Below are positions 1 through 64,000 of a stretch of 64,000 nt of DNA, one piece after another. Under the pieces are notes generated by a model, which was given only the letters and a program-made list of their open reading frames with translations, was not told the DNA's origin and searched no databases. A program made the translations under genes and the position numbers. Source of the DNA: Gemella sanguinis ATCC 700632 (GTDB lineage: Bacteria > Bacillota > Bacilli > Staphylococcales > Gemellaceae); assembly GCF_000701685.1 (NCBI RefSeq), contig NZ_JNJO01000002.1:124001-188000 (forward strand). Reading direction: 5' to 3'. Numbering within the stretch: the first letter of the stretch is position 1; each line of letters opens with the position of its first letter.

Positions 1-1344
1 ACCCATTGCATTTTCAGCTGCAACTTCTCCCATCTTGAATGCTGCGTGAGCTAACATCTTAGTTCCGTTGATATCTCCAGGAGCGTAAATTCCTTTAATT
101 GAAGTTTCCATGTATTCATCAACTTTAACACGTCCACGTTCCATTTCGAATTTCTCAGCTAATTCACCAAGACAAGTGTTATCTGGAACACGTCCAATTG
201 ATAATAATACTTTATCTGCAACGATATCTTCTTTACCTTCAACTTTAACTACTACTTCGTGACCTTTATCAACGATTTCTAGTAATTTAGTTGATGTAAG
301 AACATTAATTCCTTGTTTTCTAAATTGTTTTTCTAATGCTACAGAAGCATCTTTATCCATAGCAGCTATTAAACGATCTGCCATTTCAACGATAGTAACT
401 TTAGATCCGAAAGTAGCAAATGCTTGACCTAACTCAGATCCGATTACTCCACCACCGATTACTGCTAAACGAGATGGTACTTCTTTAATATCTAAGAACT
501 CATCACTTGTAAGAACTTTATCACTATCCATTCCTGGAATATTGATTCTACTTACTTTTGATCCACCAGCTAAAATTACGCTATCAGCATCAATTGTAGT
601 TTTATCATCAACAACAACTTTTTTATCTGCAGTTAATTGACCTACTCCGTTAAATACTTTAACACCGTAAGATTTAAGTAATCCTGCTACACCACCTGAT
701 AAAGTTTTAGCAACTTTATTTTTAACAGCTACAGTTTGTTCCATATCAACTGAAAATGCATCATTTACAAGTTTGATACCACGATCTTTAGCTGAACGAA
801 TGTGGTTGATAATTTCTGCATTGTGTAAGAAAGTTTTAGTTGGAATACATCCACGGTTTAGACATGTACCACCTAATTCGCGGTTTTCTACTAACGCTAC
901 TTTTCCACCTAATTGAGCTGCTTTAATAGCTGCTACATAACCAGCAGGACCACCACCTACTACTGCTACATCGTACTCTCCACGACGTTCACGTTTAGGT
1001 GCAACCTCTTCTTGTTTTGTTTCAGGAACTTTTACATCTGCTGCTACTTCTTTTACAACCTCTGCTGCAGCTGCTGTAGAACCACTTTCTCCAGGAATTT
1101 CTTCACCTGGTTGTCCAATCCATGCAATTGTTTGAACTACAGGTACTGTAGATCCTGCAGGATGAACGATTTTTAATAATGTTCCGCTTGCTTCAGCTTC
1201 AACTTCCATATTTACTTTATCTGTTACGATTTCAAGAAGGACTTCACCTTCTTTTACCTCGTCACCTTCTTGCTTAAACCATTGTACGATTTCGCCTTCT
1301 TCCATTTCACTTCCGGCTTTTGGCATAATAACTTCTACTGCCAT
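1..1344 (-). CDS. lpdA: Dihydrolipoyl dehydrogenase (E3) with N-terminal lipoyl domain, partial
   Basis: E3 reoxidises the dihydrolipoyl arm of the E2 core with FAD and passes electrons to NAD+. The frame is open to the left edge, so 448 codons are visible and roughly 130 C-terminal residues (dimerisation domain and catalytic His) lie outside. Residues 1-80 form a lipoyl domain with DKV at 42-44 (Lys43 is the expected lipoylation site). An acidic/Ala linker follows, then the FAD-binding VVGGGPAG and the redox disulfide GGTCLNRGC (Cys161/Cys166). An NAD-binding GGGVIGSE lies further on. The start is the ATG 60 bases downstream of the pdhC stop, behind AAGGAG. It is the last gene seen of the pdh operon. 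A lipoylated E3 is known from some Gram-positive pyruvate and acetoin complexes, so acetoin dehydrogenase E3 is the main alternative. Confidence 0.93.
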   Translation of the reverse strand, partial: MAVEVIMPKAGSEMEEGEIVQWFKQEGDEVKEGEVLLEIVTDKVNMEVEAEASGTLLKIVHPAGSTVPVVQTIAWIGQPGEEIPGESGSTAAAAEVVKEVAADVKVPETKQEEVAPKRERRGEYDVAVVGGGPAGYVAAIKAAQLGGKVALVENRELGGTCLNRGCIPTKTFLHNAEIINHIRSAKDRGIKLVNDAFSVDMEQTVAVKNKVAKTLSGGVAGLLKSYGVKVFNGVGQLTADKKVVVDDKTTIDADSVILAGGSKVSRINIPGMDSDKVLTSDEFLDIKEVPSRLAVIGGGVIGSELGQAFATFGSKVTIVEMADRLIAAMDKDASVALEKQFRKQGINVLTSTKLLEIVDKGHEVVVKVEGKEDIVADKVLLSIGRVPDNTCLGELAEKFEMERGRVKVDEYMETSIKGIYAPGDINGTKMLAHAAFKMGEVAAENAMG

Positions 1345-1403
1345 CTTATAATCACTCCTTAATACACTTTTCTTATGTTTTTTCTTAATATATTATATCA
1401 CTA

Positions 1404-2792
1404 TTATATTAGTAATGACAATGGATTTTCTATTGCTTCTTTCAGAGTCTTCATGAATTTAGCTCCTTCTAATCCATCTACCACACGGTGGTCAGCTGTT
1501 AATGTTAATGTCATAATAGGTCTTACAGTCACTTCACCATTATATACTACTGGTTTTGGTACAGTAGCACTTACACCTAAAATTGCTGTGTTAGGTTGGT
1601 TAATAATTGGTACGAAACTTTTAACTCCGTACATACCTAAGTTACTAATTGTAAATGTTGAATCAGCCATTTCATCTGGTTTTAATTTACCATTTAAAGC
1701 TTTAGTTGTAATTTCTTTAGATGCTACAACAAGCTCTTTAAGGCTCATTTTGTCTGCACCTTTAATTACAGGTACTACTAAACCACTGTCCATACCTACT
1801 GCAATAGATAAGTTAACATAGTGGTGTAAGTACATTTCTTTTTCATCACTTGATAATGAAGCATTTACATATGGGTGTTTCATTAATGATTTAATTACAG
1901 CTAATGAAATAAAGTCAGTAACTGTTGCTTTTTTACCAGTTTCTTCAATAATAGCGTCAACAACTTTTTTACGTAATGCTAGTAATTCAGTCATATCTAC
2001 TTCTACGTTTACTACGAATGTAGGAGCACTGAAGTATGATTCACTCATACGTTTAGAAATAACTTTACGCATTGGTGACATTGGTACTGTTTCAACAACA
2101 CCCCATTGATTTTCATTTGGAGCTTTCGGTGTTTTTGGTGCTTTTGGTGCAACTTCCGCTTTTGGAGCTGCTTCAACTTTCGTAGCACCGTGAAGAACTG
2201 CCATAATATCGGCTTTCATAATTTTACCGTTAGGTCCTGTACCTACAATACTTTCTGTGTTAATTCCTTCGATTTTTGCAATACGTTCTGCAAGTGGAGA
2301 AATTTTAACTTTAGAGTTAAGTTTGTAGTCTAATACATCATCTTTATGGATTCTTCCTTTTGGTCCAGATCCTTTTACTTTAGATAAGTCTATTCCTTTT
2401 TTACGCGCATAAGCTCTTGCAGCTGGTGTTGCACGTAATCCAGAATAATCTACTTTTTCTACTTCTTTTACTGGAGTATAGTCAACTTTTTTCTCAATTA
2501 TTGTTTCTGCTGGAGCTACTTCTCCTGATTCGCTTGCTCCTGGAATTTTTTCACCAGGTTCACCAATCCATGCGATTGTTTGTACTACTGGTACTACATC
2601 TCCTGCTTGAGCAAGAATTTTTAATAAAGTCCCTGTAGCTTCAGCTTCAACTTCCATATTTACTTTGTCTGTTACAATTTCAAGTAAGACTTCACCTTCT
2701 TCGACATGGTCTCCTTCATTTTTAAACCATTGTACGATTTCGCCTTCTTCCATCTCACTTCCGGCTTTTGGCATTATTACCTCTACTGCCAT
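1404..2792 (-). CDS. pdhC: 2-oxoacid dehydrogenase E2, dihydrolipoamide acetyltransferase
   Basis: This is the core acyltransferase, moving the acetyl group from the lipoyl arm to CoA. Order of domains: lipoyl domain 1-80 (Lys43 in TDKVNM), a first E3/E1-binding domain at about 121-153 (ATPAARAYARKKGIDL then GSGPKGRIHKDDV), a second such domain at about 163-197 (ISPLAERIAKIEGI then GTGPNGKIMKADI), a Lys/Pro/Ala-rich linker, and the catalytic domain from about 233. The active-site motif is DHRVVDG with His435 and Asp439. Two peripheral-subunit-binding domains in one E2 is unusual. It sits between pdhB and lpdA with short gaps. Pyruvate is the likely substrate, but an acetoin-cleaving complex has the same architecture. 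Confidence 0.94.
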   Translation of the reverse strand: MAVEVIMPKAGSEMEEGEIVQWFKNEGDHVEEGEVLLEIVTDKVNMEVEAEATGTLLKILAQAGDVVPVVQTIAWIGEPGEKIPGASESGEVAPAETIIEKKVDYTPVKEVEKVDYSGLRATPAARAYARKKGIDLSKVKGSGPKGRIHKDDVLDYKLNSKVKISPLAERIAKIEGINTESIVGTGPNGKIMKADIMAVLHGATKVEAAPKAEVAPKAPKTPKAPNENQWGVVETVPMSPMRKVISKRMSESYFSAPTFVVNVEVDMTELLALRKKVVDAIIEETGKKATVTDFISLAVIKSLMKHPYVNASLSSDEKEMYLHHYVNLSIAVGMDSGLVVPVIKGADKMSLKELVVASKEITTKALNGKLKPDEMADSTFTISNLGMYGVKSFVPIINQPNTAILGVSATVPKPVVYNGEVTVRPIMTLTLTADHRVVDGLEGAKFMKTLKEAIENPLSLLI

Positions 2793-2821
2793 TATTTTTC
2801 ACATCCTTCGCTAATTACATT

Positions 2822-3814
2822 TTATTTTTTATTTACGGCTTTTTTAATTGTTGCTTTGATGTCTTCTACATCTGGAACAACTAATTTTTCTAAGTCTTTA
2901 GCAGATGGAATGTTAGTATCTGCTCCAGCCACACGGTAAATTGGGCTATCTAAGAAATCAAATGCATCACTTTCTGCGATTCTAGCAACGATTTCTCCAC
3001 CAAATCCACCAGTTTTGAATGAATCATGGCATACTACTAATTTTCCAGTTTTTTGAACTGATTTCACGATTAAATCAGTATCTAATGGTACTAATGTAAT
3101 TGGGTCTACTACTTCTACTGAGATACCTTCTTCTTTTAATTCTTCAGCAGCTTGCAAACTACGTTCTAGCATTCTTCCCCAAGATACTAATGTTACATCA
3201 TTACCTTCTACTTTAACATCACCTTTACCAATAACACCGATTTTTCCTACTTCTACTTCACCTTTACGCCCAAATAACGCTTTTGGTTCAATGTAGATAA
3301 CTGGGTTATTATCTCTGATAGCAGCTCTTAAGATAGAGTAAACATCTCCTGCAGTACCTGGAGCAACAACTTTAAGTCCAGGAATGTGGCAGAACCAAGC
3401 TTCTAGTGCTTTTGTATGTTGAGCCGCAGCACCTGTTCCAGCTCCTGATGCACAACGATAAGTTACTGGTACTTGTACTTCTCCACCTAACATATAACGC
3501 ATTGGAGCTGCTTGGTTAACAATAGCATCCATACCAATTGTTACGAAATCCATAAATGTTACGTCAACGATTGGACGCATGCCTACTGATGCTGCCCCTG
3601 CAGCAGAACCACAAATCGCAGCTTCACTAATAGGTGTATCAATTACACGTTCTGGTCCGAACTCTTCTAACATACCAACTGTAGTACCGAAGTCTCCACC
3701 AAATATACCAACATCTTCACCCATTAAAAATACATTTTCATCTTCACGCATTTCGTGAGTCATAGCTTCTTTTATAGCTTCACGAACTGTCATAATTTTT
3801 GTTTCTTTAGTCAT
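2822..3814 (-). CDS. pdhB: 2-oxoacid dehydrogenase E1 component, beta subunit
   Basis: This is the beta half of the thiamine-diphosphate E1 enzyme, which decarboxylates pyruvate and loads the lipoyl arm of E2. The 330 residues match the family's usual length. The N-terminal half carries the transketolase-like pyrimidine domain, with DTPISEAAICGSAAGAA holding the conserved Glu that activates the cofactor. The C-terminal half has the transketolase C-domain ending with RVAGADTNIPSAKDLE. The start ATG follows AGGAGATT at a good distance. It lies 47 bases downstream of pdhA and is surely cotranscribed. AcoB of acetoin dehydrogenase is closely related and cannot be excluded. Confidence 0.93.
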   Translation of the reverse strand: MTKETKIMTVREAIKEAMTHEMREDENVFLMGEDVGIFGGDFGTTVGMLEEFGPERVIDTPISEAAICGSAAGAASVGMRPIVDVTFMDFVTIGMDAIVNQAAPMRYMLGGEVQVPVTYRCASGAGTGAAAQHTKALEAWFCHIPGLKVVAPGTAGDVYSILRAAIRDNNPVIYIEPKALFGRKGEVEVGKIGVIGKGDVKVEGNDVTLVSWGRMLERSLQAAEELKEEGISVEVVDPITLVPLDTDLIVKSVQKTGKLVVCHDSFKTGGFGGEIVARIAESDAFDFLDSPIYRVAGADTNIPSAKDLEKLVVPDVEDIKATIKKAVNKK

Positions 3815-3861
3815 AACTATTAATCTCCTATTTTTATAAAATATTATTTAAACTTTAAATA

Positions 3862-4842
3862 TTAGTCAGCGTAGTTATCTTGGAATGCAATTGAACCATC
3901 AGCAACTTTTGATTCTTTAGCAAACTCTACAGCATCATCGATAGTAGCTTTTGATCTATCTTCAATTTCTTTTAATTCTGCTTCTGTAGCAATTCCGTTT
4001 TCTAATAAGTAATTTCTATATTTTACATTAGGATCTTTTAATTTCCATTCAGCAACTTCTTCGCGGCTACGGTATTTACCAGCGTCTGATGCAGAGTGTC
4101 CGAACCATCTGTAAGATACAGCTTCTACTAATACAGGACCTTTTCCACTTCTAGCGTGATCGATAGCTTCTTGCATTGCGTCGTAAACCGCTAATACATC
4201 GTTTCCGTCTTCTACGTGAATTCCTTTTATTCTATAAGAAGCAGCACGTTCAGTAATGTCTTTAACACGCATACATCTTTCTTGAGCCATTGAGATACCA
4301 TATTTATTGTTAATTACATAGAAAATAAGTGGTAAATCCCAGTTAGATGCCATATTTAAACATTCGTGGAAACTTCCTTCGTTTGTAGCACCGTCTCCCA
4401 TACAACAAATTACAACATTACCAGTTTTTTTCATTTTTTGAGCAAGCGCTGCACCAGTACTTAAACCGTGTCCACCACCAACGATACCGTTACATCCCAT
4501 GTTACCTTGTTCTAGGTCATAAACGTGCATACTTCCTCCACGTCCTTTACATTGACCTGTTTCTTTACCAAGGATTTCAGCCATCATACGGTCAATTTCA
4601 ATTCCTTTAGCAATTGTTTGTCCGTGACCACGGTGATTAGAATACATTAAGTCTTCTTTTCTTAATGGATAAATCGCACCTACGTTTGCAGCTTCCTCTC
4701 CTACTGAATAGTGAGTCATACCGTGAACTAAACCACGTGAGTATAGTTTACTTAACTCCATATCAAAATCTCTAATAAGTTGCATTAGTTCATACATTTC
4801 TAAATGCTCTTGTTTAGTTAAATCTTTTGATGTTTTTACCAT
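3862..4842 (-). CDS. pdhA: 2-oxoacid dehydrogenase E1 component, alpha subunit
   Basis: This is the alpha half of the heterotetrameric E1. It binds thiamine diphosphate through GDGATNEGSFHECLNMASN (the GDG...N motif) and has the family signature HRGHGQTIAKG near the N-terminus and SYRWFGHSASD towards the C-terminus. I chose the ATG at 4842 (MVKTSK), 326 aa. An in-frame TTG at 4854 is upstream, but the GGAGG that would serve 4842 lies inside that extension. It is the first gene of the operon and has its own consensus promoter about 70 bases upstream. It has no N-terminal targeting or fusion. The acetoin dehydrogenase alpha subunit is the alternative. Confidence 0.93.
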   Translation of the reverse strand: MVKTSKDLTKQEHLEMYELMQLIRDFDMELSKLYSRGLVHGMTHYSVGEEAANVGAIYPLRKEDLMYSNHRGHGQTIAKGIEIDRMMAEILGKETGQCKGRGGSMHVYDLEQGNMGCNGIVGGGHGLSTGAALAQKMKKTGNVVICCMGDGATNEGSFHECLNMASNWDLPLIFYVINNKYGISMAQERCMRVKDITERAASYRIKGIHVEDGNDVLAVYDAMQEAIDHARSGKGPVLVEAVSYRWFGHSASDAGKYRSREEVAEWKLKDPNVKYRNYLLENGIATEAELKEIEDRSKATIDDAVEFAKESKVADGSIAFQDNYAD

Positions 4843-4905
4843 AATAACCTCCAAAATTTGTATATATATATTTAGTAAAATATGTTAATCACATATTACT
4901 TTTAT

Positions 4906-4934
4906 AATATACATCTTTTATTTATAAAAGTCAA
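4906..4934 (-). promoter_or_regulatory. Promoter of the pdh operon
   Basis: Minus strand -35 TTGACT (4929-4934), 17-base spacer, -10 TATATT (4906-4911). It would give a leader of about 55 bases before the pdhA ATG at 4842. Confidence 0.7.
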
Positions 4935-5651
4935 ATTACTGAACCGAAATAAATAAGAATATTTGTTACAAATAAAATAACTAAATTGTTTCAGTCGGAT
5001 TAGCCTTTTGTACTCATACAGTTCCTCTATTATGGCGGAATCTTCCTATAGTATGCTTTTTTCAACACCATTACACTGTAACCCAAAAATTAAAATTATA
5101 GATACAGCCTTTAAGAAATTAAAAAAATAATTTTAATATATTAGATTATAATGAATATATTTGTTATTTTAATATTAAGAATATTGCATTTTTCTGCAAA
5201 CCGTTAAGCGTTTTCTTGTTTAAAATATAATTATTATATTCTTGTATTAAATCATATTTAGCGATATATTACATTCTCCTTTTATATATTATAGTGAATA
5301 TAGGTATGAAAATAAACTAATTTCAGAAAACTTTTAATAGTGTTTTATTAGAGTATCACCCCCTACTTCCAGCTACCGTATCTCTAACTAGCCCTGTCAG
5401 CATAAGTACTCTCTCTATCCTTCCTTAATAATAACTCTTCATGATAAATTTTTTTGTATATAAATTATAATCGCATCTTTATTATTATAATATTATTTTA
5501 ATATCCCTTTTCAATTACCTATTAATTATTTGTATTTTTATAGTCTTTATGAAAATATTTTCATTGTCAGTGTATAAATTTTATTTTATATTTTTATTGT
5601 TACTATATAATATTAAATATTAAACCACTTAAATTTTTTAATAAATAATGC
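4935..5651. other. Intergenic stretch without a recognisable gene; two GC-richer islands
   Basis: About 700 bases lie between the divergent pdh and lctP promoters, most of it extremely AT-rich and full of stops. Two islands stand out. One is at about 4988-5095, where the minus strand is briefly open but interrupted by TAG. The other is at about 5349-5425, where AGAGTA at one end and TACTCT at the other could close a stem-loop on the minus strand. Neither lies inside the transcripts predicted from the flanking promoters. I see no complete gene. Degenerate mobile-element debris or an unassigned small RNA are both possible. Confidence 0.5.
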
Positions 5652-5680
5652 TTGATTAGTTATAATTTTTGCGTTATACT
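5652..5680 (+). promoter_or_regulatory. Promoter of the lactate permease gene
   Basis: -35 TTGATT (5652-5657), 17-base spacer, -10 TATACT (5675-5680). AGGAGG follows at 5703-5708, 12 bases before the ATG, a slightly long spacing. Confidence 0.7.
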
Positions 5681-5720
5681 ATATTAGCATTATTAAAATA
5701 TTAGGAGGTTTTTCATAATA

Positions 5721-7367
5721 ATGACATTAAACACAGTGTGGCAACAACAATATAACCCAATGAATAATATTTGGTTATCTGCGCTAATTGCAGTTATTCC
5801 TATTGTTATTTTTCTTATTTCACTTGTCTTTTTCAAATTGAAAGGTTATACAGCTGGTGCATTAAGTATAGTTACTTCAGCTATTATTTCTATTTTTGTT
5901 TACAAAATGCCGGTAGATAAAGTCGCAGGGGCAGCAGAACAAGGTATTGTATCTGGTTTATGGCCTGTTGCAAGTATAGTATTAGCTGCAATTTTTCTTT
6001 ATAAACTAACGGTGAAAATTGGATGCTTTGATATTATGAAAGAAAGTATCGCTTCAATTTCTCCAGATAAAAGAATACAAGTACTATTAATTGGATTTTC
6101 TTTTAATGCCTTTTTAGAAGGTGCTGCAGGATTTGGAGCACCTGTAGCTATTACCGCTGCAATTCTTGTAGGTTTAGGTTTTAATCCACTTAGTGCTGCA
6201 GCAATTTGTTTAGTTTCTAACATTGCAGGTGGAGCATATGGAGCAATGGGAATTCCAGTAACTGTTCCAGCAGCACTTACAGAGCTTAACCCTGTAAAAG
6301 TTGGTCAAAATACAGCTATAATACTATGTCTAATAACTATTCTAGTTACATTTTTAATTGTATTTATGGTTGATGGGTTTAAAGGTATAAAAGAAGTATT
6401 TCCAGCAATTCTAGTTTCTGGTGGTTCTTTTGCCGCTACAGAATTTATTTTATTAGAATTTATAGGTCCAGAATTAGTTGATATCGCATCATCTATAGTA
6501 AGTTTAATAGCTTTAATAATATTCCTTAGATTCTGGAGTCCAAAAAATATACTTTCTGCAGAAAGCAAAATTACTGATACAAAACATGATTTATCAGGTA
6601 AGGTAGTTTTTAAAGCTTGGCTTCCATTTATTTTATTAACAGTATTTGTTACTATATTAAATACTAGTTTCTTTAAATCATTAGTTCAAGCAGCAAATCC
6701 ACAAACTGGTCAAAAACGTGGAATTCTTAATTCTTTAGTGTTTAAGATCCCTTATTACATTGATAGTACAGTAGTAAAAGTAGCACCTATTGCTGAAAAA
6801 CCAACTCCGATGAAGGCTATATTCAGTTTTGAACCTTTCACTTCAACTACTACTGCAATTGTGTTAGCAGCTATATTAACAATTGTAATATTTAAAGTAA
6901 AAGCGAGAATAGTAGCAATTGTATTGAAAGAAACTATCTTAGAACTATGGGCACCTATTTTAACTATTTGTTCTGTACTAGCCTTTGCATACATTTCTAC
7001 TTATTCTGGAATGTCTTCAACATTAGGATTAGCCCTAGCCAATACAGGAAAAATATTCCCATTAGTTTCACCTATTTTAGGTTGGATTGGAGTATTCTTA
7101 ACTGGTTCTGTTGTAAATAGTGGATCACTATTCGCTGGATTACAATATGTTACAGCAACTCAAATTGGGGTAGATCCTTCGCTTCTTGTTGCATCTAACA
7201 TTATCGGTGGAGCAATAGCTAAAATGATTTCACCACAATCTATTGCCGTAGCAGCAGCAGCGGTTGGATTAGTTAATAAAGATAGCGAAATCTTTTCTAA
7301 AACAATTAAATGGAGTGTAATTTTCTTAGTATTCGCTGGAATATTAAACTTCTTATTCACATTATAA
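5721..7367 (+). CDS. lctP: L-lactate permease (LctP family)
   Basis: This is an integral membrane lactate:proton symporter (or lactate exporter), 548 residues, the usual family length. It starts with the diagnostic YNPMNNIWLSALIAVIPI and is hydrophobic throughout, with about a dozen or more membrane helices. The conserved block AFLEGAAGFGAPVAITAAIL lies at about residues 133-152, and a late conserved NSGSLFAGLQ...ISPQSIAVA region also fits LctP. A soluble loop lies at about 320-360. It stands alone between its own promoter and a strong terminator, and is divergent from the pyruvate dehydrogenase operon, which consumes the product of lactate oxidation. No lactate dehydrogenase is adjacent. Confidence 0.93.
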   Translation: MTLNTVWQQQYNPMNNIWLSALIAVIPIVIFLISLVFFKLKGYTAGALSIVTSAIISIFVYKMPVDKVAGAAEQGIVSGLWPVASIVLAAIFLYKLTVKIGCFDIMKESIASISPDKRIQVLLIGFSFNAFLEGAAGFGAPVAITAAILVGLGFNPLSAAAICLVSNIAGGAYGAMGIPVTVPAALTELNPVKVGQNTAIILCLITILVTFLIVFMVDGFKGIKEVFPAILVSGGSFAATEFILLEFIGPELVDIASSIVSLIALIIFLRFWSPKNILSAESKITDTKHDLSGKVVFKAWLPFILLTVFVTILNTSFFKSLVQAANPQTGQKRGILNSLVFKIPYYIDSTVVKVAPIAEKPTPMKAIFSFEPFTSTTTAIVLAAILTIVIFKVKARIVAIVLKETILELWAPILTICSVLAFAYISTYSGMSSTLGLALANTGKIFPLVSPILGWIGVFLTGSVVNSGSLFAGLQYVTATQIGVDPSLLVASNIIGGAIAKMISPQSIAVAAAAVGLVNKDSEIFSKTIKWSVIFLVFAGILNFLFTL

Positions 7368-7371
7368 AAAA

Positions 7372-7403
7372 AAGACCTAAAGTCAATCGACTTTAGGTCT
7401 TTT
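7372..7403. terminator. Bidirectional terminator between lctP and the metallothionein-like gene
   Basis: A perfect stem, AAGACCTAAAGTC / GACTTTAGGTCTT, with loop AATC and A- and T-tracts on either side. It ends lctP on the plus strand and the Cys-rich gene on the minus strand. Confidence 0.9.
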
Positions 7404-7406
7404 CTA

Positions 7407-7598
7407 TTATGCTACTTTGTGATTGCAATGACATTCACCTGTTTTGCAGTTTCCGCATACACAATCTTCTTTAGCATTATGACAGCCACATTCACAACCT
7501 TCTTTACAATTGCAAGTACCTTCTTTACAGTTCCCACACTTACAATTTTCTTCAGCATCATGACAATGACAGTGATGTTCACATGTACATTTTTCCAT
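7407..7598 (-). CDS. Cys/His-rich metallothionein-like small protein
   Basis: A 63-residue protein with 17 Cys and 7 His and almost no hydrophobic residues, so a folded core without metal is unlikely. Two tandem units can be lined up, CHCHDAEENCKCGNCKEGTC and CGCHNAKEDCVCGNCKTGEC, each with CxC, CGNCK and CxC patterns. This resembles bacterial metallothioneins in composition, but I do not recognise a named family. A role binding zinc, copper or another soft metal in the cytoplasm is inferred. The ATG at 7598 is preferred over a GTG nine bases upstream because it follows AGGGGTG. It has its own consensus promoter and a shared terminator, so it is a single-gene unit. Confidence 0.75.
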   Translation of the reverse strand: MEKCTCEHHCHCHDAEENCKCGNCKEGTCNCKEGCECGCHNAKEDCVCGNCKTGECHCNHKVA

Positions 7599-7633
7599 TA
7601 TTATCACCCCTATATCTTTTATTAGTTAACTTA

Positions 7634-7662
7634 ATTTTATATTTTTTCAGGTACATAGTCAA
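7634..7662 (-). promoter_or_regulatory. Promoter of the metallothionein-like gene
   Basis: Minus strand -35 TTGACT (7657-7662), exactly 17 bases, -10 TAAAAT (7634-7639). Confidence 0.75.
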
Positions 7663-7677
7663 TAGATTTTCGTCTTA

Positions 7678-7720
7678 AGTAACTATTACGATTTACGATG
7701 CATAAATCGTAATAGTTACT
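7678..7720. repeat. Perfect 17-bp inverted repeat upstream of the metallothionein-like promoter
   Basis: AGTAACTATTACGATTT (7678-7694) is exactly repeated in inverse at 7704-7720, with a 9-base loop. There is no T-tract on either side, so it is not a classical terminator. Its end is 15 bases from the -35 box of the Cys-rich gene, which would suit an operator. A hairpin acting in a passing transcript is the alternative. Confidence 0.6.
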
Positions 7721-7741
7721 CCTTATCATGAAATAAATAAA

Positions 7742-7771
7742 CGGAGATGCTATTATTATATAGCATCTCCG
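7742..7771 (-). terminator. Terminator of the beta-helix remnant
   Basis: A perfect 11-bp stem, CGGAGATGCTA / TAGCATCTCCG, with loop TTATTATA. It is followed on the minus strand by TTTATTTATTT. Confidence 0.8.
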
Positions 7772-7788
7772 CTTATATGTTAAATTAT

Positions 7789-8538
7789 TTATTTACTAAC
7801 TACTGTACCATCAGCTAATGTGATTTTATAACCATTAAAGTTAATTTTTCCATTATTAGTTAGTTTTGAAATTTTAACATCTCCTGTAAGATTCCATGTT
7901 GCACCTTCTTCTACAGTTACCTCTGCATTATTATCAACAGCTGTTCCATTTTCAGCATTATCAACAATATTTATAGTTCCATTAAATTCTGTTGAACCTG
8001 ATAATGTTAATTTTAATGTAGACACCGTATCAATTTCAATTTTACCATCTAGCTTTTGATCTTTTGCTGTGAAAGTCACATTTCCTCCATTAGATCCAAC
8101 TGTCCCCCAACCATGTGAAGCATCATTCCCTAATACTGCTAAAAGTCTTCCATCACTATCATTATTAACAATATTTACATTCTCAAGGGTTATATCACTA
8201 GTTGTATTCGTTACATATATTAAATCACCATTATTATTAATTAATGTACCTTGTTTCATATTGAATGTAGATTTACCTACTTCAGCATCACCTGACATAG
8301 ATTGGTAAATCATAACGTTATGCACATTTGTATCTGAACTACTTCCTTTATCATCACTCATATTTCCTTCTACATTTGTGTTTTCAAGTGTGATTGAGTT
8401 TTGTCCTTCGATAACTAGTGCTTCTGAATTTTCAGCTTTTAAATTAGCATTCTTAACAGTTATATCAGCAGTAGAATATACAGCTGGAGAATTATAACCT
8501 GCTGAAACATAGTCTCCTCCATCTACATTTACAGTATA
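7789..8538 (-). pseudogene. 3' remnant of a beta-helix/adhesin-like surface protein
   Basis: The frame is open for 249 codons from 8538 to the stop at 7789 but has no start at its upstream end. The first in-frame ATG is at 8361, and the 59 codons before it have the same character as the rest. The protein is made of short Thr/Asn/Gly-rich repeats with alternating hydrophobics (for example ITVKNANLKAENSEALVIEG and ITLENVNIVNNDSDGRLLAV), the pattern of right-handed beta-helix or carbohydrate-binding surface proteins. It ends in NGYKITLADGTVVSK with no LPxTG anchor. A stop codon and a 36-bp repeat lie immediately upstream, so I read it as truncated by rearrangement. An expressed 190-aa product from 8361 is possible but has no clear ribosome site. 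Confidence 0.65.
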
Positions 8539-8539
8539 T

Positions 8540-8575
8540 TATAATTAAAAGTCAAATTTAATCATATTTAAAGTA
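8540..8575. repeat. 36-bp direct repeat, copy 1
   Basis: Matches 9473-9508 at 34 of 36 positions in the same orientation. It abuts the broken 5' end of the beta-helix remnant. Confidence 0.75.
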
Positions 8576-8650
8576 ATATTAATTAAATTTAAAGTTCAAA
8601 TTTCGACTAATAATTGACATATTTCTCTTTATAACTTCATATTATATAAA

Positions 8651-8680
8651 AAACGCCTTGAAATTATTTCAAGACGTCTT
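8651..8680 (-). terminator. Terminator of the NlpC/P60 gene
   Basis: Stem built on CTTGAAA / TTTCAAG with flanking pairs, followed on the minus strand by a run of T. Confidence 0.8.
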
Positions 8681-8694
8681 TCATATTATACTAA

Positions 8695-9267
8695 TTAGTT
8701 TACACGGATATATACCGCTCCACTACCTACATCTGCTGAGTTAACAACCGTTTGATTTCCTAACCAACCACCATGAACAGCTTGTCCGTTACCTGCATAA
8801 ACTGCGATATGCGCTACTCCTGTACCACCATCTGCATAATAAATTAAGTCTCCTGGTTGAGCTTCAGATGCTGATACTGTAGTTCCTAAACTCATATATC
8901 CTGCTGGCCAGTCATGGTAACTGATTCCTGCAGATTTAAGTGCGTTTGTAACAAGCATTGTACAATCTTGTGTTGTACCTACTTGACTTAATGCCGCTTG
9001 ATAAATTGCTGCACCTTTACTTGAAGAAGATGCCTGAGCAGTTGTCGTTGACTGTGTATTAGCCTGCGTCCCAGTAGTAGCTGTCACTCCTGATTGAGTT
9101 GTCTGTGTCGATTGTGTTGGTCCATATGTTCCAGAATATTGTGCTGTCGCTTGATTAGCTGTTGCATCATAAGCTGAAGCATTTTGCGTTGTAGCTACTG
9201 TACCAATTGCTCCCGTCGTTAACATTGTTATTAAACTTGTTCCTATAAGTAATTTACTATTCTTCAT
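8695..9267 (-). CDS. Secreted NlpC/P60-type cell-wall hydrolase
   Basis: A 190-residue exported protein. Residues 1-32 are a signal peptide (basic KNSK, hydrophobic run, cleavage near ASA). About 33-84 is a Ser/Thr/Gln-rich linker. About 85-190 is an NlpC/P60-like domain with the catalytic Cys102 in QDCTMLVTNAL, His153 in VAHIAVYAG and His165. It probably cuts peptidoglycan stem peptides. The Cys motif reads DCT rather than the common DCSG, a variant rather than a loss. The start at 9267 follows GGAGGTAATTAAA; a TTG 15 bases upstream lies across that site. No LysM or SH3b binding domain is present. It is a single-gene unit flanked by 36-bp repeats. Confidence 0.85.
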   Translation of the reverse strand: MKNSKLLIGTSLITMLTTGAIGTVATTQNASAYDATANQATAQYSGTYGPTQSTQTTQSGVTATTGTQANTQSTTTAQASSSSKGAAIYQAALSQVGTTQDCTMLVTNALKSAGISYHDWPAGYMSLGTTVSASEAQPGDLIYYADGGTGVAHIAVYAGNGQAVHGGWLGNQTVVNSADVGSGAVYIRVN

Positions 9268-9282
9268 TTTAATTACCTCCAA

Positions 9283-9680
9283 AATTTCTTTTTTCTACTT
9301 GTGCATACATGTATCGATTTATTAATTTTCAAGTACTTTAGTTTTGTAATTTTTAGTTTTATTCAAACGACATATAAATCTTTAACTAAAGCTACTATCA
9401 AGCACCAATCTCGCACTTGATAAATAATATTATATACTAACAAACTAAAACCCACTTAAATCAACCTAAAACTATAATTAAAACTCAAATTTAATTATAT
9501 TTAAAGTACAACAAGAGTATAAAATCATTATTTACACCCTCTTTATACTACATTATTCTACTCAATACAATCTCTTACAAATAAAATATTTTAGAAGTTA
9601 TTAATACTAAATTACTCTCTACATAACTTAATATTCACCTTATATTTTTTAAAGAATAAGTCTCATTATTCTAAGAAAAA
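9283..9680. other. Upstream region of the NlpC/P60 gene
   Basis: About 400 AT-rich bases without a gene. It holds an imperfect inverted repeat at about 9392-9422 (TATCAAG ... CTTGATA) and the second copy of the 36-bp direct repeat. No consensus promoter is convincing. Confidence 0.5.
9473..9508. repeat. 36-bp direct repeat, copy 2
   Basis: 34 of 36 identical to 8540-8575. The two copies bracket the NlpC/P60 gene and its terminator. Confidence 0.75.
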
Positions 9681-9681
9681 A

Positions 9682-9713
9682 AAGAACTTAAAGATTTTTT
9701 CTCTTTAAGTTCT
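9682..9713 (-). terminator. Terminator of the mtl operon after mtlD
   Basis: Stem AGAACTTAAAGA / TCTTTAAGTTCT followed on the minus strand by eight T. Confidence 0.85.
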
Positions 9714-9730
9714 AAGTTCTCTTCTATATA

Positions 9731-10879
9731 TTAAACTAATTTTTCATAACCTTCTTTTATACTATTTAGTATATTTTCATCAGTTAATTGTGTTACTTCT
9801 TTTAACGCTTCTATTATTCCTTTATCAGAAATTAATTTTTCTAATTGGATTGATTGTTCATCCTCTTCTGATCTAAAAGTTAGTATATATGAACAAGCTT
9901 TTAAAAGAGCAGCGTTAGCTAAACCAAGTTCTGCTGTTTCTCTAATTGGTTTAATAAATCTCTCATTATAACCTAATTTCCTAATTGGTGTACGGCATAT
10001 TCTAGAAACATTATCTACAATTCTAGGGTTTTCAAATCGTTTAATAGTTTTATTTCTATATGCAGTCATATCCTCTTTATCAAATCCCCATTTTTTCACA
10101 AGTAAAGCACTAGTTTCCTCTAAAACTGCAATAAAGTCTTCACGTACTTTTGGATCTTTAGCACCATCTGATACATATTCAATACCTAAATAGTTTGCTA
10201 TATAACTTAATGCAGCATGACCTGTATTTACTGTGAATAATTTTCTTTCAATAAATGGATTTAAATCTTCTACATAATGGACATCTTCAATATTTTTATT
10301 GTCTTCAACTTTGATTTTTTCCGCTTCTACAACCCACTCACAGAATTTTTCAACTTCTACTAATAATACATCATCATGTTTTTGTGCTGGTACTATTCTA
10401 TCTACAGCTGAATTTGGGAATCCAACATATTTATTCACAAACTCTTGCTCTTCTTCTGAAAGATATTTGAATATTTCTTGTTTTAGAAAATCAGATCCTT
10501 CTATCATATTTTCACAAGCAATAATATCTAATAATTTTGTGTTACCTTCTGCAACTTTTCTTTTTAACCCTTCAGCAATATCTTTAGCTATTATAGGTAA
10601 TACATTTGGTCCGATTGATGTTGTAATTAATTCAACTTCACCTATTTTATTGTATATTTCTTCTTTTTCACTAGCAATGTTAAGTGCATCAAAATAAGAA
10701 ATTTCTACTTCTTCTATTTCTTGATCTAACACTTTTATAGTGTATGTATCTCTTTTTTTCAAATCATTAACTATCGCTTCATTAATATCAACAAATGTAA
10801 CATGATATCCTGATTTACTTAATAATTCACCAATAAATCCTCTACCTATATTACCTGCTCCAAAATGTAAATCTTTCAT
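9731..10879 (-). CDS. mtlD: Mannitol-1-phosphate 5-dehydrogenase
   Basis: Oxidises mannitol 1-phosphate, the product of the mannitol PTS, to fructose 6-phosphate with NAD+. The 382 residues are the usual length. The N-terminus carries the nucleotide-binding loop FGAGNIGRGFIGELL at about 6-20, and the central part has VGFPNSAVDRIVP and the conserved KLFTVNTGHAALSY block typical of the long-chain mannitol dehydrogenases. It is the last gene of the operon, 27 bases after mtlF, followed by a strong terminator. Confidence 0.96.
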   Translation of the reverse strand: MKDLHFGAGNIGRGFIGELLSKSGYHVTFVDINEAIVNDLKKRDTYTIKVLDQEIEEVEISYFDALNIASEKEEIYNKIGEVELITTSIGPNVLPIIAKDIAEGLKRKVAEGNTKLLDIIACENMIEGSDFLKQEIFKYLSEEEQEFVNKYVGFPNSAVDRIVPAQKHDDVLLVEVEKFCEWVVEAEKIKVEDNKNIEDVHYVEDLNPFIERKLFTVNTGHAALSYIANYLGIEYVSDGAKDPKVREDFIAVLEETSALLVKKWGFDKEDMTAYRNKTIKRFENPRIVDNVSRICRTPIRKLGYNERFIKPIRETAELGLANAALLKACSYILTFRSEEDEQSIQLEKLISDKGIIEALKEVTQLTDENILNSIKEGYEKLV

Positions 10880-10906
10880 TTTTAATACCTTCTTTTTTAT
10901 AATTTA

Positions 10907-11350
10907 TTATTCAACTTCTGATAATAGTTCGATTACTTCTTCTTCTGTAGAAGCATTTACTAGTTTAATTACATTTTCTTGTTCTGAACAGAAAATTGCA
11001 ATTTTTGATAATAATTCTAAATGCTCACCATCTTTACCTGCAATACCAAATACTACAAACACCATTTTGTCTTCAGTATCTTCAGGTTTAGCAAATGATA
11101 CACCACCTGGAACTTGAATAATAGATATACCTGTATTTTTAATTGATTTTTTAGCATCATCTGTACCATGAGGAATTGCTATAAAATTTCCCATATAAGT
11201 AGATACTATTTCTTCACGTTCTAACATCGCTGGGATATAATCTGCATCTACATAACCATTCTCTACTAATACTTCTCCTGCTTTTCTAATTGCTTCTTCT
11301 TTGCTTCCAATCTCTTGACCTAATAGTATATCTTGTTTTTTTAAATTCAT
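10907..11350 (-). CDS. mtlF: Mannitol PTS component EIIA
   Basis: A 147-residue cytoplasmic phosphotransfer protein that carries phosphate from HPr to the EIIB domain of MtlA. The phosphorylated residue is His61 in FIAIPHGTDDAKKSI. The rest fits the fructose/mannitol EIIA fold (for example VSFAKPEDTEDKMVFVVFGI). It is preceded by its own operator and consensus promoter after the mtlR terminator, so mtlF-mtlD can be transcribed independently of mtlA. Confidence 0.95.
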   Translation of the reverse strand: MNLKKQDILLGQEIGSKEEAIRKAGEVLVENGYVDADYIPAMLEREEIVSTYMGNFIAIPHGTDDAKKSIKNTGISIIQVPGGVSFAKPEDTEDKMVFVVFGIAGKDGEHLELLSKIAIFCSEQENVIKLVNASTEEEVIELLSEVE

Positions 11351-11398
11351 CTTATTTCTCCTATCATTTTATTTTTTTATTCCGTATCTTATGATTTT

Positions 11399-11427
11399 AT
11401 TATATTATGATTTTATTCTTTAAACAA
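11399..11427 (-). promoter_or_regulatory. Promoter of mtlF-mtlD
   Basis: Minus strand -35 TTGTTT (11422-11427), 17 bases, -10 TATAAT (11399-11404). Same geometry as the mtlA promoter. Confidence 0.8.
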
Positions 11428-11437
11428 TATCAATGTC

Positions 11438-11455
11438 GGCAAATGTATTTTTGCC
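11438..11455. promoter_or_regulatory. Probable MtlR operator before mtlF
   Basis: GGCAAATGTATTTTTGCC, a palindrome (GGCAAA / TTTGCC) placed 10 bases upstream of the -35 box. The surrounding bases are shared with the mtlA upstream region, including the ACAATATCAA and TTTTTGCCAAAATG parts. Confidence 0.65.
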
Positions 11456-11479
11456 AAAATGTGGTTAGCCATAAAAAAT

Positions 11480-11533
11480 AAAAAAGCCTAAATAGAAACT
11501 ATATTTATTTACCTTAATTTCTATTGGCTTTTT
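11480..11533 (-). terminator. Terminator after mtlR
   Basis: Minus strand stem AGCCAATAGAAA / TTTCTATTTAGGCT with one bulge, followed by a long T run. Confidence 0.8.
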
Positions 11534-11536
11534 CTC

Positions 11537-13516
11537 TTATAATTGTAATATATAATCTTTTAGTATTAAATCTATTTTCGTTACTATAAATTCACTATTT
11601 TTTGAATGTAAAGCTGAATTTAATACCTCATCATTTAAAATAGCTATGCTGATTTGACCTAATAACTCTGTATAACTTTGATTATCTGGACTTACCATTG
11701 TAAAAAATACAGTAACCTCTTCTTCTTCTCCAGTGACATTAACCATTTTAGAAGGATTATTGAGACTACTTATAATAATAAATGGTTGATCTATAGTATC
11801 ATTTAATGTATGAAACAACGCTAGGTTCGTACCCGGTATTACTACTGAGCTTTTTTCATGACGCTCTATTAAGCTTTCAACTATTTCATCTTTATCTTTA
11901 ATTTCTAAACGAGACTCATCAAATACATTTTTTAGTGTTAATCTTTCATCACTGTTATTGTCTATTTCTATATATCTTATATTCGCAAGAATTTCCTTAC
12001 TAGCTCTCATTAACTCTTCAACATTTATAGCTTTATCAGAATCCACTGAATTTTTTCTTTTAAAACTTCTACTTTCTAATATCTTGTTTCTAACAACTTC
12101 GACATCTTTTTCTTTTAGTATTGTCGGTATTAATATATAATCAATATCTTTATCTAATTCTATAGTTGAAATTACAACATCATAATTTTTAACAAAATTA
12201 CTATTTACTTTACTAGGTATTGTATATTCTAGATTTTTTATCTCTGGAATATTTTTTCTTATCTGACTTCCTAAAATTTTTGAACTTCCAATACCACTAG
12301 CACAAATAACCAATGCTCTAACAAAGTTTTTACGATAAATTTGTTCATAACTTGAAGCAAAGTGTATAACTATATAACTAAGTTCAGTTGAATTAAAATT
12401 AATTTCATCAAAAACAACTAGTAGTTCAGATTTTATTATTAAGTATAATTCATTATAATTTTTAAGAACAAACTCTTGTAGCTCGTCATTTTCTTCAGTC
12501 AGTTTCATTTGATATCTTTTTATTGCAGACTCAACGTGCGCTATAAGACCACCTGATAGATTAGTGTCTTGAGTAAAATCTACATTCATTTTTTCTGATA
12601 CATATTTTATTAATAAGTTTATTTTATAAACTAGCGTATATGAATACTTATCATTAAAATATGATAGCTGTTCAATAAGCCTACAAGTTTTCAATATTTT
12701 TATAAGAAAATTAATTATACTATCTGTAATATCAAACTCTATACTTTTTTTTGTAGCTTCCAATAAGTCTATAATATATCTATACTCATCTTGAGTATAT
12801 TTTTCTTTAGATTCTGTTTCGTAAGATAATCTTAAAAATACTATATTTAAACTAATTAGAATTTTCTTTATACTTGAATCTGTATAAATATTGAATATTT
12901 CTAGATTTTTATTGTTATAAAATATTTGAGTTAAAAGATCAAAGTTTAGAAACTTCATAAAAGGATTACTTGATAAACTTTCTCGACCATTTAATCTTGT
13001 GAAAAATTCCTCATCACTTATTTCATTACACAATAGTGAAATTAATAAAATTCTTCTATCTATTTCTTTTCCGACAATCTCAATACCTTGTCCTTTTTTC
13101 CTTACTAGAGATAATTTATAATCTTCAAGTATTTTTTCAATCGTAGGTACTATTGAGGCAACAGTATTATAACTAAGCATTAATTTTTCTGAAATATCCT
13201 TAATAGATGTATCCTCATTTAAAATTATAAAACATAAAATCAAATTTAACCTAGTTTCCGCAGAGTATGCATAATCTTCAAAACTAGTTTCAAACTGCGT
13301 AGAATCTAATGATTCAATATTTCCACTTAAGTAGTATTTTGATTTTTCCTTTATTAAGTCTATATCTAACGCCTGCAATGAACTTTCTAGATTTTTAATT
13401 TCTCTATAGAGTGTTCTTTCTTTTATTTTTGTAGCTTTCGCTATTTCCTTTATACTTAATTGTTCATTATTTTTTAATAAAACTTGTAATATAAGTTTTT
13501 CTCTTTCGCTAAACAT
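11537..13516 (-). CDS. mtlR: PRD-containing transcriptional regulator of the mannitol operon
   Basis: A 659-residue activator controlled by PTS phosphorylation. An N-terminal helix-turn-helix (about 1-60, SIKEIAKATKIKERTLYREI) is followed by a second helical DNA-binding segment and two PRD domains (about 180-400, with conserved His such as YIVIHFASSYEQ). Then comes an EIIB-like domain with ALVICASGIGSSKILG and a C-terminal EIIA-like domain with NLALFHTLND holding the phospho-His. This is the MtlR/BglG-type layout. It lies between mtlA and mtlF, as in the mtlARFD order of Bacilli. The palindromes before mtlA and mtlF are its likely targets. Confidence 0.92.
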   Translation of the reverse strand: MFSEREKLILQVLLKNNEQLSIKEIAKATKIKERTLYREIKNLESSLQALDIDLIKEKSKYYLSGNIESLDSTQFETSFEDYAYSAETRLNLILCFIILNEDTSIKDISEKLMLSYNTVASIVPTIEKILEDYKLSLVRKKGQGIEIVGKEIDRRILLISLLCNEISDEEFFTRLNGRESLSSNPFMKFLNFDLLTQIFYNNKNLEIFNIYTDSSIKKILISLNIVFLRLSYETESKEKYTQDEYRYIIDLLEATKKSIEFDITDSIINFLIKILKTCRLIEQLSYFNDKYSYTLVYKINLLIKYVSEKMNVDFTQDTNLSGGLIAHVESAIKRYQMKLTEENDELQEFVLKNYNELYLIIKSELLVVFDEINFNSTELSYIVIHFASSYEQIYRKNFVRALVICASGIGSSKILGSQIRKNIPEIKNLEYTIPSKVNSNFVKNYDVVISTIELDKDIDYILIPTILKEKDVEVVRNKILESRSFKRKNSVDSDKAINVEELMRASKEILANIRYIEIDNNSDERLTLKNVFDESRLEIKDKDEIVESLIERHEKSSVVIPGTNLALFHTLNDTIDQPFIIISSLNNPSKMVNVTGEEEEVTVFFTMVSPDNQSYTELLGQISIAILNDEVLNSALHSKNSEFIVTKIDLILKDYILQL

Positions 13517-13549
13517 ATTTCCTCCATATTTAGAGCTTTAAATACAAAA

Positions 13550-13598
13550 TATGACTTCATCTTAGTAATGCATATCGCCTTATTAAGATGAAGTCATA
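13550..13598 (-). terminator. Hairpin between mtlA and mtlR
   Basis: A perfect 15-bp stem, TATGACTTCATCTTA / TAAGATGAAGTCATA, with a 19-base loop. On the minus strand it is followed by TTTTGTATTT, an imperfect T-tract. It would attenuate read-through from mtlA into mtlR and stabilise the mtlA message. Confidence 0.65.
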
Positions 13599-13641
13599 AA
13601 CACTACTGTTTCCTTTTAAAAAACATTATATAGCTTTTTGA

Positions 13642-15075
13642 CTATTTTTGCAAATTCTCAACAATTTCGTCATATTTAGGACTGTTTAAGAAATTATCTA
13701 CTGAAACATGTAGAGCTTTTCCGTTCATTTGTTTTGCACGTGGAGTTAGTTCGTTTTGAGTAACGATTAATAATCCACTTTCTTCTGTTAAGTTTCTAAT
13801 AGCTACATTAGTTACTTCAAAATCTAATCCAGCTTTTTTAACTTTGTTACGTAGAATTGATGCACCCATAGCTGAGCTTCCCATTCCTGCGTCACAAGCG
13901 AAGATAATTTTCTTAACATCAGCATATGAAGTTTCACTTGCAGCTTCTGTTGCTACTTCTTGACCTTTAGACTCAGCTTTCATGCTGCTTACTTTACTTT
14001 GTGCGGCTTCTAAGTCAGCTTCACTTTTATCACGACGTAAAATTATACTTGCTACAACAAATGTTACTGCTGTTGATACCACTACCCCAGCGATTACTGC
14101 AAAGTAACTTCCTTGAGCAGTTTGTGCTAATACTGCAATAATACTACCTGGAGATGCCGGTGCACGAAGACCTGCACCTAATAATTGGAATGTAGCTGTA
14201 CCACTAACTCCTCCAGCCATAGCTGCAATGATTAAAGCTGGTTTCATTAAAATGTATGGGAAGTAAATTTCGTGAATACCTCCGATGAAGTGGATAAGAG
14301 CAGCACCCGGTGCAGATGCTTTTGCTGAACCTTTTCCAAAGAACATGTAAGCTAATAAGATACCAAGTCCAACTCCAGGGTTAGCTTCTAGTAAGTATAA
14401 CACAGATTTACCTGTATTTAATGCTTGTTCTGTAGCTATCGGAGTTAAAATACCGTGGTTAATAGCATTGTTTAAGAATAAAATCTTAGCTGGTTCAATA
14501 AAGATGTTAGCTAATGGCAATAAGTGAGCATTAACAATTACATCAACTCCTGCACTTAAAATATTAGTAATAACTTTAACTACTGGTCCAATACCGTAGT
14601 ATCCTATAACTGAAAGAATAAATCCTAAAATACCAAGTGAAAAGTTATTAACTAACATTTCTAAACCAGTTTTAATTTTTGGTTGAACAGCTTTATCAAA
14701 TTTTTTCATTAAGTATGCTGCAATTGGTCCCATAACCATTGCACCTAGGAACATAGGTGTTCCACCAATACCTTTTTCTGTAAATGTAGTTGTTCCTACA
14801 ATTACACCCATAGTAGCTATAGCAGCTACTACTCCACCACGTTCTTCGTGAATATTTTTACCTGCTGAATAAGCAATTAATAATGGTAACAGGAAGAATA
14901 TCATTGGTCCAACCAATGATGCTAATTGTGCATTTGGTGTAAATCCTTTTTCAATAAAGAATGCTGTGATAATCCCCCAAGCGATAAATGCACCAATGTT
15001 TGGCATTACCATACTTGAAAGTGCAGTACCTACTTTTTGAACTAAAACTTTTAATCCGCTTTTATTTTCGCTCAT
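13642..15075 (-). CDS. mtlA: Mannitol PTS transporter subunit EIICB
   Basis: A membrane permease that imports mannitol and phosphorylates it to mannitol 1-phosphate. The EIIC part (about 1-345) is hydrophobic and has the signature GGIHEIYFPY at 265-274. After a hydrophilic linker the EIIB domain (about 386-477) begins with the phosphocysteine Cys394 in IFACDAGMGSSAMGAS. EIIA is not fused and is supplied by mtlF. The length of 477 is normal for the EIICB form. It is the first gene of the operon and sits behind an operator/promoter module. Confidence 0.96.
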   Translation of the reverse strand: MSENKSGLKVLVQKVGTALSSMVMPNIGAFIAWGIITAFFIEKGFTPNAQLASLVGPMIFFLLPLLIAYSAGKNIHEERGGVVAAIATMGVIVGTTTFTEKGIGGTPMFLGAMVMGPIAAYLMKKFDKAVQPKIKTGLEMLVNNFSLGILGFILSVIGYYGIGPVVKVITNILSAGVDVIVNAHLLPLANIFIEPAKILFLNNAINHGILTPIATEQALNTGKSVLYLLEANPGVGLGILLAYMFFGKGSAKASAPGAALIHFIGGIHEIYFPYILMKPALIIAAMAGGVSGTATFQLLGAGLRAPASPGSIIAVLAQTAQGSYFAVIAGVVVSTAVTFVVASIILRRDKSEADLEAAQSKVSSMKAESKGQEVATEAASETSYADVKKIIFACDAGMGSSAMGASILRNKVKKAGLDFEVTNVAIRNLTEESGLLIVTQNELTPRAKQMNGKALHVSVDNFLNSPKYDEIVENLQK

Positions 15076-15123
15076 AAGTATAAATCTCCTTTAAATTATT
15101 TTTTCTTTTTTACTTATGAGTTA

Positions 15124-15152
15124 ATTATATCGCTTTCTTTTTGACTAGACAA
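15124..15152 (-). promoter_or_regulatory. Promoter of mtlA
   Basis: Minus strand -35 TTGTCT (15147-15152), 17 bases, -10 TATAAT (15124-15129). Confidence 0.8.
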
Positions 15153-15162
15153 TATCAAAAAA

Positions 15163-15210
15163 GGCGAAGTAGTTTTTGCCAAAATGGGGTTACCTATTTT
15201 TTGCCAAAAT
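15163..15210. promoter_or_regulatory. Probable MtlR operator region before mtlA
   Basis: GGCGAAGTAGTTTTTGCC (15163-15180) matches the mtlF operator in sequence and in its distance of 10 bases from the -35 box. A further half-site, TTTTTTGCCAAAAT, ends at 15210. Confidence 0.65.
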
Positions 15211-15285
15211 AAATTAATAAAAATAATACATGATATGTTATAATATAAAGTATAGTTTTTATTTATCGAAAGGAGTTATTAAATC

Positions 15286-15678
15286 ATGAAAAACACGTCT
15301 TTTTTAGCCATTTTTGATACATTATTTATTTTATCTTTACTTGGATTTCTATTAACAAAGAATTCTGCAATTTTCTTTGTTTCACTTCCCTTTTATGTTG
15401 GAACATCTTTTTCTCAGTATTTTAAACAAAAAGAAAAATTAGATGTTTTTGATGATAAATTATTGCGTCTATTAAAATTAGATACTACTATTTATGCAAT
15501 TGGATTTATGACTTTATATGTTACAACATATTTTACAGTTAACAATATTGAATTACCTTTTAATGTTAAATACTTTTTTGGTATAGCTATCTTCCTATTT
15601 TCTATTGCCTTTGTTATTAGCATTAAACGTAAAAAATTGGCGCAAGATTTATTAATTGAAAAATACAGAAAAAAATAA
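15286..15678 (+). CDS. Small membrane protein of unknown function
   Basis: A 130-residue protein with about four predicted membrane helices (around 8-24, 28-42, 70-86 and 96-112) and a strongly basic C-terminal tail (IKRKKLAQDLLIEKYRKK). I do not recognise the family. The start follows GAAAGGAG at a normal distance. It is transcribed alone, divergently from mtlA, and ends at a bidirectional terminator shared with plsY. A promoter such as TTGCCA...TATAAT lies just upstream, so it could share regulatory DNA with the mtl operon. Confidence 0.7.
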   Translation: MKNTSFLAIFDTLFILSLLGFLLTKNSAIFFVSLPFYVGTSFSQYFKQKEKLDVFDDKLLRLLKLDTTIYAIGFMTLYVTTYFTVNNIELPFNVKYFFGIAIFLFSIAFVISIKRKKLAQDLLIEKYRKK

Positions 15679-15679
15679 A

Positions 15680-15714
15680 AAAGAAATCAGCTCATTAACG
15701 AGCTGGTTTCTTTT
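15680..15714. terminator. Bidirectional terminator
   Basis: Stem AAGAAATCAGCTC / GAGCTGGTTTCTT (one wobble) with loop ATTAAC. It lies between the 130-aa membrane protein gene and plsY. Confidence 0.85.
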
Positions 15715-16312
15715 TAACTGTTGGTCTTTTTTTAACGGGTGTTCTAAAGTATTTTTCATATGCTTGTTCTATATCTTTAACCCCTACTACTGATACTAAC
15801 GATACTATTAAAATAAATATTATTAAAATAATAAATGATCGAGTTTCTATGTAATTTAAAAATGTAATTAATGGTAAACTTGAGTAGAATCCAATTGTTA
15901 AACTCTTAATAATTACCGCAATAACTACTGTACAAAGTATTAAGACTAAAAATAAATGAAGTGATAATGCAGCCATAGTTCCGAAAAACGTTGCTACACC
16001 TTTTCCACCTTTAAAATTAAATAATAATGGTTTGATATGTCCTAAAATCACAAATAGTATACATACATATATAGTAATTGCATCTACATTTAATATTTTC
16101 AATAAAATAACAATTAAAAATCCTTTGAAAAAGTCTACTGCCAGAACAAAAACAAATGATCTTGTTCCTAAGACACGACCAGCATTCCTGGCTCCTACAT
16201 TTCCTGAACCAGCTTTAGACAAATCTTCTTTATAAATTTTCTCTAATAACTTACCTCCCATTATATTACCTAGGAAGTAGGCTATAATAGCATATATAAT
16301 ACTAGTTATCAT
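15695..16312 (-). CDS. plsY: Glycerol-3-phosphate acyltransferase PlsY
   Basis: A membrane enzyme that transfers acyl groups from acyl-phosphate to glycerol 3-phosphate, the first step of phospholipid synthesis. 205 residues with about five helices. It carries the family motifs SGNVGARNAGRVLG (about 37-50) and GGKGVATFFG (about 101-110), which bind phosphate and acyl donor. The C-terminus has an extra Lys-rich tail (PVKKRPTVKKKPAR), which overlaps the terminator sequence. It overlaps the end of the upstream LPG flippase-like gene by 11 bases. Confidence 0.95.
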   Translation of the reverse strand: MITSIIYAIIAYFLGNIMGGKLLEKIYKEDLSKAGSGNVGARNAGRVLGTRSFVFVLAVDFFKGFLIVILLKILNVDAITIYVCILFVILGHIKPLLFNFKGGKGVATFFGTMAALSLHLFLVLILCTVVIAVIIKSLTIGFYSSLPLITFLNYIETRSFIILIIFILIVSLVSVVGVKDIEQAYEKYFRTPVKKRPTVKKKPAR

Positions 16313-17279
16313 AGTTTTTCTCCTCTCTTTTAATAAATTTATCTTTTACAGCGGTTATTCCTTCACTTAAAAACATTAAGCAACCTATAGTAAACGGAAC
16401 AAGATAATATGAAATTCTATAGATTATTATCGTAGCTCCTATTACTTCTTTATCGATACCAAGATTCATTAAGCCTATTAATACTAAAGCATCAAAAGTC
16501 CCCATACCTCCAGGAATCATAGATAGTAATCCTACTATTGAAGCTACTATAATTACACCCATTATTTGAAGTTCCTTATTTGCAACTATACTTCCTGTAT
16601 AAAAATAAAGAATAATCAGTATAATTAAAGCTGCGAATACCCATTCTAAGAAAGAAATAACAGTAAGTTTTATACTTAAATATCTATCACTACGTATACT
16701 TGGTTTTTTTAAATTAAAAAATAAATATAAAGGTAAAAACAATGACATTAGTAATAAGCAATAATAAAACACTTTATTATGTGCATACAAAGCTTGTCCT
16801 GGGAAAATATTTAAAACTACGCAAATAGATAGCAAGCTGATTCCTGACAGCATTGAAACGAGTATCATTCCTATAGCGGTAGCTAAACTTTTACCATTTT
16901 TTGTATAAGGTTTATACATATAATATCTTAGCCCCGCACCAATAAATCCACCAAAACCTAATACCATATTTAATGTGTTAGTCATAAAACTAATTTTAAA
17001 AATACGGAATGAAGGCATACTCTTTGTTAAATTAATTGCTTTTAAAACAAAATAATCATATAAACACAATATTGTTATACCTAGTAAACCACAAAATATA
17101 ACAAAGAAAAATTTAACATTACCTAATTGTAATGTTAAGAGATATATTTTTTTAAAATCTAAACTAGTAATTTCTTTTTTAAAATAGGAAAAAATCAAAT
17201 AAAATATTAGTAATCCAATAACTGTTTGAGTTATATTTTTCAAATAGTTAAAAGATCGTTTACTATTAAAATTTTTCAT
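16302..17279 (-). CDS. Lysylphosphatidylglycerol synthase TM-region (UPF0104) protein
   Basis: A 325-residue polytopic membrane protein with about eight helices. Blocks such as FGGFIGAGLRYYMYKPY and SMIPGGMGTFDALVLIGL match the flippase-like N-terminal half of MprF and the UPF0104/YbhN family. It has no aminoacyl-transferase domain, so it is not a complete MprF. Moving or supporting a lipid across the membrane is an inference. It is directly upstream of plsY with an 11-base overlap, which suggests a shared role in phospholipid metabolism. The start is the ATG at 17279, without a strong ribosome site. Confidence 0.85.
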   Translation of the reverse strand: MKNFNSKRSFNYLKNITQTVIGLLIFYLIFSYFKKEITSLDFKKIYLLTLQLGNVKFFFVIFCGLLGITILCLYDYFVLKAINLTKSMPSFRIFKISFMTNTLNMVLGFGGFIGAGLRYYMYKPYTKNGKSLATAIGMILVSMLSGISLLSICVVLNIFPGQALYAHNKVFYYCLLLMSLFLPLYLFFNLKKPSIRSDRYLSIKLTVISFLEWVFAALIILIILYFYTGSIVANKELQIMGVIIVASIVGLLSMIPGGMGTFDALVLIGLMNLGIDKEVIGATIIIYRISYYLVPFTIGCLMFLSEGITAVKDKFIKREEKNYDN

Positions 17280-17486
17280 TTTTATTTTCCTTATATATTT
17301 TTTTCTACTTTATCATAACATTTTATACTAATTTTTTCAATAATAATTATTCTAAATAAATTTTTACAGTTGCTTTTAATGGTAAAATTACTTATATCAA
17401 GTAATAATTCAACGCTTTCAAAATATTGCAGATACTTTCTCCATTACCAAAATTTATTTTTATTTTTATCATATCTCAAAAAATTA

Positions 17487-17520
17487 ACAGCAAAGAAAAG
17501 CCTTCACTTCCCTTTGCTGT
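17487..17520 (-). terminator. Terminator after mtnN
   Basis: Stem ACAGCAAAG / CTTTGCTGT followed on the minus strand by TAATTTTTT. It ends the trmR-mtnN operon. Confidence 0.8.
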
Positions 17521-17530
17521 TCTATAATTA

Positions 17531-18214
17531 TTAAAGTTTCTTAATTAACTCTGTTGTTAATATAGATGAATTTACTGCTGCTATTTTTAGAAATTCATCA
17601 AATGTAACACGAGTACCTTCTTCTGCTTTATCACTCACACTTCGACAAACTATAAATTTAGTCCCAAATTGATAGCAAGTTTGAGCAATTGCAGCTGCTT
17701 CCATTTCTACTACTTGCATAGTAGGAAAATTAGCCAAAATATTATTTTTAAGTTCTTTATTAGAAATAAATGAATCTGATGTTCCAACTAAACCAAAATG
17801 AATATTATGATTTGGTAAGTCAATTTCAGCAGCTAATTTTTGTAATTTTTCATCGCTCTTATATACAGCTGGCATTTGAGGAACTTGACCTAATTCATAG
17901 CCAAATTCTGTTGCATCAACATCAAAGTGGCGAACTTCTGTAGCCACAATCATATCTCCTATTTCCATACTTCCTTGTAATGCACCACAAGTACCTATAT
18001 TAATAACGTACTCTGGTTTATAGTGATCTAATAAAAGTGTTGTTGCTATTGCCGCATTAACTTTCCCAGGAAGACTTAACATTAATACCATACTACGCTG
18101 TTCGTATATTCCCTCGTAAAAAGTTACATGAGCTATTTTTCTTTCTTTAAGATTTTCAATCTTTTCTTTTATAATAGCAACTTCTTCCGGCATTGCACCT
18201 ATTAAAGCTATCAT
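17531..18214 (-). CDS. mtnN: 5'-methylthioadenosine/S-adenosylhomocysteine nucleosidase
   Basis: Hydrolyses methylthioadenosine and S-adenosylhomocysteine, clearing by-products of SAM-dependent methylation such as that of TrmR in the same operon. 227 residues from the ATG at 18214. An in-frame TTG at 18226 would overlap the greA end and is less likely. Motifs: MIALIGAMPEEV at the start, NIGTCGAL, VVEMEAAAIAQTCYQF (substrate-binding Met/Glu) and the catalytic Asp in SVSDKAEEG. It is the last gene of the operon, seven bases after greA. Confidence 0.95.
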   Translation of the reverse strand: MIALIGAMPEEVAIIKEKIENLKERKIAHVTFYEGIYEQRSMVLMLSLPGKVNAAIATTLLLDHYKPEYVINIGTCGALQGSMEIGDMIVATEVRHFDVDATEFGYELGQVPQMPAVYKSDEKLQKLAAEIDLPNHNIHFGLVGTSDSFISNKELKNNILANFPTMQVVEMEAAAIAQTCYQFGTKFIVCRSVSDKAEEGTRVTFDEFLKIAAVNSSILTTELIKKL

Positions 18215-18218
18215 AATA

Positions 18219-18707
18219 TTATTCAACCTCTAGAATTTTTATTTCCATTGAATCTTCAGGACCAGTTGGAAGAGATACTTTTGCTACATCCCCAACTTCT
18301 TTCCCAAGTAATGCTTGAGCAACTGGACTCTCATTTGAAATTTTGTATTCAAATGGATTAGCTTCCGCACTACCTACAATTTTATAAGTTTCTGTAGCTC
18401 CATTAGGTAATTCTTGATAAGTTACAGTGTTACCAAGGCGGATTGCACTTGATTTTTCATCTAATTCGATAATTACTGCATATCGAATCATTTGTTCCAT
18501 TTCTAAGATTCTTTGTTCGATAAACCCTTGTTCATCTTTTGCTGCATCGTACTCTGAGTTCTCAGATAAGTCCCCAAAACTACGTGCTACTTTAATTTTT
18601 TCAATTACTTCTGGACGTTTAACTTTTTTATAATGTTCTAGTTCTTCTACAAGTTGATCATAACCTTCTTGGGTCATTTGATATTCTAATTTTTCTTCTA
18701 ATGCCAT
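18219..18707 (-). CDS. greA: Transcription elongation factor GreA
   Basis: Stimulates cleavage of backtracked RNA by RNA polymerase. 162 residues. An N-terminal antiparallel coiled coil (about 1-80) carries the acidic tip residues in [15 protein letters not shown], followed by an FKBP-like C-terminal domain with [12 protein letters not shown] and [14 protein letters not shown]. Length and motifs are complete. It lies between udk and mtnN, the same neighbourhood as in other Bacilli. Confidence 0.97.
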
Positions 18708-18755
18708 AGTAATACTCCTTTTTTTTGTCTACTCTCTATTATATCGTTTTTTTTA

Positions 18756-19382
18756 CTATTTTGCTAGTAGTGATTTAATTTTTGTTATTAAAATATCTAC
18801 TGCAATATCATTGTAGCCACCATCTGGAACAATTATGTCTGCATATTGTTTAGTTGGTTTAATATACTTCTCATGCATTGGTCTAACTGACACTAAATAT
18901 TGATTAATAACTGACTCTACCGTTCTTCCACGTTCATTAATATCACGTAATAAACGTCTTAAAATACGTAAATCACTCGGTGTATCAACGAAAATTTTTA
19001 TATCCATTAATTCACGTAGTTTTTCTGAATGTAAACCAAACATACCTTCGATAATAATTACATCTTTAGGTTCTTGATGTTTTTTTTCAGAACTACGTGT
19101 ATGATTTACATAGTCATACACAGGTAATTCTACCGCATTTCCTTCCATAAGCTCTGTTAAATGAGTGTATAAAAGTTCATTATCAAATGCACTTGGATGG
19201 TCATAGTTTGTTTTTACTCTTTCATCCATAGTCATATGACTTTGATCTTTATAATAATAATCTTGCTCGATTAACGCTACTTTATCTATTGTTAATTCAT
19301 CAATAATTCTTTTAGTGACAGTAGTTTTTCCACTACCACTACCCCCAACAATACCAATAATTTTAGGCTTTTTAGTTGTCAT
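18756..19382 (-). CDS. udk: Uridine kinase
   Basis: Phosphorylates uridine and cytidine in pyrimidine salvage. 208 residues. It has the P-loop [12 protein letters not shown] at about 10-21, the substrate motif YDHPSAFD at about 60-67, the NHTRSSE lid region, and [15 protein letters not shown] near the C-terminus. Its ATG overlaps the stop of trhP2 by one base, so translation is probably coupled. Confidence 0.97.
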
Positions 19383-20653
19383 TAGCGTCCCATTTCCTTT
19401 CTCATCATGTTACTCTTAAATACTCTAGAATCTAACTTAGTTCTTATAATTTGAAGTGGATGTCTTGCTGCATCAAGTAATTCCCCATCTTCATCATAAA
19501 TTTCTCCAATAACTTGTCTAAATGTATCAATTTCTGGTCCAAAGAATTCAACTTCTTGTCCCGTTTTAAAGAAATTACGTTGCTGTATTGTCGCAATACC
19601 TGTTTCTTCATCATAATGTAGAACTTGACCAACAAAATCATAATTAGTTTTTTTACTTCCCTCATTACCAAACATTTGTTCAGTATATTGTGGAATTTCA
19701 TAGAAGAATGACATTGCTGTATCACGATTAGCACATTTATAAAGTTCTAACTTGTATTCAGGTGTCATTTCAAAATTATCAGGATCTGCACAGTAATCAT
19801 CAATTAATTTTCTATATACACTAGCTACTGTGGCAACATAGTGAATAGATTTCATACGACCTTCAACTTTTAGTGAGTCAATACCTAATTCTATAATTTC
19901 AGGTACAGCTTCTATTAAAGTTAAATCTTTAGGACTCATTGCATAAGGATTTGCACCTTCATCAAATAGTTTTGTATCTTCTTCTTGTCCTTCTTCATAA
20001 AGGTCATAGTTCCAACGACATGATTGACAGCATCCACCACGGTTACTATCTCTTGCAGTCATATAATTACTTAGCGTACAACGTCCTGAGTACGCTATAC
20101 ACATAGCTCCATGAACAAACATCTCTATTTCGACATCTGTTTTTTCACGTATTTCTTTTATTTCTTCATAACCTGTTTCTCGTGCAAGAACAACACGATG
20201 CACTCCTTCACTTTCCCAGTATTGTACTTCTTTGTAGTTCGAAATAGATTGTTGCGTACTAATATGTACTTCTACATTTGGAGCAACAGCTTTACATCTT
20301 TCAATAATGAATGGATCCGCTACTATTATACCTCGAACTCCAGCTTCTTGGAGCGCAATTAAAAATTCATCTAATCCTTCAAAATTTTCATCATGAGCAA
20401 TTATATTTGCTGTTACATATATATCTGCTCCGTACTTTTTAGCGAAGTCACATCCTTCTTTGATTTCTTCTATAGTGAAGTTATCCGCATTACTACGAAG
20501 CCCAAATTCTTGTCCCCCAAGGAATACAGCATCTGCTCCATAATGAATTGCTATTTTTAATTTTTCTAAGTTTCCTGCAGGAAGTAAAAGTTCTGGTTTC
20601 TTTACAATAACTCTCTTCCCATCTCTAATTTCTGATATATTTGGTATCGCCAT
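19382..20653 (-). CDS. trhP2: tRNA uridine-34 hydroxylation protein, U32 family, larger subunit
   Basis: A U32-family protein of the kind shown in Bacillus to be needed, with its paralogue, for 5-hydroxyuridine at tRNA wobble position 34. 423 residues. It starts with the family's [20 protein letters not shown], then [17 protein letters not shown]. The U32 signature is [16 protein letters not shown], followed by further Cys in GGCCQSCRW (iron-sulfur candidates). A C-terminal beta domain follows from about 335. Gene order trmR...trhP1-trhP2-udk-greA matches Bacillus yrrM-yrrN-yrrO-udk-greA. The start has no close ribosome site; an AAGGAGG lies about 30 bases upstream inside a small hairpin. Confidence 0.9.
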
Positions 20654-20675
20654 AAGTTTAAGTCACATTCAAGTA

Positions 20676-20699
20676 TGACCTATCCTCCTTGTCATATAA
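20676..20699 (-). promoter_or_regulatory. Small hairpin presenting AAGGAGG before trhP2
   Basis: On the minus strand TATGAC and GTCATA form a six-base stem whose loop is AAGGAGGATAG. The nearest ATG (15 bases on) is directly followed by TGA, a start-stop pair. The trhP2 ATG is about 30 bases away. Confidence 0.35.
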
Positions 20700-20729
20700 A
20701 TTTAGGTTTTTATAGGTAACCTCCACCTA

Positions 20730-21656
20730 CTAATACATAGTTTTCTTATAGAAAAATCCTAAGTCAACTTCTCTATATTTTGGTTTAATTTTTTCTATAT
20801 CATTATAGAAATCTTGTTTTTCATCTTCGTATGCTTCTTTATCTTCATAATAAAGATCTATAGCATCGCGATAAATTGTTACTACTTCTGTAATATAGTC
20901 TTCATCTTTTAGAACACCATCTATTTTGAATGCACTAACTCCTGCTTCAATTAAACGATCTAGTTCTTCAATTGCACAAATATCATTAGCACTCATTATA
21001 TGTGTACCGTTTGAATCTTCAAAAATTGGATAACGTTCATTTCTATCTTGGCTATATAAAAATAATTTTTTAGAATTACTATATTCTTCTATATAGCTTT
21101 CTTTTTTACTGTACATAAAATAATTGTCTACTAATTTTCGTACAGATTGGAACATGCATAGCATTCCTTGTACTTGAACTTCTATCTCATAATCACTTTT
21201 CCCAGCAATTTCTACAATTTCCTCAATAGTTAGTTCTTTTGAAAGACATGTTCTATATGCTCCTCGTTTACCCCAATAATTACATGAGAACGAGTTTGTT
21301 GCTAATGTATGTGGATCCCATTGAAGCTTAAAGTTCAATCCTTCTTCTCTTAAAATCGTAATAATAGTCGGTTCTCCAAAGATTAAAGCATCTACATCTA
21401 GTGTTGCTAGATAATGAAGATAATCTACTAAATCATCAAGATGCTCGTTGTGAAAAATTGCATTTACACTAACATATGCTTTTTTCCCAGCTTGGTGAAT
21501 GATTTCTACCGCTTTTTTTAATTCATCTCTTTTAAATTCTCCTGCAAGTCTCAAACCATATTTTTCTTCACCGATGACGAAGCTATCAGCCCCAACATTG
21601 ATAAGTTCATAAATATGGTCTACACTCTTCGGAGTTACTACTAACTCTACAGTCAT
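20730..21656 (-). CDS. trhP1: tRNA uridine-34 hydroxylation protein, U32 family, smaller subunit
   Basis: The shorter U32 paralogue, 308 residues, partner of TrhP2. It has VVTPKSVDHIYELINVGADS, YGLRLAGEFKRDEL and VQGMLCMFQSVRKLVDNYF. The last replaces the usual HGxxCxxYSGRC signature and lacks most of the cysteines of TrhP2, as expected for this subunit. It probably acts with prephenate-derived oxygen donor chemistry, known only from the family. It lies 76 bases upstream of trhP2 and 18 bases after the membrane protein gene. Confidence 0.88.
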   Translation of the reverse strand: MTVELVVTPKSVDHIYELINVGADSFVIGEEKYGLRLAGEFKRDELKKAVEIIHQAGKKAYVSVNAIFHNEHLDDLVDYLHYLATLDVDALIFGEPTIITILREEGLNFKLQWDPHTLATNSFSCNYWGKRGAYRTCLSKELTIEEIVEIAGKSDYEIEVQVQGMLCMFQSVRKLVDNYFMYSKKESYIEEYSNSKKLFLYSQDRNERYPIFEDSNGTHIMSANDICAIEELDRLIEAGVSAFKIDGVLKDEDYITEVVTIYRDAIDLYYEDKEAYEDEKQDFYNDIEKIKPKYREVDLGFFYKKTMY

Positions 21657-21674
21657 TTTAAATCCTCTCGTTAA

Positions 21675-22151
21675 TTAAATTTTATGAGAATAACTCTCTT
21701 TTTTCTTCATTAAAAATAAATTATGTCTTTCATGATAAAAAAATGTTGTTGCTGCAAAAGCGCCTCTTTCTATTACTATATACTCAGTTTTATTTAACTT
21801 ATTAGGTGAATCATATGCTAGCAAGTTTAAATCCTCATATTTTTTAGATGAAGCAAAACCTCCGAAAAATAAAACCATTACAAAAATCCAAAGAGTAGCA
21901 AATAAACCTATACCTATAATAATAAATTTACCAAATAATGAAGCTAAAGAATTACTACCAAAAGTGTTCATTATCCTAATGAGCATTTCCCAGCCTTTTA
22001 TAATAATTAATAATACGGCTATATAGTATAAGTATGGATAATATACAATTATTAACGCATAATCCGTACTAGCTTCTAATATAGCATTTATAATAAATAA
22101 TAAAAATAAGAAGATAAAGTATGCAGCTATAAAAATATTAAATTTTTTCAT
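21675..22151 (-). CDS. Membrane protein of unknown function within the trm operon
   Basis: 158 residues from the ATG at 22151, the better placed of two close ATGs behind GAGGAG. Three hydrophobic helices are visible (about 6-26, 35-57 and 75-100), then a soluble C-terminal half of about 55 residues containing TEYIVIERGAFAATTFFYHERHN. I do not recognise it. It separates trmR from trhP1, which are adjacent in Bacillus, so it is either an insertion or a lineage-specific partner. Gaps on both sides are short, so it is cotranscribed. Confidence 0.75.
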   Translation of the reverse strand: MKKFNIFIAAYFIFLFLLFIINAILEASTDYALIIVYYPYLYYIAVLLIIIKGWEMLIRIMNTFGSNSLASLFGKFIIIGIGLFATLWIFVMVLFFGGFASSKKYEDLNLLAYDSPNKLNKTEYIVIERGAFAATTFFYHERHNLFLMKKKESYSHKI

Positions 22152-22165
22152 TAGCATATACTCCT

Positions 22166-22813
22166 CTATTTTCTAGTTGTTATTGCTATCCCATCTCCAA
22201 ATGGTAAAATAACACTCTCATAATTTTCATGCTTTAACAACCACTCATTATAGTTATTTATCTTTCTTGAAAGTTGTTTTAAATCTCTACTATGTCTAAT
22301 AATACTAGGATCTGCTACCATTCCTTTAAATAGAACATTATCAGTTAAGACTACAACATCTTCAGCAAAATATGGTTCATACAGTTCAAAAAACTTTCTA
22401 CTTTGACTTTTAGCACCATCAATAAAAACAATGTCGTACGGTGCATTTCTTACTACTTCATCTTGTAGTTCTAAGGCATCCGCATGAAGAAGTGTTATTT
22501 TATCAGTAAGATTTCGTTTTTCTACATTACTTTTAGCAATATTATACATCTTATCATCACGTTCAATAGTAGTAACATTACATCCTATTGTTTCAGCAAG
22601 TTTAATAGATGTATATCCAATTGCTGTACCAATTTCCAATAGATTCTTTGCCTTTTTTATTTTTAACATTTGAATTAAAAATCTTATTCCTATTTTATCG
22701 ATTATTGGTACTCTATTTTCTTCAGCAAATTTTTCTAAATCTAGATAAAAATCATCAAAATCTTCTAGTAAATTTATGACATATAAATCATCTTTTGACT
22801 CTATTGCAACCAT
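22166..22813 (-). CDS. trmR: tRNA 5-hydroxyuridine methyltransferase (O-methyltransferase family 3)
   Basis: A SAM-dependent O-methyltransferase of 215 residues from the ATG at 22813. An upstream in-frame ATG at 22825 overlaps the GGAGG. Motifs: LLEIGTAIGYTSIKLAE (SAM site), TTIERDDKMYNIAKSN, YDIVFIDGAKSQ (metal/substrate site) and LTDNVLFKGMV. The family includes catechol-type enzymes and TrmR, which completes 5-methoxyuridine at tRNA position 34. The neighbouring trhP1/trhP2 genes make TrmR the best assignment. It is the first gene of the operon, behind a TTGCAA...TATCAT promoter. Confidence 0.88.
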   Translation of the reverse strand: MVAIESKDDLYVINLLEDFDDFYLDLEKFAEENRVPIIDKIGIRFLIQMLKIKKAKNLLEIGTAIGYTSIKLAETIGCNVTTIERDDKMYNIAKSNVEKRNLTDKITLLHADALELQDEVVRNAPYDIVFIDGAKSQSRKFFELYEPYFAEDVVVLTDNVLFKGMVADPSIIRHSRDLKQLSRKINNYNEWLLKHENYESVILPFGDGIAITTRK

Positions 22814-22882
22814 GTTTACCTCCATATTTATACATCATATTATGATAACATAAACTTTATTATTATTGCAATTATAAAGGAC

Positions 22883-22912
22883 AAAGAGAGTTGATAAAAA
22901 TCAACTCTCTTT
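22883..22912. terminator. Bidirectional terminator between pta and trmR
   Basis: A perfect 12-bp stem, AAAGAGAGTTGA / TCAACTCTCTTT, with loop TAAAAA. It ends the murA-epuA-pta unit. Confidence 0.85.
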
Positions 22913-22929
22913 AAAAATTTCAATATTAA

Positions 22930-23910
22930 TTATTTTTCTAATGATTGAACTGCAGTAATTAACGCAAGTTTATAAACATCTTCTGCGTTACATCCACGAG
23001 ATAAATCGTTAACTGGTGCATTTAGACCTTGTAAGATTGGCCCAACTGCTTCAAATCCACCAAGACGTTGAGCAATTTTATAACCAATATTTCCTGCTTC
23101 TAAGCTTGGGAATACAAATACATTAGCATCACCTTGAACTTTTGAATTAGGGGCTTTTAATTTAGCGACAGATGGCACTACAGCTGCGTCAAATTGTAAT
23201 TCTCCTTCTACAGCTAACTCAGGTGCATTTTCTTTAACTAATTTAGTAGCTTCTGCTACTTTTGTAGTATCTTCAGTTACTGCTGAACCTAATGTTGAGA
23301 AACTTAACATTGCTACTTTAGGATCGACATTGAAGCTTTTTGCTGTTTTAGCACTTTCAATTGCGATTTCAGCTAATCCTTCAGAATCTAATGTCGGATT
23401 AATAGCACAGTCAGCAAAGACATAACGTTTGTCATCTTTACTCATAATAAATGCACCACTAGTACGTTTTGTACCTGGTTTAGTTTTAATGATTTGTAAT
23501 GCAGGACGAACTGTATCTCCAGTTGAGTGAATAGCTCCAGATACTAATCCTTCTACTTTACCAGTATAAACTAACATAGTTCCAAAATAGTTAACATCTT
23601 TTAGTAATTCACGAGCTTTTTCTTCTGTAGCTTTTCCAGCACGGCGCTCTACAAACTTCGCTACCATTTCATCGTATTGTTCATAGTTTTCGTGGTCCAC
23701 GAATTCGATACTAGAAACATCTAAAGATAATGGTTTAGCAAGCTCTTCTACTTTTTCTTTTTTCCCTACTAATACTGGTTGAACATAGCTAGTAGCACTT
23801 AGTTTAACTGCTGCTTCTAGTACACGCTCATCGTATGCTTCTGGAAATACAATACGTACTTTTTTCCCTTCTAATTTTTCTTGAAGTTCTACAAATAAAT
23901 CATTTGCCAT
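22930..23910 (-). CDS. pta: Phosphate acetyltransferase
   Basis: Interconverts acetyl-CoA and acetyl phosphate for acetate fermentation, using the product of the pyruvate dehydrogenase complex. 326 residues of the single-domain type. It has RIVFPEAYDERVLEAA near the start, VEGLVSGAIHSTGDTVRPALQ in the middle and QGDANVFVFPSLEAGNIGYK with GPILQGLNAPVNDLSRGC near the end. The second ATG (23910) is at the right distance from AGGAGG; the first is only two bases from it. The epuA stop lies inside the ribosome site, so the two genes are coupled. No acetate kinase is in the window. Confidence 0.96.
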   Translation of the reverse strand: MANDLFVELQEKLEGKKVRIVFPEAYDERVLEAAVKLSATSYVQPVLVGKKEKVEELAKPLSLDVSSIEFVDHENYEQYDEMVAKFVERRAGKATEEKARELLKDVNYFGTMLVYTGKVEGLVSGAIHSTGDTVRPALQIIKTKPGTKRTSGAFIMSKDDKRYVFADCAINPTLDSEGLAEIAIESAKTAKSFNVDPKVAMLSFSTLGSAVTEDTTKVAEATKLVKENAPELAVEGELQFDAAVVPSVAKLKAPNSKVQGDANVFVFPSLEAGNIGYKIAQRLGGFEAVGPILQGLNAPVNDLSRGCNAEDVYKLALITAVQSLEK

Positions 23911-23922
23911 CTTCATATCCTC

Positions 23923-24093
23923 CTAATTGTATATAATATGTTTAATGTGTCTTATTGATTTTAATGTCAGTGCATCCACAAAGCTACCTTTACCTAATGC
24001 AACATAACCTATAATTGTACCAATATAAAATACTAGTATGATTATTACTATAATACGAATATATCGTAATATTACATCATTTATTATCTTCAT
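23923..24093 (-). CDS. epuA: EpuA-like small membrane protein (RNA polymerase-associated family)
   Basis: A 56-residue protein with one membrane helix at about 8-32 (RYIRIIVIIILVFYIGTIIG) followed by YVALGKGSFVDALTLKSIRH. This pattern (a helix, then IGY..xGxG...D.L....W/R.HI) matches the EpuA family, annotated in databases as an RNA polymerase-associated subunit and often found beside murA. I assign it from that pattern and position only. The ATG at 24093 lies six bases after GGGG; an ATG at 24099 is too close. It starts nine bases after the murA stop, and its TAG overlaps the AGGAGG of pta. Confidence 0.75.
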   Translation of the reverse strand: MKIINDVILRYIRIIVIIILVFYIGTIIGYVALGKGSFVDALTLKSIRHIKHIIYN

Positions 24094-24102
24094 AGGCATC
24101 CC

Positions 24103-25371
24103 CTACTCTTCAATTCTTCTAACATCTGCACCAAGTTTTCTCATTTTTTCTTCGATATCTACATATCCTCTGTCTATGTGATAAATATCGATGATTTTTG
24201 TAGAACCCTTAGCCATAAGTCCCGCTATAATAAGTGCTGCACCAGAACGTAAGTCTGTAGCTCTAACAGTAGTCCCTTCTAAATGAGCTGGTCCTTCTAT
24301 TAATGAACTTCTTCCTTCGATTCTGATTTTAGCATTCATTCTTCTTAATTCTTCAACGTGCATAAATCTGTTTTCAAAAACAGTTTCAGTTATTGTGCTT
24401 GTACCATTACCTAAAAGTGTTAATACACACATAATTGATTGCATATCAGTTAAGAATCCTGGGTGTGGTAATGTTTTTACATCAACTGGTTTAAGAGTTT
24501 CTAAGTTATTTCTAACTCTCATAGCATCTTCAAACACTTCGATTTCTACACCCATTTCACGCATTTTACTAACTAATGCAACATTATCTTTATAAGGAGC
24601 ACCTTTTACTAATACATCTCCTCTTGTAGCTGCTGCTGCAATCATGTAAGTTGCCGCTTCAACTCTATCAGACATTATAGTGTATTCTGCTCCTACTAAT
24701 TTTTCAACTCCTTCTATTTCTAAAACAGAAGTTCCTTTACCAGAAATTTTTGCTCCCATTTTTATTAAGAAGTTAATCATATCTTCTATCTCTGGTTCTT
24801 GTGCCGCATTTACTATTGTTGTTTTTCCTTTTGCTAAACAACTAGCCATAATTACGTTTTGAGTCCCCCCAACACTTGGGAAGTCAAAAAATATAGTGTT
24901 ACCTTCAAGTTGTTTGCTTGATCTTGCTTCAACAAATCCAGCATCTTGAATAACTTCTGCACCTAAGATTTCAAATCCTTTTAGGTGTTGATCAATTGGT
25001 CTACTTCCTATAGAACAACCTCCAGGCATCGCTACTTTAGCTCTTCCTTCACGTGCTAACATTGGTCCTAATACTAGGAACGATGCACGCATTTTACTTA
25101 CAAATTCAAACGATGCTTCAGTTACTAATGGATTTCTCGCATCCATCTCTATTGTATTTTCTTCTGGTTTATAATTTACTTTTACTCCTAATGATTCAAA
25201 TAATAAACTAATTGTTTTAATATCTGAAAGTTTTGGAACATTATAAAATTTACTTGTACCCTCTGTTGCCAATAAACCTGCTGCTAATATTGGGAGTGCA
25301 GCATTTTTAGCACCAGAAACTTGTACTTCTCCTATTAAAGGCGATCCACCTTTAACTAAAATCTTTTCCAA
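24103..25371 (-). CDS. murA: UDP-N-acetylglucosamine 1-carboxyvinyltransferase
   Basis: First committed step of peptidoglycan synthesis: adds enolpyruvate from PEP to UDP-GlcNAc. 422 residues. It has VSGAKNAALPILAAGLLATEG at about 19-39, the catalytic cysteine in MPGGCSIGSRPIDQH (the fosfomycin target), and PHPGFLTDMQ and RAATYM-like blocks further on. Low-GC Gram-positives often carry two paralogues (MurA and MurZ); only one is in the window and I cannot say which. It heads the murA-epuA-pta transcript. Confidence 0.95.
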   Translation of the reverse strand: MEKILVKGGSPLIGEVQVSGAKNAALPILAAGLLATEGTSKFYNVPKLSDIKTISLLFESLGVKVNYKPEENTIEMDARNPLVTEASFEFVSKMRASFLVLGPMLAREGRAKVAMPGGCSIGSRPIDQHLKGFEILGAEVIQDAGFVEARSSKQLEGNTIFFDFPSVGGTQNVIMASCLAKGKTTIVNAAQEPEIEDMINFLIKMGAKISGKGTSVLEIEGVEKLVGAEYTIMSDRVEAATYMIAAAATRGDVLVKGAPYKDNVALVSKMREMGVEIEVFEDAMRVRNNLETLKPVDVKTLPHPGFLTDMQSIMCVLTLLGNGTSTITETVFENRFMHVEELRRMNAKIRIEGRSSLIEGPAHLEGTTVRATDLRSGAALIIAGLMAKGSTKIIDIYHIDRGYVDIEEKMRKLGADVRRIEE

Positions 25372-25549
25372 GTTATTTCCTCCATCTCTTTTTTTAGCAT
25401 TTCATACCACTTATTATAGTACCACAAATTAAAAAATAAATAAAGTTTGAATTTTTATTTTCAATTCTTTTTTTAACTATAATACTTAATAAAGTAGTAT
25501 TTTAAAATTTATACTTATTTATAAATTTAATTTATATAATTTTATTTAA

Positions 25550-28500
25550 TTATAATTCATCAAAAAATGATAATTGAGCTTTTTCAGGAAGACCTTTTAA
25601 GGTCCCCATTTCTCTTAAATACTCGACTACCGTAGACGAAACACTTCCACGTTTAGAAAAATCTTCTATTGATAAGAATGGTTTTTCTTTTCTAGCTTGA
25701 ACTATTTTATTAGCAACATTATCTCCAAGTCCAGGAACAATTGAAAATGGAGGGATAAGTGTATTTCCATCAATAATATAGTCATGGCTTTCTGATTTTT
25801 CTAAATCTACTTTTGAAAATGCAAAACCACGTTCTAACATTTCATTAGCAATCTCATAACTTACGAGTGCGTCTTTATCTTTAGCAGTTACTTCATTTTT
25901 GTCTTTTGTTTTAATTTCTTGAATTTTTGCCTTTAATGATTTCTCACCTTTTACTACGGTAATAATATCAAAGTCACTTGCCCTTACTGAATAATAAGCA
26001 CAATAATAAGTTAAAGGCTGATGCACCTTAAACCATGCTATTCTAAGTGCCATAAGTACATAAGCGCATGCGTGAGCTTTAGGGAACATATACTTAATTT
26101 TTTTACATGAGTCTATATACCATTCCGGTACATCATTATCTCTCATAGCCTTCTCAAAATCTTCTGTAAGTCCTTTCCCTTTCCTTACACTTTCCATTAT
26201 CTTAAACGATAATCCTTCTTCTAATCCAGCATGTATTAAGTAAACCATTATATCGTCACGACATCCAATTACATCTTTAAGTTCACATGTTCCATTTTTA
26301 ATTAGTTCTTGAGCATTTCCTAACCACACATCTGTACCATGTGATAATCCTGAAATCTGAACTAACTCTGAATATGTAGTTGGTTTTGTATCATCTAACA
26401 TTTGAATAACAAAGTTTGTCCCAAACTCTGGAATACCAAATGTTCCACTTGCAGAGTCTACTTGTTCTCTTGTAACACCTAATGCTTCAACAGTTGAGAA
26501 TATACCCATCACTTCCGGATCTGATACATCGATTGTTTTTGGTTCAATACCAGATAAATCTTGAAGTTTTCTTATCATAGTTGGATCATCGTGTCCAAGT
26601 ATATCAAACTTAAGAATATTATCGTGAATAGAATGGAAGTCAAAGTGAGTAGTTCTCCAAGAACTTGTTTCATCATCTGCAGGATATTGATATGGAGTAA
26701 AGTCGAAAATATCCATATCATTTGGCACTACTAGTATCCCTCCTGGGTGTTGACCAGTAGTTCTCTTAGAACCTTCGCATCCTGATGCTATTCTCTCAAT
26801 ATCTATACTTCTTTTTTCTATCTCATTCTTCTCATAATAATCTCTAGTAAATGAGTAAGCTGTTTTTTCTGCTACTGTTGATATAGTCCCTGCACGATAT
26901 ACATAGTCTTCTCCAAAGATTTCTTTAGTGAAATTATGTGCTGTAGCTTGATATTCTCCTGAGAAGTTTAAATCTATATCGGGTACCTTATCTCCGTTAA
27001 ATCCTAAGAAAGTTTCGAAAGGAATATCCTGGCCATCTTTTATCATTTTTACATCACAGTGAGGGCAATTTTTATTAGGTAAGTCAAATCCTGATGCATA
27101 TTCTGCATTTAAGAAAAATTCACTGTGCTTACACTTTGGACAAACATAGTGAGGAGCTAATGGATTAACCTCTGTTATCTCCATCATTGTAGCAACTAAT
27201 GATGATCCAACAGAACCCCTAGATCCAACCAGATATCCATCATCTAGAGATTTCTTAACTAATTTATGTGAGATAAGATATACTACTGAAAATCCATTAC
27301 CAATAATAGAAGCAAGTTCTTTTTCTAATCTTTTTTCAACTATTTCAGGTAGTTTATCACCGTATATTTTATGCGCCATGCTATAGCTTAAATCACGTAC
27401 TTCATCTGCAGCACCTTCTATATTCGGTGTATACAATTTATTTTTTAGTGGGACTACTAATTCAATTAAATCAGAAATTTTATGAGTATTATCAATAACT
27501 ATTTCTTCACGAAGTTTTTCATCTAAAAATGAAAATTCATTTAACATTTCTTCTGTAGTTAAAAATGTTGCCATAGGTTTAATGTCTCGAGCTCCAGGGT
27601 TACTTTTTACAGTTAATCGTAGTATTTGTCGATAGACATGTTGATATTCATCTAAGTAATAACAATCCCCTGTTGCTACAACTATCTTATCTTTTTTCTT
27701 AGCTATATCTATTAATTTTTTTAGTAATTCTTCTAACTCTGCTTCATCAGTTATGCGTTCACTTCTTATAAAGCTGTGATAGTGATTTTTAGGTTGTATC
27801 TCAATATAATCATAAAAATCGATTATTCCTTCTACCTTATCCTCTTTTGAATTTAGTAATTCTTCAAAAACCTCATTTTCACTATTTCCACTACCAATTA
27901 ATAAATCTTCTCTATATTGCTCCAATAAACTTCTCGGAATAGTAGGTTTACCTGATGAAAGATAATCTGTACAGCTATATGAAACTAGTCTAAATAAATC
28001 TTTTAATCCTTTAGCATTTTTAACTAAGATAGAACATGGAAAAGTTCTTGATCTTTTATGTGCAAGTTTTAAATCTATCTTCTCATCAATTTCATTATGA
28101 TATTCAATACCAAGTTTATAAAGTTGATCTAACATTTTCAAAAAGATTTCAGCTGTAGCTTTTGTATCATAAATGGCTCTGTGGTGTTGCACTAAACGAA
28201 CTTTATATAGTTTAGCTAAATTACTAAGACCATGTCTTTTAGCTTCTTTATTTTCTGCACGTGAAATAAATAAAGTATCTATACTAGCATTGTTTTTATT
28301 TTTTAATCCTAGTCTTTCAAAGCTCTTATCTAAGAATCCTAAATCAAATTTTGCATTATGTGCAACAAGAATGTCATCTTCATCCAACCAATTATAAAAA
28401 TTAGTCATTACTTCTTCTTCAAATGGCGCATCTTTAACGTCGTCATCTGTAATACTTGTTAATCTAGTAATTAATTCTGAAATTGGTCGTCTTGGATTAA

Positions 28501-29899
28501 TATAACTTTCAAAACTATCTATTTCAGCACCATTTTTCACTTTAATTGCCGCAATTTCTATTAATCTATCTCTCTCAGCTGAAAGACCTGTTGTTTCTAC
28601 GTCAAATACTACATATGTAGCATCTTTTAAACGTAACTTCTTTTTGTTAGTTGTTGCTGTAATGCTGTCATCCATTATAAAAGCATTAAGTCCATATATA
28701 GGTTTTAGTTCTTTACCTTTTGAACTCAAGCAAATTTCTGGATAGGCTTGTACACCATAAGTATCAGTAAATGCGATTGCTTCATGCCCCCAACTTTTAG
28801 CTCTTGCTAAGTAATCTTTAGCTGATGAGACACCTTCTAATTGACTCATTTTCGTATGAGTATTTAACTCAATTCTTTTTCTTCCCTTATAGTTATCTTT
28901 TTTCTCTTCTTTACTAACTAATTCAAGAAGTTTTGGTTCAATAATTGTATCTCTTAAATATGGATCATTACTAACCGTACCTTGTACTTTAAGCCACTGA
29001 CCTTTTTTAATTCCTTTTACTGATTCTATAAGTTCTGTTCTTCTTTTATTTTGGAATTTCGCATTTGGTCCATTACCAAATAGTCTTAAAATAATTGAGT
29101 CGCTATAATCTGTTAGTTTCAAACGAAACTGGCTTGTACCATTTCTATGCGAAATCTCTTCAGTGCCAAAAACCTGTGCCATTATTGTAACATCACCAGC
29201 GTATCCTATAACATCTTTGATTTCTACTATATCTTCATCTTTGATTTCTTTTGCGTAGCGATTACCCCCACCAGCACCAAATCCACTAAATTTCTTTTCT
29301 GGTTCTTTAGGTCGGCGTTCCGCTTCTTTTTTCTCAAATTCTTCAAGTTTTTCTATCTCTTTAGAAATCTTTTCTTCTTGATTTTCTATAACAGACTCTA
29401 CATCTTGTTGCGTAAATATCGGAACTATATCTTTAACCTCTACCCCGATATTAGAATAACTAGTTAGTATCTTATCTTTTCTATCATTAATAAAATTATT
29501 CCAAACTGTTGGTACTTTAATATCTAAGTTGATTATATTATTCTCTAAAGTTAGTTCAGTAAATATTAAACTTTGTAGTAAACCAGGAGAAACTTCAGAA
29601 AAATTTTCTAAAATTACGTACTTCCAATATTCTTTTATTTGATCTTCTGAGACCGAGTCTTCTAATTTAAAACGATAGTTTATTATGTATTCATCAGAAA
29701 AACTATCTCGTAATTTTTGAATAAATAATGTTAATGTTTCCGAATTTGGTAAGTTTTTACCGCTGAAATTAAAAGTCCATATTTTGTTAATATTGTCTTT
29801 TTCTATATTGTTTAAAGAAAAATCTATTAGACTTGTATTTGATAATTCCTCTTCTAATTCTAACGTTTCTATTAACAGAGAAAAATGCTTATTGCCCAT
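25550..29899 (-). CDS. polC: DNA polymerase III alpha subunit, PolC type
   Basis: The replicative polymerase of low-GC Gram-positives, 1449 residues, complete. N-terminal region 1-220, OB fold at about 230-335, PHP domain starting with RIELNTHTKMSQLEG (about 350). A proofreading exonuclease is inserted at about 428-590 (YVVFDVETTGLSAERDRLIE, with HNAKFDLGFL and HRAIYDTKAT). The polymerase domain contains a zinc-binding CPKCKH...CPHC and the catalytic PDIDLNFSGEYQ. A C-terminal helix-hairpin-helix part has VPGLGDNVANKIVQAR. It lies alone downstream of proS, separated from it by a terminator. Confidence 0.98.
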   Translation of the reverse strand: MGNKHFSLLIETLELEEELSNTSLIDFSLNNIEKDNINKIWTFNFSGKNLPNSETLTLFIQKLRDSFSDEYIINYRFKLEDSVSEDQIKEYWKYVILENFSEVSPGLLQSLIFTELTLENNIINLDIKVPTVWNNFINDRKDKILTSYSNIGVEVKDIVPIFTQQDVESVIENQEEKISKEIEKLEEFEKKEAERRPKEPEKKFSGFGAGGGNRYAKEIKDEDIVEIKDVIGYAGDVTIMAQVFGTEEISHRNGTSQFRLKLTDYSDSIILRLFGNGPNAKFQNKRRTELIESVKGIKKGQWLKVQGTVSNDPYLRDTIIEPKLLELVSKEEKKDNYKGRKRIELNTHTKMSQLEGVSSAKDYLARAKSWGHEAIAFTDTYGVQAYPEICLSSKGKELKPIYGLNAFIMDDSITATTNKKKLRLKDATYVVFDVETTGLSAERDRLIEIAAIKVKNGAEIDSFESYINPRRPISELITRLTSITDDDVKDAPFEEEVMTNFYNWLDEDDILVAHNAKFDLGFLDKSFERLGLKNKNNASIDTLFISRAENKEAKRHGLSNLAKLYKVRLVQHHRAIYDTKATAEIFLKMLDQLYKLGIEYHNEIDEKIDLKLAHKRSRTFPCSILVKNAKGLKDLFRLVSYSCTDYLSSGKPTIPRSLLEQYREDLLIGSGNSENEVFEELLNSKEDKVEGIIDFYDYIEIQPKNHYHSFIRSERITDEAELEELLKKLIDIAKKKDKIVVATGDCYYLDEYQHVYRQILRLTVKSNPGARDIKPMATFLTTEEMLNEFSFLDEKLREEIVIDNTHKISDLIELVVPLKNKLYTPNIEGAADEVRDLSYSMAHKIYGDKLPEIVEKRLEKELASIIGNGFSVVYLISHKLVKKSLDDGYLVGSRGSVGSSLVATMMEITEVNPLAPHYVCPKCKHSEFFLNAEYASGFDLPNKNCPHCDVKMIKDGQDIPFETFLGFNGDKVPDIDLNFSGEYQATAHNFTKEIFGEDYVYRAGTISTVAEKTAYSFTRDYYEKNEIEKRSIDIERIASGCEGSKRTTGQHPGGILVVPNDMDIFDFTPYQYPADDETSSWRTTHFDFHSIHDNILKFDILGHDDPTMIRKLQDLSGIEPKTIDVSDPEVMGIFSTVEALGVTREQVDSASGTFGIPEFGTNFVIQMLDDTKPTTYSELVQISGLSHGTDVWLGNAQELIKNGTCELKDVIGCRDDIMVYLIHAGLEEGLSFKIMESVRKGKGLTEDFEKAMRDNDVPEWYIDSCKKIKYMFPKAHACAYVLMALRIAWFKVHQPLTYYCAYYSVRASDFDIITVVKGEKSLKAKIQEIKTKDKNEVTAKDKDALVSYEIANEMLERGFAFSKVDLEKSESHDYIIDGNTLIPPFSIVPGLGDNVANKIVQARKEKPFLSIEDFSKRGSVSSTVVEYLREMGTLKGLPEKAQLSFFDEL

Positions 29900-30010
29900 G
29901 CTTCCTCCTACTTTCTATTTTTATAAATTCATATACAATTTATACTCTTCTTTTTATTACATTCTAAGTAAATATGAATTTAGAATATCCACTCTATTAT
30001 ACTAAAAAAA

Positions 30011-30067
30011 CTAACCAAAAACAAATTGTTGTTCATCCATTTTGATGAAAAATTTATTTCCGGTTAG
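30011..30067 (-). terminator. Terminator after proS
   Basis: Minus strand CTAACC / GGTTAG outer stem with inner AAATAAATT / AATTTGTTT and TTCATC / GATGAA pairs, followed by seven T. Confidence 0.8.
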
Positions 30068-30085
30068 TATATTAATTTTTATTTA

Positions 30086-31786
30086 TTATTTATAGAAAGC
30101 TTCTACTTTTGATAGTACATCTTCTACTTTAGTATCAACTTTTTCTAAAGTTTTTCTTTCTTTAACTTCTACTATGCCATCTCCAACTTTTTTACCTACA
30201 ACTACTTGTAATGGGATACCAATTAGATCAGCATCATTGAATTTAACTCCTGCTCGTTCAGCTCTATCATCATAAAGAACTTCATATCCTGCTTCTGTTA
30301 ATTGTTTGTATAACTCTTCACTTTGTTTTACTTGTTCTTCTTTTTTGATATCAACACATACTAAGTGTACTTGATATGGAGTTACTTCTTTTGGCCAAAT
30401 AATACCATTTTCATCATTATGTTGTTCTATTATTGCAGAAATAACACGACTTACTCCAATACCATAACATCCCATATAGAAGTGATTAGCGCGCCCATTA
30501 GCATCTAAGTATGTAATATCCATTGACTCTGAGTAACCTTTTCCAAGTTCGAAAACTTGTCCAACTTCTATACCTTTAGCAAATTTAACTGGTCCTGATA
30601 AGTCTTCTGCTAAGTCTCCTTCTTCAATCATACGAAGGTCATAATAAGCATCAACTTCATAATCACCAGGATTTACATTAATATAGTGGTATCCTTTTTT
30701 ATTTGCTCCGCAACTGTGGTTGTACATATATTTAATCGCATTATCCCCGATAACTTTACAGTTTTTAATGCCAAATGGTCCCATGTACCCTACAACACTT
30801 CCCATTACTTCTTCAATTTCTTGTTCAGTAGCCATCTCAACTTCAGAAGTCCCTGTAGCTTTCATAAATTTAATATCGTTAAGTTGGTCATTACCACGCA
30901 TAAGTACTAAGTAGAACTCTCCATCAGCTTTTAAAGCTAATGCTTTCATAGCGCGGTTAACTTCAACACCACAGTATGCTGCAATATCATCGATAGTTTG
31001 TTGATTTGGAGTTTCTAATAAACTACGTTCTTTTTTCTCATAGTCAGTTGGCATTGTGTAGTTTTGTTCAACTACTGCTGCAGTTTCAATATTTGCTGCG
31101 TAATCACTCTCTTCAGTGTACACAATTGTATCTTCCCCAACTTCTGCTAAAGCTTGGAATTCATGAGTATAACTACCTCCAATGTTTCCTGAATCAGCTT
31201 TTACCGCTCTATATTTTAACTCAAATCTGTCGAATATATTGCTATAAGCTTGATAATAGTCATTATATGTTTCTCTTAATGACTCTGGAGAATCATGGAA
31301 TGAATAACCATCTTTCATAATAAATTCTTTCCCACGTAATAGTCCTAAACGAGGACGAATTTCATCACGGAATTTTGTTTGAATTTGATATAAGTTAACA
31401 GGTAATTGTTTATATGAAGTTACCATGTTACTAACTGTTTGACAAATAATTTCTTCAGCCGTTGGACTAAGTGCGTATCCTGCATTTTTTCTATCAGTAA
31501 CACGAATTAGTTCATCTCCCATTTTGTACCAACGTCCTGATTGTTTCCAATAGTCTTCTGATTGTAAAATTGGCATAAGTAATTCTGATGCACCAATTTT
31601 AGCGTGTTCGTCTCTAATTACTTTTTCTATATTTTGAATTACTTTAGTTGCTAGCGGAAGGTAAGTATAAACCCCTGCAGATACCTGCTTCACCATCCCC
31701 GCTTTAATAAGCAACTTATGACTAATTGCTTCTGCAGAGGATGGTACTTCTCTTGTTGTTGGAATAAATGTTCTTGATTGTCTCAT
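30086..31786 (-). CDS. proS: Prolyl-tRNA synthetase
   Basis: Charges tRNA-Pro. 566 residues of the bacterial type with an editing (INS) domain between motifs 2 and 3. It has RQSRTFIPTTREVPSSAEAI at the start, motif 1 around KAGMVKQVSAGVYTYLPLA, motif 2 with FRDEIRPRLGLLRGKEFIMKD, motif 3 with MGCYGIGVSRVISAIIEQ, and a C-terminal anticodon-binding domain. The ATG at 31786 is chosen because GAGAGGTGG precedes it; the upstream ATG at 31804 overlaps this. No T-box leader is visible upstream. Confidence 0.97.
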   Translation of the reverse strand: MRQSRTFIPTTREVPSSAEAISHKLLIKAGMVKQVSAGVYTYLPLATKVIQNIEKVIRDEHAKIGASELLMPILQSEDYWKQSGRWYKMGDELIRVTDRKNAGYALSPTAEEIICQTVSNMVTSYKQLPVNLYQIQTKFRDEIRPRLGLLRGKEFIMKDGYSFHDSPESLRETYNDYYQAYSNIFDRFELKYRAVKADSGNIGGSYTHEFQALAEVGEDTIVYTEESDYAANIETAAVVEQNYTMPTDYEKKERSLLETPNQQTIDDIAAYCGVEVNRAMKALALKADGEFYLVLMRGNDQLNDIKFMKATGTSEVEMATEQEIEEVMGSVVGYMGPFGIKNCKVIGDNAIKYMYNHSCGANKKGYHYINVNPGDYEVDAYYDLRMIEEGDLAEDLSGPVKFAKGIEVGQVFELGKGYSESMDITYLDANGRANHFYMGCYGIGVSRVISAIIEQHNDENGIIWPKEVTPYQVHLVCVDIKKEEQVKQSEELYKQLTEAGYEVLYDDRAERAGVKFNDADLIGIPLQVVVGKKVGDGIVEVKERKTLEKVDTKVEDVLSKVEAFYK

Positions 31787-32026
31787 AACAATACCACCTC
31801 TCATTTTAAATTTACTTTTATTATTATACCATAAAACACATTATTTTACTAAAGAACTTTAAATGAATTCTGAAATTTTAGTACTTTACAGTAATATTTA
31901 TCTAAAATTATTTACAAAAATTATCATATTTTTTTAGTAAATATCTACTGTTATTTTAATTCTACTATTTTAATTTTTACTTAGAATATAGTATAATATG
32001 TTAGAAAACTCTTAACGGAGGATTGT

Positions 32027-32605
32027 ATGTTTAATTATCCTAATAAAAAAAATACTTTTGTTCAAAAAACAAATTATTCTAATCGTGGAATGGAATTAGA
32101 AGCTGATATTAATTTTGCGAACAAATACTACTTAAATAATGATATTGCAGTCATTCATAAAAAACCTATACCTATTCAGGTAGTAGAGGTTAACTATCCA
32201 AATCGAGCGAGCGCTATGATTACTAAAGCTTTTTATCAAACACCTTCTACTACAGACTACAATGGGTTGTGGAATGGAAAATATATAGATTTCGAGGCTA
32301 AAGAAACTAACTCAGCAACGTCTTTTTCTCTTAGTAATATTCATGATCACCAAATTGATCATATGACAAAGATATTAAATCAAGGAGGAATTTCATTTAT
32401 TATAGTTCGTTTCAAAAAAATCGATAGAACATTTGTTATGCCATTTAAAAAATTTCTATTTTTTAATGAACGAGCCATAAACGGTGGCCGAAAATCTATA
32501 AAATTAAGTGAATTCGAAGAAACTGCTTTTGAAATATCATTTCACTATAAAGTTAGATTAGATTATTTAAATATTATAAAAAATAATGAAAGTGAGTTTT
32601 ACTAG
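32027..32605 (+). CDS. recU: Holliday junction resolvase RecU
   Basis: Cuts four-way junctions in recombination and chromosome segregation. 192 residues. The nuclease core has NRGMELEADINFANKYYL at about 21-38, HKKPIPIQVV, then the active-site GKYIDFEAKETNS with the E-x-K pair, and HDHQIDHMTKI. The start ATG follows CGGAGG. It is directly followed, two bases on, by the pbp1A gene, the common recU-ponA pair of Bacilli. Confidence 0.96.
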   Translation: MFNYPNKKNTFVQKTNYSNRGMELEADINFANKYYLNNDIAVIHKKPIPIQVVEVNYPNRASAMITKAFYQTPSTTDYNGLWNGKYIDFEAKETNSATSFSLSNIHDHQIDHMTKILNQGGISFIIVRFKKIDRTFVMPFKKFLFFNERAINGGRKSIKLSEFEETAFEISFHYKVRLDYLNIIKNNESEFY

Positions 32606-32607
32606 TA

Positions 32608-34755
32608 ATGAAACATTTATTCAAATATATTAGTTCTATATTCTTCACGATATGCTTTATTTTATTTTTTGTAGTACTTGGCTTTTTAGCTTTTCAGTTA
32701 AAAGATGTACCAAACATTACAAAAGCTAACTTACAAGATCCATTATCGTCTGAAATATACGATAAAAACCTTAATTTAATAGCAACGGTTGGAGCAGAAA
32801 AAAGAGAGTATGTCTCTATTTCTGACATTCCACAAAACGTAAAAGATGCTGTACTTTCTGTTGAAGATTCAAGATTTTACTCTCATATTGGTGTAGACCC
32901 TAAACGTCTAGCAAAAGCTATGTTAGTAAATATAAAATCTAATTCTGCGAAAGAAGGAGCAAGTACTATAACTCAACAGGTTATAAAACATTCTCTTCTT
33001 ACTTCTGAAAAAACAATGGAAAGAAAAATTCAAGAAGCGTATCTATCATTTAAATTAGAAAGTAAATATTCTAAAGATGATATCCTTGAAATGTATTTAA
33101 ATAAAATATATTATTCTGATGGGCAATACGGTATAAAAACTGCAGCTAAGTACTTTTATAATAAAGAACTTAATGAACTTTCTGTCCCTCAGATAGCATT
33201 TTTAGCTGGGCTTCCTCAACAACCAAATCAATACAACCCTTACGATTATCCTGAAGAGGCTAAAAATCGTCGTGATACTGTATTGTATGCAATGCTTACT
33301 AATAATAAAATTAGTCAAAAAGAATACGATGAGTACACTAATACTCCTATAACAGAGGGCTTAGTAGAAAAATCTTCTGAAGATAGAGCTGAACAACATA
33401 CTTATAACCCTAAATACGCAGCTTATATCGATCAAATATCTAAAGAGCTAAAACAAAATAAAAACTTTGAAAATGTCAGCGATCCACTTTCTATGGGATT
33501 AAAAATTTATACAAATCTAAACTCAGATTTACAAATATATGTTCAAGATATGTTGGATAACCAATCATCTCCTATGAAACCCCATAGTTCTCAAGCGGCA
33601 ATTACAGTTCTGGATACAAAAACTGGACTTGTAGAAGCTATTGGTGGGGGTAAAAATTATAAAACTGGTGGCTACAACTATGCAGTCGATGCTAAAGTAC
33701 AACCTGGTTCTGTAATAAAACCTATTATAGATTATGCCCCAGGTATAGAATACTATGGTTGGGATTCTCAAACTACTTTCTCAGACACACCTTATAAAAT
33801 TGAAGGAACAGACTTCTATATCCAAAACTGGGATAGAGCATATCACGGAACTGTTTCAATGGAAAAAGCACTAGCATGGTCATACAATATTCCCGCTGTG
33901 CGCGCCTTTGAAACTGTCGGATATGAACGATCTAAATTCTTCTCAGAAAGATTAGGTATTCCTGTTACTAAAGATGAACCTACAATTGCTATCGGTGGTA
34001 ATGTAGATGGAGTTTCTCCGCTACAAGTAGCTGGTGCATTCGCATCATTTGGTAATAAAGGTTATTACAATAAACCATCGACTATAGTAAAAGTATTCAA
34101 TGCCAATGGTAAAGAACTACCATCTATGCGATCTGAATCCGTAAAAGCTATGTCAGAAGAAACTGCATATTTAATGACTAATATGCTTAAGAATGTTTTA
34201 ACAAGTAACGGTACATCTCCAAATGGTAAAGTTGCTGGATTTGATATGGCAGGTAAATCTGGTTCAAGTACTTTTGATGAAAATGCTCGTCTAAGATTCG
34301 GAATTGATATAGTAAACTCTACTAAAGATAGTTGGATGGTCGGCTACTCAACCGAATATACAGTTTCTGTTTGGCAAGGGGCAGATGTATTAAATTCTGC
34401 ATCAAAAGCATTATCTTCTTCTCAAGCACAAACTACACAAGCAATAATGGCTAATGTCATGGCAAAAGCTGCAGATAACAAAGCTCCTGCGGCATTTGAA
34501 AAGCCAGCAGGAATTAGCACAAAAAATGGAGTCGAATATTCAACTCATAGAAATACAGAAACGGATTATATGTACGCTGGTACTGATAGAGATGCATCTT
34601 ACCAAGCATCAATAGCTGAAAAGCAAAGAGATAGTCGATCAGCAGTAACTAGTGCATTCAATTCATTCTCTAGTATAACAAGCTCTTCTAGAAGTGGTTC
34701 ATCATCGAACTCATCATCTAATAAATCAAATAGATCTTCTAGAAATCGAAGGTAA
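32608..34755 (+). CDS. ponA: Penicillin-binding protein 1A, bifunctional glycosyltransferase/transpeptidase
   Basis: A membrane-anchored peptidoglycan synthase of 715 residues. One N-terminal membrane helix (about 9-31), a GT51 glycosyltransferase domain (about 55-230, with VEDSRFYSHIGVD and EGASTITQQVIKH), then the transpeptidase domain. Active-site motifs: SVIK in VQPGSVIKP, SYN in ALAWSYNIPA and KSG in MAGKSGSST. The last 60 residues are Ser-rich (SSSRSGSSSNSSSNKSNRSS), a low-complexity extracytoplasmic tail. It is coupled to recU and ends at a strong terminator. Confidence 0.96.
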   Translation: MKHLFKYISSIFFTICFILFFVVLGFLAFQLKDVPNITKANLQDPLSSEIYDKNLNLIATVGAEKREYVSISDIPQNVKDAVLSVEDSRFYSHIGVDPKRLAKAMLVNIKSNSAKEGASTITQQVIKHSLLTSEKTMERKIQEAYLSFKLESKYSKDDILEMYLNKIYYSDGQYGIKTAAKYFYNKELNELSVPQIAFLAGLPQQPNQYNPYDYPEEAKNRRDTVLYAMLTNNKISQKEYDEYTNTPITEGLVEKSSEDRAEQHTYNPKYAAYIDQISKELKQNKNFENVSDPLSMGLKIYTNLNSDLQIYVQDMLDNQSSPMKPHSSQAAITVLDTKTGLVEAIGGGKNYKTGGYNYAVDAKVQPGSVIKPIIDYAPGIEYYGWDSQTTFSDTPYKIEGTDFYIQNWDRAYHGTVSMEKALAWSYNIPAVRAFETVGYERSKFFSERLGIPVTKDEPTIAIGGNVDGVSPLQVAGAFASFGNKGYYNKPSTIVKVFNANGKELPSMRSESVKAMSEETAYLMTNMLKNVLTSNGTSPNGKVAGFDMAGKSGSSTFDENARLRFGIDIVNSTKDSWMVGYSTEYTVSVWQGADVLNSASKALSSSQAQTTQAIMANVMAKAADNKAPAAFEKPAGISTKNGVEYSTHRNTETDYMYAGTDRDASYQASIAEKQRDSRSAVTSAFNSFSSITSSSRSGSSSNSSSNKSNRSSRNRR

Positions 34756-34760
34756 CACTA

Positions 34761-34798
34761 AAAAAGCAACTCTTAAAATTAATTAAGAGTTGCTTTTT
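34761..34798 (+). terminator. Terminator after ponA
   Basis: A perfect 16-bp stem, AAAAAGCAACTCTTAA / TTAAGAGTTGCTTTTT. Confidence 0.85.
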
Positions 34799-34801
34799 AC
34801 A

Positions 34802-34909
34802 TTAGAAGTTAAATCCTTCATAGTAAATATTATTTTTACTTATACCTTTTTCCTGTAGCAATTTAGAATAAGCTCTTCTCATCACAAATTCGACTCTATA
34901 TAACCATAA
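34802..34909 (-). pseudogene. Possible C-terminal gene remnant
   Basis: The minus strand is open for about 35 codons ending YSKLLQEKGISKNNIYYEGFNF and stop. The ending resembles C-termini of flavin or siderophore reductases (R..L...GI....YY.GF) but the match is too short to name. It has no start or ribosome site and abuts the tig terminator, so if real it is a relic. Confidence 0.3.
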
Positions 34910-34940
34910 AAAAGCATGGATTTATATCCATGCTTTTTTT
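34908..34940 (-). terminator. Terminator after tig
   Basis: Stem AAAAAAGCATGGAT / ATCCATGCTTTTTTT with loop TTAT, working on both strands. Confidence 0.85.
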
Positions 34941-34947
34941 AATTAAA

Positions 34948-36216
34948 TTAGTTATTTTCTTTTAAGAACTCAACAGTTTTTTGAATAGATAATTCTCCAC
35001 GTAAGTCTTCTACACTAATACGTGAACGAACACCTTCATCAGTCATAGAGTACATTTCAGCTAATTTTTTAACTTCAGCATCTATATCTGCATCTGTAAC
35101 TTCAATTTTTTCAGCTGTAGCAATGTCAGCTAATACAAATGAAGTTTTAATTTTGTTTTCTGCATCTGATCTCATTTCAGATTTTAACTCATCAGCAGTT
35201 TTACCTGTAAATTGTTCATATAGATCAAATGATAATCCTTGACGAGATAAGTTTCCTGCAAATTGTTCAAACATTGATTCAACTTCTTGATCAACTAATT
35301 TTTCAGGAACTGAAACTTTAGCATTTTCTACTACTGTAGAAATAACTTTATCTGAATATTCTTTTTCAGCTAGTTCTGTTCTTTCTAAAGTAAGTTCTTG
35401 TTTTAATTTTTCTTTGTATTCAGCTACAGTTGAAGCTGATTCTTTAGAGAATTCTTTAATGAATTCATCAGTTAATTCTGGTAAAACTTTTTCTTTTACA
35501 TCATGTATTGTAACTTCGAATCTAGCATCTTTACCAGCTAAATCAGCTACTTGGTAGTTTTCTGGGAATGTTACATTTACTTCAGTATCAACTGGTGCAA
35601 CTTTTCCTTCTAATTGTTCTTCAAATCCAGGGATGAATGCTCCTGATCCTAATTCTAATTCGTATCCTTTAGCTTCTCCACCTTCAAATGCTTCATCTCC
35701 GATAAATCCTTTGAAGTCGATAACTACGATATCACCTTTTTTAGCTTCTGTTTCTTTTACTTGCCATTCCGCTTCACGGCTAAGTACGCTTTCTAGTCTT
35801 TCTTCAACGTCTGCATCTGTAACTTCTACAGCTTCTTTTTCGATTCCTAAGTTTTTGTATTCACCTAGTTCAACGTCTGGTTTAACTGTAACAACAGCTT
35901 CAAATGTTACACCATTTTCTTTACTGATTTCTTTAACATCGATATCTGGCATAGCTAGTGGTGATAACTCTAATTCATCAATAGCTTTTGTATAAGCTGC
36001 TGGTAATACGAAATCAATTGCTTCTTGGTATAAAGCTTCTTCACCGTACATTTTGTTGAATACGGCTCTTGGTAATTTACCTTTTCTGAATCCAGGTGCA
36101 TTTACACGTTTAACAGCACTTTTAAATGCTTTATCTAATCCTTTCGCAAACTCTTCTTTTGATGCTGAAAAAGAAATAACTACTTTTCCATCTTCTTTAT
36201 TTAAAATTTGTGACAT
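34948..36216 (-). CDS. tig: Trigger factor (ribosome-associated chaperone)
   Basis: Binds nascent chains at the ribosome exit. 422 residues. An N-terminal ribosome-binding domain carries the signature FRKGKLPRAVFNKMYG (about 42-57). A PPIase FKBP-like domain follows (about 160-245, GDIVVIDFKGFIGDEAFEGG), then a helical C-terminal domain. The length is close to the usual 425-430. It has a strong consensus promoter about 75 bases upstream and is transcribed as a single gene. Degradation partner genes such as clpX are not adjacent here. Confidence 0.96.
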   Translation of the reverse strand: MSQILNKEDGKVVISFSASKEEFAKGLDKAFKSAVKRVNAPGFRKGKLPRAVFNKMYGEEALYQEAIDFVLPAAYTKAIDELELSPLAMPDIDVKEISKENGVTFEAVVTVKPDVELGEYKNLGIEKEAVEVTDADVEERLESVLSREAEWQVKETEAKKGDIVVIDFKGFIGDEAFEGGEAKGYELELGSGAFIPGFEEQLEGKVAPVDTEVNVTFPENYQVADLAGKDARFEVTIHDVKEKVLPELTDEFIKEFSKESASTVAEYKEKLKQELTLERTELAEKEYSDKVISTVVENAKVSVPEKLVDQEVESMFEQFAGNLSRQGLSFDLYEQFTGKTADELKSEMRSDAENKIKTSFVLADIATAEKIEVTDADIDAEVKKLAEMYSMTDEGVRSRISVEDLRGELSIQKTVEFLKENN

Positions 36217-36286
36217 TTATTCTTCCTCCAAAATACTTATAAGTACTATCTAAATATTAGTAATAAATACTAAAAACTCTTGATTA

Positions 36287-36315
36287 ATTATATAGTAAAT
36301 GCTTTAAAAAGTCAA
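36287..36315 (-). promoter_or_regulatory. Promoter of tig
   Basis: Minus strand -35 TTGACT (36310-36315), 17 bases, -10 TATAAT (36287-36292). Confidence 0.8.
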
Positions 36316-36426
36316 TAATTAGGCATATAAAATTATACTTTTAAAACTCAATACAAGTAAATATTATATACCTAATTACTTAAAATAACTATAAATAGAA
36401 AACTATTTCTCTATTATTTTTTACAC

Positions 36427-37125
36427 CTATCTTCCATTTAAAAATTTATTAAATTCTTTTATAACTTTATCATTTTCTTTATATGTTGGATAATATGTTT
36501 CTAACAAGCTGTAAAAACGTGGTGTATGATTAATTTCTAGAAGGTGGGTCATCTCATGAACAATTATATGTTCTAAGCACTCAATAGGATACTTAATTAA
36601 CTCTTGATTTATCCATACTCTCTGCGCTTCTAAATTACATGTTCCCCATCTTGTTTTCATTTTTTTTATACGTAGTTCTTTAACTTTTACGTTCATTATC
36701 GGCTCATACTTTTCTACAAATAACTTACATTTATCTAATAATAGCTTCCTAATTGCAGAGTTGAAAATCTTCTCCCTATTTTGTTGTTCATCTTTTACAT
36801 ATATATTTATTTTATTATTTTCAATAAAAACTTTATTTTTTAGTCTTTCTTCTACATTTAGTTCATACTCTTGACCAAAAATAAAATACTTCTCACCTGT
36901 TTTATATTCCCTATTTAATCCTGCTACTGATAGTATATTTTCTCGTCTTTTCGCCAATTCTTCTAAATTGTCATAAACTAATTTTCTAATAATATAGTTA
37001 GGTGTTCTAGGAGGTGCACTAACTACTATATCAGCATTTTTTTCAACTCTTAAATATATATGCTTCATTCCGCGTCTATACCTTACAGTTACATCTAAAT
37101 TCCCTACTTCTAATTTCTTTTTCAT
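36427..37125 (-). CDS. YgjP/SprT-like zinc metallopeptidase (DUF45)
   Basis: A 232-residue cytoplasmic protein of the M48-related YgjP/DUF45 family. It starts with a beta-rich domain (VTVRYRRGMKHIYLRV, a family hallmark), then KMKTRWGTCNLEAQRVWIN and the zinc site HIIVHEMTHLLEINHTPRFY (HExxH plus a third His). Its substrate is unknown; proteolysis is inferred from the site. It follows the YggS gene by 20 bases, so the two are probably cotranscribed. Confidence 0.88.
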   Translation of the reverse strand: MKKKLEVGNLDVTVRYRRGMKHIYLRVEKNADIVVSAPPRTPNYIIRKLVYDNLEELAKRRENILSVAGLNREYKTGEKYFIFGQEYELNVEERLKNKVFIENNKINIYVKDEQQNREKIFNSAIRKLLLDKCKLFVEKYEPIMNVKVKELRIKKMKTRWGTCNLEAQRVWINQELIKYPIECLEHIIVHEMTHLLEINHTPRFYSLLETYYPTYKENDKVIKEFNKFLNGR

Positions 37126-37145
37126 ATTGTACCTCCCAGAATATT

Positions 37146-37823
37146 CTATTTCAGTTCGTTACCTACTAGTGATGTCCCAATTCTGACATGAGTCGCACCT
37201 TCTTCAATTGCTATTTTATAATCATTGCTCATCCCCATTGATAAATACTCACATGGTGCATAATCTAGATTTAATTCTCTTACTTCATCACGGAGTTGTC
37301 TTAATTTTTTAAAGCAATTACGTAGAACATCCTCATCTTCTACAAATGGTGCCATGGTCATAAGTCCAATAACATTAATCTTAGAATATTTTTCCAAACC
37401 TTTAATAAACTCTATTGTTTCATACGAAGTTAAGCCATGCTTACTCTCTTCTCCTGAAACATTAACTTGTACAAAACAATTAATCTTATCTTCTGCTCTT
37501 TTTTCTATTTCTTTAGCTAAACTTTCTCTATCTAAAGCATGAAAATAATCGACATGATTAATCACATCTCTAACTTTTCTAGTTTGCAAGCTACCAATTA
37601 AATGCCATTCTTTACCAGAATATTTTTGCTTCCTTTCTAGATAGTTTTGCGGTCTATTTTCCGCAAAAGCATCAACCCCTGCTTCTATTGCTTGTTCCAC
37701 CCTTGCATCAGTTACATACTTTGTTACTGCAATTACTTTTATATCTTCTGGATTTCTATCAACTTTACCACAAGCTTCTGCAATCTCTCTTTTTACATTG
37801 TCAAAATTTTCTCTAATATCCAT
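37146..37823 (-). CDS. YggS-family pyridoxal phosphate homeostasis protein
   Basis: A 225-residue single-domain PLP carrier, with no known catalytic reaction. It keeps PLP supply balanced. The cofactor lysine is in IKVIAVTKYV (about residue 35). Other family blocks are FAENRPQNYLERKQ, WHLIGSLQTRKV, SMGMSNDYKIAIEEGATHVRIGTSL. The length is normal. It is upstream of the DUF45 protease and behind its own start at a Gram-positive-type ribosome site (weak GGAGC). Confidence 0.93.
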   Translation of the reverse strand: MDIRENFDNVKREIAEACGKVDRNPEDIKVIAVTKYVTDARVEQAIEAGVDAFAENRPQNYLERKQKYSGKEWHLIGSLQTRKVRDVINHVDYFHALDRESLAKEIEKRAEDKINCFVQVNVSGEESKHGLTSYETIEFIKGLEKYSKINVIGLMTMAPFVEDEDVLRNCFKKLRQLRDEVRELNLDYAPCEYLSMGMSNDYKIAIEEGATHVRIGTSLVGNELK

Positions 37824-37964
37824 TTTAGCTCCTTATTTGCAAATTTCTTCTTTGATTAAAATAAATATTTTTTAGTTATCTTAATTATATCACGATAACC
37901 TATCTTTTGTTTATAAATGTTATATAATTTAACAAATTGATTAATAATATTATTGATTTGATGT

Positions 37965-38009
37965 AAAAAGAGTAATATTATCTTTTTTTTAATAATACTA
38001 CTCTTTTTT
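37965..38009 (-). terminator. Terminator after the penicillin acylase-like gene
   Basis: Minus strand stem AAAAGAGTAGTATTAT / ATAATATTACTCTTTT with one bulge, followed by T. Confidence 0.8.
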
Positions 38010-38012
38010 ATA

Positions 38013-40367
38013 TTATTTTTTAGGAACCAATTCTAATGTTTTTCCTTTAGGTATATTACCAATAGATTCACTAGTATATTCCCCGTTAACCCATTTTGTT
38101 ATTTGGTCATCATAGTTATCACTTAAAACATGACCACTTTGTCCTGGACCAACTACATGATATCCAGTTTTTGTATCAAAGTCATAAACAAATCTCCAAG
38201 AAGCACCATGATTAACCAATCCTTCTTCGTTTTGTTTTGCAGCCTGAACTGTTACCTTAGATCCTGAAATTGGATATTCTTTTGGATTTAAGAAATATGC
38301 AAGTAACGCCGAAGATTTAGATAATGGGTGTCTAAAACCTAATATGTGTCCATTACCCCATTTCCATTTATTAACGTCTTTACCATATTTCCCTTCTAAT
38401 TCACTAATAGTTTCATTTAAACTTTCTGTAAGAACAGTGTTTAAACCTCCTTTTTCCTCTATTAAATTTATTTTCTTGCCATTTAAACTATCCCTTAAAA
38501 TTTTATCTACGTAACTCTCCTTATGAGGCATAAATTTATATGCTTCTTCGCTCATTTTATCTTTCAAAATATGAGCTTGAATTTTCTTCATCCATGCATC
38601 AAAAATTAACGGAGCTGCTTCATCTTTATTATCAATATTATCCCAAGAACTTAATTTATCATATACTTCATTTTTAGAAACTTTATCTTTATTTACATTT
38701 TTTAAAAGATTAGTTAAAAATTCTTTAGCATAAAGATTTTTTGTATCCATCTGTAATTTTTTCATATCGTCTGCAGTTAAATCATTCTTTTCAGATAGAA
38801 CTTCATCAATACGGGCTTTTCTATATGGCTGTGCCCAAACATTTGACGTATGATAATCAGTTTTTACCGTTTCAGTATTAGCTGTCGCTATAAACCCTTG
38901 TTCTGGATTTACAATTTTCGGAAGTTTATCATACGAGATATATCCTGTCCAACCATATTCACTGCTGTATCCTGGAACCGGTAAATTACCATTACCTTTT
39001 TTTCGAATTGGAACATTACCATTTGATTTATACGCAATATTTCCTTGATTATCCGCAAAAACAAAGTTTTGAGCAGGAGCTTTAAAATTCTCTAAAGCTT
39101 TTTCGAACTCATCCCAGTTTTTAGCCCTGTCAATATTTAAAATTGCTTCTAATTCTTGAGTTGACTCAAGAGCGGTCCATTGCATAGAAAAACTTGTATT
39201 TTCATTACCTAATGGTTTTAATAAAAAGTCTATTATTGGACCATGTTTTGTATTAACAACCTCAAATTGTTCATCATCTTGACCTTTTACTTTTATTGAA
39301 TATTTATCTACTTGTGCATCGTAATATTTTCCATCATATTCAAACTTATATGGGTTGTCTGATTGTCTTCTCTCAATATATAAGTCTTGAACATCTGGAC
39401 CAAAGTTAGTTACACCCCAAGCAATATTTTCATTATGACCTAATATAATACCCGGAATACCAGGGAAAATAACACCTGATACCTTATGATCTGGTGTAGA
39501 TAGAGTCATTTGATACCAAACAGATGGAGTTGATAATCCTAGATGCGGATCATCAGCTAACAAAGGCTTACCTGATTTAGTTTTCTTACCTGATACAACC
39601 CAATCATTACTACCATTTTCCATAGGTGGTCTTTCTACTTTTGCTGTATCTTTGTTTATATTAGCATTAGCAGCTAAGTTAGCCTTAATAATCTCTTCTG
39701 AATCTGGATTTTTAGAAAAACTCTCAGGCAGAAGTTGTTTTAAATTATCTTCTCCTAAATTATTCAGGATCCAATTATTGAAACTTTGATGATCCCAGTG
39801 CCCACCTAAGTCATAAGCCATATATTTACCGATAGTTAACGAATCGATAGCAGTCCATTTTTCTGGCTCGTATCCTAATAAAGAAAATTCATATGAAAGT
39901 TTTTTATCTCTTTTAGCTTCTTCTATATATGCATTTACACCTTCTGCATAATAATTCAGAATTTTTTTAGCTGATTCTGAATATCCATCATATGACTTTT
40001 CTGCAGCTTTTCTAAGAGAAAATACTAAATACTTCTTATCAGTTTCTATCGCTGCTTTTCCAACAACCTCTGATAATCTTCCACTTGCTTGTCTTCTTGC
40101 TAAATCCATTTGGAATAATCTATCTTGAGCATGAACATATCCTTGAGCTCTATATAAATCCGCTTCATTTTTGGCTTCAATCGTAGGTATTCCATTTTGA
40201 TCACGATGTACTTTTACATCATTATCTAACATAGCAACTTCTACTTTCCCTTCAACGGTTGGTAAAGACTTATGTACAAAATAATACCCATATCCACCTA
40301 CAATTACTAATAAAGACAAAATAATTATAGTTAATCTTTTTACAAATTTAAATACTTTATTTTTCAT
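38013..40367 (-). CDS. Penicillin acylase-family Ntn hydrolase
   Basis: A 784-residue exported or membrane-anchored amidohydrolase (helix at about 9-29, then outside the membrane). The family matures by cutting a spacer to expose an N-terminal nucleophile, here Ser253 in ENGSNDWVVSG. Other conserved parts are VKVHRDQNGIPTIEA, YVHAQDRLFQMDLARRQASG, ADDPHLGLSTPSVWYQM and the C-terminal WRFVYDFD...GPGQSGHVLS. Substrates in the family include penicillin, bile salts and acyl-homoserine lactones. Nothing here decides among them. It stands alone. Confidence 0.92.
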   Translation of the reverse strand: MKNKVFKFVKRLTIIILSLLVIVGGYGYYFVHKSLPTVEGKVEVAMLDNDVKVHRDQNGIPTIEAKNEADLYRAQGYVHAQDRLFQMDLARRQASGRLSEVVGKAAIETDKKYLVFSLRKAAEKSYDGYSESAKKILNYYAEGVNAYIEEAKRDKKLSYEFSLLGYEPEKWTAIDSLTIGKYMAYDLGGHWDHQSFNNWILNNLGEDNLKQLLPESFSKNPDSEEIIKANLAANANINKDTAKVERPPMENGSNDWVVSGKKTKSGKPLLADDPHLGLSTPSVWYQMTLSTPDHKVSGVIFPGIPGIILGHNENIAWGVTNFGPDVQDLYIERRQSDNPYKFEYDGKYYDAQVDKYSIKVKGQDDEQFEVVNTKHGPIIDFLLKPLGNENTSFSMQWTALESTQELEAILNIDRAKNWDEFEKALENFKAPAQNFVFADNQGNIAYKSNGNVPIRKKGNGNLPVPGYSSEYGWTGYISYDKLPKIVNPEQGFIATANTETVKTDYHTSNVWAQPYRKARIDEVLSEKNDLTADDMKKLQMDTKNLYAKEFLTNLLKNVNKDKVSKNEVYDKLSSWDNIDNKDEAAPLIFDAWMKKIQAHILKDKMSEEAYKFMPHKESYVDKILRDSLNGKKINLIEEKGGLNTVLTESLNETISELEGKYGKDVNKWKWGNGHILGFRHPLSKSSALLAYFLNPKEYPISGSKVTVQAAKQNEEGLVNHGASWRFVYDFDTKTGYHVVGPGQSGHVLSDNYDDQITKWVNGEYTSESIGNIPKGKTLELVPKK

Positions 40368-40641
40368 AGGTTCTCCTTAATTTTTTATAATTAGTGTATC
40401 TAAAATTATATTAGTATTATAAAAAATTTGCAAATCTACTTTTACTTAAAAAACTTTGTATTTATCTCTCTTATTTATAACTAAACTCTGTTTAATCGTA
40501 CAAAGTAGAGTATAGAAATCCCTATTCACACCCTAAAGTATATTACCTTATCATTTTTAAAACTTACTAAATTAATAAGAATATAATTATAATCATATAG
40601 CTTTTCTTTAATAAATTTTATATTTTTATAAAAATTTTTAC
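40368..40641. other. AT-rich upstream region without a gene
   Basis: It holds only the leader of the penicillin acylase-like gene and AT-rich DNA; I see no further gene, repeat or conserved structure. Confidence 0.6.
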
Positions 40642-40683
40642 AAAAAAAGATCTAAAGGCACTCGTCCTTTAAATCTTTTTTTA
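40642..40683. terminator. Terminator of the cvfB-fur operon
   Basis: Stem AAAAAAAGATCTAAAGG / CCTTTAAATCTTTTTTT with one mismatch and loop CACTCGT. Confidence 0.8.
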
Positions 40684-40687
40684 TCAA

Positions 40688-41134
40688 TTATTTTATTTCT
40701 CTATTTCTTATTAATATTATTCTAATTCCAAGATAGAAGTAGATAATACAACTAATAAACAATATTCCTAAGCTGAAAATTAATAATAGAATACTATATA
40801 CTAAGAACAGAAAAGCTACTACGTTGTGGTGTATTCCCTTTTTTAAAATAACAAACATTAACAATAAAAATAGTAATACTAACATAGCAAAGTATAACCA
40901 AGATAATTGCCCCATAACTTGGAAAATATAATGTAAATCTTTTGTAGATACATTTGCACTATCTTGTGTTAATTTTGTCTGTTCACGGATTTGATCAACT
41001 ATACGAGTTCTTAAATATTCGTTTCCCACATAGTTTTTAAAACTATTAATCATTCCACCTATAAATACTATATATGCGATATAAACTATGCTAGAAATAA
41101 CAATAAGTGTTCTCTCTACCTTATCAAACTTCAT
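40688..41134 (-). CDS. Membrane protein of unknown function
   Basis: 148 residues with about four membrane helices (around 9-31, 73-95, 100-120 and 122-142) and a soluble loop at about 33-70. I do not recognise the family. It starts three bases after the fur-family gene and is the last gene of a six-gene operon, so its expression follows that regulator's. A role in metal or stress response would be a guess from position. Confidence 0.75.
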   Translation of the reverse strand: MKFDKVERTLIVISSIVYIAYIVFIGGMINSFKNYVGNEYLRTRIVDQIREQTKLTQDSANVSTKDLHYIFQVMGQLSWLYFAMLVLLFLLLMFVILKKGIHHNVVAFLFLVYSILLLIFSLGILFISCIIYFYLGIRIILIRNREIK

Positions 41135-41137
41135 CTT

Positions 41138-41584
41138 CTACTTTTCACCTTTTTCTCTACATTTTGAACAAGTTCCATAAAATGATAATGAGTTATCTTG
41201 AACTTCAAATGAATACTCTTTTTTCATATATTCTATTAATTTATTAAATAAAGAATTAGAAACTTTCTCAATAGTATTACACTTAGTACAAATTAAGTGA
41301 TGATGTAAACTACCATCTAATGATTGTCTTAAATGATATTTAGAAACACCATTACTAAATGATATTTTTTCTAAAATTTTCAACTCATAGAAAATATCTA
41401 ATGTTCTATATACTGTTGCAATACCTATATCAGGAGTTTTTTCTTTTAAAATAAAGTATAACTCCTCTGCACTAAGGTGTAACTCACTGTTTTCCACTAA
41501 TATTTCTACAATTTTTTCCCTTTGAGGTGTTAATTTATATGTAGATTTCTGAATAATTTCTATTATATCATTATATATACTCAT
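41138..41584 (-). CDS. Fur-family metal- or peroxide-responsive repressor
   Basis: A 148-residue DNA-binding regulator. A winged helix at about 10-85 (TPQREKIVEILVENSELHLSAEELYF, with IGIATVYRTLDIF as recognition part) is followed by a metal-binding dimer domain. It has HHHLICTKCNTIEKV and a second CxxC in YGTCSKCREKGEK (a structural zinc site). Fur, PerR and Zur share these features, and the sequence alone does not separate them. Three bases separate it from the nudix gene on one side and the membrane gene on the other. Confidence 0.9.
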   Translation of the reverse strand: MSIYNDIIEIIQKSTYKLTPQREKIVEILVENSELHLSAEELYFILKEKTPDIGIATVYRTLDIFYELKILEKISFSNGVSKYHLRQSLDGSLHHHLICTKCNTIEKVSNSLFNKLIEYMKKEYSFEVQDNSLSFYGTCSKCREKGEK

Positions 41585-41587
41585 ATA

Positions 41588-42145
41588 CTATTTCGTGCCT
41601 TTCCTTATTTTTAAATACATTAACGCTAACATTGTTTTACTATCAGTAATAGTATTATCATCTAATAGTTTCAATGCATCTTCTACTTTATATTTTTTCA
41701 AATTAATAAACTCATCTTCATCTGGGTTTTGTTCACCAGCATATTCTAAGCCATCAACATAGAAGATAGTAATAACTTCAGAACTATATCCTAATGCAAC
41801 ATGAACATCAAAAAGTTTTGTTAGTTGATCTTCTGTAGTCTCATATCCAGTTTCTTCTTTTAATTCTCTTATTGCTGATAATTTTTTATTATCTTCACCT
41901 GGTTCTAACTTACCTGCAGGTATTTCTAAAGTTACTTGCTCTATCGCTTTTCTATATTGTTCAACTAAAATAACTTCATTTTCTTTAGTAATAGCTAATA
42001 CAGCTACTGCTCCACGATGATTAATTAGTTCACGAGTTGATGTTCCACCATCTGGCAAACTAACCGTATGCATTTCTACATCAAGAACTTTCCCTTTAAA
42101 TATTTCTTTAACTTCTATTGTTTTTTCTTCTAAATCTCTTCTCAT
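41588..42145 (-). CDS. nudF: ADP-ribose pyrophosphatase (NUDIX hydrolase)
   Basis: Hydrolyses ADP-ribose and similar nucleotide diphosphate sugars. 185 residues. The NUDIX box runs from GKLEPGEDNKKLSAIRELKE into ETGY (about 76-99), complete with the metal-binding Glu residues. An N-terminal beta domain with HTVSLPDGGTSTRELINHRG is typical of this subfamily. It lies between rnz and the fur-family gene with gaps of 15 and 3 bases. Confidence 0.93.
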   Translation of the reverse strand: MRRDLEEKTIEVKEIFKGKVLDVEMHTVSLPDGGTSTRELINHRGAVAVLAITKENEVILVEQYRKAIEQVTLEIPAGKLEPGEDNKKLSAIRELKEETGYETTEDQLTKLFDVHVALGYSSEVITIFYVDGLEYAGEQNPDEDEFINLKKYKVEDALKLLDDNTITDSKTMLALMYLKIRKGTK

Positions 42146-42160
42146 AATCAGCTCTCCAAA

Positions 42161-43081
42161 TTAAAATTTATATTTATCAAAATCATGTGCTATATATACC
42201 TCAGACGATGAGTGTATATTTTCTATAACTTCATCTTCTGTACTTTTATCATATCTAGCACTTATATGTGTTAAAAATACTTTTTGTGTCTTACTATTAC
42301 TTAACATTTTATGTATATCTGTGATACATAAATGATAGTTTTTTCTAGCGTGACTCTCATCAGTAGCACTCAAGTAAGTACACTCTGTAATAATTATATC
42401 ACTATTTTTTACAATATCATCTAATTCGCTAAAGTACTTAGTATCAGGTATAACAGCTATTTCTTTACCTGGTTTATCTTCAGATAGAAAATCACTTGAA
42501 TTATATATATTCCCGTTATACTCAAACTGATCTTCTTCTTTTATTTTTTTATAAAATGGACCTGGTTTTATCCCTAACTCCATTAATTTTTCAGCATTTA
42601 GACTACCTTTTTGTTTTTTAAAAACTATTTTATATCCAAAACACTCAATATTATGCCTTAATGGATACGCATAAACCCCAACAGTTTTACTATCTATTAT
42701 ACACGCTTCCTCAGAAATTTCAATGTATTTAATGCTGTAAGTAAGTGAACAAAATGTGAACTTCAAATTTTGTTCTATAAATTCTTTTATTCCTTTTGGA
42801 CCATATATAATAACTTCAGATTCTTTCTTATCTAATAAAAAACTTCTAGATGATAAAAATCCTATAAGCCCCAAAACATGATCAGCATGAAGATGACTTA
42901 TAAATATTCTTTTTATTTTTGTAGGTTTTATATTTGTTTTTAAAATCTGATGTTGCGTTGCTTCACCGCAGTCGAACATCCAGCATTCTTTTAATTCTTG
43001 CATAAAATCAAAAACAAAGCTTTGGGTATTTCTAAATTTTGCAGGAAGCCCAGCTCCTGTACCTAAAAATTGTACTTCCAT
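42161..43081 (-). CDS. rnz: Ribonuclease Z
   Basis: Cuts the 3' trailer from tRNA precursors that lack an encoded CCA, which fits the tRNA-Leu in this window (no CCA in its gene). 306 residues. It has FLGTGAGLPAKFRNTQS at the start, the zinc motif FISHLHADHVLGLIGF at about 58-73, PLRHNIECFGYKI, and a C-terminal VFLTHISARYD. The length is the short bacterial form. It follows the cupin gene by 30 bases. Confidence 0.95.
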   Translation of the reverse strand: MEVQFLGTGAGLPAKFRNTQSFVFDFMQELKECWMFDCGEATQHQILKTNIKPTKIKRIFISHLHADHVLGLIGFLSSRSFLLDKKESEVIIYGPKGIKEFIEQNLKFTFCSLTYSIKYIEISEEACIIDSKTVGVYAYPLRHNIECFGYKIVFKKQKGSLNAEKLMELGIKPGPFYKKIKEEDQFEYNGNIYNSSDFLSEDKPGKEIAVIPDTKYFSELDDIVKNSDIIITECTYLSATDESHARKNYHLCITDIHKMLSNSKTQKVFLTHISARYDKSTEDEVIENIHSSSEVYIAHDFDKYKF

Positions 43082-43111
43082 TTATAGTCCTCTACATCAT
43101 TATTCTATCTT

Positions 43112-43393
43112 TTATAACTTAACTACAAAAATTTGTGCATCTTGCAAGCAAGTTATCACATGTGCTACTCCCGCAGGAATTTCAAGCAACTCAAATTCAT
43201 TTACTATTTCAACTTGTTCCTCATATGCAACTGTGATTTTCCCACTTATATTTAATAATAAAATAGTTCTATCATTGCTATATGAATCAGTTTGATTCCC
43301 TGTTTTTAAATTCATATGTACTACTTGATATTTCTCATTTTCTAATACGATTCCACCTAATAAAGTATCTTTATCTAATTTAATTTTTTTCAT
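43112..43393 (-). CDS. Small cupin-domain protein
   Basis: 93 residues from the ATG at 43393, four bases after the cvfB stop and behind AAAGGAAG. A longer frame begins inside cvfB and is unlikely. It has a single cupin barrel with TGNQTDSYSNDRTILLLNIS and LLEIPAGVAHVITCLQD. The usual metal-binding His of cupin motif 1 are mostly absent, so metal or enzyme function is doubtful. The function is unknown. Its place between cvfB and rnz suggests only cotranscription. Confidence 0.75.
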   Translation of the reverse strand: MKKIKLDKDTLLGGIVLENEKYQVVHMNLKTGNQTDSYSNDRTILLLNISGKITVAYEEQVEIVNEFELLEIPAGVAHVITCLQDAQIFVVKL

Positions 43394-43397
43394 GTCA

Positions 43398-44273
43398 TTA
43401 TCTTCCTTTACGTTTATATAATCCATCTTCTTCAATCATAATTATTTTATTTTTAAATAGTCTTCCTACAGCACGTTTGAAGCTACCTTTACTCATTCCA
43501 AAAACTGCTTTAATATCTTCTGGAGATGATTTATCTGTAAATTCACAGTAACCATTATTTTCGATATAGTCTAGTATAGCCTGTCCATCCGCATCCATTC
43601 TTTCATGAGCACGCGGTAAAAATGAACCGTTAATTTCTCCATTATCTTTTATACCAATAACTCTTAATGTAACTTTTTCTCCTAAACGAGGTTCAGTATT
43701 TCTTTCACTCTCATGAACGAAAATCTTATACCCATCTTTTGAAAGTAGAAAAGTTCCAACTCTCATTAATCTATAAGGATATGCTTCTATATCTTTATTT
43801 TTCATATTCTTTTCAGCTTTAGAATAAAGGGATGCAACTACTGTTTCGGTAGCTAGACGCGCAAATAATTGACCACTATAATCACGACGTAATGTAATAA
43901 ATAGCTCATCACCTTCTTTTGGCCAAACACTTCTTACTTTTGGTAAGTCTTCACCTAATAACGGAATTTCTCGTGAGAAACCTATATCTAATCCTACTCT
44001 ATCTTCTTCTACTTTAACAACCTTGCTAAATGCATATTCACCGTATGTAACTTCTGGAATATTAGGTGTAGCAAATAACTTTCCACTTCTCGATGGATAA
44101 ACAAACATCGAGTATTCTTCACCAATTTCAAAGTCATCCAAACTATCTACGTCTGATTCATTACAACTTATCTCTTCGTCATTTGGTCCTTTAAATACAA
44201 GAGAAGAACTCTTTTTCTCTATTAATTCTAAAAAATGAATCTCTCCAGTAATAAATATATTTTCTTTTTCCAT
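43398..44273 (-). CDS. cvfB: CvfB-family S1 RNA-binding regulator
   Basis: A 291-residue RNA-binding protein with several S1-like domains and a C-terminal winged helix (about 220-285, with IKAVFGMSKGSFKRAVGRLFK). It is known from Staphylococcus as a virulence and RNA-stability factor. Blocks such as VGLDIGFSREIPLLGEDLP, FARLATETVVASLYSKAEK and KVTLRVIGIKDNGEINGSFLPR fit the family. It heads the six-gene operon that runs to 40688. Target RNAs cannot be read from the sequence. Confidence 0.9.
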   Translation of the reverse strand: MEKENIFITGEIHFLELIEKKSSSLVFKGPNDEEISCNESDVDSLDDFEIGEEYSMFVYPSRSGKLFATPNIPEVTYGEYAFSKVVKVEEDRVGLDIGFSREIPLLGEDLPKVRSVWPKEGDELFITLRRDYSGQLFARLATETVVASLYSKAEKNMKNKDIEAYPYRLMRVGTFLLSKDGYKIFVHESERNTEPRLGEKVTLRVIGIKDNGEINGSFLPRAHERMDADGQAILDYIENNGYCEFTDKSSPEDIKAVFGMSKGSFKRAVGRLFKNKIIMIEEDGLYKRKGR

Positions 44274-44323
44274 GTAATACCTCTTTTTCTATTAATTTAG
44301 CTTTCGCTATTATTAATTCTCAT

Positions 44324-44355
44324 AAAAAAAGGTTGATAACCTAATATCAACCTTT
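44324..44355 (-). terminator. Terminator after spx
   Basis: Stem AAAGGTTGATA / TATCAACCTTT, then seven T on the minus strand. Confidence 0.85.
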
Positions 44356-44386
44356 AAGCCTCGGTAAAAGCAGTATCAGGACATAC

Positions 44387-44791
44387 TTACTTAACCATAT
44401 TCTTTATTTGTTTTAATTGATTTACTCTTATTTCTTTAGGAAGAAACCTTCTTATTTCGTCTTCATTATATCCTACTTGCAATCTCTTATCATCTACGAT
44501 GATAGGTCTTCTCAGCATTCCTGGGTTATCTTGAATAACTTTATACAGTTGTTGTATTGACATACTCTCTATATCAAGATTCAATTTTTGAAAAGTTTTC
44601 GATCTAAAAGAAATAATGTCTTCTGTTCCGTGCTCTGTAATAGATAAGATGTTTTTAATCTCGTCTGTTGTTAGAGCTTCTGAGAAAATATTTCTTTCAA
44701 CAAATTCTATATCATTTTCAATTAGCCAAGCTTTTGCTTTCCTACAAGAAGTACAACTAGGCGATGTAAACAATGTAACAACCACCAGCAC
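44387..44791 (-). CDS. spx: Spx-family redox-sensing transcriptional regulator
   Basis: An RNA polymerase-binding regulator of the thiol-stress response, 134 residues with an ArsC-like fold. The redox CxxC is in [17 protein letters not shown] (about Cys13 and Cys16). Other conserved parts are [24 protein letters not shown], and [25 protein letters not shown]. The start is a GTG preceded by GAGGAG; the protein has three extra residues before the family's usual VTLF. Paralogues (SpxA1/SpxA2, MgsR) exist in relatives, and I cannot say which this is. Confidence 0.93.
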
Positions 44792-44819
44792 TCACACTCC
44801 TCTATAAAAATAACATTAA

Positions 44820-45085
44820 TATTTTTATAATTCTATATACTACTTTATTATACTACATATATCCTCCTTTGGCAATATCATATTGAAGAAATATTTTAAA
44901 TTAAAAACCAAGGACCTCTATATCTTTTTTATATTCTATCCCAATAAAAAACGTTAATAAAATAGAAATTATCAATATTTTTTAAACACATGCAGTTTTT
45001 ATTATATTACATGTTTTTCGATTATAATGTATATTTTTTCTATAACTTACCCATCCTAATTATCTACTTTGTACTTCACTAAAAA
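44820..45085. other. AT-rich region between spx and tRNA-Leu
   Basis: About 270 bases with no gene. It contains the spx promoter area and ends at the tRNA promoter; I see no conserved structure. Confidence 0.6.
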
Positions 45086-45115
45086 TTGACAAAATATGCA
45101 TTATTATGTTATCAT
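45086..45115 (+). promoter_or_regulatory. Promoter of tRNA-Leu
   Basis: -35 TTGACA (45086-45091), 18 bases, -10 TATCAT (45110-45115). Confidence 0.7.
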
Positions 45116-45123
45116 AATCTTAT

Positions 45124-45207
45124 GCCAGCATGGCGGAATTGGCAGACGCACTGGACTCAAAATCCAGCGATGGCAACATCGTGCCGGTTCGACCCCGGCT
45201 GCTGGTA
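45124..45207 (+). tRNA. tRNA-Leu (anticodon CAA)
   Basis: An 84-base class II tRNA. The acceptor stem is GCCAGCA / TGCTGGT with A as discriminator. The anticodon stem CTGGA / TCCAG encloses the loop CTCAAAA, giving anticodon CAA (reads UUG). A long variable arm (GATGGCAACATC) and the T-arm CCGG-TTCGACC-CCGG are present. CCA is not encoded. It is followed by a terminator and is a single-gene unit. Confidence 0.95.
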
Positions 45208-45211
45208 TTTA

Positions 45212-45241
45212 TAACCTCAATATGTTTGAGGTTTATTTTTT
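45212..45241 (+). terminator. Terminator of tRNA-Leu
   Basis: AACCTCAA / TTTGAGGTT stem followed by TATTTTTTT. Confidence 0.85.
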
Positions 45242-45296
45242 TGGAAAAAGTTCACCATCGGCAAATAATTTTATTTTATAAATAAGAATTTTATTC

Positions 45297-45325
45297 TTGA
45301 ATAATTTTTTTAAAGTTGTTATAAT
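45297..45325 (+). promoter_or_regulatory. Promoter of the CDF transporter gene
   Basis: -35 TTGAAT (45297-45302), 17 bases, -10 TATAAT (45320-45325). Confidence 0.75.
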
Positions 45326-45357
45326 TGTAAAATACATTTTGAAAGGAAGCTACTTAT

Positions 45358-46251
45358 ATGAATAACTCTATTTTTGAAAAGTTAAAAAAAGCTGAACACG
45401 GTGCAAGACTTAGTATATTCTCATACCTACTGCTTACACTTTTAAAATTGGGGGCTGGTTTTTTCTTCCGTTCTTCTGCATTAGTCGCAGATGGAATAAA
45501 TAACGCAACTGACGTTATTTCATCCATTTGTGTTCTTATTGGATTAAAAATTTCAAGAAAGCCTGCGGATGAAGACCATCTTTACGGACATTTCCGCGCA
45601 GAATTAATTTCAACATTAATAGCTTCATTTATTATGCTTTATGCTGGTATTGAAGTAGTAATATATGCAGTAAAAAAAATTATAACTAAAAGCTATGAAC
45701 AACCTAGTATGTTATCTGCAGTTACAGCTGTTGTTGCTAGTATAATTATGTTTTCTGTGTACTTTTATAATATTAGACTGGCAAATAAGCTTGGAAGCAA
45801 GTCTTTAAAAGCAGCTGCTTTAGATAACCTAAGTGATGCTTATGTATCAATTGGTACACTAGTTGGTATTATCGCAACATATATAGGTATACCTATCGCT
45901 GACTCAATAGTCGCTATATTAGTAGGTTGCTTAATTATCTATACAGCAATAAGTATTTTTAAAGAATCTACTCATATACTAACAGATGGTGTTGATGCTG
46001 AAGTTATTGAGAAGGTTGAGTCTATCGTTAAAGACTTAGAGGGTGTTATTTCTATCGTTGATATAAAAGGACGAACTCATGGTTTATTATACTTTATTGA
46101 TATTACAATAACAGTTAATCCGGAATTAAATGTTAAACAAAGTCACGATATAACTATAAAAATAGAAAAAGCACTCGCTCGTGAGTTTTATTACTGTGAA
46201 ACTTTAGTTCATTTAGAACCACATGGCATTAATTGTCATCCAAATCATTAA
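45358..46251 (+). CDS. Cation diffusion facilitator (CDF) metal exporter
   Basis: Exports divalent metal (zinc, manganese, cobalt or cadmium) in exchange for protons. 297 residues: six membrane helices (about 1-200) and a cytoplasmic dimer domain. The site in helix 2 reads VADGINNATDV (Asp, Asn, Asp), and ADEDHLYGHFRAELIS follows. The helix 5 site is LDNLSDAYVSIG. This DxxxN/NxxxD pattern occurs in manganese-type CDF proteins (MntE), but the substrate is not proven. It is a single gene with its own promoter and terminator. Confidence 0.92.
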   Translation: MNNSIFEKLKKAEHGARLSIFSYLLLTLLKLGAGFFFRSSALVADGINNATDVISSICVLIGLKISRKPADEDHLYGHFRAELISTLIASFIMLYAGIEVVIYAVKKIITKSYEQPSMLSAVTAVVASIIMFSVYFYNIRLANKLGSKSLKAAALDNLSDAYVSIGTLVGIIATYIGIPIADSIVAILVGCLIIYTAISIFKESTHILTDGVDAEVIEKVESIVKDLEGVISIVDIKGRTHGLLYFIDITITVNPELNVKQSHDITIKIEKALAREFYYCETLVHLEPHGINCHPNH

Positions 46252-46252
46252 A

Positions 46253-46303
46253 AACAATCTTTTTATTCTTTCCTATTTTAATAGCAAGATATTTAAGATT
46301 GTT
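46253..46303 (+). terminator. Terminator of the CDF gene
   Basis: AACAATCTT / AAGATTGTT stem with a long loop, then a T run. Confidence 0.7.
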
Positions 46304-46343
46304 TTTTATTATGTTTAATAAAAAACTATAACGACAGCATTTG

Positions 46344-46372
46344 TTTGACAAATAATAATGCTAAAAGTATAA
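46344..46372 (+). promoter_or_regulatory. Promoter of the mevalonate operon
   Basis: Full consensus: -35 TTGACA (46344-46349), 17 bases, -10 TATAAT (46367-46372). A small hairpin (GATACTA / TAGTATC, 46391-46410) lies in the leader. Confidence 0.85.
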
Positions 46373-46475
46373 TTATTGTACATATAAAAAGATACTAATT
46401 ATATAGTATCAAGCGTAAAATAATTTGAAAATTTGATTAAAAATAAAGTTGAAATTCTAAAATAAGAGGATTATT

Positions 46476-47288
46476 ATGACACATGCTAAAGCAATATTTT
46501 TTGGTGAACATGCAGTAGTCTATGGACATGAGGGAATTACTATTCCTTTACCAGAGATGAAAATAGATGTTACACTTGAAAATACTAATGAAATTCAGCA
46601 CAGAGATGATATTTTAGCGTATATCGCAGATACCTGTGAAATTGATAGTAAGACAAAAATTAATATTAATAGTACCATTCCAGTTGGAAGAGGATTAGGT
46701 TCATCAGCTGCTCTTAGCATAGCTATTGCTCGTGCTAAAGGTATAACAAAAGCAAAAATAAGAAAAATCGCTGATAAATGTGAAAAGTTTATTCACGGGA
46801 ACCCTAGTGGAATAGATGTAAATCAAGTACTTAGCGATACTCCCCTTCTTTTTTCTAAAGAACACGGAGCAAAAAAACTACCTTTTTCTCTCAATAGTTA
46901 CTTATTAATTATTGATACTGGGGTTGTAGGTATTACAAAACATACTTTAGAACACGTAAAAGATAATTTAAAAACTTACAAACCATATATTGATGAACTA
47001 GGAAGTATTACTAAAAAAGTAATCAAACCTTTAAAAGAGAAAAATATAGACCTTATTGGAGAATATATGTACAAAGCACATTCGCTACTTAAAAAAATTG
47101 GTGTTAGCCATGAGAAAAATGACGAAGTTGTAGAGTTGTGTAAAAATAACAATGCTAAAGGCGCTAAGCTAACTGGTGGTGGCGCTGGTGGATGTTGCAT
47201 TTGCCTATGTGATACTAAAGAAAATGCATTAAAAATTCAAGATGAACTAAAAGAGAAAGGATATTTATCATGGATGGTTACAGTTTAG
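46476..47288 (+). CDS. mvk: Mevalonate kinase
   Basis: Phosphorylates mevalonate in isoprenoid synthesis. A GHMP kinase of 270 residues, shorter than the common 290-310. It starts HAKAIFFGEHAVVYG (substrate site), has the ATP loop IPVGRGLGSSAALSIAIARA (about 67-86), HGNPSGIDVNQ (about 108-118), and the C-terminal KLTGGGAGGCCICL. It is first of four mevalonate genes and overlaps the next by 19 bases. Confidence 0.94.
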   Translation: MTHAKAIFFGEHAVVYGHEGITIPLPEMKIDVTLENTNEIQHRDDILAYIADTCEIDSKTKININSTIPVGRGLGSSAALSIAIARAKGITKAKIRKIADKCEKFIHGNPSGIDVNQVLSDTPLLFSKEHGAKKLPFSLNSYLLIIDTGVVGITKHTLEHVKDNLKTYKPYIDELGSITKKVIKPLKEKNIDLIGEYMYKAHSLLKKIGVSHEKNDEVVELCKNNNAKGAKLTGGGAGGCCICLCDTKENALKIQDELKEKGYLSWMVTV

Positions 47289-48181
47289 GTTATGCTAATA
47301 TAGCCTTAGTTAAGTATTGGGGAAAGAAGTCTAAAGACCCTGTTCTACCGTATAACCCTAATATTTCTTTAAGATTAGATAATTTATTATCAAAAACAAA
47401 AATTGAAAAAAGCTTATCAAATGAAGATGAATTCTATATTAACGATGAAAAACAAGGACCTGAAGAAGTAAACAAAATGATTAAATTTATTTCTAAATTT
47501 ACTCCTGTTGATAGAGAAAAAATTTGCATTAAAAGCTATAATACTGTGCCAACTGCAGCCGGACTTTCATCTAGTTCTAGCGGTACAATGGCATTAGTTT
47601 TAGCCTGTAATGAATATTTTAAATTAAATAAATCAACTCAAGAAATGGTAGAAATCGCAAAAGAAGGTTCTGGTTCTTCTTGTAGAAGTTTTTATAAACT
47701 TGCTGCATGGCTAGAAGATGGTAGCGTAGAAGAACTTTCTTGCAAACTAGATTTTGGTATGATGGTTCTTGTAGTAAACGAAGATAGAAAGAAAATTTCA
47801 AGTCGTGTAGCAATGGAACAATGTGTACAAACATCAACAACATTCGCTTCTTGGGTAGAAAAAGCAAAGAAAGATTTTGTTTTAATGAAAGAAGCACTTA
47901 AAGAAGCGGACTTTGAGAAAATAGGAGAAATAACAGAAAGTAATGCATTAGCTATGCATGAAACAACAACTACATCTTCTCCAAGTTTTACATTTTTAAC
48001 TGAAGAAAGTCACCGTGCAATGGACATAGTTAAACAACTTCGTTCACAAGGTTATAAATGCTACTTCACTATGGATGCCGGACCAAATGTTAAAGTATTA
48101 TATTTAAAAGAAGATCAAGAAAAACTATATGAGGAAATTTCAAAACTATGGAACAAAAAAATAATATTGTGCATGGAGTAG
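47270..48181 (+). CDS. mvaD: Diphosphomevalonate decarboxylase
   Basis: Converts mevalonate diphosphate to isopentenyl diphosphate with ATP. 303 residues. It starts SLGYANIALVKYWGKKSKD, with NPNISLRLD and the ATP loop PTAAGLSSSSSGTMALV. The C-terminal GPNVKVLYL matches the family (YTFDAGPN usually; here FTMDAGPN). The start is inside the end of mvk and the end is inside the start of mvaK2 (34 bases), so all three are translationally coupled. Confidence 0.95.
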   Translation: MDGYSLGYANIALVKYWGKKSKDPVLPYNPNISLRLDNLLSKTKIEKSLSNEDEFYINDEKQGPEEVNKMIKFISKFTPVDREKICIKSYNTVPTAAGLSSSSSGTMALVLACNEYFKLNKSTQEMVEIAKEGSGSSCRSFYKLAAWLEDGSVEELSCKLDFGMMVLVVNEDRKKISSRVAMEQCVQTSTTFASWVEKAKKDFVLMKEALKEADFEKIGEITESNALAMHETTTTSSPSFTFLTEESHRAMDIVKQLRSQGYKCYFTMDAGPNVKVLYLKEDQEKLYEEISKLWNKKIILCME

Positions 48182-49137
48182 CTTTTGGAAAGTTATACCT
48201 TGCAGGTGAATATGCTATATTAGAAGACTATTCTAAAGCACTTCTTACTAGCGTTCCACAAAAAATAGTTACTACCGTAGAACCTAGTGAGAAAACTACT
48301 ATTTTTGATACACTACACAATATTACTGTTGATCTTTATGAAGATAATAAGAACTTTACTATGATTCAACAATTTATTATATTTTTAAATAAGTATACAA
48401 ATAGTAAAAAAACTTATTCTATAAAAATATATAATGAATTACATAGTAATAATAAAAAATATGGCTTAGGTTCTTCTGGAGCAGTTTTAGTTTCAATCGC
48501 CAAAGCTATTTTAACTTTTAAAAAAATTCCTTTCGATAACGAAACTATTTTTAAACTTGTTACATTATACAATTTAACTCATAATATTAGTGGATCAATG
48601 GGTGATGTTGCAGCTTCTTTAAATGAAGGACTTACTTTCTATCAAAAGTTTAATGCTAGTAAACTTAATCATATTATCGGAAGTAAAGACGATATTAAAG
48701 AAATAATAAACTCTCCTTGGGACGGATTAACAATTAAACCTATTTATCCTAAAGCAAAGATTACTATTTTTGCAAGATGGACTGGAGAAGTTGTAGATAC
48801 CAAAGAACATGTTAAGCTTTGGAAAGAGAATAAAGAAAATTATTCTACCGAGTACGTTACCTTCGTTAACACTTCTAATAAACTAGTTGAACAACTAGTA
48901 GATGAACTTGAAAGTGGAAATGAATCGTTTGTATTAAATACGATAAACAAACTTCGTGAAAATCTTCACTATTTAGAAAGTTTCTCTAATATACCAATGG
49001 AAACAGCAACTATGAAAAATTATATAGCTAGCTACCCTGCTGGAAAACAAAGCGGCTCTGGTAGTGGAGATATTGTTTTAGGTTTCAATAGAAGTAACGA
49101 TAACTTCCAACTACAACTTAATTTAGAACAATTATAA
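48148..49137 (+). CDS. mvaK2: Phosphomevalonate kinase
   Basis: Phosphorylates mevalonate 5-phosphate. A GHMP kinase of 329 residues. The start has VAFGKLYLAGEYAILEDYSK, the ATP loop KKYGLGSSGAVLVSIAKAIL (about 107-126), and the substrate-binding NISGSMGDVAASLNEGL. The end has AGKQSGSGSGDIVLGF. The overlap with mvaD is 34 bases. It is the third gene of the operon. Confidence 0.95.
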   Translation: MEQKNNIVHGVAFGKLYLAGEYAILEDYSKALLTSVPQKIVTTVEPSEKTTIFDTLHNITVDLYEDNKNFTMIQQFIIFLNKYTNSKKTYSIKIYNELHSNNKKYGLGSSGAVLVSIAKAILTFKKIPFDNETIFKLVTLYNLTHNISGSMGDVAASLNEGLTFYQKFNASKLNHIIGSKDDIKEIINSPWDGLTIKPIYPKAKITIFARWTGEVVDTKEHVKLWKENKENYSTEYVTFVNTSNKLVEQLVDELESGNESFVLNTINKLRENLHYLESFSNIPMETATMKNYIASYPAGKQSGSGSGDIVLGFNRSNDNFQLQLNLEQL

Positions 49138-49161
49138 CTTAGAAAACATGAAAGGATAGAC

Positions 49162-50115
49162 ATGAGAAAAAAAGATCATATACGTCTAGCTCTTGCTGAC
49201 AAAACGACTTTAACAAGTTTAGATGCATACGCTATTGACTACAATAGTGTGCCACGTTTTGGACTGGATAATCTAGATACATCTACTACTATTTGCAATA
49301 AAAAATGGCAATTTCCTTTCTTTATCAACGCGATAACTGCCGGTGGTGAAGAATGTAATAAAATAAATCAGGATTTTATGGAAGTTAGTAAAGCTTGTGG
49401 AATAGAATTTTTCCCAGGTTCATACTCTCCTGCTTTAAAAGATAAAAATGATGAAGCGGAATATCCAAAAGGATATTCAATAAATCTTGGTCTTGATAAA
49501 GATCCTAATCTTATTTTAGATGCTATTGAAAAGACAAAAGCTCAATACATTCAACTTCATACAAATCCACTTCAAGAGATTGTAATGCCTGAAGGTGACC
49601 ATAATTTTGAATCATGGCTTTCTACACTGACTGAAGTTAGTAAAAAGTCTCCTATTCCAGTTATTCTAAAAGAAACTGGATTTGGGATGAATGAAGAAAC
49701 AATTAAATTAGCCATCGACCTAAATCTAGCTGCCGTTGATGTCAGCGGTATGGGTGGAACTAATTTTGCCCGTATAGAAAATGGTAGAAGAGAAGATAAA
49801 TCTACATATCTAGAAAATATCGGCTATACTACAGCAGAAAGTTTAGAATTCGCCGCACCATATAGAGATAAAATAGATATTATCGCAAGTGGAGGAATTC
49901 GTAATCCACTTGATGTAGTAAAATGCTTAGCATTAGGTGCAAAAGCAGTTGGAGTTTCTAAGACCTTCTTAGAAATTCTTGTTAATGATGGTAAAGAAGC
50001 ATTAATAGATGAAATAGAAAAATGGAAAAAAGAATTAAAATTTTTAATGATTCTTATGAATGCTAAAAACATAGATGAACTATATGGAAAAATAAGAAAA
50101 ATAGATAATATATAA
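49162..50115 (+). CDS. fni: Type 2 isopentenyl-diphosphate delta-isomerase
   Basis: An FMN- and NADPH-dependent enzyme isomerising IPP to DMAPP. 317 residues (somewhat below the usual 330-350). It has RKKDHIRLAL at the start, a flavin-binding beta-barrel with FFINAITAGGEECNKI, QLHTNPLQEIVMPEGD (metal/substrate site), VILKETGFGMNEET, VDVSGMGGTNFARIEN and IASGGIRNPLDVVKCLALGA. It follows mvaK2 by 24 bases and ends the operon at a terminator. An HMG-CoA synthase or reductase is not in the window. Confidence 0.95.
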   Translation: MRKKDHIRLALADKTTLTSLDAYAIDYNSVPRFGLDNLDTSTTICNKKWQFPFFINAITAGGEECNKINQDFMEVSKACGIEFFPGSYSPALKDKNDEAEYPKGYSINLGLDKDPNLILDAIEKTKAQYIQLHTNPLQEIVMPEGDHNFESWLSTLTEVSKKSPIPVILKETGFGMNEETIKLAIDLNLAAVDVSGMGGTNFARIENGRREDKSTYLENIGYTTAESLEFAAPYRDKIDIIASGGIRNPLDVVKCLALGAKAVGVSKTFLEILVNDGKEALIDEIEKWKKELKFLMILMNAKNIDELYGKIRKIDNI

Positions 50116-50116
50116 A

Positions 50117-50167
50117 ATAAAACCAGAATCGGTTCTATAGTTAGTATAGAACTAATTCTGGTTTATT
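50117..50167 (+). terminator. Terminator after fni
   Basis: AATAAAACCAGAAT / ATTCTGGTTTATT with inner GGTTCTATA / TATAGAAC. It works on both strands and overlaps the stop of the small minus-strand gene. Confidence 0.8.
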
Positions 50168-50315
50168 TATTTTCCTCTAATGTCGCTATTCTTTCAATTG
50201 CTTTTTTCAAATCATCTTTCATCTCATTAATTTGAGTTTTATTTTTTTGATTTTCCGCAATTAAATACCAACAAGAAATTAATAACATTACATTTAAACA
50301 GATTATCGCAAACAT
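50163..50315 (-). CDS. Small membrane-anchored coiled-coil peptide
   Basis: 50 residues, start ATG behind AGGAG, stop inside the fni terminator. One membrane helix (about 2-19, FAIICLNVMLLISCWYLI) is followed by a charged helix with heptad character (INEMKDDLKKAIERIATLEE). I do not recognise the family; bitopic peptides of this type are common in low-GC Gram-positives and are usually uncharacterised. The good ribosome site and complete reading frame support a real gene; a promoter is not obvious. It lies between fni (convergent) and rpsU. Confidence 0.65.
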   Translation of the reverse strand: MFAIICLNVMLLISCWYLIAENQKNKTQINEMKDDLKKAIERIATLEENK

Positions 50316-50375
50316 AGTCTCTCCTAATAGATTTTATTTAAATAAGAATATCATATTTAAATTAATATTACAACC

Positions 50376-50410
50376 ATAAAAAAAACCTCATCAAGTGACG
50401 AGGTTTTAAT
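50376..50410 (-). terminator. Terminator after rpsU
   Basis: AAAACCTC / GAGGTTTT stem with loop ATCAAGTGAC region, then seven T on the minus strand. Confidence 0.85.
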
Positions 50411-50481
50411 TTTCTTAAATAAATCTAAAAAGAGGGAAAATTTTAGATTTTATTAATCAATTGTGTATTAATTACCAATTA

Positions 50482-50655
50482 TTAATATTTACGTTTTCTA
50501 GCCGCTTCAGATTTTTTCTTACGACGAACGCTTGGTTTTTCATAAAATTCGCGTTTACGAACTTCTTGGATAGTTCCATTTTTAGAAACAGCACGTTTGA
50601 AACGACGTAGTGCATCTTCTAATGTTTCATTTTTACGAACTACAGTTTTTGACAT
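50482..50655 (-). CDS. rpsU: 30S ribosomal protein S21
   Basis: 57 residues. It has [20 protein letters not shown] at the start, then [20 protein letters not shown] and the Lys/Arg-rich end [10 protein letters not shown]. The start is behind GGAGGGAGGG. S21 is small-subunit protein needed for translation initiation. It is a single gene with a consensus promoter and terminator. Confidence 0.96.
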
Positions 50656-50933
50656 TGGATTTCCCTCCCTCCGATACTACAAAATCTAAATTAATATTGA
50701 TTAAATGCTTATAAACAAAATAAATACAAAACATTTAATACTGTTTAAATTGTCCTGTGAACAATCTACTTACATATTGTATTATATTATCTAGTACTTG
50801 TCAACCTATATAAATAATTTATTATTACTTTTTGGGATTTTATTAAAGTATTCTCTTTATTTGATAATACTATAGAACGTTTAAAGTTATAGTAAACAAC
50901 TTTTTACATTAAGTATAAATTATTGTTTGAAAA
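50656..50933. other. rpsU upstream region
   Basis: About 280 AT-rich bases holding the rpsU promoter; no gene is seen. Confidence 0.6.
50776..50804 (-). promoter_or_regulatory. Promoter of rpsU
   Basis: Minus strand -35 TTGACA (50799-50804), 17 bases, -10 TACAAT (50776-50781). Confidence 0.8.
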
Positions 50934-51836
50934 TTAATTATTTTCTAACCATTCATTAAATTCTTCTATAAATTTAGCATAACTAGCTTTATTTTGGAAA
51001 CTTGGTATTTGCGCTAAAAATACTTGATTTGGTAATCTAGTTTGACCTTTTTTAGTAATTAATATAATAGCCTTTTGTTGAGATGCATTTTTAAACATCT
51101 CATCAGGTAAAGTAATGACCGCATTTAGATTAATATCTTCTTCTAAATACTTCTTAAAGTTATCTTCTAACTCAAGTACTTTTTTAGGTATTACTAATAT
51201 TCCTACCCCATTCTCATCAAGATAATTTGCTGCTTGCTCAATAAATAACAATGCATTTAAACTATATCCATCCGTACTGCATAGTTTGTAGTTTAAACTA
51301 TTATCTTCATCAGCATAATACCCAAAAGGAACATCACTAATTACTATATCTTGTTTTTTAATATTTAATGGCTTAAGAGCATCTTGGTTAATTATTCCAA
51401 CATTTGTTTCTAATAAATTAAAAATATTTTGTTGTAATCTCACATAATTGCTATCGACATCAACAGAAGTTATCTCTTTTTCACCTTTTACTAATGCAGC
51501 AATATTAATTAATAAACTACCACTTCCACTAGCTAAATCAGTTATAGAAACTTTCTTATCTCCATAGATACATTCTATTAAGTGACTTATATACATTGTA
51601 ATCACTTCAGGAGTAATATCATAGCTTGGATTATTTAATTCTTTTAAAGCTTTCAACAGCAGGAATTGATAAACTTTTCTAATTGTTTCTTTATCATAGT
51701 TATCTACTATATCAAAATAATCATCATCGTTTTCTAATGTTAAATACTTTATTAATCCTTCGAAATATAAACCTTCACCTTTTATTTTTTCTACTTCTTT
51801 ATCTATTTTAAAAAATAATTTCTCTAAATCTGACAT
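50934..51836 (-). CDS. ytxK: YtxK-family SAM-dependent methyltransferase-like protein
   Basis: 300 residues. A helical N-terminal part is followed by an N6-adenine methylase-like fold: SITDLASGSGSLLINIAALV (SAM site, about 98-117), and VISDVPFGYYADED in the place of the catalytic NPPY. That variant (D-x-P-x-GYY) is characteristic of the widespread YtxK proteins, which are not restriction-linked. I assign it to that family on this basis. The real substrate is unknown. It starts eight bases after the endonuclease stop and uses a GAGGAAC ribosome site overlapping it, so it is read with the restriction operon. Confidence 0.8.
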   Translation of the reverse strand: MSDLEKLFFKIDKEVEKIKGEGLYFEGLIKYLTLENDDDYFDIVDNYDKETIRKVYQFLLLKALKELNNPSYDITPEVITMYISHLIECIYGDKKVSITDLASGSGSLLINIAALVKGEKEITSVDVDSNYVRLQQNIFNLLETNVGIINQDALKPLNIKKQDIVISDVPFGYYADEDNSLNYKLCSTDGYSLNALLFIEQAANYLDENGVGILVIPKKVLELEDNFKKYLEEDINLNAVITLPDEMFKNASQQKAIILITKKGQTRLPNQVFLAQIPSFQNKASYAKFIEEFNEWLENN

Positions 51837-51844
51837 AGTTCCTC

Positions 51845-52750
51845 CTATTTAAATAATTCAAATAAATATCCCTTTTTTAACATCTCCAAGTTGAAAATAT
51901 TATCAATTTGGCTAAATGCTTCTGACAACGGAAGTCTTGCTGTATGCCATCCTTGTCCATCAGTTACCCAAGAAAAAATAACATTATCATTTGCAGTTTG
52001 TATTAATTTATTTAATTCTGCAAACTCACCTGATACAGACTTTAATTTACTTCCACCACCACCATAATAGTTTGTTTCAACAAGCCATACTTTATGTTTT
52101 TCCCCTGAATATACTGCAATATCAAAACGTCGTTCAGATTTATCTACTGGGACTTCTATACCCCAAGAGTTTTTTATAAATTTCGCTGTGGCTTGAGCTT
52201 TATAGGATAATCCATATTCCTCGCATACTATTTTTACATTACGTTCTAATATACTTTCCATAGTTGTGCCACTACGATTTTTTCGTGCATTACTATCTAA
52301 TCCAGCCTCTACCCCATATACATAATCAACCAAAGAACGGTTAGCATCTTTCTGTAAAAACTCTAGAAGTCCTGCTTCTTTCATAAAATCCACATATTTA
52401 TCTAATTGTTCAGTATCAATATTTTTAAAATCTAACTGATAAAAATTCATTATATCATCTTCATCAAAGAACAATATATCTAAAACTTTTTCTCTACTAG
52501 CTATTAAGCTAGGAATAGCCTTCAAGAGCTGCGGTTGCTTCTGAAATAGAACTAAAGCCTCATTATAAATATCTTCTTTTCCTATTAAATAATTTAAAGT
52601 ATGTAACTCTAATTCATATACTTTTGTTTCTCTTCTTACTTTATCCCAATTAACATAATATTCTGGTGTTCTATTGGTAACTGATAATGTAGAAAAGAAA
52701 TAATTTAATTTCTCCTCTATTGTACTGTCTAAATAATCTTTTAATATCAT
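51845..52750 (-). CDS. dpnB: DpnII/MboI-type restriction endonuclease (GATC)
   Basis: Cuts unmethylated GATC. 301 residues, close to R.DpnII. The family-specific block VWLVETNYYGGGGSKLKSVS (about 220-239) contains the catalytic Glu, and the segment ERRFDIAVYSGEKHKVWLVE supplies a D-x(n)-E-x-N form of the PD-(D/E)xK-like site. VTDGQGWHTARLPL closes the fold. The GATC specificity is supported by the two flanking methylases of matching type. It is the fourth gene of the operon, 13 bases after the 644-aa gene. Confidence 0.92.
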   Translation of the reverse strand: MILKDYLDSTIEEKLNYFFSTLSVTNRTPEYYVNWDKVRRETKVYELELHTLNYLIGKEDIYNEALVLFQKQPQLLKAIPSLIASREKVLDILFFDEDDIMNFYQLDFKNIDTEQLDKYVDFMKEAGLLEFLQKDANRSLVDYVYGVEAGLDSNARKNRSGTTMESILERNVKIVCEEYGLSYKAQATAKFIKNSWGIEVPVDKSERRFDIAVYSGEKHKVWLVETNYYGGGGSKLKSVSGEFAELNKLIQTANDNVIFSWVTDGQGWHTARLPLSEAFSQIDNIFNLEMLKKGYLFELFK

Positions 52751-52763
52751 TTCTTCTCTCCTT

Positions 52764-54698
52764 TTATTTCAGTTTTCTCCATTCTAATTCTTCATATATT
52801 TTCACAATATATGAAATTAAGATTATAATACTCATCAAATAATCCTCTTTATATTTATTTTCTTCATCATATATAGGACCACCATGTTGATATGTATTTC
52901 TTAATCCTCGACTATTAATAAACTGTTTCTCATTAAGTATATAATTCAAATAATTTGATTCATTCTCTGAAAATAATTTATTACTAAAGACCACCCAATT
53001 TAAACTTAAAAACTCTTCTATTATAGTTACTTCTAAATCCGATAAAAAAAGATAATTGACTTCTGAATAATAATATAATGATTTTAAGATCTCTATTTTC
53101 TTTTCATTTACAAAAGATAATCTATTACTCTCATTCTTTAATAATTTAGTATTAATAAGGATATCAATAGCACTCTTCTCACACCCTGTATATGCTGTAT
53201 AATATACATCTTCTTCTTTTAACAAATCATAAAAAGTATCTGCCGAACAATATTCAGTTATATAACTAATCTTTACTCCTGTGGAGAAAAGAAGCTGTAT
53301 TATATAGTTAATTTCTCTATTACGTGGATTAATCTTAATATATTTTCTTTTCAAATTACTTTGTAAAGAATCTAAAGATGGAACGTTTGATAAAGCATTA
53401 TACATTCCTTTATCTATTTCACCATATTTGCTAAATAGATAATATTGTTTTCTAATGTTTTCTTCAATTTTAAATAATATTGATGTTTTGTTATCTAACT
53501 CCTCATTTTCATAAGGAATGCTTATTCTAAGCCATTGTATTGCATAATTTTCCAAACTAAACTCTTCAAAAAACCATTTTATAAATCTTTCAATATTTAA
53601 TTTATTTTGATTGACAATTCTAATTAATAATTCTGTTTTTAATAAATAAAGTTTTTCTTTTATAAAAAAGAAGCTACCTGTCTTATATTCGTATTGTGAT
53701 TGGATATTTATTGATTTTTCCAAAGAACATATATCTATATTTTCAAAACAGATAGTGCTCAATAACCCTACATGATTAATCAAAGAGAACCTATATATAA
53801 CATAGTCTAATAAATCCTTATAACTCTTATTAACTTTAAAATAGTCTGAATCAACTAAATCACATAAAATACTATCATCATTTTTAAGTTGAAAATACGT
53901 TTTTTTATCGCTACAGATAACTATTTCTTGTTTAAATCCATTTTCTTTTATATCAAACTCTTGAGTTATCTGATTTATCCTCTTTAAGATTTTTAGTTTT
54001 ATATCTTCAGTGACACATATGTACTCTGAACCACTAAAATTCCCTAATCTATGAAGCAGTCTTTTTAAGTAATATAAATTTGCTTTTTTAGAATTTATAT
54101 ATTCTAACAGAAGCATGTTCCATTCTTTTTTAGTAATATTACTAGGGATATAGTAAATATTATTTCCTTTTTTAAAAGCATTATCCAACAGTAATTCAAT
54201 ACTTTTCTCAGACAATAAAAATAGTTTTTTTATCGAATTAGGATATTTTTTTACTAACATTTCTTTTTTCAACAAGACACTAACATGAATATTAGTTTTT
54301 TCACATATACGAAAAAATTCATCTTCCTTGATTTCATTAAAACATTTACATACAATCATTATATCTAATAGTTCTTCCGTATATAAATTCTTTTCTTTAA
54401 AAAATTTCTCCATAATACACATTAACTCTTTTTTTGTTTTTCTATTAAAAAATATATTAACTTCTTTTTTCATTAATGGTACATATGATATATACTTAGA
54501 CTTGTTTTCTTCGCTCCAATCATTGAAGAAAATCTGCTTTTCTATAAATACGGTTACTATTTTTAATTCAATAATATCCTCAATAGTTTTTTCTTGAATA
54601 GTTTTTTCTTCATAACTTTGCAATATAGAATCTATTCTTGGCTTGAAAAATCCTATAGATAAATCATTCTCACTATAAAACTTTATCCTATTTTTCAT
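52764..54698 (-). CDS. Unrecognised 644-aa protein with C-terminal RX4H (HEPN-like) motif, in the DpnII operon
   Basis: I do not recognise this protein. It is 644 residues, very rich in Lys, Glu, Ile and Tyr, mostly helical in appearance, with no membrane segment and no clear nuclease, ATPase or methylase motif. Near the C-terminus it has GLRNTYQHGGPIYDEEN (Arg600 and His605) followed by a hydrophobic helix YLMSIIILISYIVKIYEEL. The R-N-x-Y-x-H arrangement with a following helix is the signature seen in HEPN RNase domains. That is an inference from one motif. The gene lies between the second methylase (26 bases) and the endonuclease (13 bases). The start has no close ribosome site. Canonical DpnII operons have three genes, so this is an addition. 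Alternatives: a second nuclease, or an abortive-infection protein. Confidence 0.75.
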   Translation of the reverse strand: MKNRIKFYSENDLSIGFFKPRIDSILQSYEEKTIQEKTIEDIIELKIVTVFIEKQIFFNDWSEENKSKYISYVPLMKKEVNIFFNRKTKKELMCIMEKFFKEKNLYTEELLDIMIVCKCFNEIKEDEFFRICEKTNIHVSVLLKKEMLVKKYPNSIKKLFLLSEKSIELLLDNAFKKGNNIYYIPSNITKKEWNMLLLEYINSKKANLYYLKRLLHRLGNFSGSEYICVTEDIKLKILKRINQITQEFDIKENGFKQEIVICSDKKTYFQLKNDDSILCDLVDSDYFKVNKSYKDLLDYVIYRFSLINHVGLLSTICFENIDICSLEKSINIQSQYEYKTGSFFFIKEKLYLLKTELLIRIVNQNKLNIERFIKWFFEEFSLENYAIQWLRISIPYENEELDNKTSILFKIEENIRKQYYLFSKYGEIDKGMYNALSNVPSLDSLQSNLKRKYIKINPRNREINYIIQLLFSTGVKISYITEYCSADTFYDLLKEEDVYYTAYTGCEKSAIDILINTKLLKNESNRLSFVNEKKIEILKSLYYYSEVNYLFLSDLEVTIIEEFLSLNWVVFSNKLFSENESNYLNYILNEKQFINSRGLRNTYQHGGPIYDEENKYKEDYLMSIIILISYIVKIYEELEWRKLK

Positions 54699-54724
54699 AA
54701 AATTTTTTTTAGTATAAATTAAAT

Positions 54725-55480
54725 TTACTCCCTTTCTATTCTTTTTTTTGCAACTTCTAAATATTCCTCTTTAAAATCAATCCCTACAAATTTTCTCCCT
54801 AGTCTTTTTGCTACAACACCTGTTGTTCCACTTCCTACAAAAGGATCTAAAACGTAATCCCCTTTTTCTGTACTAGCCAAAATAATTCTTTCCAATAAAT
54901 ACTCAGGTTTTTGAGTAGGGTGTTTGCCTGCCCATTTTTCACTAATTTTTGTCAGAGGCCCTGTCCAAACATCTTTCATTTGCTTTCCATTATTTATATT
55001 TTTCATCAATTCATAATTATAATAATGTCTAGCATTCTTATCAACTTTTCTTGCCCATAGTATGGTTTCTGTTGAATGAGTAAAATATCTACACGATAAG
55101 TTTGGTGCTGGATTAGTTTTTTGCCATGTTATATTATTTAAAATTTTAAAACCTTCTTGCTCTAAAGCCATACCTACTGAATATATATTGTGCAGAGTTC
55201 CAGAAATCCATATCGTTCCATTCGGTTTTAATACCCTCTTAGCTTTTCTTATCCATTTACGATTGAAATTATGCTTTTCTTCTAGAGATGAAATTTTATC
55301 CCAATCTCCCTTATTTACTGAAACTACTTTACCTCCTGAATTTGAAAAGCCATCATTACTTAAAAAATATGGAGGATCAGCAAAAATCATATCAATACTT
55401 TCTCCTTTAATCTTCTCAATTACTTCAAAAGTATCACCTAACGCTAATGTACAATTATCCTTTTTATAATAAATATCCAT
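54725..55480 (-). CDS. dpnA: DpnA-type N6-adenine DNA methyltransferase (GATC)
   Basis: The second methylase of DpnII-type systems, which in S. pneumoniae also modifies single-stranded DNA during transformation. 251 residues, beta-class order: IFADPPYFLSNDG (about 33-45) comes first and LDPFVGSGTTGVVAKRLGR (about 215-233) last. The target-recognition region lies between, including AGKHPTQKPEYLL. It follows dpnM by nine bases. Its specificity for GATC comes from context and from similarity to DpnA. Confidence 0.92.
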   Translation of the reverse strand: MDIYYKKDNCTLALGDTFEVIEKIKGESIDMIFADPPYFLSNDGFSNSGGKVVSVNKGDWDKISSLEEKHNFNRKWIRKAKRVLKPNGTIWISGTLHNIYSVGMALEQEGFKILNNITWQKTNPAPNLSCRYFTHSTETILWARKVDKNARHYYNYELMKNINNGKQMKDVWTGPLTKISEKWAGKHPTQKPEYLLERIILASTEKGDYVLDPFVGSGTTGVVAKRLGRKFVGIDFKEEYLEVAKKRIERE

Positions 55481-55489
55481 ATTTCCTCC

Positions 55490-56353
<864 letters not shown>

Positions 56354-56480
56354 TTATCTAAATAATTTACTATCCTCTAACATTTTACCATTATAACTCA
56401 ATATTGTAAAAAGGTGAATATTAATTCTTTATAATTCTATCTATTTATTTCTAATTTTAAAGAAATAACAAACATGTAAA

Positions 56481-56507
56481 AAAGACGATACTTCTATCGC
56501 CTTCTTT
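56481..56507 (-). terminator. Terminator after the GNAT gene
   Basis: Minus strand stem AAGGCGATA / TATCGTCTT with loop GAAG, then six T. Confidence 0.8.
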
Positions 56508-56511
56508 GATT

Positions 56512-56946
56512 TTATAATTTCTTAATTAATCGCTTTTGAGTTTTATCGCATACATAGCCAATACTTTCATAAAACTTATGCGCATCTATGCGTCGAACAT
56601 TTGAATTAAGTCTAATATAACTAATATTATTCTTCAAAGCATAATCCTCTATAGAGCTCATAAGTTTTTTTCCTATTCCTTGCCCTTGAAAATTAGAATC
56701 CACTGCTAATCCAAGTATATTTAGACCAGTATCCATATACAAACTTTCATAGAGTTCAGCATGAACAAAACCAATAATTTTTCTTGTTTGTTCATTTTCA
56801 AAGCCTATTATAATATTATGTTTATTGTCATTAGTCAATTTTCTTATTTGTTTTTTTACAATATCTAAATTGACATCATATCCTAATTCAAAGTTACTAA
56901 TACTTTGAATTTCTTTGGCATCAAATATAGTAATATTCCTTAGCAT
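56512..56946 (-). CDS. GNAT-family acetyltransferase
   Basis: A 144-residue single GNAT domain. The acetyl-CoA motif is LAVDSNFQGQGIGKKLMSSI (about 76-95, with Q-G-Q-G-I-G), and the C-terminal strand is KFYESIGYVCDKTQKRLIKK. The substrate is unknown. It starts 18 bases after the selA stop and is the last gene of the selenium operon, which ends at a terminator. Nothing in the sequence ties it to selenium; it may have joined by position only. Confidence 0.85.
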   Translation of the reverse strand: MLRNITIFDAKEIQSISNFELGYDVNLDIVKKQIRKLTNDNKHNIIIGFENEQTRKIIGFVHAELYESLYMDTGLNILGLAVDSNFQGQGIGKKLMSSIEDYALKNNISYIRLNSNVRRIDAHKFYESIGYVCDKTQKRLIKKL

Positions 56947-56964
56947 TTTTCTTACCTAAAACAA

Positions 56965-58347
56965 TTACTTAGATACTTCTATTAACGCTTGTTTTACTAA
57001 ATCAAATTCGCGTGTACGAAGTGTTCTCATATCAAGAATTAATTCATTATCTTTAATTCGTGTAATTATTGGAATCTCAACTTCTAATAAACGACGTTCT
57101 AAATCTGTCGCACTTAGTCTAGGGTGTTCTAATTTTACTACAACACTTTCTAAATAGCTTGCTGGATAGCTTCCTCCACCTACTTCAGCTTTATCTTCAG
57201 CTATAGTAATTTTGAAATCTAAATCACTAAGTTTAGTTTTTAATACATCAGCTTTTCCAAATAGTCGCTCTTTTGATAATGAAATCATATGTAATGTTGG
57301 AATGTGCTCTAATGCTTCTTTTTCATCTAGATATAATTTCAATGTTGCTTCTAGAGCTGCTAATGTCATCTTATCAACACGTAAAGTACGAGTAAGTTGG
57401 TTTTCTTTCATTTTTTTAATATATTCTTTTTTACCAACTATTATTCCTGCCTGAGGCCCACCTAGTAGTTTATCACCACTAAATGTTACGATATCTATTC
57501 CACTGTCTAGTACTTCTTTAACTGTAGGTTCATAAGGCAATCCATACTTGGTGAAATCTATAAACTGTCCGCTTCCTAAATCATTTATCGATACTAATTC
57601 ATTTTCACGAGCAAGATAAGATATTTCTTCATTAGAAACTTCTTTAGTAAATCCTAAGATTTTATAGTTACTAGTATGAACTTTTAATAATGCTCCAGTA
57701 TTATCATTAATAGCATTCTCGTAGTCTTTTAAGTGAGTTTTATTAGTTGTACCTACTTCAACAGGTGTTCCACCACTTAACTTAATAATTTCAGGTATTC
57801 TAAATGCTCCACCGATTTCTACTAATTCACCACGAGATACGACAATTTCTTTATCTTTAACTAATGTATTTAAAGTTAAAAGTACTGCTGCAGCATTGTT
57901 ATTAACTACAAGCACATCTTCTGCACCTGTTAATTTTTTAATAATATCGATTAGGTGAACATATCTACTACCACGTTTTTTATTATCAATATCAAACTCA
58001 AGATTTGAATAGTTAAAAGCTACACTTTCAATGTTTTCTTTAATTTTTTGACTTAATAAACTACGACCAAGGTTAGTATGTAGTATAGTTCCTGTTGCAT
58101 TAATTACTCTTCGTAGAGAATTTTTATCTTCTTTTTCTACTTTTTTAGAAACTTCACTTACAATAATTTCTAAACTTGGTACTTCAGTTAACTCTTCATT
58201 TAAGATAGCTTGCTTAACTTCTTCTATATGACTTTTAATTGCTGATTTAACAGCTACTTCATTATATGCCTCTATAAGATCTTGAATTTCATCTAATAAT
58301 AATATTTTATTAATCGCTGGAATTTTTGATAATAATTGTCTTGTCAT
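56965..58347 (-). CDS. selA: L-seryl-tRNA(Sec) selenium transferase
   Basis: A PLP enzyme converting Ser-tRNA(Sec) to Sec-tRNA(Sec) with selenophosphate. 460 residues from the ATG at 58347, behind AGGAGA. A longer frame upstream overlaps the previous gene and is rejected. Family blocks: RRVINATGTILHTNLGRSLL (about 81-100), VNNNAAAVLLTLNTL, RGELVEIGGAFRIPEI, and the PLP lysine in VTFSGDKLLGGPQAG. The C-terminal domain ends EFDLVKQALIEV. It follows the cysteine desulfurase by 10 bases. Its presence implies true Sec insertion. Confidence 0.95.
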   Translation of the reverse strand: MTRQLLSKIPAINKILLLDEIQDLIEAYNEVAVKSAIKSHIEEVKQAILNEELTEVPSLEIIVSEVSKKVEKEDKNSLRRVINATGTILHTNLGRSLLSQKIKENIESVAFNYSNLEFDIDNKKRGSRYVHLIDIIKKLTGAEDVLVVNNNAAAVLLTLNTLVKDKEIVVSRGELVEIGGAFRIPEIIKLSGGTPVEVGTTNKTHLKDYENAINDNTGALLKVHTSNYKILGFTKEVSNEEISYLARENELVSINDLGSGQFIDFTKYGLPYEPTVKEVLDSGIDIVTFSGDKLLGGPQAGIIVGKKEYIKKMKENQLTRTLRVDKMTLAALEATLKLYLDEKEALEHIPTLHMISLSKERLFGKADVLKTKLSDLDFKITIAEDKAEVGGGSYPASYLESVVVKLEHPRLSATDLERRLLEVEIPIITRIKDNELILDMRTLRTREFDLVKQALIEVSK

Positions 58348-58357
58348 ATCGTTTCTC

Positions 58358-59509
58358 CTAAATTTCCTCAGCAATTGATTTAATTGCCTTAATAGCATAA
58401 TCTACTTCTTCTTCTGTATTCATACTTGAAAAAGAAAATCTAACAATACCTTGTTCTTTTGTCCCCAATACTTCATGCATTAACGGTGCACAATGAGCAC
58501 CTGGTCTAACAGCAATATCATACTCTTCTGCAAGAACATCCGCTACATCCGATGCTGATATCCCTTTGAAGTTTAATGCTACTACCGCGGTTCTATCTTT
58601 TGTAAAATCACCATAAAATTCTAAACAATCTAAGTCTTTTAGTTCATTATAAAACTTATTCGCAAAATCTATTTGTTTTTTATAAAGATTATCTATGCCA
58701 TGCTTATTAATATATTTTACACCTTCATGTAATCCTAAAATTCCAGAAGTATTAAGTGTTCCCGCTTCTAAACGTAGCGGATATTCTCCAGGATGAACTT
58801 TATCAAAAGTTCTTACCCCGCTACCTCCAACTTTATATCTTCTAATCTCAGGCTCTTTTAATCTTACACAAAGTCCACCTATTCCTTGAGGTCCATATAA
58901 ACTTTTATGTCCTGTGAAGCATAAAACATCAACACCTAGTTTATCTACATCAATAGGCACTACTCCTGCTGTTTGCGAAGCATCTACTACCGAAATAAGA
59001 TTATGTTTTTTACAAATAGCTACAACTTTTTCTAAATCTACTATATTACCAGTAACATTAGAACTGTGTGTTATTGCAATCATCTTTGTATTTGGTTGAA
59101 TAGCTTTTTCTAAATCTGCATAATCAATCATTCCTGTTTTATCACCTACTACGACAGTATACTCACAACCAATAGTCTCATGAGCAAGGTAAATTGGTCT
59201 TAAGACAGAATTATGTTCCATAGATGTAGTAATAACATGATCGCCTTTATTTAAAAGCCCTAATATAGCAATATTTAAACTTTCTGTTGAATTATTTGTA
59301 AATACTAATCTATCTTCTTCTTTTAAACCAAAGAATTTAGCTATTTCACTTCTTGCCATAAATACTTCTCTAAACGCATTGTTCGCTTCATAATAACTAC
59401 CACGAGAAGCATTCGCATACTTAGCCGAAGCTAGCACTTCATATACCTTGTCAGCTACTTCTTTTGGTTTTTTTAGAGATGTTGCTCCATAATCAAAATA
59501 ATAACTCAT
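58358..59509 (-). CDS. Cysteine desulfurase/selenium-linked class V aminotransferase
   Basis: A 383-residue PLP enzyme of the NifS class. It has YFDYGATSLKKPKEVADKV at the start, TNNSTESLNIAILG, ITTSMEHNSVLRPI, the PLP lysine in LCFTGHKSLYGPQGIGG and the catalytic cysteine in VRPGAHCAPLMHEVLG (about 338-353). This matches the subfamily that accompanies selD in several Firmicutes (type EF2568 of Enterococcus). It probably delivers Se from selenocysteine, or sulfur, to SelD. It lies between selB and selA. Confidence 0.9.
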   Translation of the reverse strand: MSYYFDYGATSLKKPKEVADKVYEVLASAKYANASRGSYYEANNAFREVFMARSEIAKFFGLKEEDRLVFTNNSTESLNIAILGLLNKGDHVITTSMEHNSVLRPIYLAHETIGCEYTVVVGDKTGMIDYADLEKAIQPNTKMIAITHSSNVTGNIVDLEKVVAICKKHNLISVVDASQTAGVVPIDVDKLGVDVLCFTGHKSLYGPQGIGGLCVRLKEPEIRRYKVGGSGVRTFDKVHPGEYPLRLEAGTLNTSGILGLHEGVKYINKHGIDNLYKKQIDFANKFYNELKDLDCLEFYGDFTKDRTAVVALNFKGISASDVADVLAEEYDIAVRPGAHCAPLMHEVLGTKEQGIVRFSFSSMNTEEEVDYAIKAIKSIAEEI

Positions 59510-59555
59510 ATTCTACTTTGTTGAATTAAACTTATTAATCCAACTCTCCCTCCTT

Positions 59556-61442
59556 TTATTTATTCTTAACTAAAACTCTGTAATTTTCTACTCTTCGAGT
59601 TATCCCTAGTTTATCTATATATTCTAAAATTGCCATAGAATATTTTCTACTTGATCCTGTCATATCACGGAACTCTGCAAGTGTCATTTTCTCAGCATTT
59701 TTAAAGTGTTCATTTACTTTCTCTATAGCTTTTGTTAGCACATCACGATGTAAAACTAAATCAGCATCGAGTCTGATAATTGTATTATCTACCAATGAAT
59801 CTAATAACTCTACACTAGCTTTTACACCATTAGTTAATTCTTTTATTGTAGGTGGTGTGAATTCACCATTTAATAATTCTTTTTCTATTCTTGCTTTCTC
59901 AGCTAATTGTTTTTTATCATAATTAACGACAAAATCTTTTTCGGCAACTAAGTTACCTTCTAAGCGTACTTCATTATTTTTTATAAATAATTCTATCAAC
60001 TCTAATACTTCTTTTTGAGAAAGTTTAAATTTAGAAATTATTTCTACCTTAGGTATTCCTACTTTTAATTTGTAACGTTTATGATAATCTACAAGTAATT
60101 TTTTAAGTTTTTCAAGTACTTCATCATATTTTTTCTTATGAATATATCCTAGGTTTGTTTCAAAAATATTGCCACTAGTTACTAGTTCATCTAGTTCTGT
60201 CGCTGCTTCTCCTTCAGAAAGTTGCAGGTCTTTAATAATATCTTTTTTAGATACTATATAATTTGAGTGTGATAATAAATAATTTTGAATTAAATCTCCA
60301 GAGTTACCTTCTAGCTGAACTTTTAATTTCTCTAATATTTCTTCATTAAATCTACTATGTTTTCTAGGACTGGCATCTAAAATTACACCACCACCTATTG
60401 TTACCATAGGAGAATAAGTACGTATTATAAATTTATCATAATTTTTTACAGCTATTTCTTCTTCTAAACGAAGTTGAACAAAACCATTTTCACCAGGTTT
60501 AATTGATTCAGTTCCTAGAGGTACAACCCTAGCCATAACTTCTACAGTACCTACATATATTCTAACTCTATCCCAAAGTTCAAGATTAGCTCTGTCGTCA
60601 TTAATTAGTTTAATTTCACTGTCTAACATATAAGTTTTGACTAGACTACCTGCAGTTGCTAAAGTATCACCACGTTTTACATCATCAAATTTAATATTAG
60701 ATAAATTAATCGCTGTTCTCTGCCCTGCATAGGCTTTATCTACATCTTGAGAGTGAACTTGAATATTTCTAACTTTTGCTTTTACTTCTTTTGGATAAAT
60801 AACTAATTCATCCCCAACACTAATACTACCTTCTGTTAATGTTCCTGTTACAACAGTACCAAAGCCTTTAACTTGGAATGAGCGGTCGACATTAAGACGA
60901 GCATTTTTTTCGATATTTTTTGCTTCAATATCATTTGTTTTTTTATCAATAGTATCTAGTAGTACATCTATTCCTTTTCTGCTTATTGAGTCAACTTCTA
61001 TTATCGGTGCATTTTCTAATGCACTTCCTTTTGTAAATTCTCTGATATCCTCTTTTACTAGCTCTCTATATTCCTCTTCTACTAGGTCTATTTTAGTCAT
61101 TACAATTATATAATTTTCTATACCCAGTAAAGTAAGAATATCAATATGTTCTTTTGTTTGTGGCATTATCCCTTCTCTTGAATCAACTAGTAATAACACT
61201 AGATTTATACCGCTAACACCTGCAAGCATATTTTTTATAAACTTCTCATGCCCAGGAACGTCAACAACTCCACATCTTTTTCCACTTGGAAGATCAAAAT
61301 AAGCAAATCCAAGATTTATAGACATCCCTCTTTCCTTTTCTTCAAGTGTAGTATCAGTTTCTATACCACTTAACGCTTTTATTAACGTTGTTTTCCCATG
61401 GTCTATGTGACCAGCTGTTCCTATTATTACGTTATTATTCAT
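59556..61442 (-). CDS. selB: Selenocysteine-specific translation elongation factor SelB
   Basis: A GTPase that carries Sec-tRNA(Sec) to the ribosome at UGA codons marked by a SECIS hairpin. 628 residues. G domain: GTAGHIDHGKTTLIKAL (about 7-23), VVDVPGHEKFIKNML, MTKIDLVE. EF-Tu-like domains 2 and 3 follow (about 180-350, with RSFQVKGFGTVVTGTL), and then winged helices that bind SECIS (about 380-628, ending TGSSRKYSMAILEYIDKLGI). It follows DUF3343 after 85 bases that contain a long hairpin. Confidence 0.95.
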   Translation of the reverse strand: MNNNVIIGTAGHIDHGKTTLIKALSGIETDTTLEEKERGMSINLGFAYFDLPSGKRCGVVDVPGHEKFIKNMLAGVSGINLVLLLVDSREGIMPQTKEHIDILTLLGIENYIIVMTKIDLVEEEYRELVKEDIREFTKGSALENAPIIEVDSISRKGIDVLLDTIDKKTNDIEAKNIEKNARLNVDRSFQVKGFGTVVTGTLTEGSISVGDELVIYPKEVKAKVRNIQVHSQDVDKAYAGQRTAINLSNIKFDDVKRGDTLATAGSLVKTYMLDSEIKLINDDRANLELWDRVRIYVGTVEVMARVVPLGTESIKPGENGFVQLRLEEEIAVKNYDKFIIRTYSPMVTIGGGVILDASPRKHSRFNEEILEKLKVQLEGNSGDLIQNYLLSHSNYIVSKKDIIKDLQLSEGEAATELDELVTSGNIFETNLGYIHKKKYDEVLEKLKKLLVDYHKRYKLKVGIPKVEIISKFKLSQKEVLELIELFIKNNEVRLEGNLVAEKDFVVNYDKKQLAEKARIEKELLNGEFTPPTIKELTNGVKASVELLDSLVDNTIIRLDADLVLHRDVLTKAIEKVNEHFKNAEKMTLAEFRDMTGSSRKYSMAILEYIDKLGITRRVENYRVLVKNK

Positions 61443-61465
61443 ACAATTCCACCTTTATTTTTTAA

Positions 61466-61520
61466 AGAGCAGAGAATTTGATATTAGTTTTTTCTAATTT
61501 TATTTTCAAATCTCTACTCT
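61466..61520. other. Long imperfect hairpin between DUF3343 gene and selB
   Basis: AGAG-C-AGAGA-A-TTTGA pairs with TCAAA-TCTCT-A-CTCT (14 pairs, one mismatch, one bulge), with an inner four-base stem TTAG / CTAA. No T-tract follows on either strand, so it is not a plain terminator. It lies just before the selB ribosome site (AAAGGTGG). Confidence 0.5.
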
Positions 61521-61527
61521 CAAAAAA

Positions 61528-61803
61528 CTATTTCAATTTATAATCTTCTAGTTCCGTAACTATTCTCTTTATTCCGGCTTTTCTCGAATAGTACAATCCT
61601 TTATATTCTATCTGCTCATCCACTAACATTTTAACAAGAGTGTCAAATTTTTCCCAAGCAATTTTCAGCATAAATCCACAACCCGCTGATATAGATGGAT
61701 GTGTTGGGATAAGTGATGCATCTATCTTGCGTTCAGCACAGATATTATCCGCCTTTATAGAATCATGTGTACTATTAAATACTACTAAACCTTCTTCTAT
61801 CAT
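61528..61803 (-). CDS. DUF3343 putative Se/S carrier protein
   Basis: 91 residues, one small domain. It has VVFNSTHDSIKADNIC, IDASLIPTHPSISAGCGFML (Ser-Ala-Gly-Cys-Gly, likely the carrier cysteine) and KGLYYSRKAG. This is the family placed with selenium genes as a putative selenium/sulfur carrier. The function is inferred from that association. It starts eight bases after yedF and the ribosome site overlaps its end. Confidence 0.9.
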   Translation of the reverse strand: MIEEGLVVFNSTHDSIKADNICAERKIDASLIPTHPSISAGCGFMLKIAWEKFDTLVKMLVDEQIEYKGLYYSRKAGIKRIVTELEDYKLK

Positions 61804-61811
61804 ATTACCTC

Positions 61812-62612
61812 CTATGGTTGAATAATTTTGTTAGCTTTTCTCATATCTTCAACAATAAAGTACATATTAGTTGGGTTACCAACAGCTAAATCTATTTTAT
61901 TGTAATCTATACAAGCACCACAACAAACTATTTCTACACCATTATTTTCTAATTCTTTTAATTCATTTAATACATGGCTACGTTCTTTATCTACTAGGAT
62001 AGCTCCATCATTGAAGAATATTATTTTTTTAGGTAAAACTTCTTGTTCACTTAAAGCATAAAGGTAACCTTTTATTAATCTTTTTCCTAGTTCTTCGCTA
62101 CCATGTCCCATTTGTTTTTTATTAATAACTACTATATAGCTATCATCTTTAACAGCTACAACTGATTCTTCTTTTTCAGTTTCTTCTCTAGTAATTACTA
62201 CTTTAAATCCTTCTTCTAAGTCTGAAGCTTCAAAAGTATAATTATTTTTTTCAGCAAATTTTCTTAAACTTTCTACACTTTCCTCTGTTCTTACCAGAAT
62301 AGTAACTTTTGTTTCCTCTTCTAAAGTTCTTTTAGCTTGAGTAACTGGAACAACACATTTATCACTAAGCGTATCAATTACAGCACCGTCTTCTACATTA
62401 CCTTTTTTAATTGTAACAATGTATTTAGTTTTTGATTCCTCCACAACTGAAAACTCATAACCTAATTGGTTAGCCATTTTTTCTAGATTTTGTGTAGCAA
62501 TAAAGTTGTCAACTATTGTTTCTACAACATCATTATCTACTAATAATTTTTTTGTTTGAATAACTGGTAATGGACAAGCTAAACCTTGTGCATCCAATGT
62601 TTCTTTTTTCAT
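61812..62612 (-). CDS. yedF: YedF-type selenium metabolism sulfurtransferase-like protein
   Basis: 266 residues with an N-terminal TusA/SirA-like domain: ETLDAQGLACPLPVIQTKKL (Cys13 in CPxP). A second related domain covers about 75-150, and a C-terminal DsrE-like domain (KIIFFNDGAILVDKERSHV, VEIVCCGACIDY) completes the form annotated as selenium metabolism protein YedF. It probably passes selenium to SelD. It lies between selD and DUF3343. Confidence 0.92.
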   Translation of the reverse strand: MKKETLDAQGLACPLPVIQTKKLLVDNDVVETIVDNFIATQNLEKMANQLGYEFSVVEESKTKYIVTIKKGNVEDGAVIDTLSDKCVVPVTQAKRTLEEETKVTILVRTEESVESLRKFAEKNNYTFEASDLEEGFKVVITREETEKEESVVAVKDDSYIVVINKKQMGHGSEELGKRLIKGYLYALSEQEVLPKKIIFFNDGAILVDKERSHVLNELKELENNGVEIVCCGACIDYNKIDLAVGNPTNMYFIVEDMRKANKIIQP

Positions 62613-62653
62613 ACTTAAATCTCTCCTTTGATTTATACCTTATTTATTATATT

Positions 62654-63679
62654 TTATTTTACTATAACTGCTTTTTCTTGCTTAGGTATTACTTTACCTA
62701 CAATAGCACTTTTTATTTCTAATGTATTTAATCTTTCTAATAATTCAGGTGCTTCACTTTCTGGAACACTAATTAATAGTCCACCTGAAGTTTGTGGATC
62801 ATACATTATTTCTTCTAGTGCGAAATCTTTTATCTGATATTCAACATTAGGTTCAACATGAGTTCTATTTAATTGCCCACCAGCAGTAATAATAAATTCA
62901 TTAGCACATTTATAAGCTTCTTCTATATATGGGATATCTTTAGCCCATACTTCAGCAGAACTTTTTCCATCAAGCATTTCTACTAAATGTCCTAGGAAGC
63001 CAAAACCTGTAATATCAGTACAGCTGTTTACATTAAAATCTTTCATTATTTCAGCTGAATATTTGTTTAATGTTGTCATTTGTTTTACACTTTGAGAAAA
63101 AGCTTCTTCTGAGCATTCTTTTACCATGTGTGCGGTATTTATAATACTTACTCCAAGTGGTTTTGTAACTATTAATAAATCTCCTTCTTTACAATTGTTA
63201 TTTTGTAAAATTTTATCAGGATGAACTATTCCTGTTACTGATAAACCATATTTAGGGGTAGCGTCATGTATAGAGTGTCCTCCGGCAAGAACTCCTCCAG
63301 CTTCGTGCACTTTTTCTGCCCCACCTTTAAGTATTTGATGTAAAATTTCTAAATCCATATTTTCTGGAAAAGCTACAATATTTAAAGCAGAAATAACTTC
63401 TCCACCCATTGCATAAACATCACTTAAAGCATTTGTTGCAGCTATTTGTCCGTAAAGATACGGATCATTTATCATTGTTGTAAAAAAGTCTAATGTTTGT
63501 ATAATCGCTTTATCATCTGTAATTTTATACACTGCTGCATCATCAGACGATTCATAGCCTACTATTAAATTTTTATCTTCTTTTTTTGGAAGATCTTTCA
63601 AAATATCAGATAAGGCCCCCGGCCCAATTTTAGAGTTTCATCCTCCACATACTATCATGTTCATTTTCTTTTCTGACAT
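62654..63679 (-). CDS. selD: Selenide, water dikinase, selenocysteine-containing
   Basis: Makes selenophosphate from selenide and ATP for SelA. The protein starts at the ATG at 63679 behind AGGAGG. Its frame reads MSEKKMNMIVCGG, then UGA (63638-63640), then NSKIGPGALSDIL, and is open for 341 codons with that UGA read as Sec (position 14). The motif C-G-G-U-x-S-K-I-G-P is the SelD active site, where the residue is Cys or Sec. A call starting at a downstream TTG (63601) would lose the catalytic site. The rest has GYESSDDAAVYKI, FPENMDLEIL, VLAGGHSIHDATPKYGL and GFGFLGHLVEML. It is first of the selenium operon and has a consensus-like promoter. Confidence 0.93.
63599..63631 (-). promoter_or_regulatory. 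Candidate SECIS hairpin in selD
   Basis: On the minus strand, beginning seven bases after UGA, an outer AAAAT / ATTTT stem encloses GGCC-GGG-GGCC. This is the only GC-rich element in the area and lies where a bacterial SECIS must lie. The fit to a defined SECIS consensus is not demonstrated. Confidence 0.5.
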
Positions 63680-63700
63680 ACTTACCTCCTAAACTAATAT

Positions 63701-63729
63701 ATAATATAATTATACTATCTTATAGCCAA
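63701..63729 (-). promoter_or_regulatory. Promoter of the selenium operon
   Basis: Minus strand -35 TTGGCT (63724-63729), 17 bases, -10 TATTAT (63701-63706). Confidence 0.65.
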
Positions 63730-63765
63730 TTTTAAAAGTATTATTTAGTTATTTAATATAAATAA

Positions 63766-63800
63766 AAAAGACTAACATATTATTTATATGCTAGTCTTTT
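63766..63800 (-). terminator. Terminator of the CAP-domain gene
   Basis: AAAAGACTAACATAT / ATATGCTAGTCTTTT with one mismatch, then a T run on the minus strand. Confidence 0.8.
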
Positions 63801-63823
63801 CAATTATCTATATTAATTTTTTA

Positions 63824-64000
63824 TTAATATCTTTTTCCATCAATATAAACTGAAGGAATTGGTGTTACTCCTTGGAATGAACCACTGTGATTTTGGTGTT
63901 GAACAACAGATACTACTCCATTTGAAATAGTTACACCCACACCAACTTCTGATGCCGATTTAGACAATAAAGTATTTCTGTGACCATATGGGTATGCTTT
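63824..64000 (-). CDS. CAP-domain (SCP-like) protein, C-terminal fragment
   Basis: The last 58 codons of a protein that runs off the right edge: KAYPYGHRNTLLSKSASEVG then VGVTISNGVVSVVQHQN. This is the CAP fold's GHRxxLL...VGVGV...VVQ ending. CAP proteins in low-GC Gram-positives are usually secreted. The window shows no signal peptide or start because the N-terminus is absent. It ends at a terminator before the selenium operon promoter. Confidence 0.75.
   Translation of the reverse strand, partial: KAYPYGHRNTLLSKSASEVGVGVTISNGVVSVVQHQNHSGSFQGVTPIPSVYIDGKRY

Follow-up and report, generated by a model that had tools for sequence, protein, structure and literature searches.

The window (the whole stretch of 64,000 nucleotides analysed here) carries on its minus strand four collinear genes in the order dpnM, dpnA, a 644-aa ORF and dpnB, followed by an N6_Mtase/YtxK-like gene. 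The product of dpnM (55490..56347, minus strand) is a Dam-family adenine methyltransferase (Pfam PF02086, MethyltransfD12, E 6.5e-72; TIGR00571), that of dpnA (54725..55480, minus strand) an N6_N4 adenine methyltransferase (Pfam PF01555, N6_N4_Mtase, E 1e-67) and that of dpnB (51845..52750, minus strand) the DpnII restriction endonuclease (Pfam PF04556, DpnII, E 6.3e-85), and these identities (Dam-type MTase, N6_N4 MTase and DpnII) were given by Pfam as well as PADLOC. The 644-aa ORF (52764..54698, minus strand) encodes a PDC-S56 family protein and candidate HEPN-type defence effector (PADLOC PDLC05039, E 2e-111), separated from dpnA by 26 nt and from dpnB by 13 nt. The ORF coordinates and the Pfam and PADLOC assignments confirmed the gene order and gaps given in a preliminary description of the locus. 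Its statement that canonical DpnII operons have no extra gene was borne out by LlaDCHI-type plasmids and one staphylococcal plasmid, where dpnA and dpnB overlap and no gene intervenes.

A strong, properly spaced Shine-Dalgarno sequence for dpnB (AAAGGAGA) was found just downstream of the 644-aa ORF. The ATG of the 644-aa ORF itself (upstream region at window 54699-54735) has no clear Shine-Dalgarno sequence close by; the nearest one upstream, AAAGGGAG, lies in the end of dpnA, at a distance of approximately 28 nt. Given the flush gaps, and the distant AAAGGGAG as opposed to the well-spaced AAAGGAGA of dpnB, the gene is probably transcribed together with the DpnII operon and may be weakly translated, as the Shine-Dalgarno placement hints at low translation.

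The operon (window 51837-56511) occupies a variable site between two anchors: the N6_Mtase/YtxK-like chromosomal gene (50934..51836, minus strand), carried by 14 of 14 relatives (all congeners searched), and a GNAT-type acetyltransferase gene (56512..56946, minus strand), which adjoins the ytxK-like gene in an operon-less congener. The site is empty in congeners G005 and G003, and holds AIPR/AbiU in G002 and a C5 methylase with a MutH-type enzyme in G007; the stretch between the GNAT and ytxK-like genes thus constitutes a variable defence site in the genus (window and congener loci L082, L125, L126 and L128). In the congener G008 (L082), the same operon is found at the same chromosomal site, encoding proteins 85% (DpnII), 95% (DpnA) and 82% (DpnM) identical to those of the window. 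The slot between its dpnA and dpnB is filled by a gene for a 187-aa PD-(D/E)XK protein (PDDEXK_11, E 8e-6), which shares 20 nt with dpnA and directly adjoins dpnB, and DNA similarity between the two genomes ends at the slot (window 52754-54739 versus approximately 590 bp in G008). As the slot holds a PD-(D/E)XK gene in G008 and the 644-aa gene here, the dpnA/dpnB junction has received a different extra gene in each of the two sister species. Relatives of the G008 nuclease pair with Dam methylases on plasmids of the lactobacillus family. Just upstream of the DpnII operon, the sister species additionally encodes an AbiLi-like AAA ATPase and an AbiLii/RloB-like protein (L082:2558-4494).

Family, conserved residues and predicted structure of the 644-aa protein

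The 644-aa protein is a full-length match to the PADLOC model PDC-S56 (371.7 bits), spanning residues 2-642 of the protein and positions 5-642 of the 649 in the profile, and the same model was matched by all 44 aligned homologues. By this profile match, the protein is a member of an already catalogued candidate family. The PDC families are "phage defence candidates" obtained through guilt-by-embedding and are mostly unvalidated, according to the account of the Payne et al. 2024 preprint given in PMC12988326; in the literature searched, we found no mention of PDC-S56 by name and no published anti-phage or RNase assay for it. No family match was found in Pfam or NCBIfam, and no PADLOC nuclease model was matched, in agreement with the preliminary description, which had seen no recognisable enzyme domain apart from the RNTYQH sequence. 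A Pfam Y2_Tnp match (E 0.13) was dismissed as noise, and PDB sequence searches with the 644-aa query and with a 44-sequence profile returned nothing useful. A phage-borne origin of the gene was likewise rejected, with no match among phage records or viral contigs.

HEPN RNases are defined by an Rx4-6H motif with a polar residue after the arginine, often accompanied by Ex3[KR] (PMC3710099). The RNTYQH sequence pointed out earlier was verified at R600-H605 (52884..52901, minus strand), where it reads as a predicted HEPN catalytic motif of the form RN-x-Y-x-H, and an Ex3[KR] signature is present at E413-x3-K417 (53448..53462, minus strand). In the 44-sequence alignment, R600, N601 and H605 are invariant (44/44) and Y603 is kept in 43 of 44, while position 413 is E or D in 44/44, K417 is found in 41/44 with one further R, and Q418 is found in 44/44. 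The complete set of invariant polar residues comprises Y106, E370, Q418, K452, Y453, S472, E580, Y583, N589, R600, N601, H605, Y620 and K633. A lone Rx4-6H is weak evidence, since approximately 32% of shuffles of the protein hold one (RNx3H occurs in approximately 1%), and a second Rx4-6H at R303 showed no conservation; RNxYxH is strong evidence because it is conserved across the homologues.

In AlphaFold2 models built with 44 sequences, mean pLDDT was 85.7 over the full length and 90.0 over residues 335-644. The N-terminal region (residues 1-249; 53952..54698, minus strand) is predicted to be all-helical and could be a sensor or protein-binding part; most of its blocks have a pLDDT of 74-95, with stretches of lower confidence beyond residue 210. 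The C-terminal half is predicted to be helical with a winged-helix-like segment of strands and helices at residues ~453-552 (53043..53342, minus strand), between the two HEPN signatures. Foldseek gave no match at E <= 0.001 for either the full or the C-terminal model, HEPN proteins included. With the full model, Foldseek and VIA listed only helical-repeat proteins, for the N-terminus and none of them significant. VIA-align with the C-terminal model listed winged-helix proteins for the segment at ~453-552 (Z up to 5.4, in the background range) and one Csm6 (Z 4.6 over 123 residues, also within background), and the fold searches with this model further listed designed helical filaments. The searches did not recognise a HEPN bundle, which counts neither for nor against such a fold.

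Among Pfam families, DUF4209 drew the largest number of weak matches from the aligned homologues (5/44, best E 0.021); it is classed as HEPN and occurs in R-M related operons (PMC3710099). The 644-aa protein itself gave no match to the DUF4209 model (PF13910) at E <= 1. When compared with a set of 12 DUF4209 proteins, PDC-S56 was found to have the patterns xPxxExxx[KR] and LRNxxxHG in common with them. The excised domain aligned to DUF4209 in hhalign with a local profile score of 26.4, and the highest score among 200 column shuffles was 17.7; the hhalign probability was low (2-26%) and the match resides mainly in the motif and the following (last) helix. DUF4209 proteins match another PADLOC candidate, PDC-S39. 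The signatures of the 644-aa protein are therefore closest to those of DUF4209, and a relationship to the DUF4209/PDC-S39 HEPN proteins is probable. The proposal of a HEPN-like C-terminus thus gained the invariant RNxYxH, the [D/E]x3K signature and the DUF4209-like pattern, but was left unproven by fold search and profile probability; judging from the conserved residues, the C-terminal domain is probably an RNA-cutting HEPN RNase domain.

Spread and genomic contexts of the homologues

Homologues were gathered from plasmids, whole genomes and GTDB genomes (52 loci), and the 44 that were aligned share 21-28% identity with the 644-aa protein. They are found in Bacillota, Bacteroidota, Proteobacteria (gammaproteobacteria) and Cloacimonadota, and the gene is rare and patchy, occurring in 3 of the 150 nearest relatives, in 6 of 399 genomes at class level and in 4 of 398 at phylum level, tallies that each count the window's own genome. 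PDC-S56 hence has a multi-phylum, patchy spread.

Among approximately 54 informative homologues, the 644-aa gene alone is a member of a DpnII operon. No DpnII or DpnM match was found near the others, with only distant DpnA-like MTases (29-30%) at one locus, and the DpnII operons examined in relatives and on plasmids were without a homologue. The homologues are instead embedded within or beside a range of defence genes, as expected for PDC-S56 (type I R-M, TIR, SRA and recombinase neighbours, and DpnII for the 644-aa gene). One forms part of a type I R-M locus (L083), directly upstream of hsdR, with hsdM and hsdS farther on, and another lies 27 nt after hsdS (L020); others adjoin a CAP12-like TIR protein (L013), follow a schlafen AlbA_2 gene (L053), have an HNH protein in their context (L063) or sit beside an SRA protein (L056). 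On Enterococcus plasmids, 32-36 nt separate the homologues from the preceding gene, a recombinase gene or another, and a TIR protein or an abortive-infection protein is encoded nearby. Judged by gene neighbourhood, these contexts form the pattern of a putative mobile single-gene defence unit.

Further details were seen at some of these loci. The type I R-M locus L083 also has a 175-aa gene (L083:10834-11361) that matches no family and is flanked by the PDC-S56 gene and an N6 methylase/specificity fusion. On two Enterococcus plasmids (L002 and L003), a serine recombinase gene ends 33-36 nt before the start of the PDC-S56 gene, and on the latter cargo genes, one of them for a TIR protein, are interleaved with several recombinase genes. 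DUF4209/PDC-S39 genes (L070 and L113-L120) are, on plasmids, similarly placed after a recombinase gene (L114) or before a DNA methyltransferase (L113), like PDC-S56.

The preliminary description had suggested a functional link to DpnII, with homologues always next to dpnA/dpnB, and had named homologues scattered in unrelated loci as evidence to the contrary; many unrelated contexts are what we found. Conserved co-occurrence with dpnM, dpnA and dpnB, as would be seen for a component of the DpnII R-M system, was not observed, and an obligate DpnII partner was rejected in view of the contexts of the approximately 54 homologues. On present evidence, the DpnII link of the 644-aa gene is incidental.

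Proposed role and comparison with known systems

The reading that we favour, with some confidence, is that the gene is an autonomous HEPN-RNase-type abortive-infection cargo inserted at the dpnA/dpnB junction, and therefore shares the transcription of the operon but does not belong to the restriction enzyme itself. It draws on the family membership, the invariance of the motif, the patchy spread, the lack of DpnII linkage and the alternative occupant of the slot in the sister species. The C-terminal helical domain would be a DUF4209-related HEPN RNase, in which R600 and H605 are metal-independent catalytic residues. The protein would stay inactive until its N-terminal helical half, its winged-helix segment or both sense a phage product, upon which it would cleave host or phage RNA and growth would stop, i.e. 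abortive infection. It would in this way complement DpnII by a second layer of defence that operates independently. The abortive-infection or RNase module proposed earlier is thus plausible through the candidate status of PDC-S56, with its activity a prediction only.

A non-catalytic HEPN-like or helical protein, e.g. an RNA- or DNA-binding regulator, an antitoxin or a scaffold, would accommodate the winged-helix-like segment, and some HEPN proteins are non-catalytic (PMC3710099). However, the motif R and H are invariant in 44/44, unlike in non-catalytic HEPN families, and the gene spreads independently of the R-M operon, making this role unlikely. The flush position in the operon could alternatively reflect a back-up module, in which a DpnII-coupled HEPN RNase is triggered by restriction failure or loss of GATC methylation. 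R-M-associated HEPN proteins have been proposed as suicidal or dormancy-inducing attackers of self RNA (PMC3710099), and homologues elsewhere have R-M neighbours too, one lying within a type I R-M locus and another following an hsdS gene. Yet, among the approximately 54 homologues, no other is in a DpnII operon, the DpnII operons of relatives and plasmids are without the gene, and the slot of the sister operon is filled by another gene; operon position is the one observation that speaks for a coupling to restriction failure, and we regard the back-up module as rather unlikely. A more elaborate form, in which PDC-S56 is a restriction-coupled suicide RNase whose helical sensor and winged helix would read unmethylated or cut DNA or the loss of DpnM/DpnA, firing when DpnII fails, and in which the junction would be an exchangeable slot for second-line effectors, seems improbable.

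The DpnII system might instead have a second enzyme that restricts or otherwise cleaves DNA; a second restriction enzyme had also been considered in the preliminary description. This idea fits the sister species, since a PD-(D/E)XK nuclease with Dam-paired plasmid relatives occupies exactly the same slot there, and the winged-helix segment of the 644-aa protein could bind DNA. For the 644-aa protein itself it fails: neither a nuclease domain nor a PD-(D/E)XK catalytic motif was found, with no nuclease match in Pfam, NCBIfam or PADLOC. The invariant polar residues form RNxYxH and not a PD-ExK set, the predicted secondary structure has no obvious mixed PD-(D/E)XK core, and a cognate methylase is absent beside most homologues. 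A second restriction enzyme was thus rejected as highly improbable.

With the autonomous cargo as the preferred reading, and the family itself already catalogued, the analysis provides a testable catalytic motif (R600/H605), the probable DUF4209/PDC-S39 relationship and a predicted domain plan for PDC-S56, together with an operon junction whose extra gene differs between two sister species. Should the HEPN activity be confirmed, a single mechanism would unite two catalogued candidates, PDC-S39 and PDC-S56.

Compared to DpnII/LlaDCHI type II R-M systems, the locus has dpnM, dpnA and dpnB in the canonical order, but 1.9 kb is inserted at the point where the canonical dpnA and dpnB overlap. The G008 operon is like it in site, in gene content (82-95% protein identity) and in the position of the extra gene, whereas the PDDEXK_11 nuclease encoded there is unrelated to the 644-aa protein. 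Within PDC-S56, the protein is divergent, with a best identity of approximately 28% to any homologue in the 44-sequence alignment, and is the only copy seen here within a DpnII operon. It differs from the DUF4209 (PF13910)/PDC-S39/C6orf70 HEPN family in going unrecognised by the Pfam model, in its N-terminal region (no DUF7380 match) and in having approximately 130 more residues, including the winged-helix segment, between the two HEPN signatures, but resembles it in a length of approximately 600 aa, in the common motif patterns and in its R-M and recombinase neighbours.
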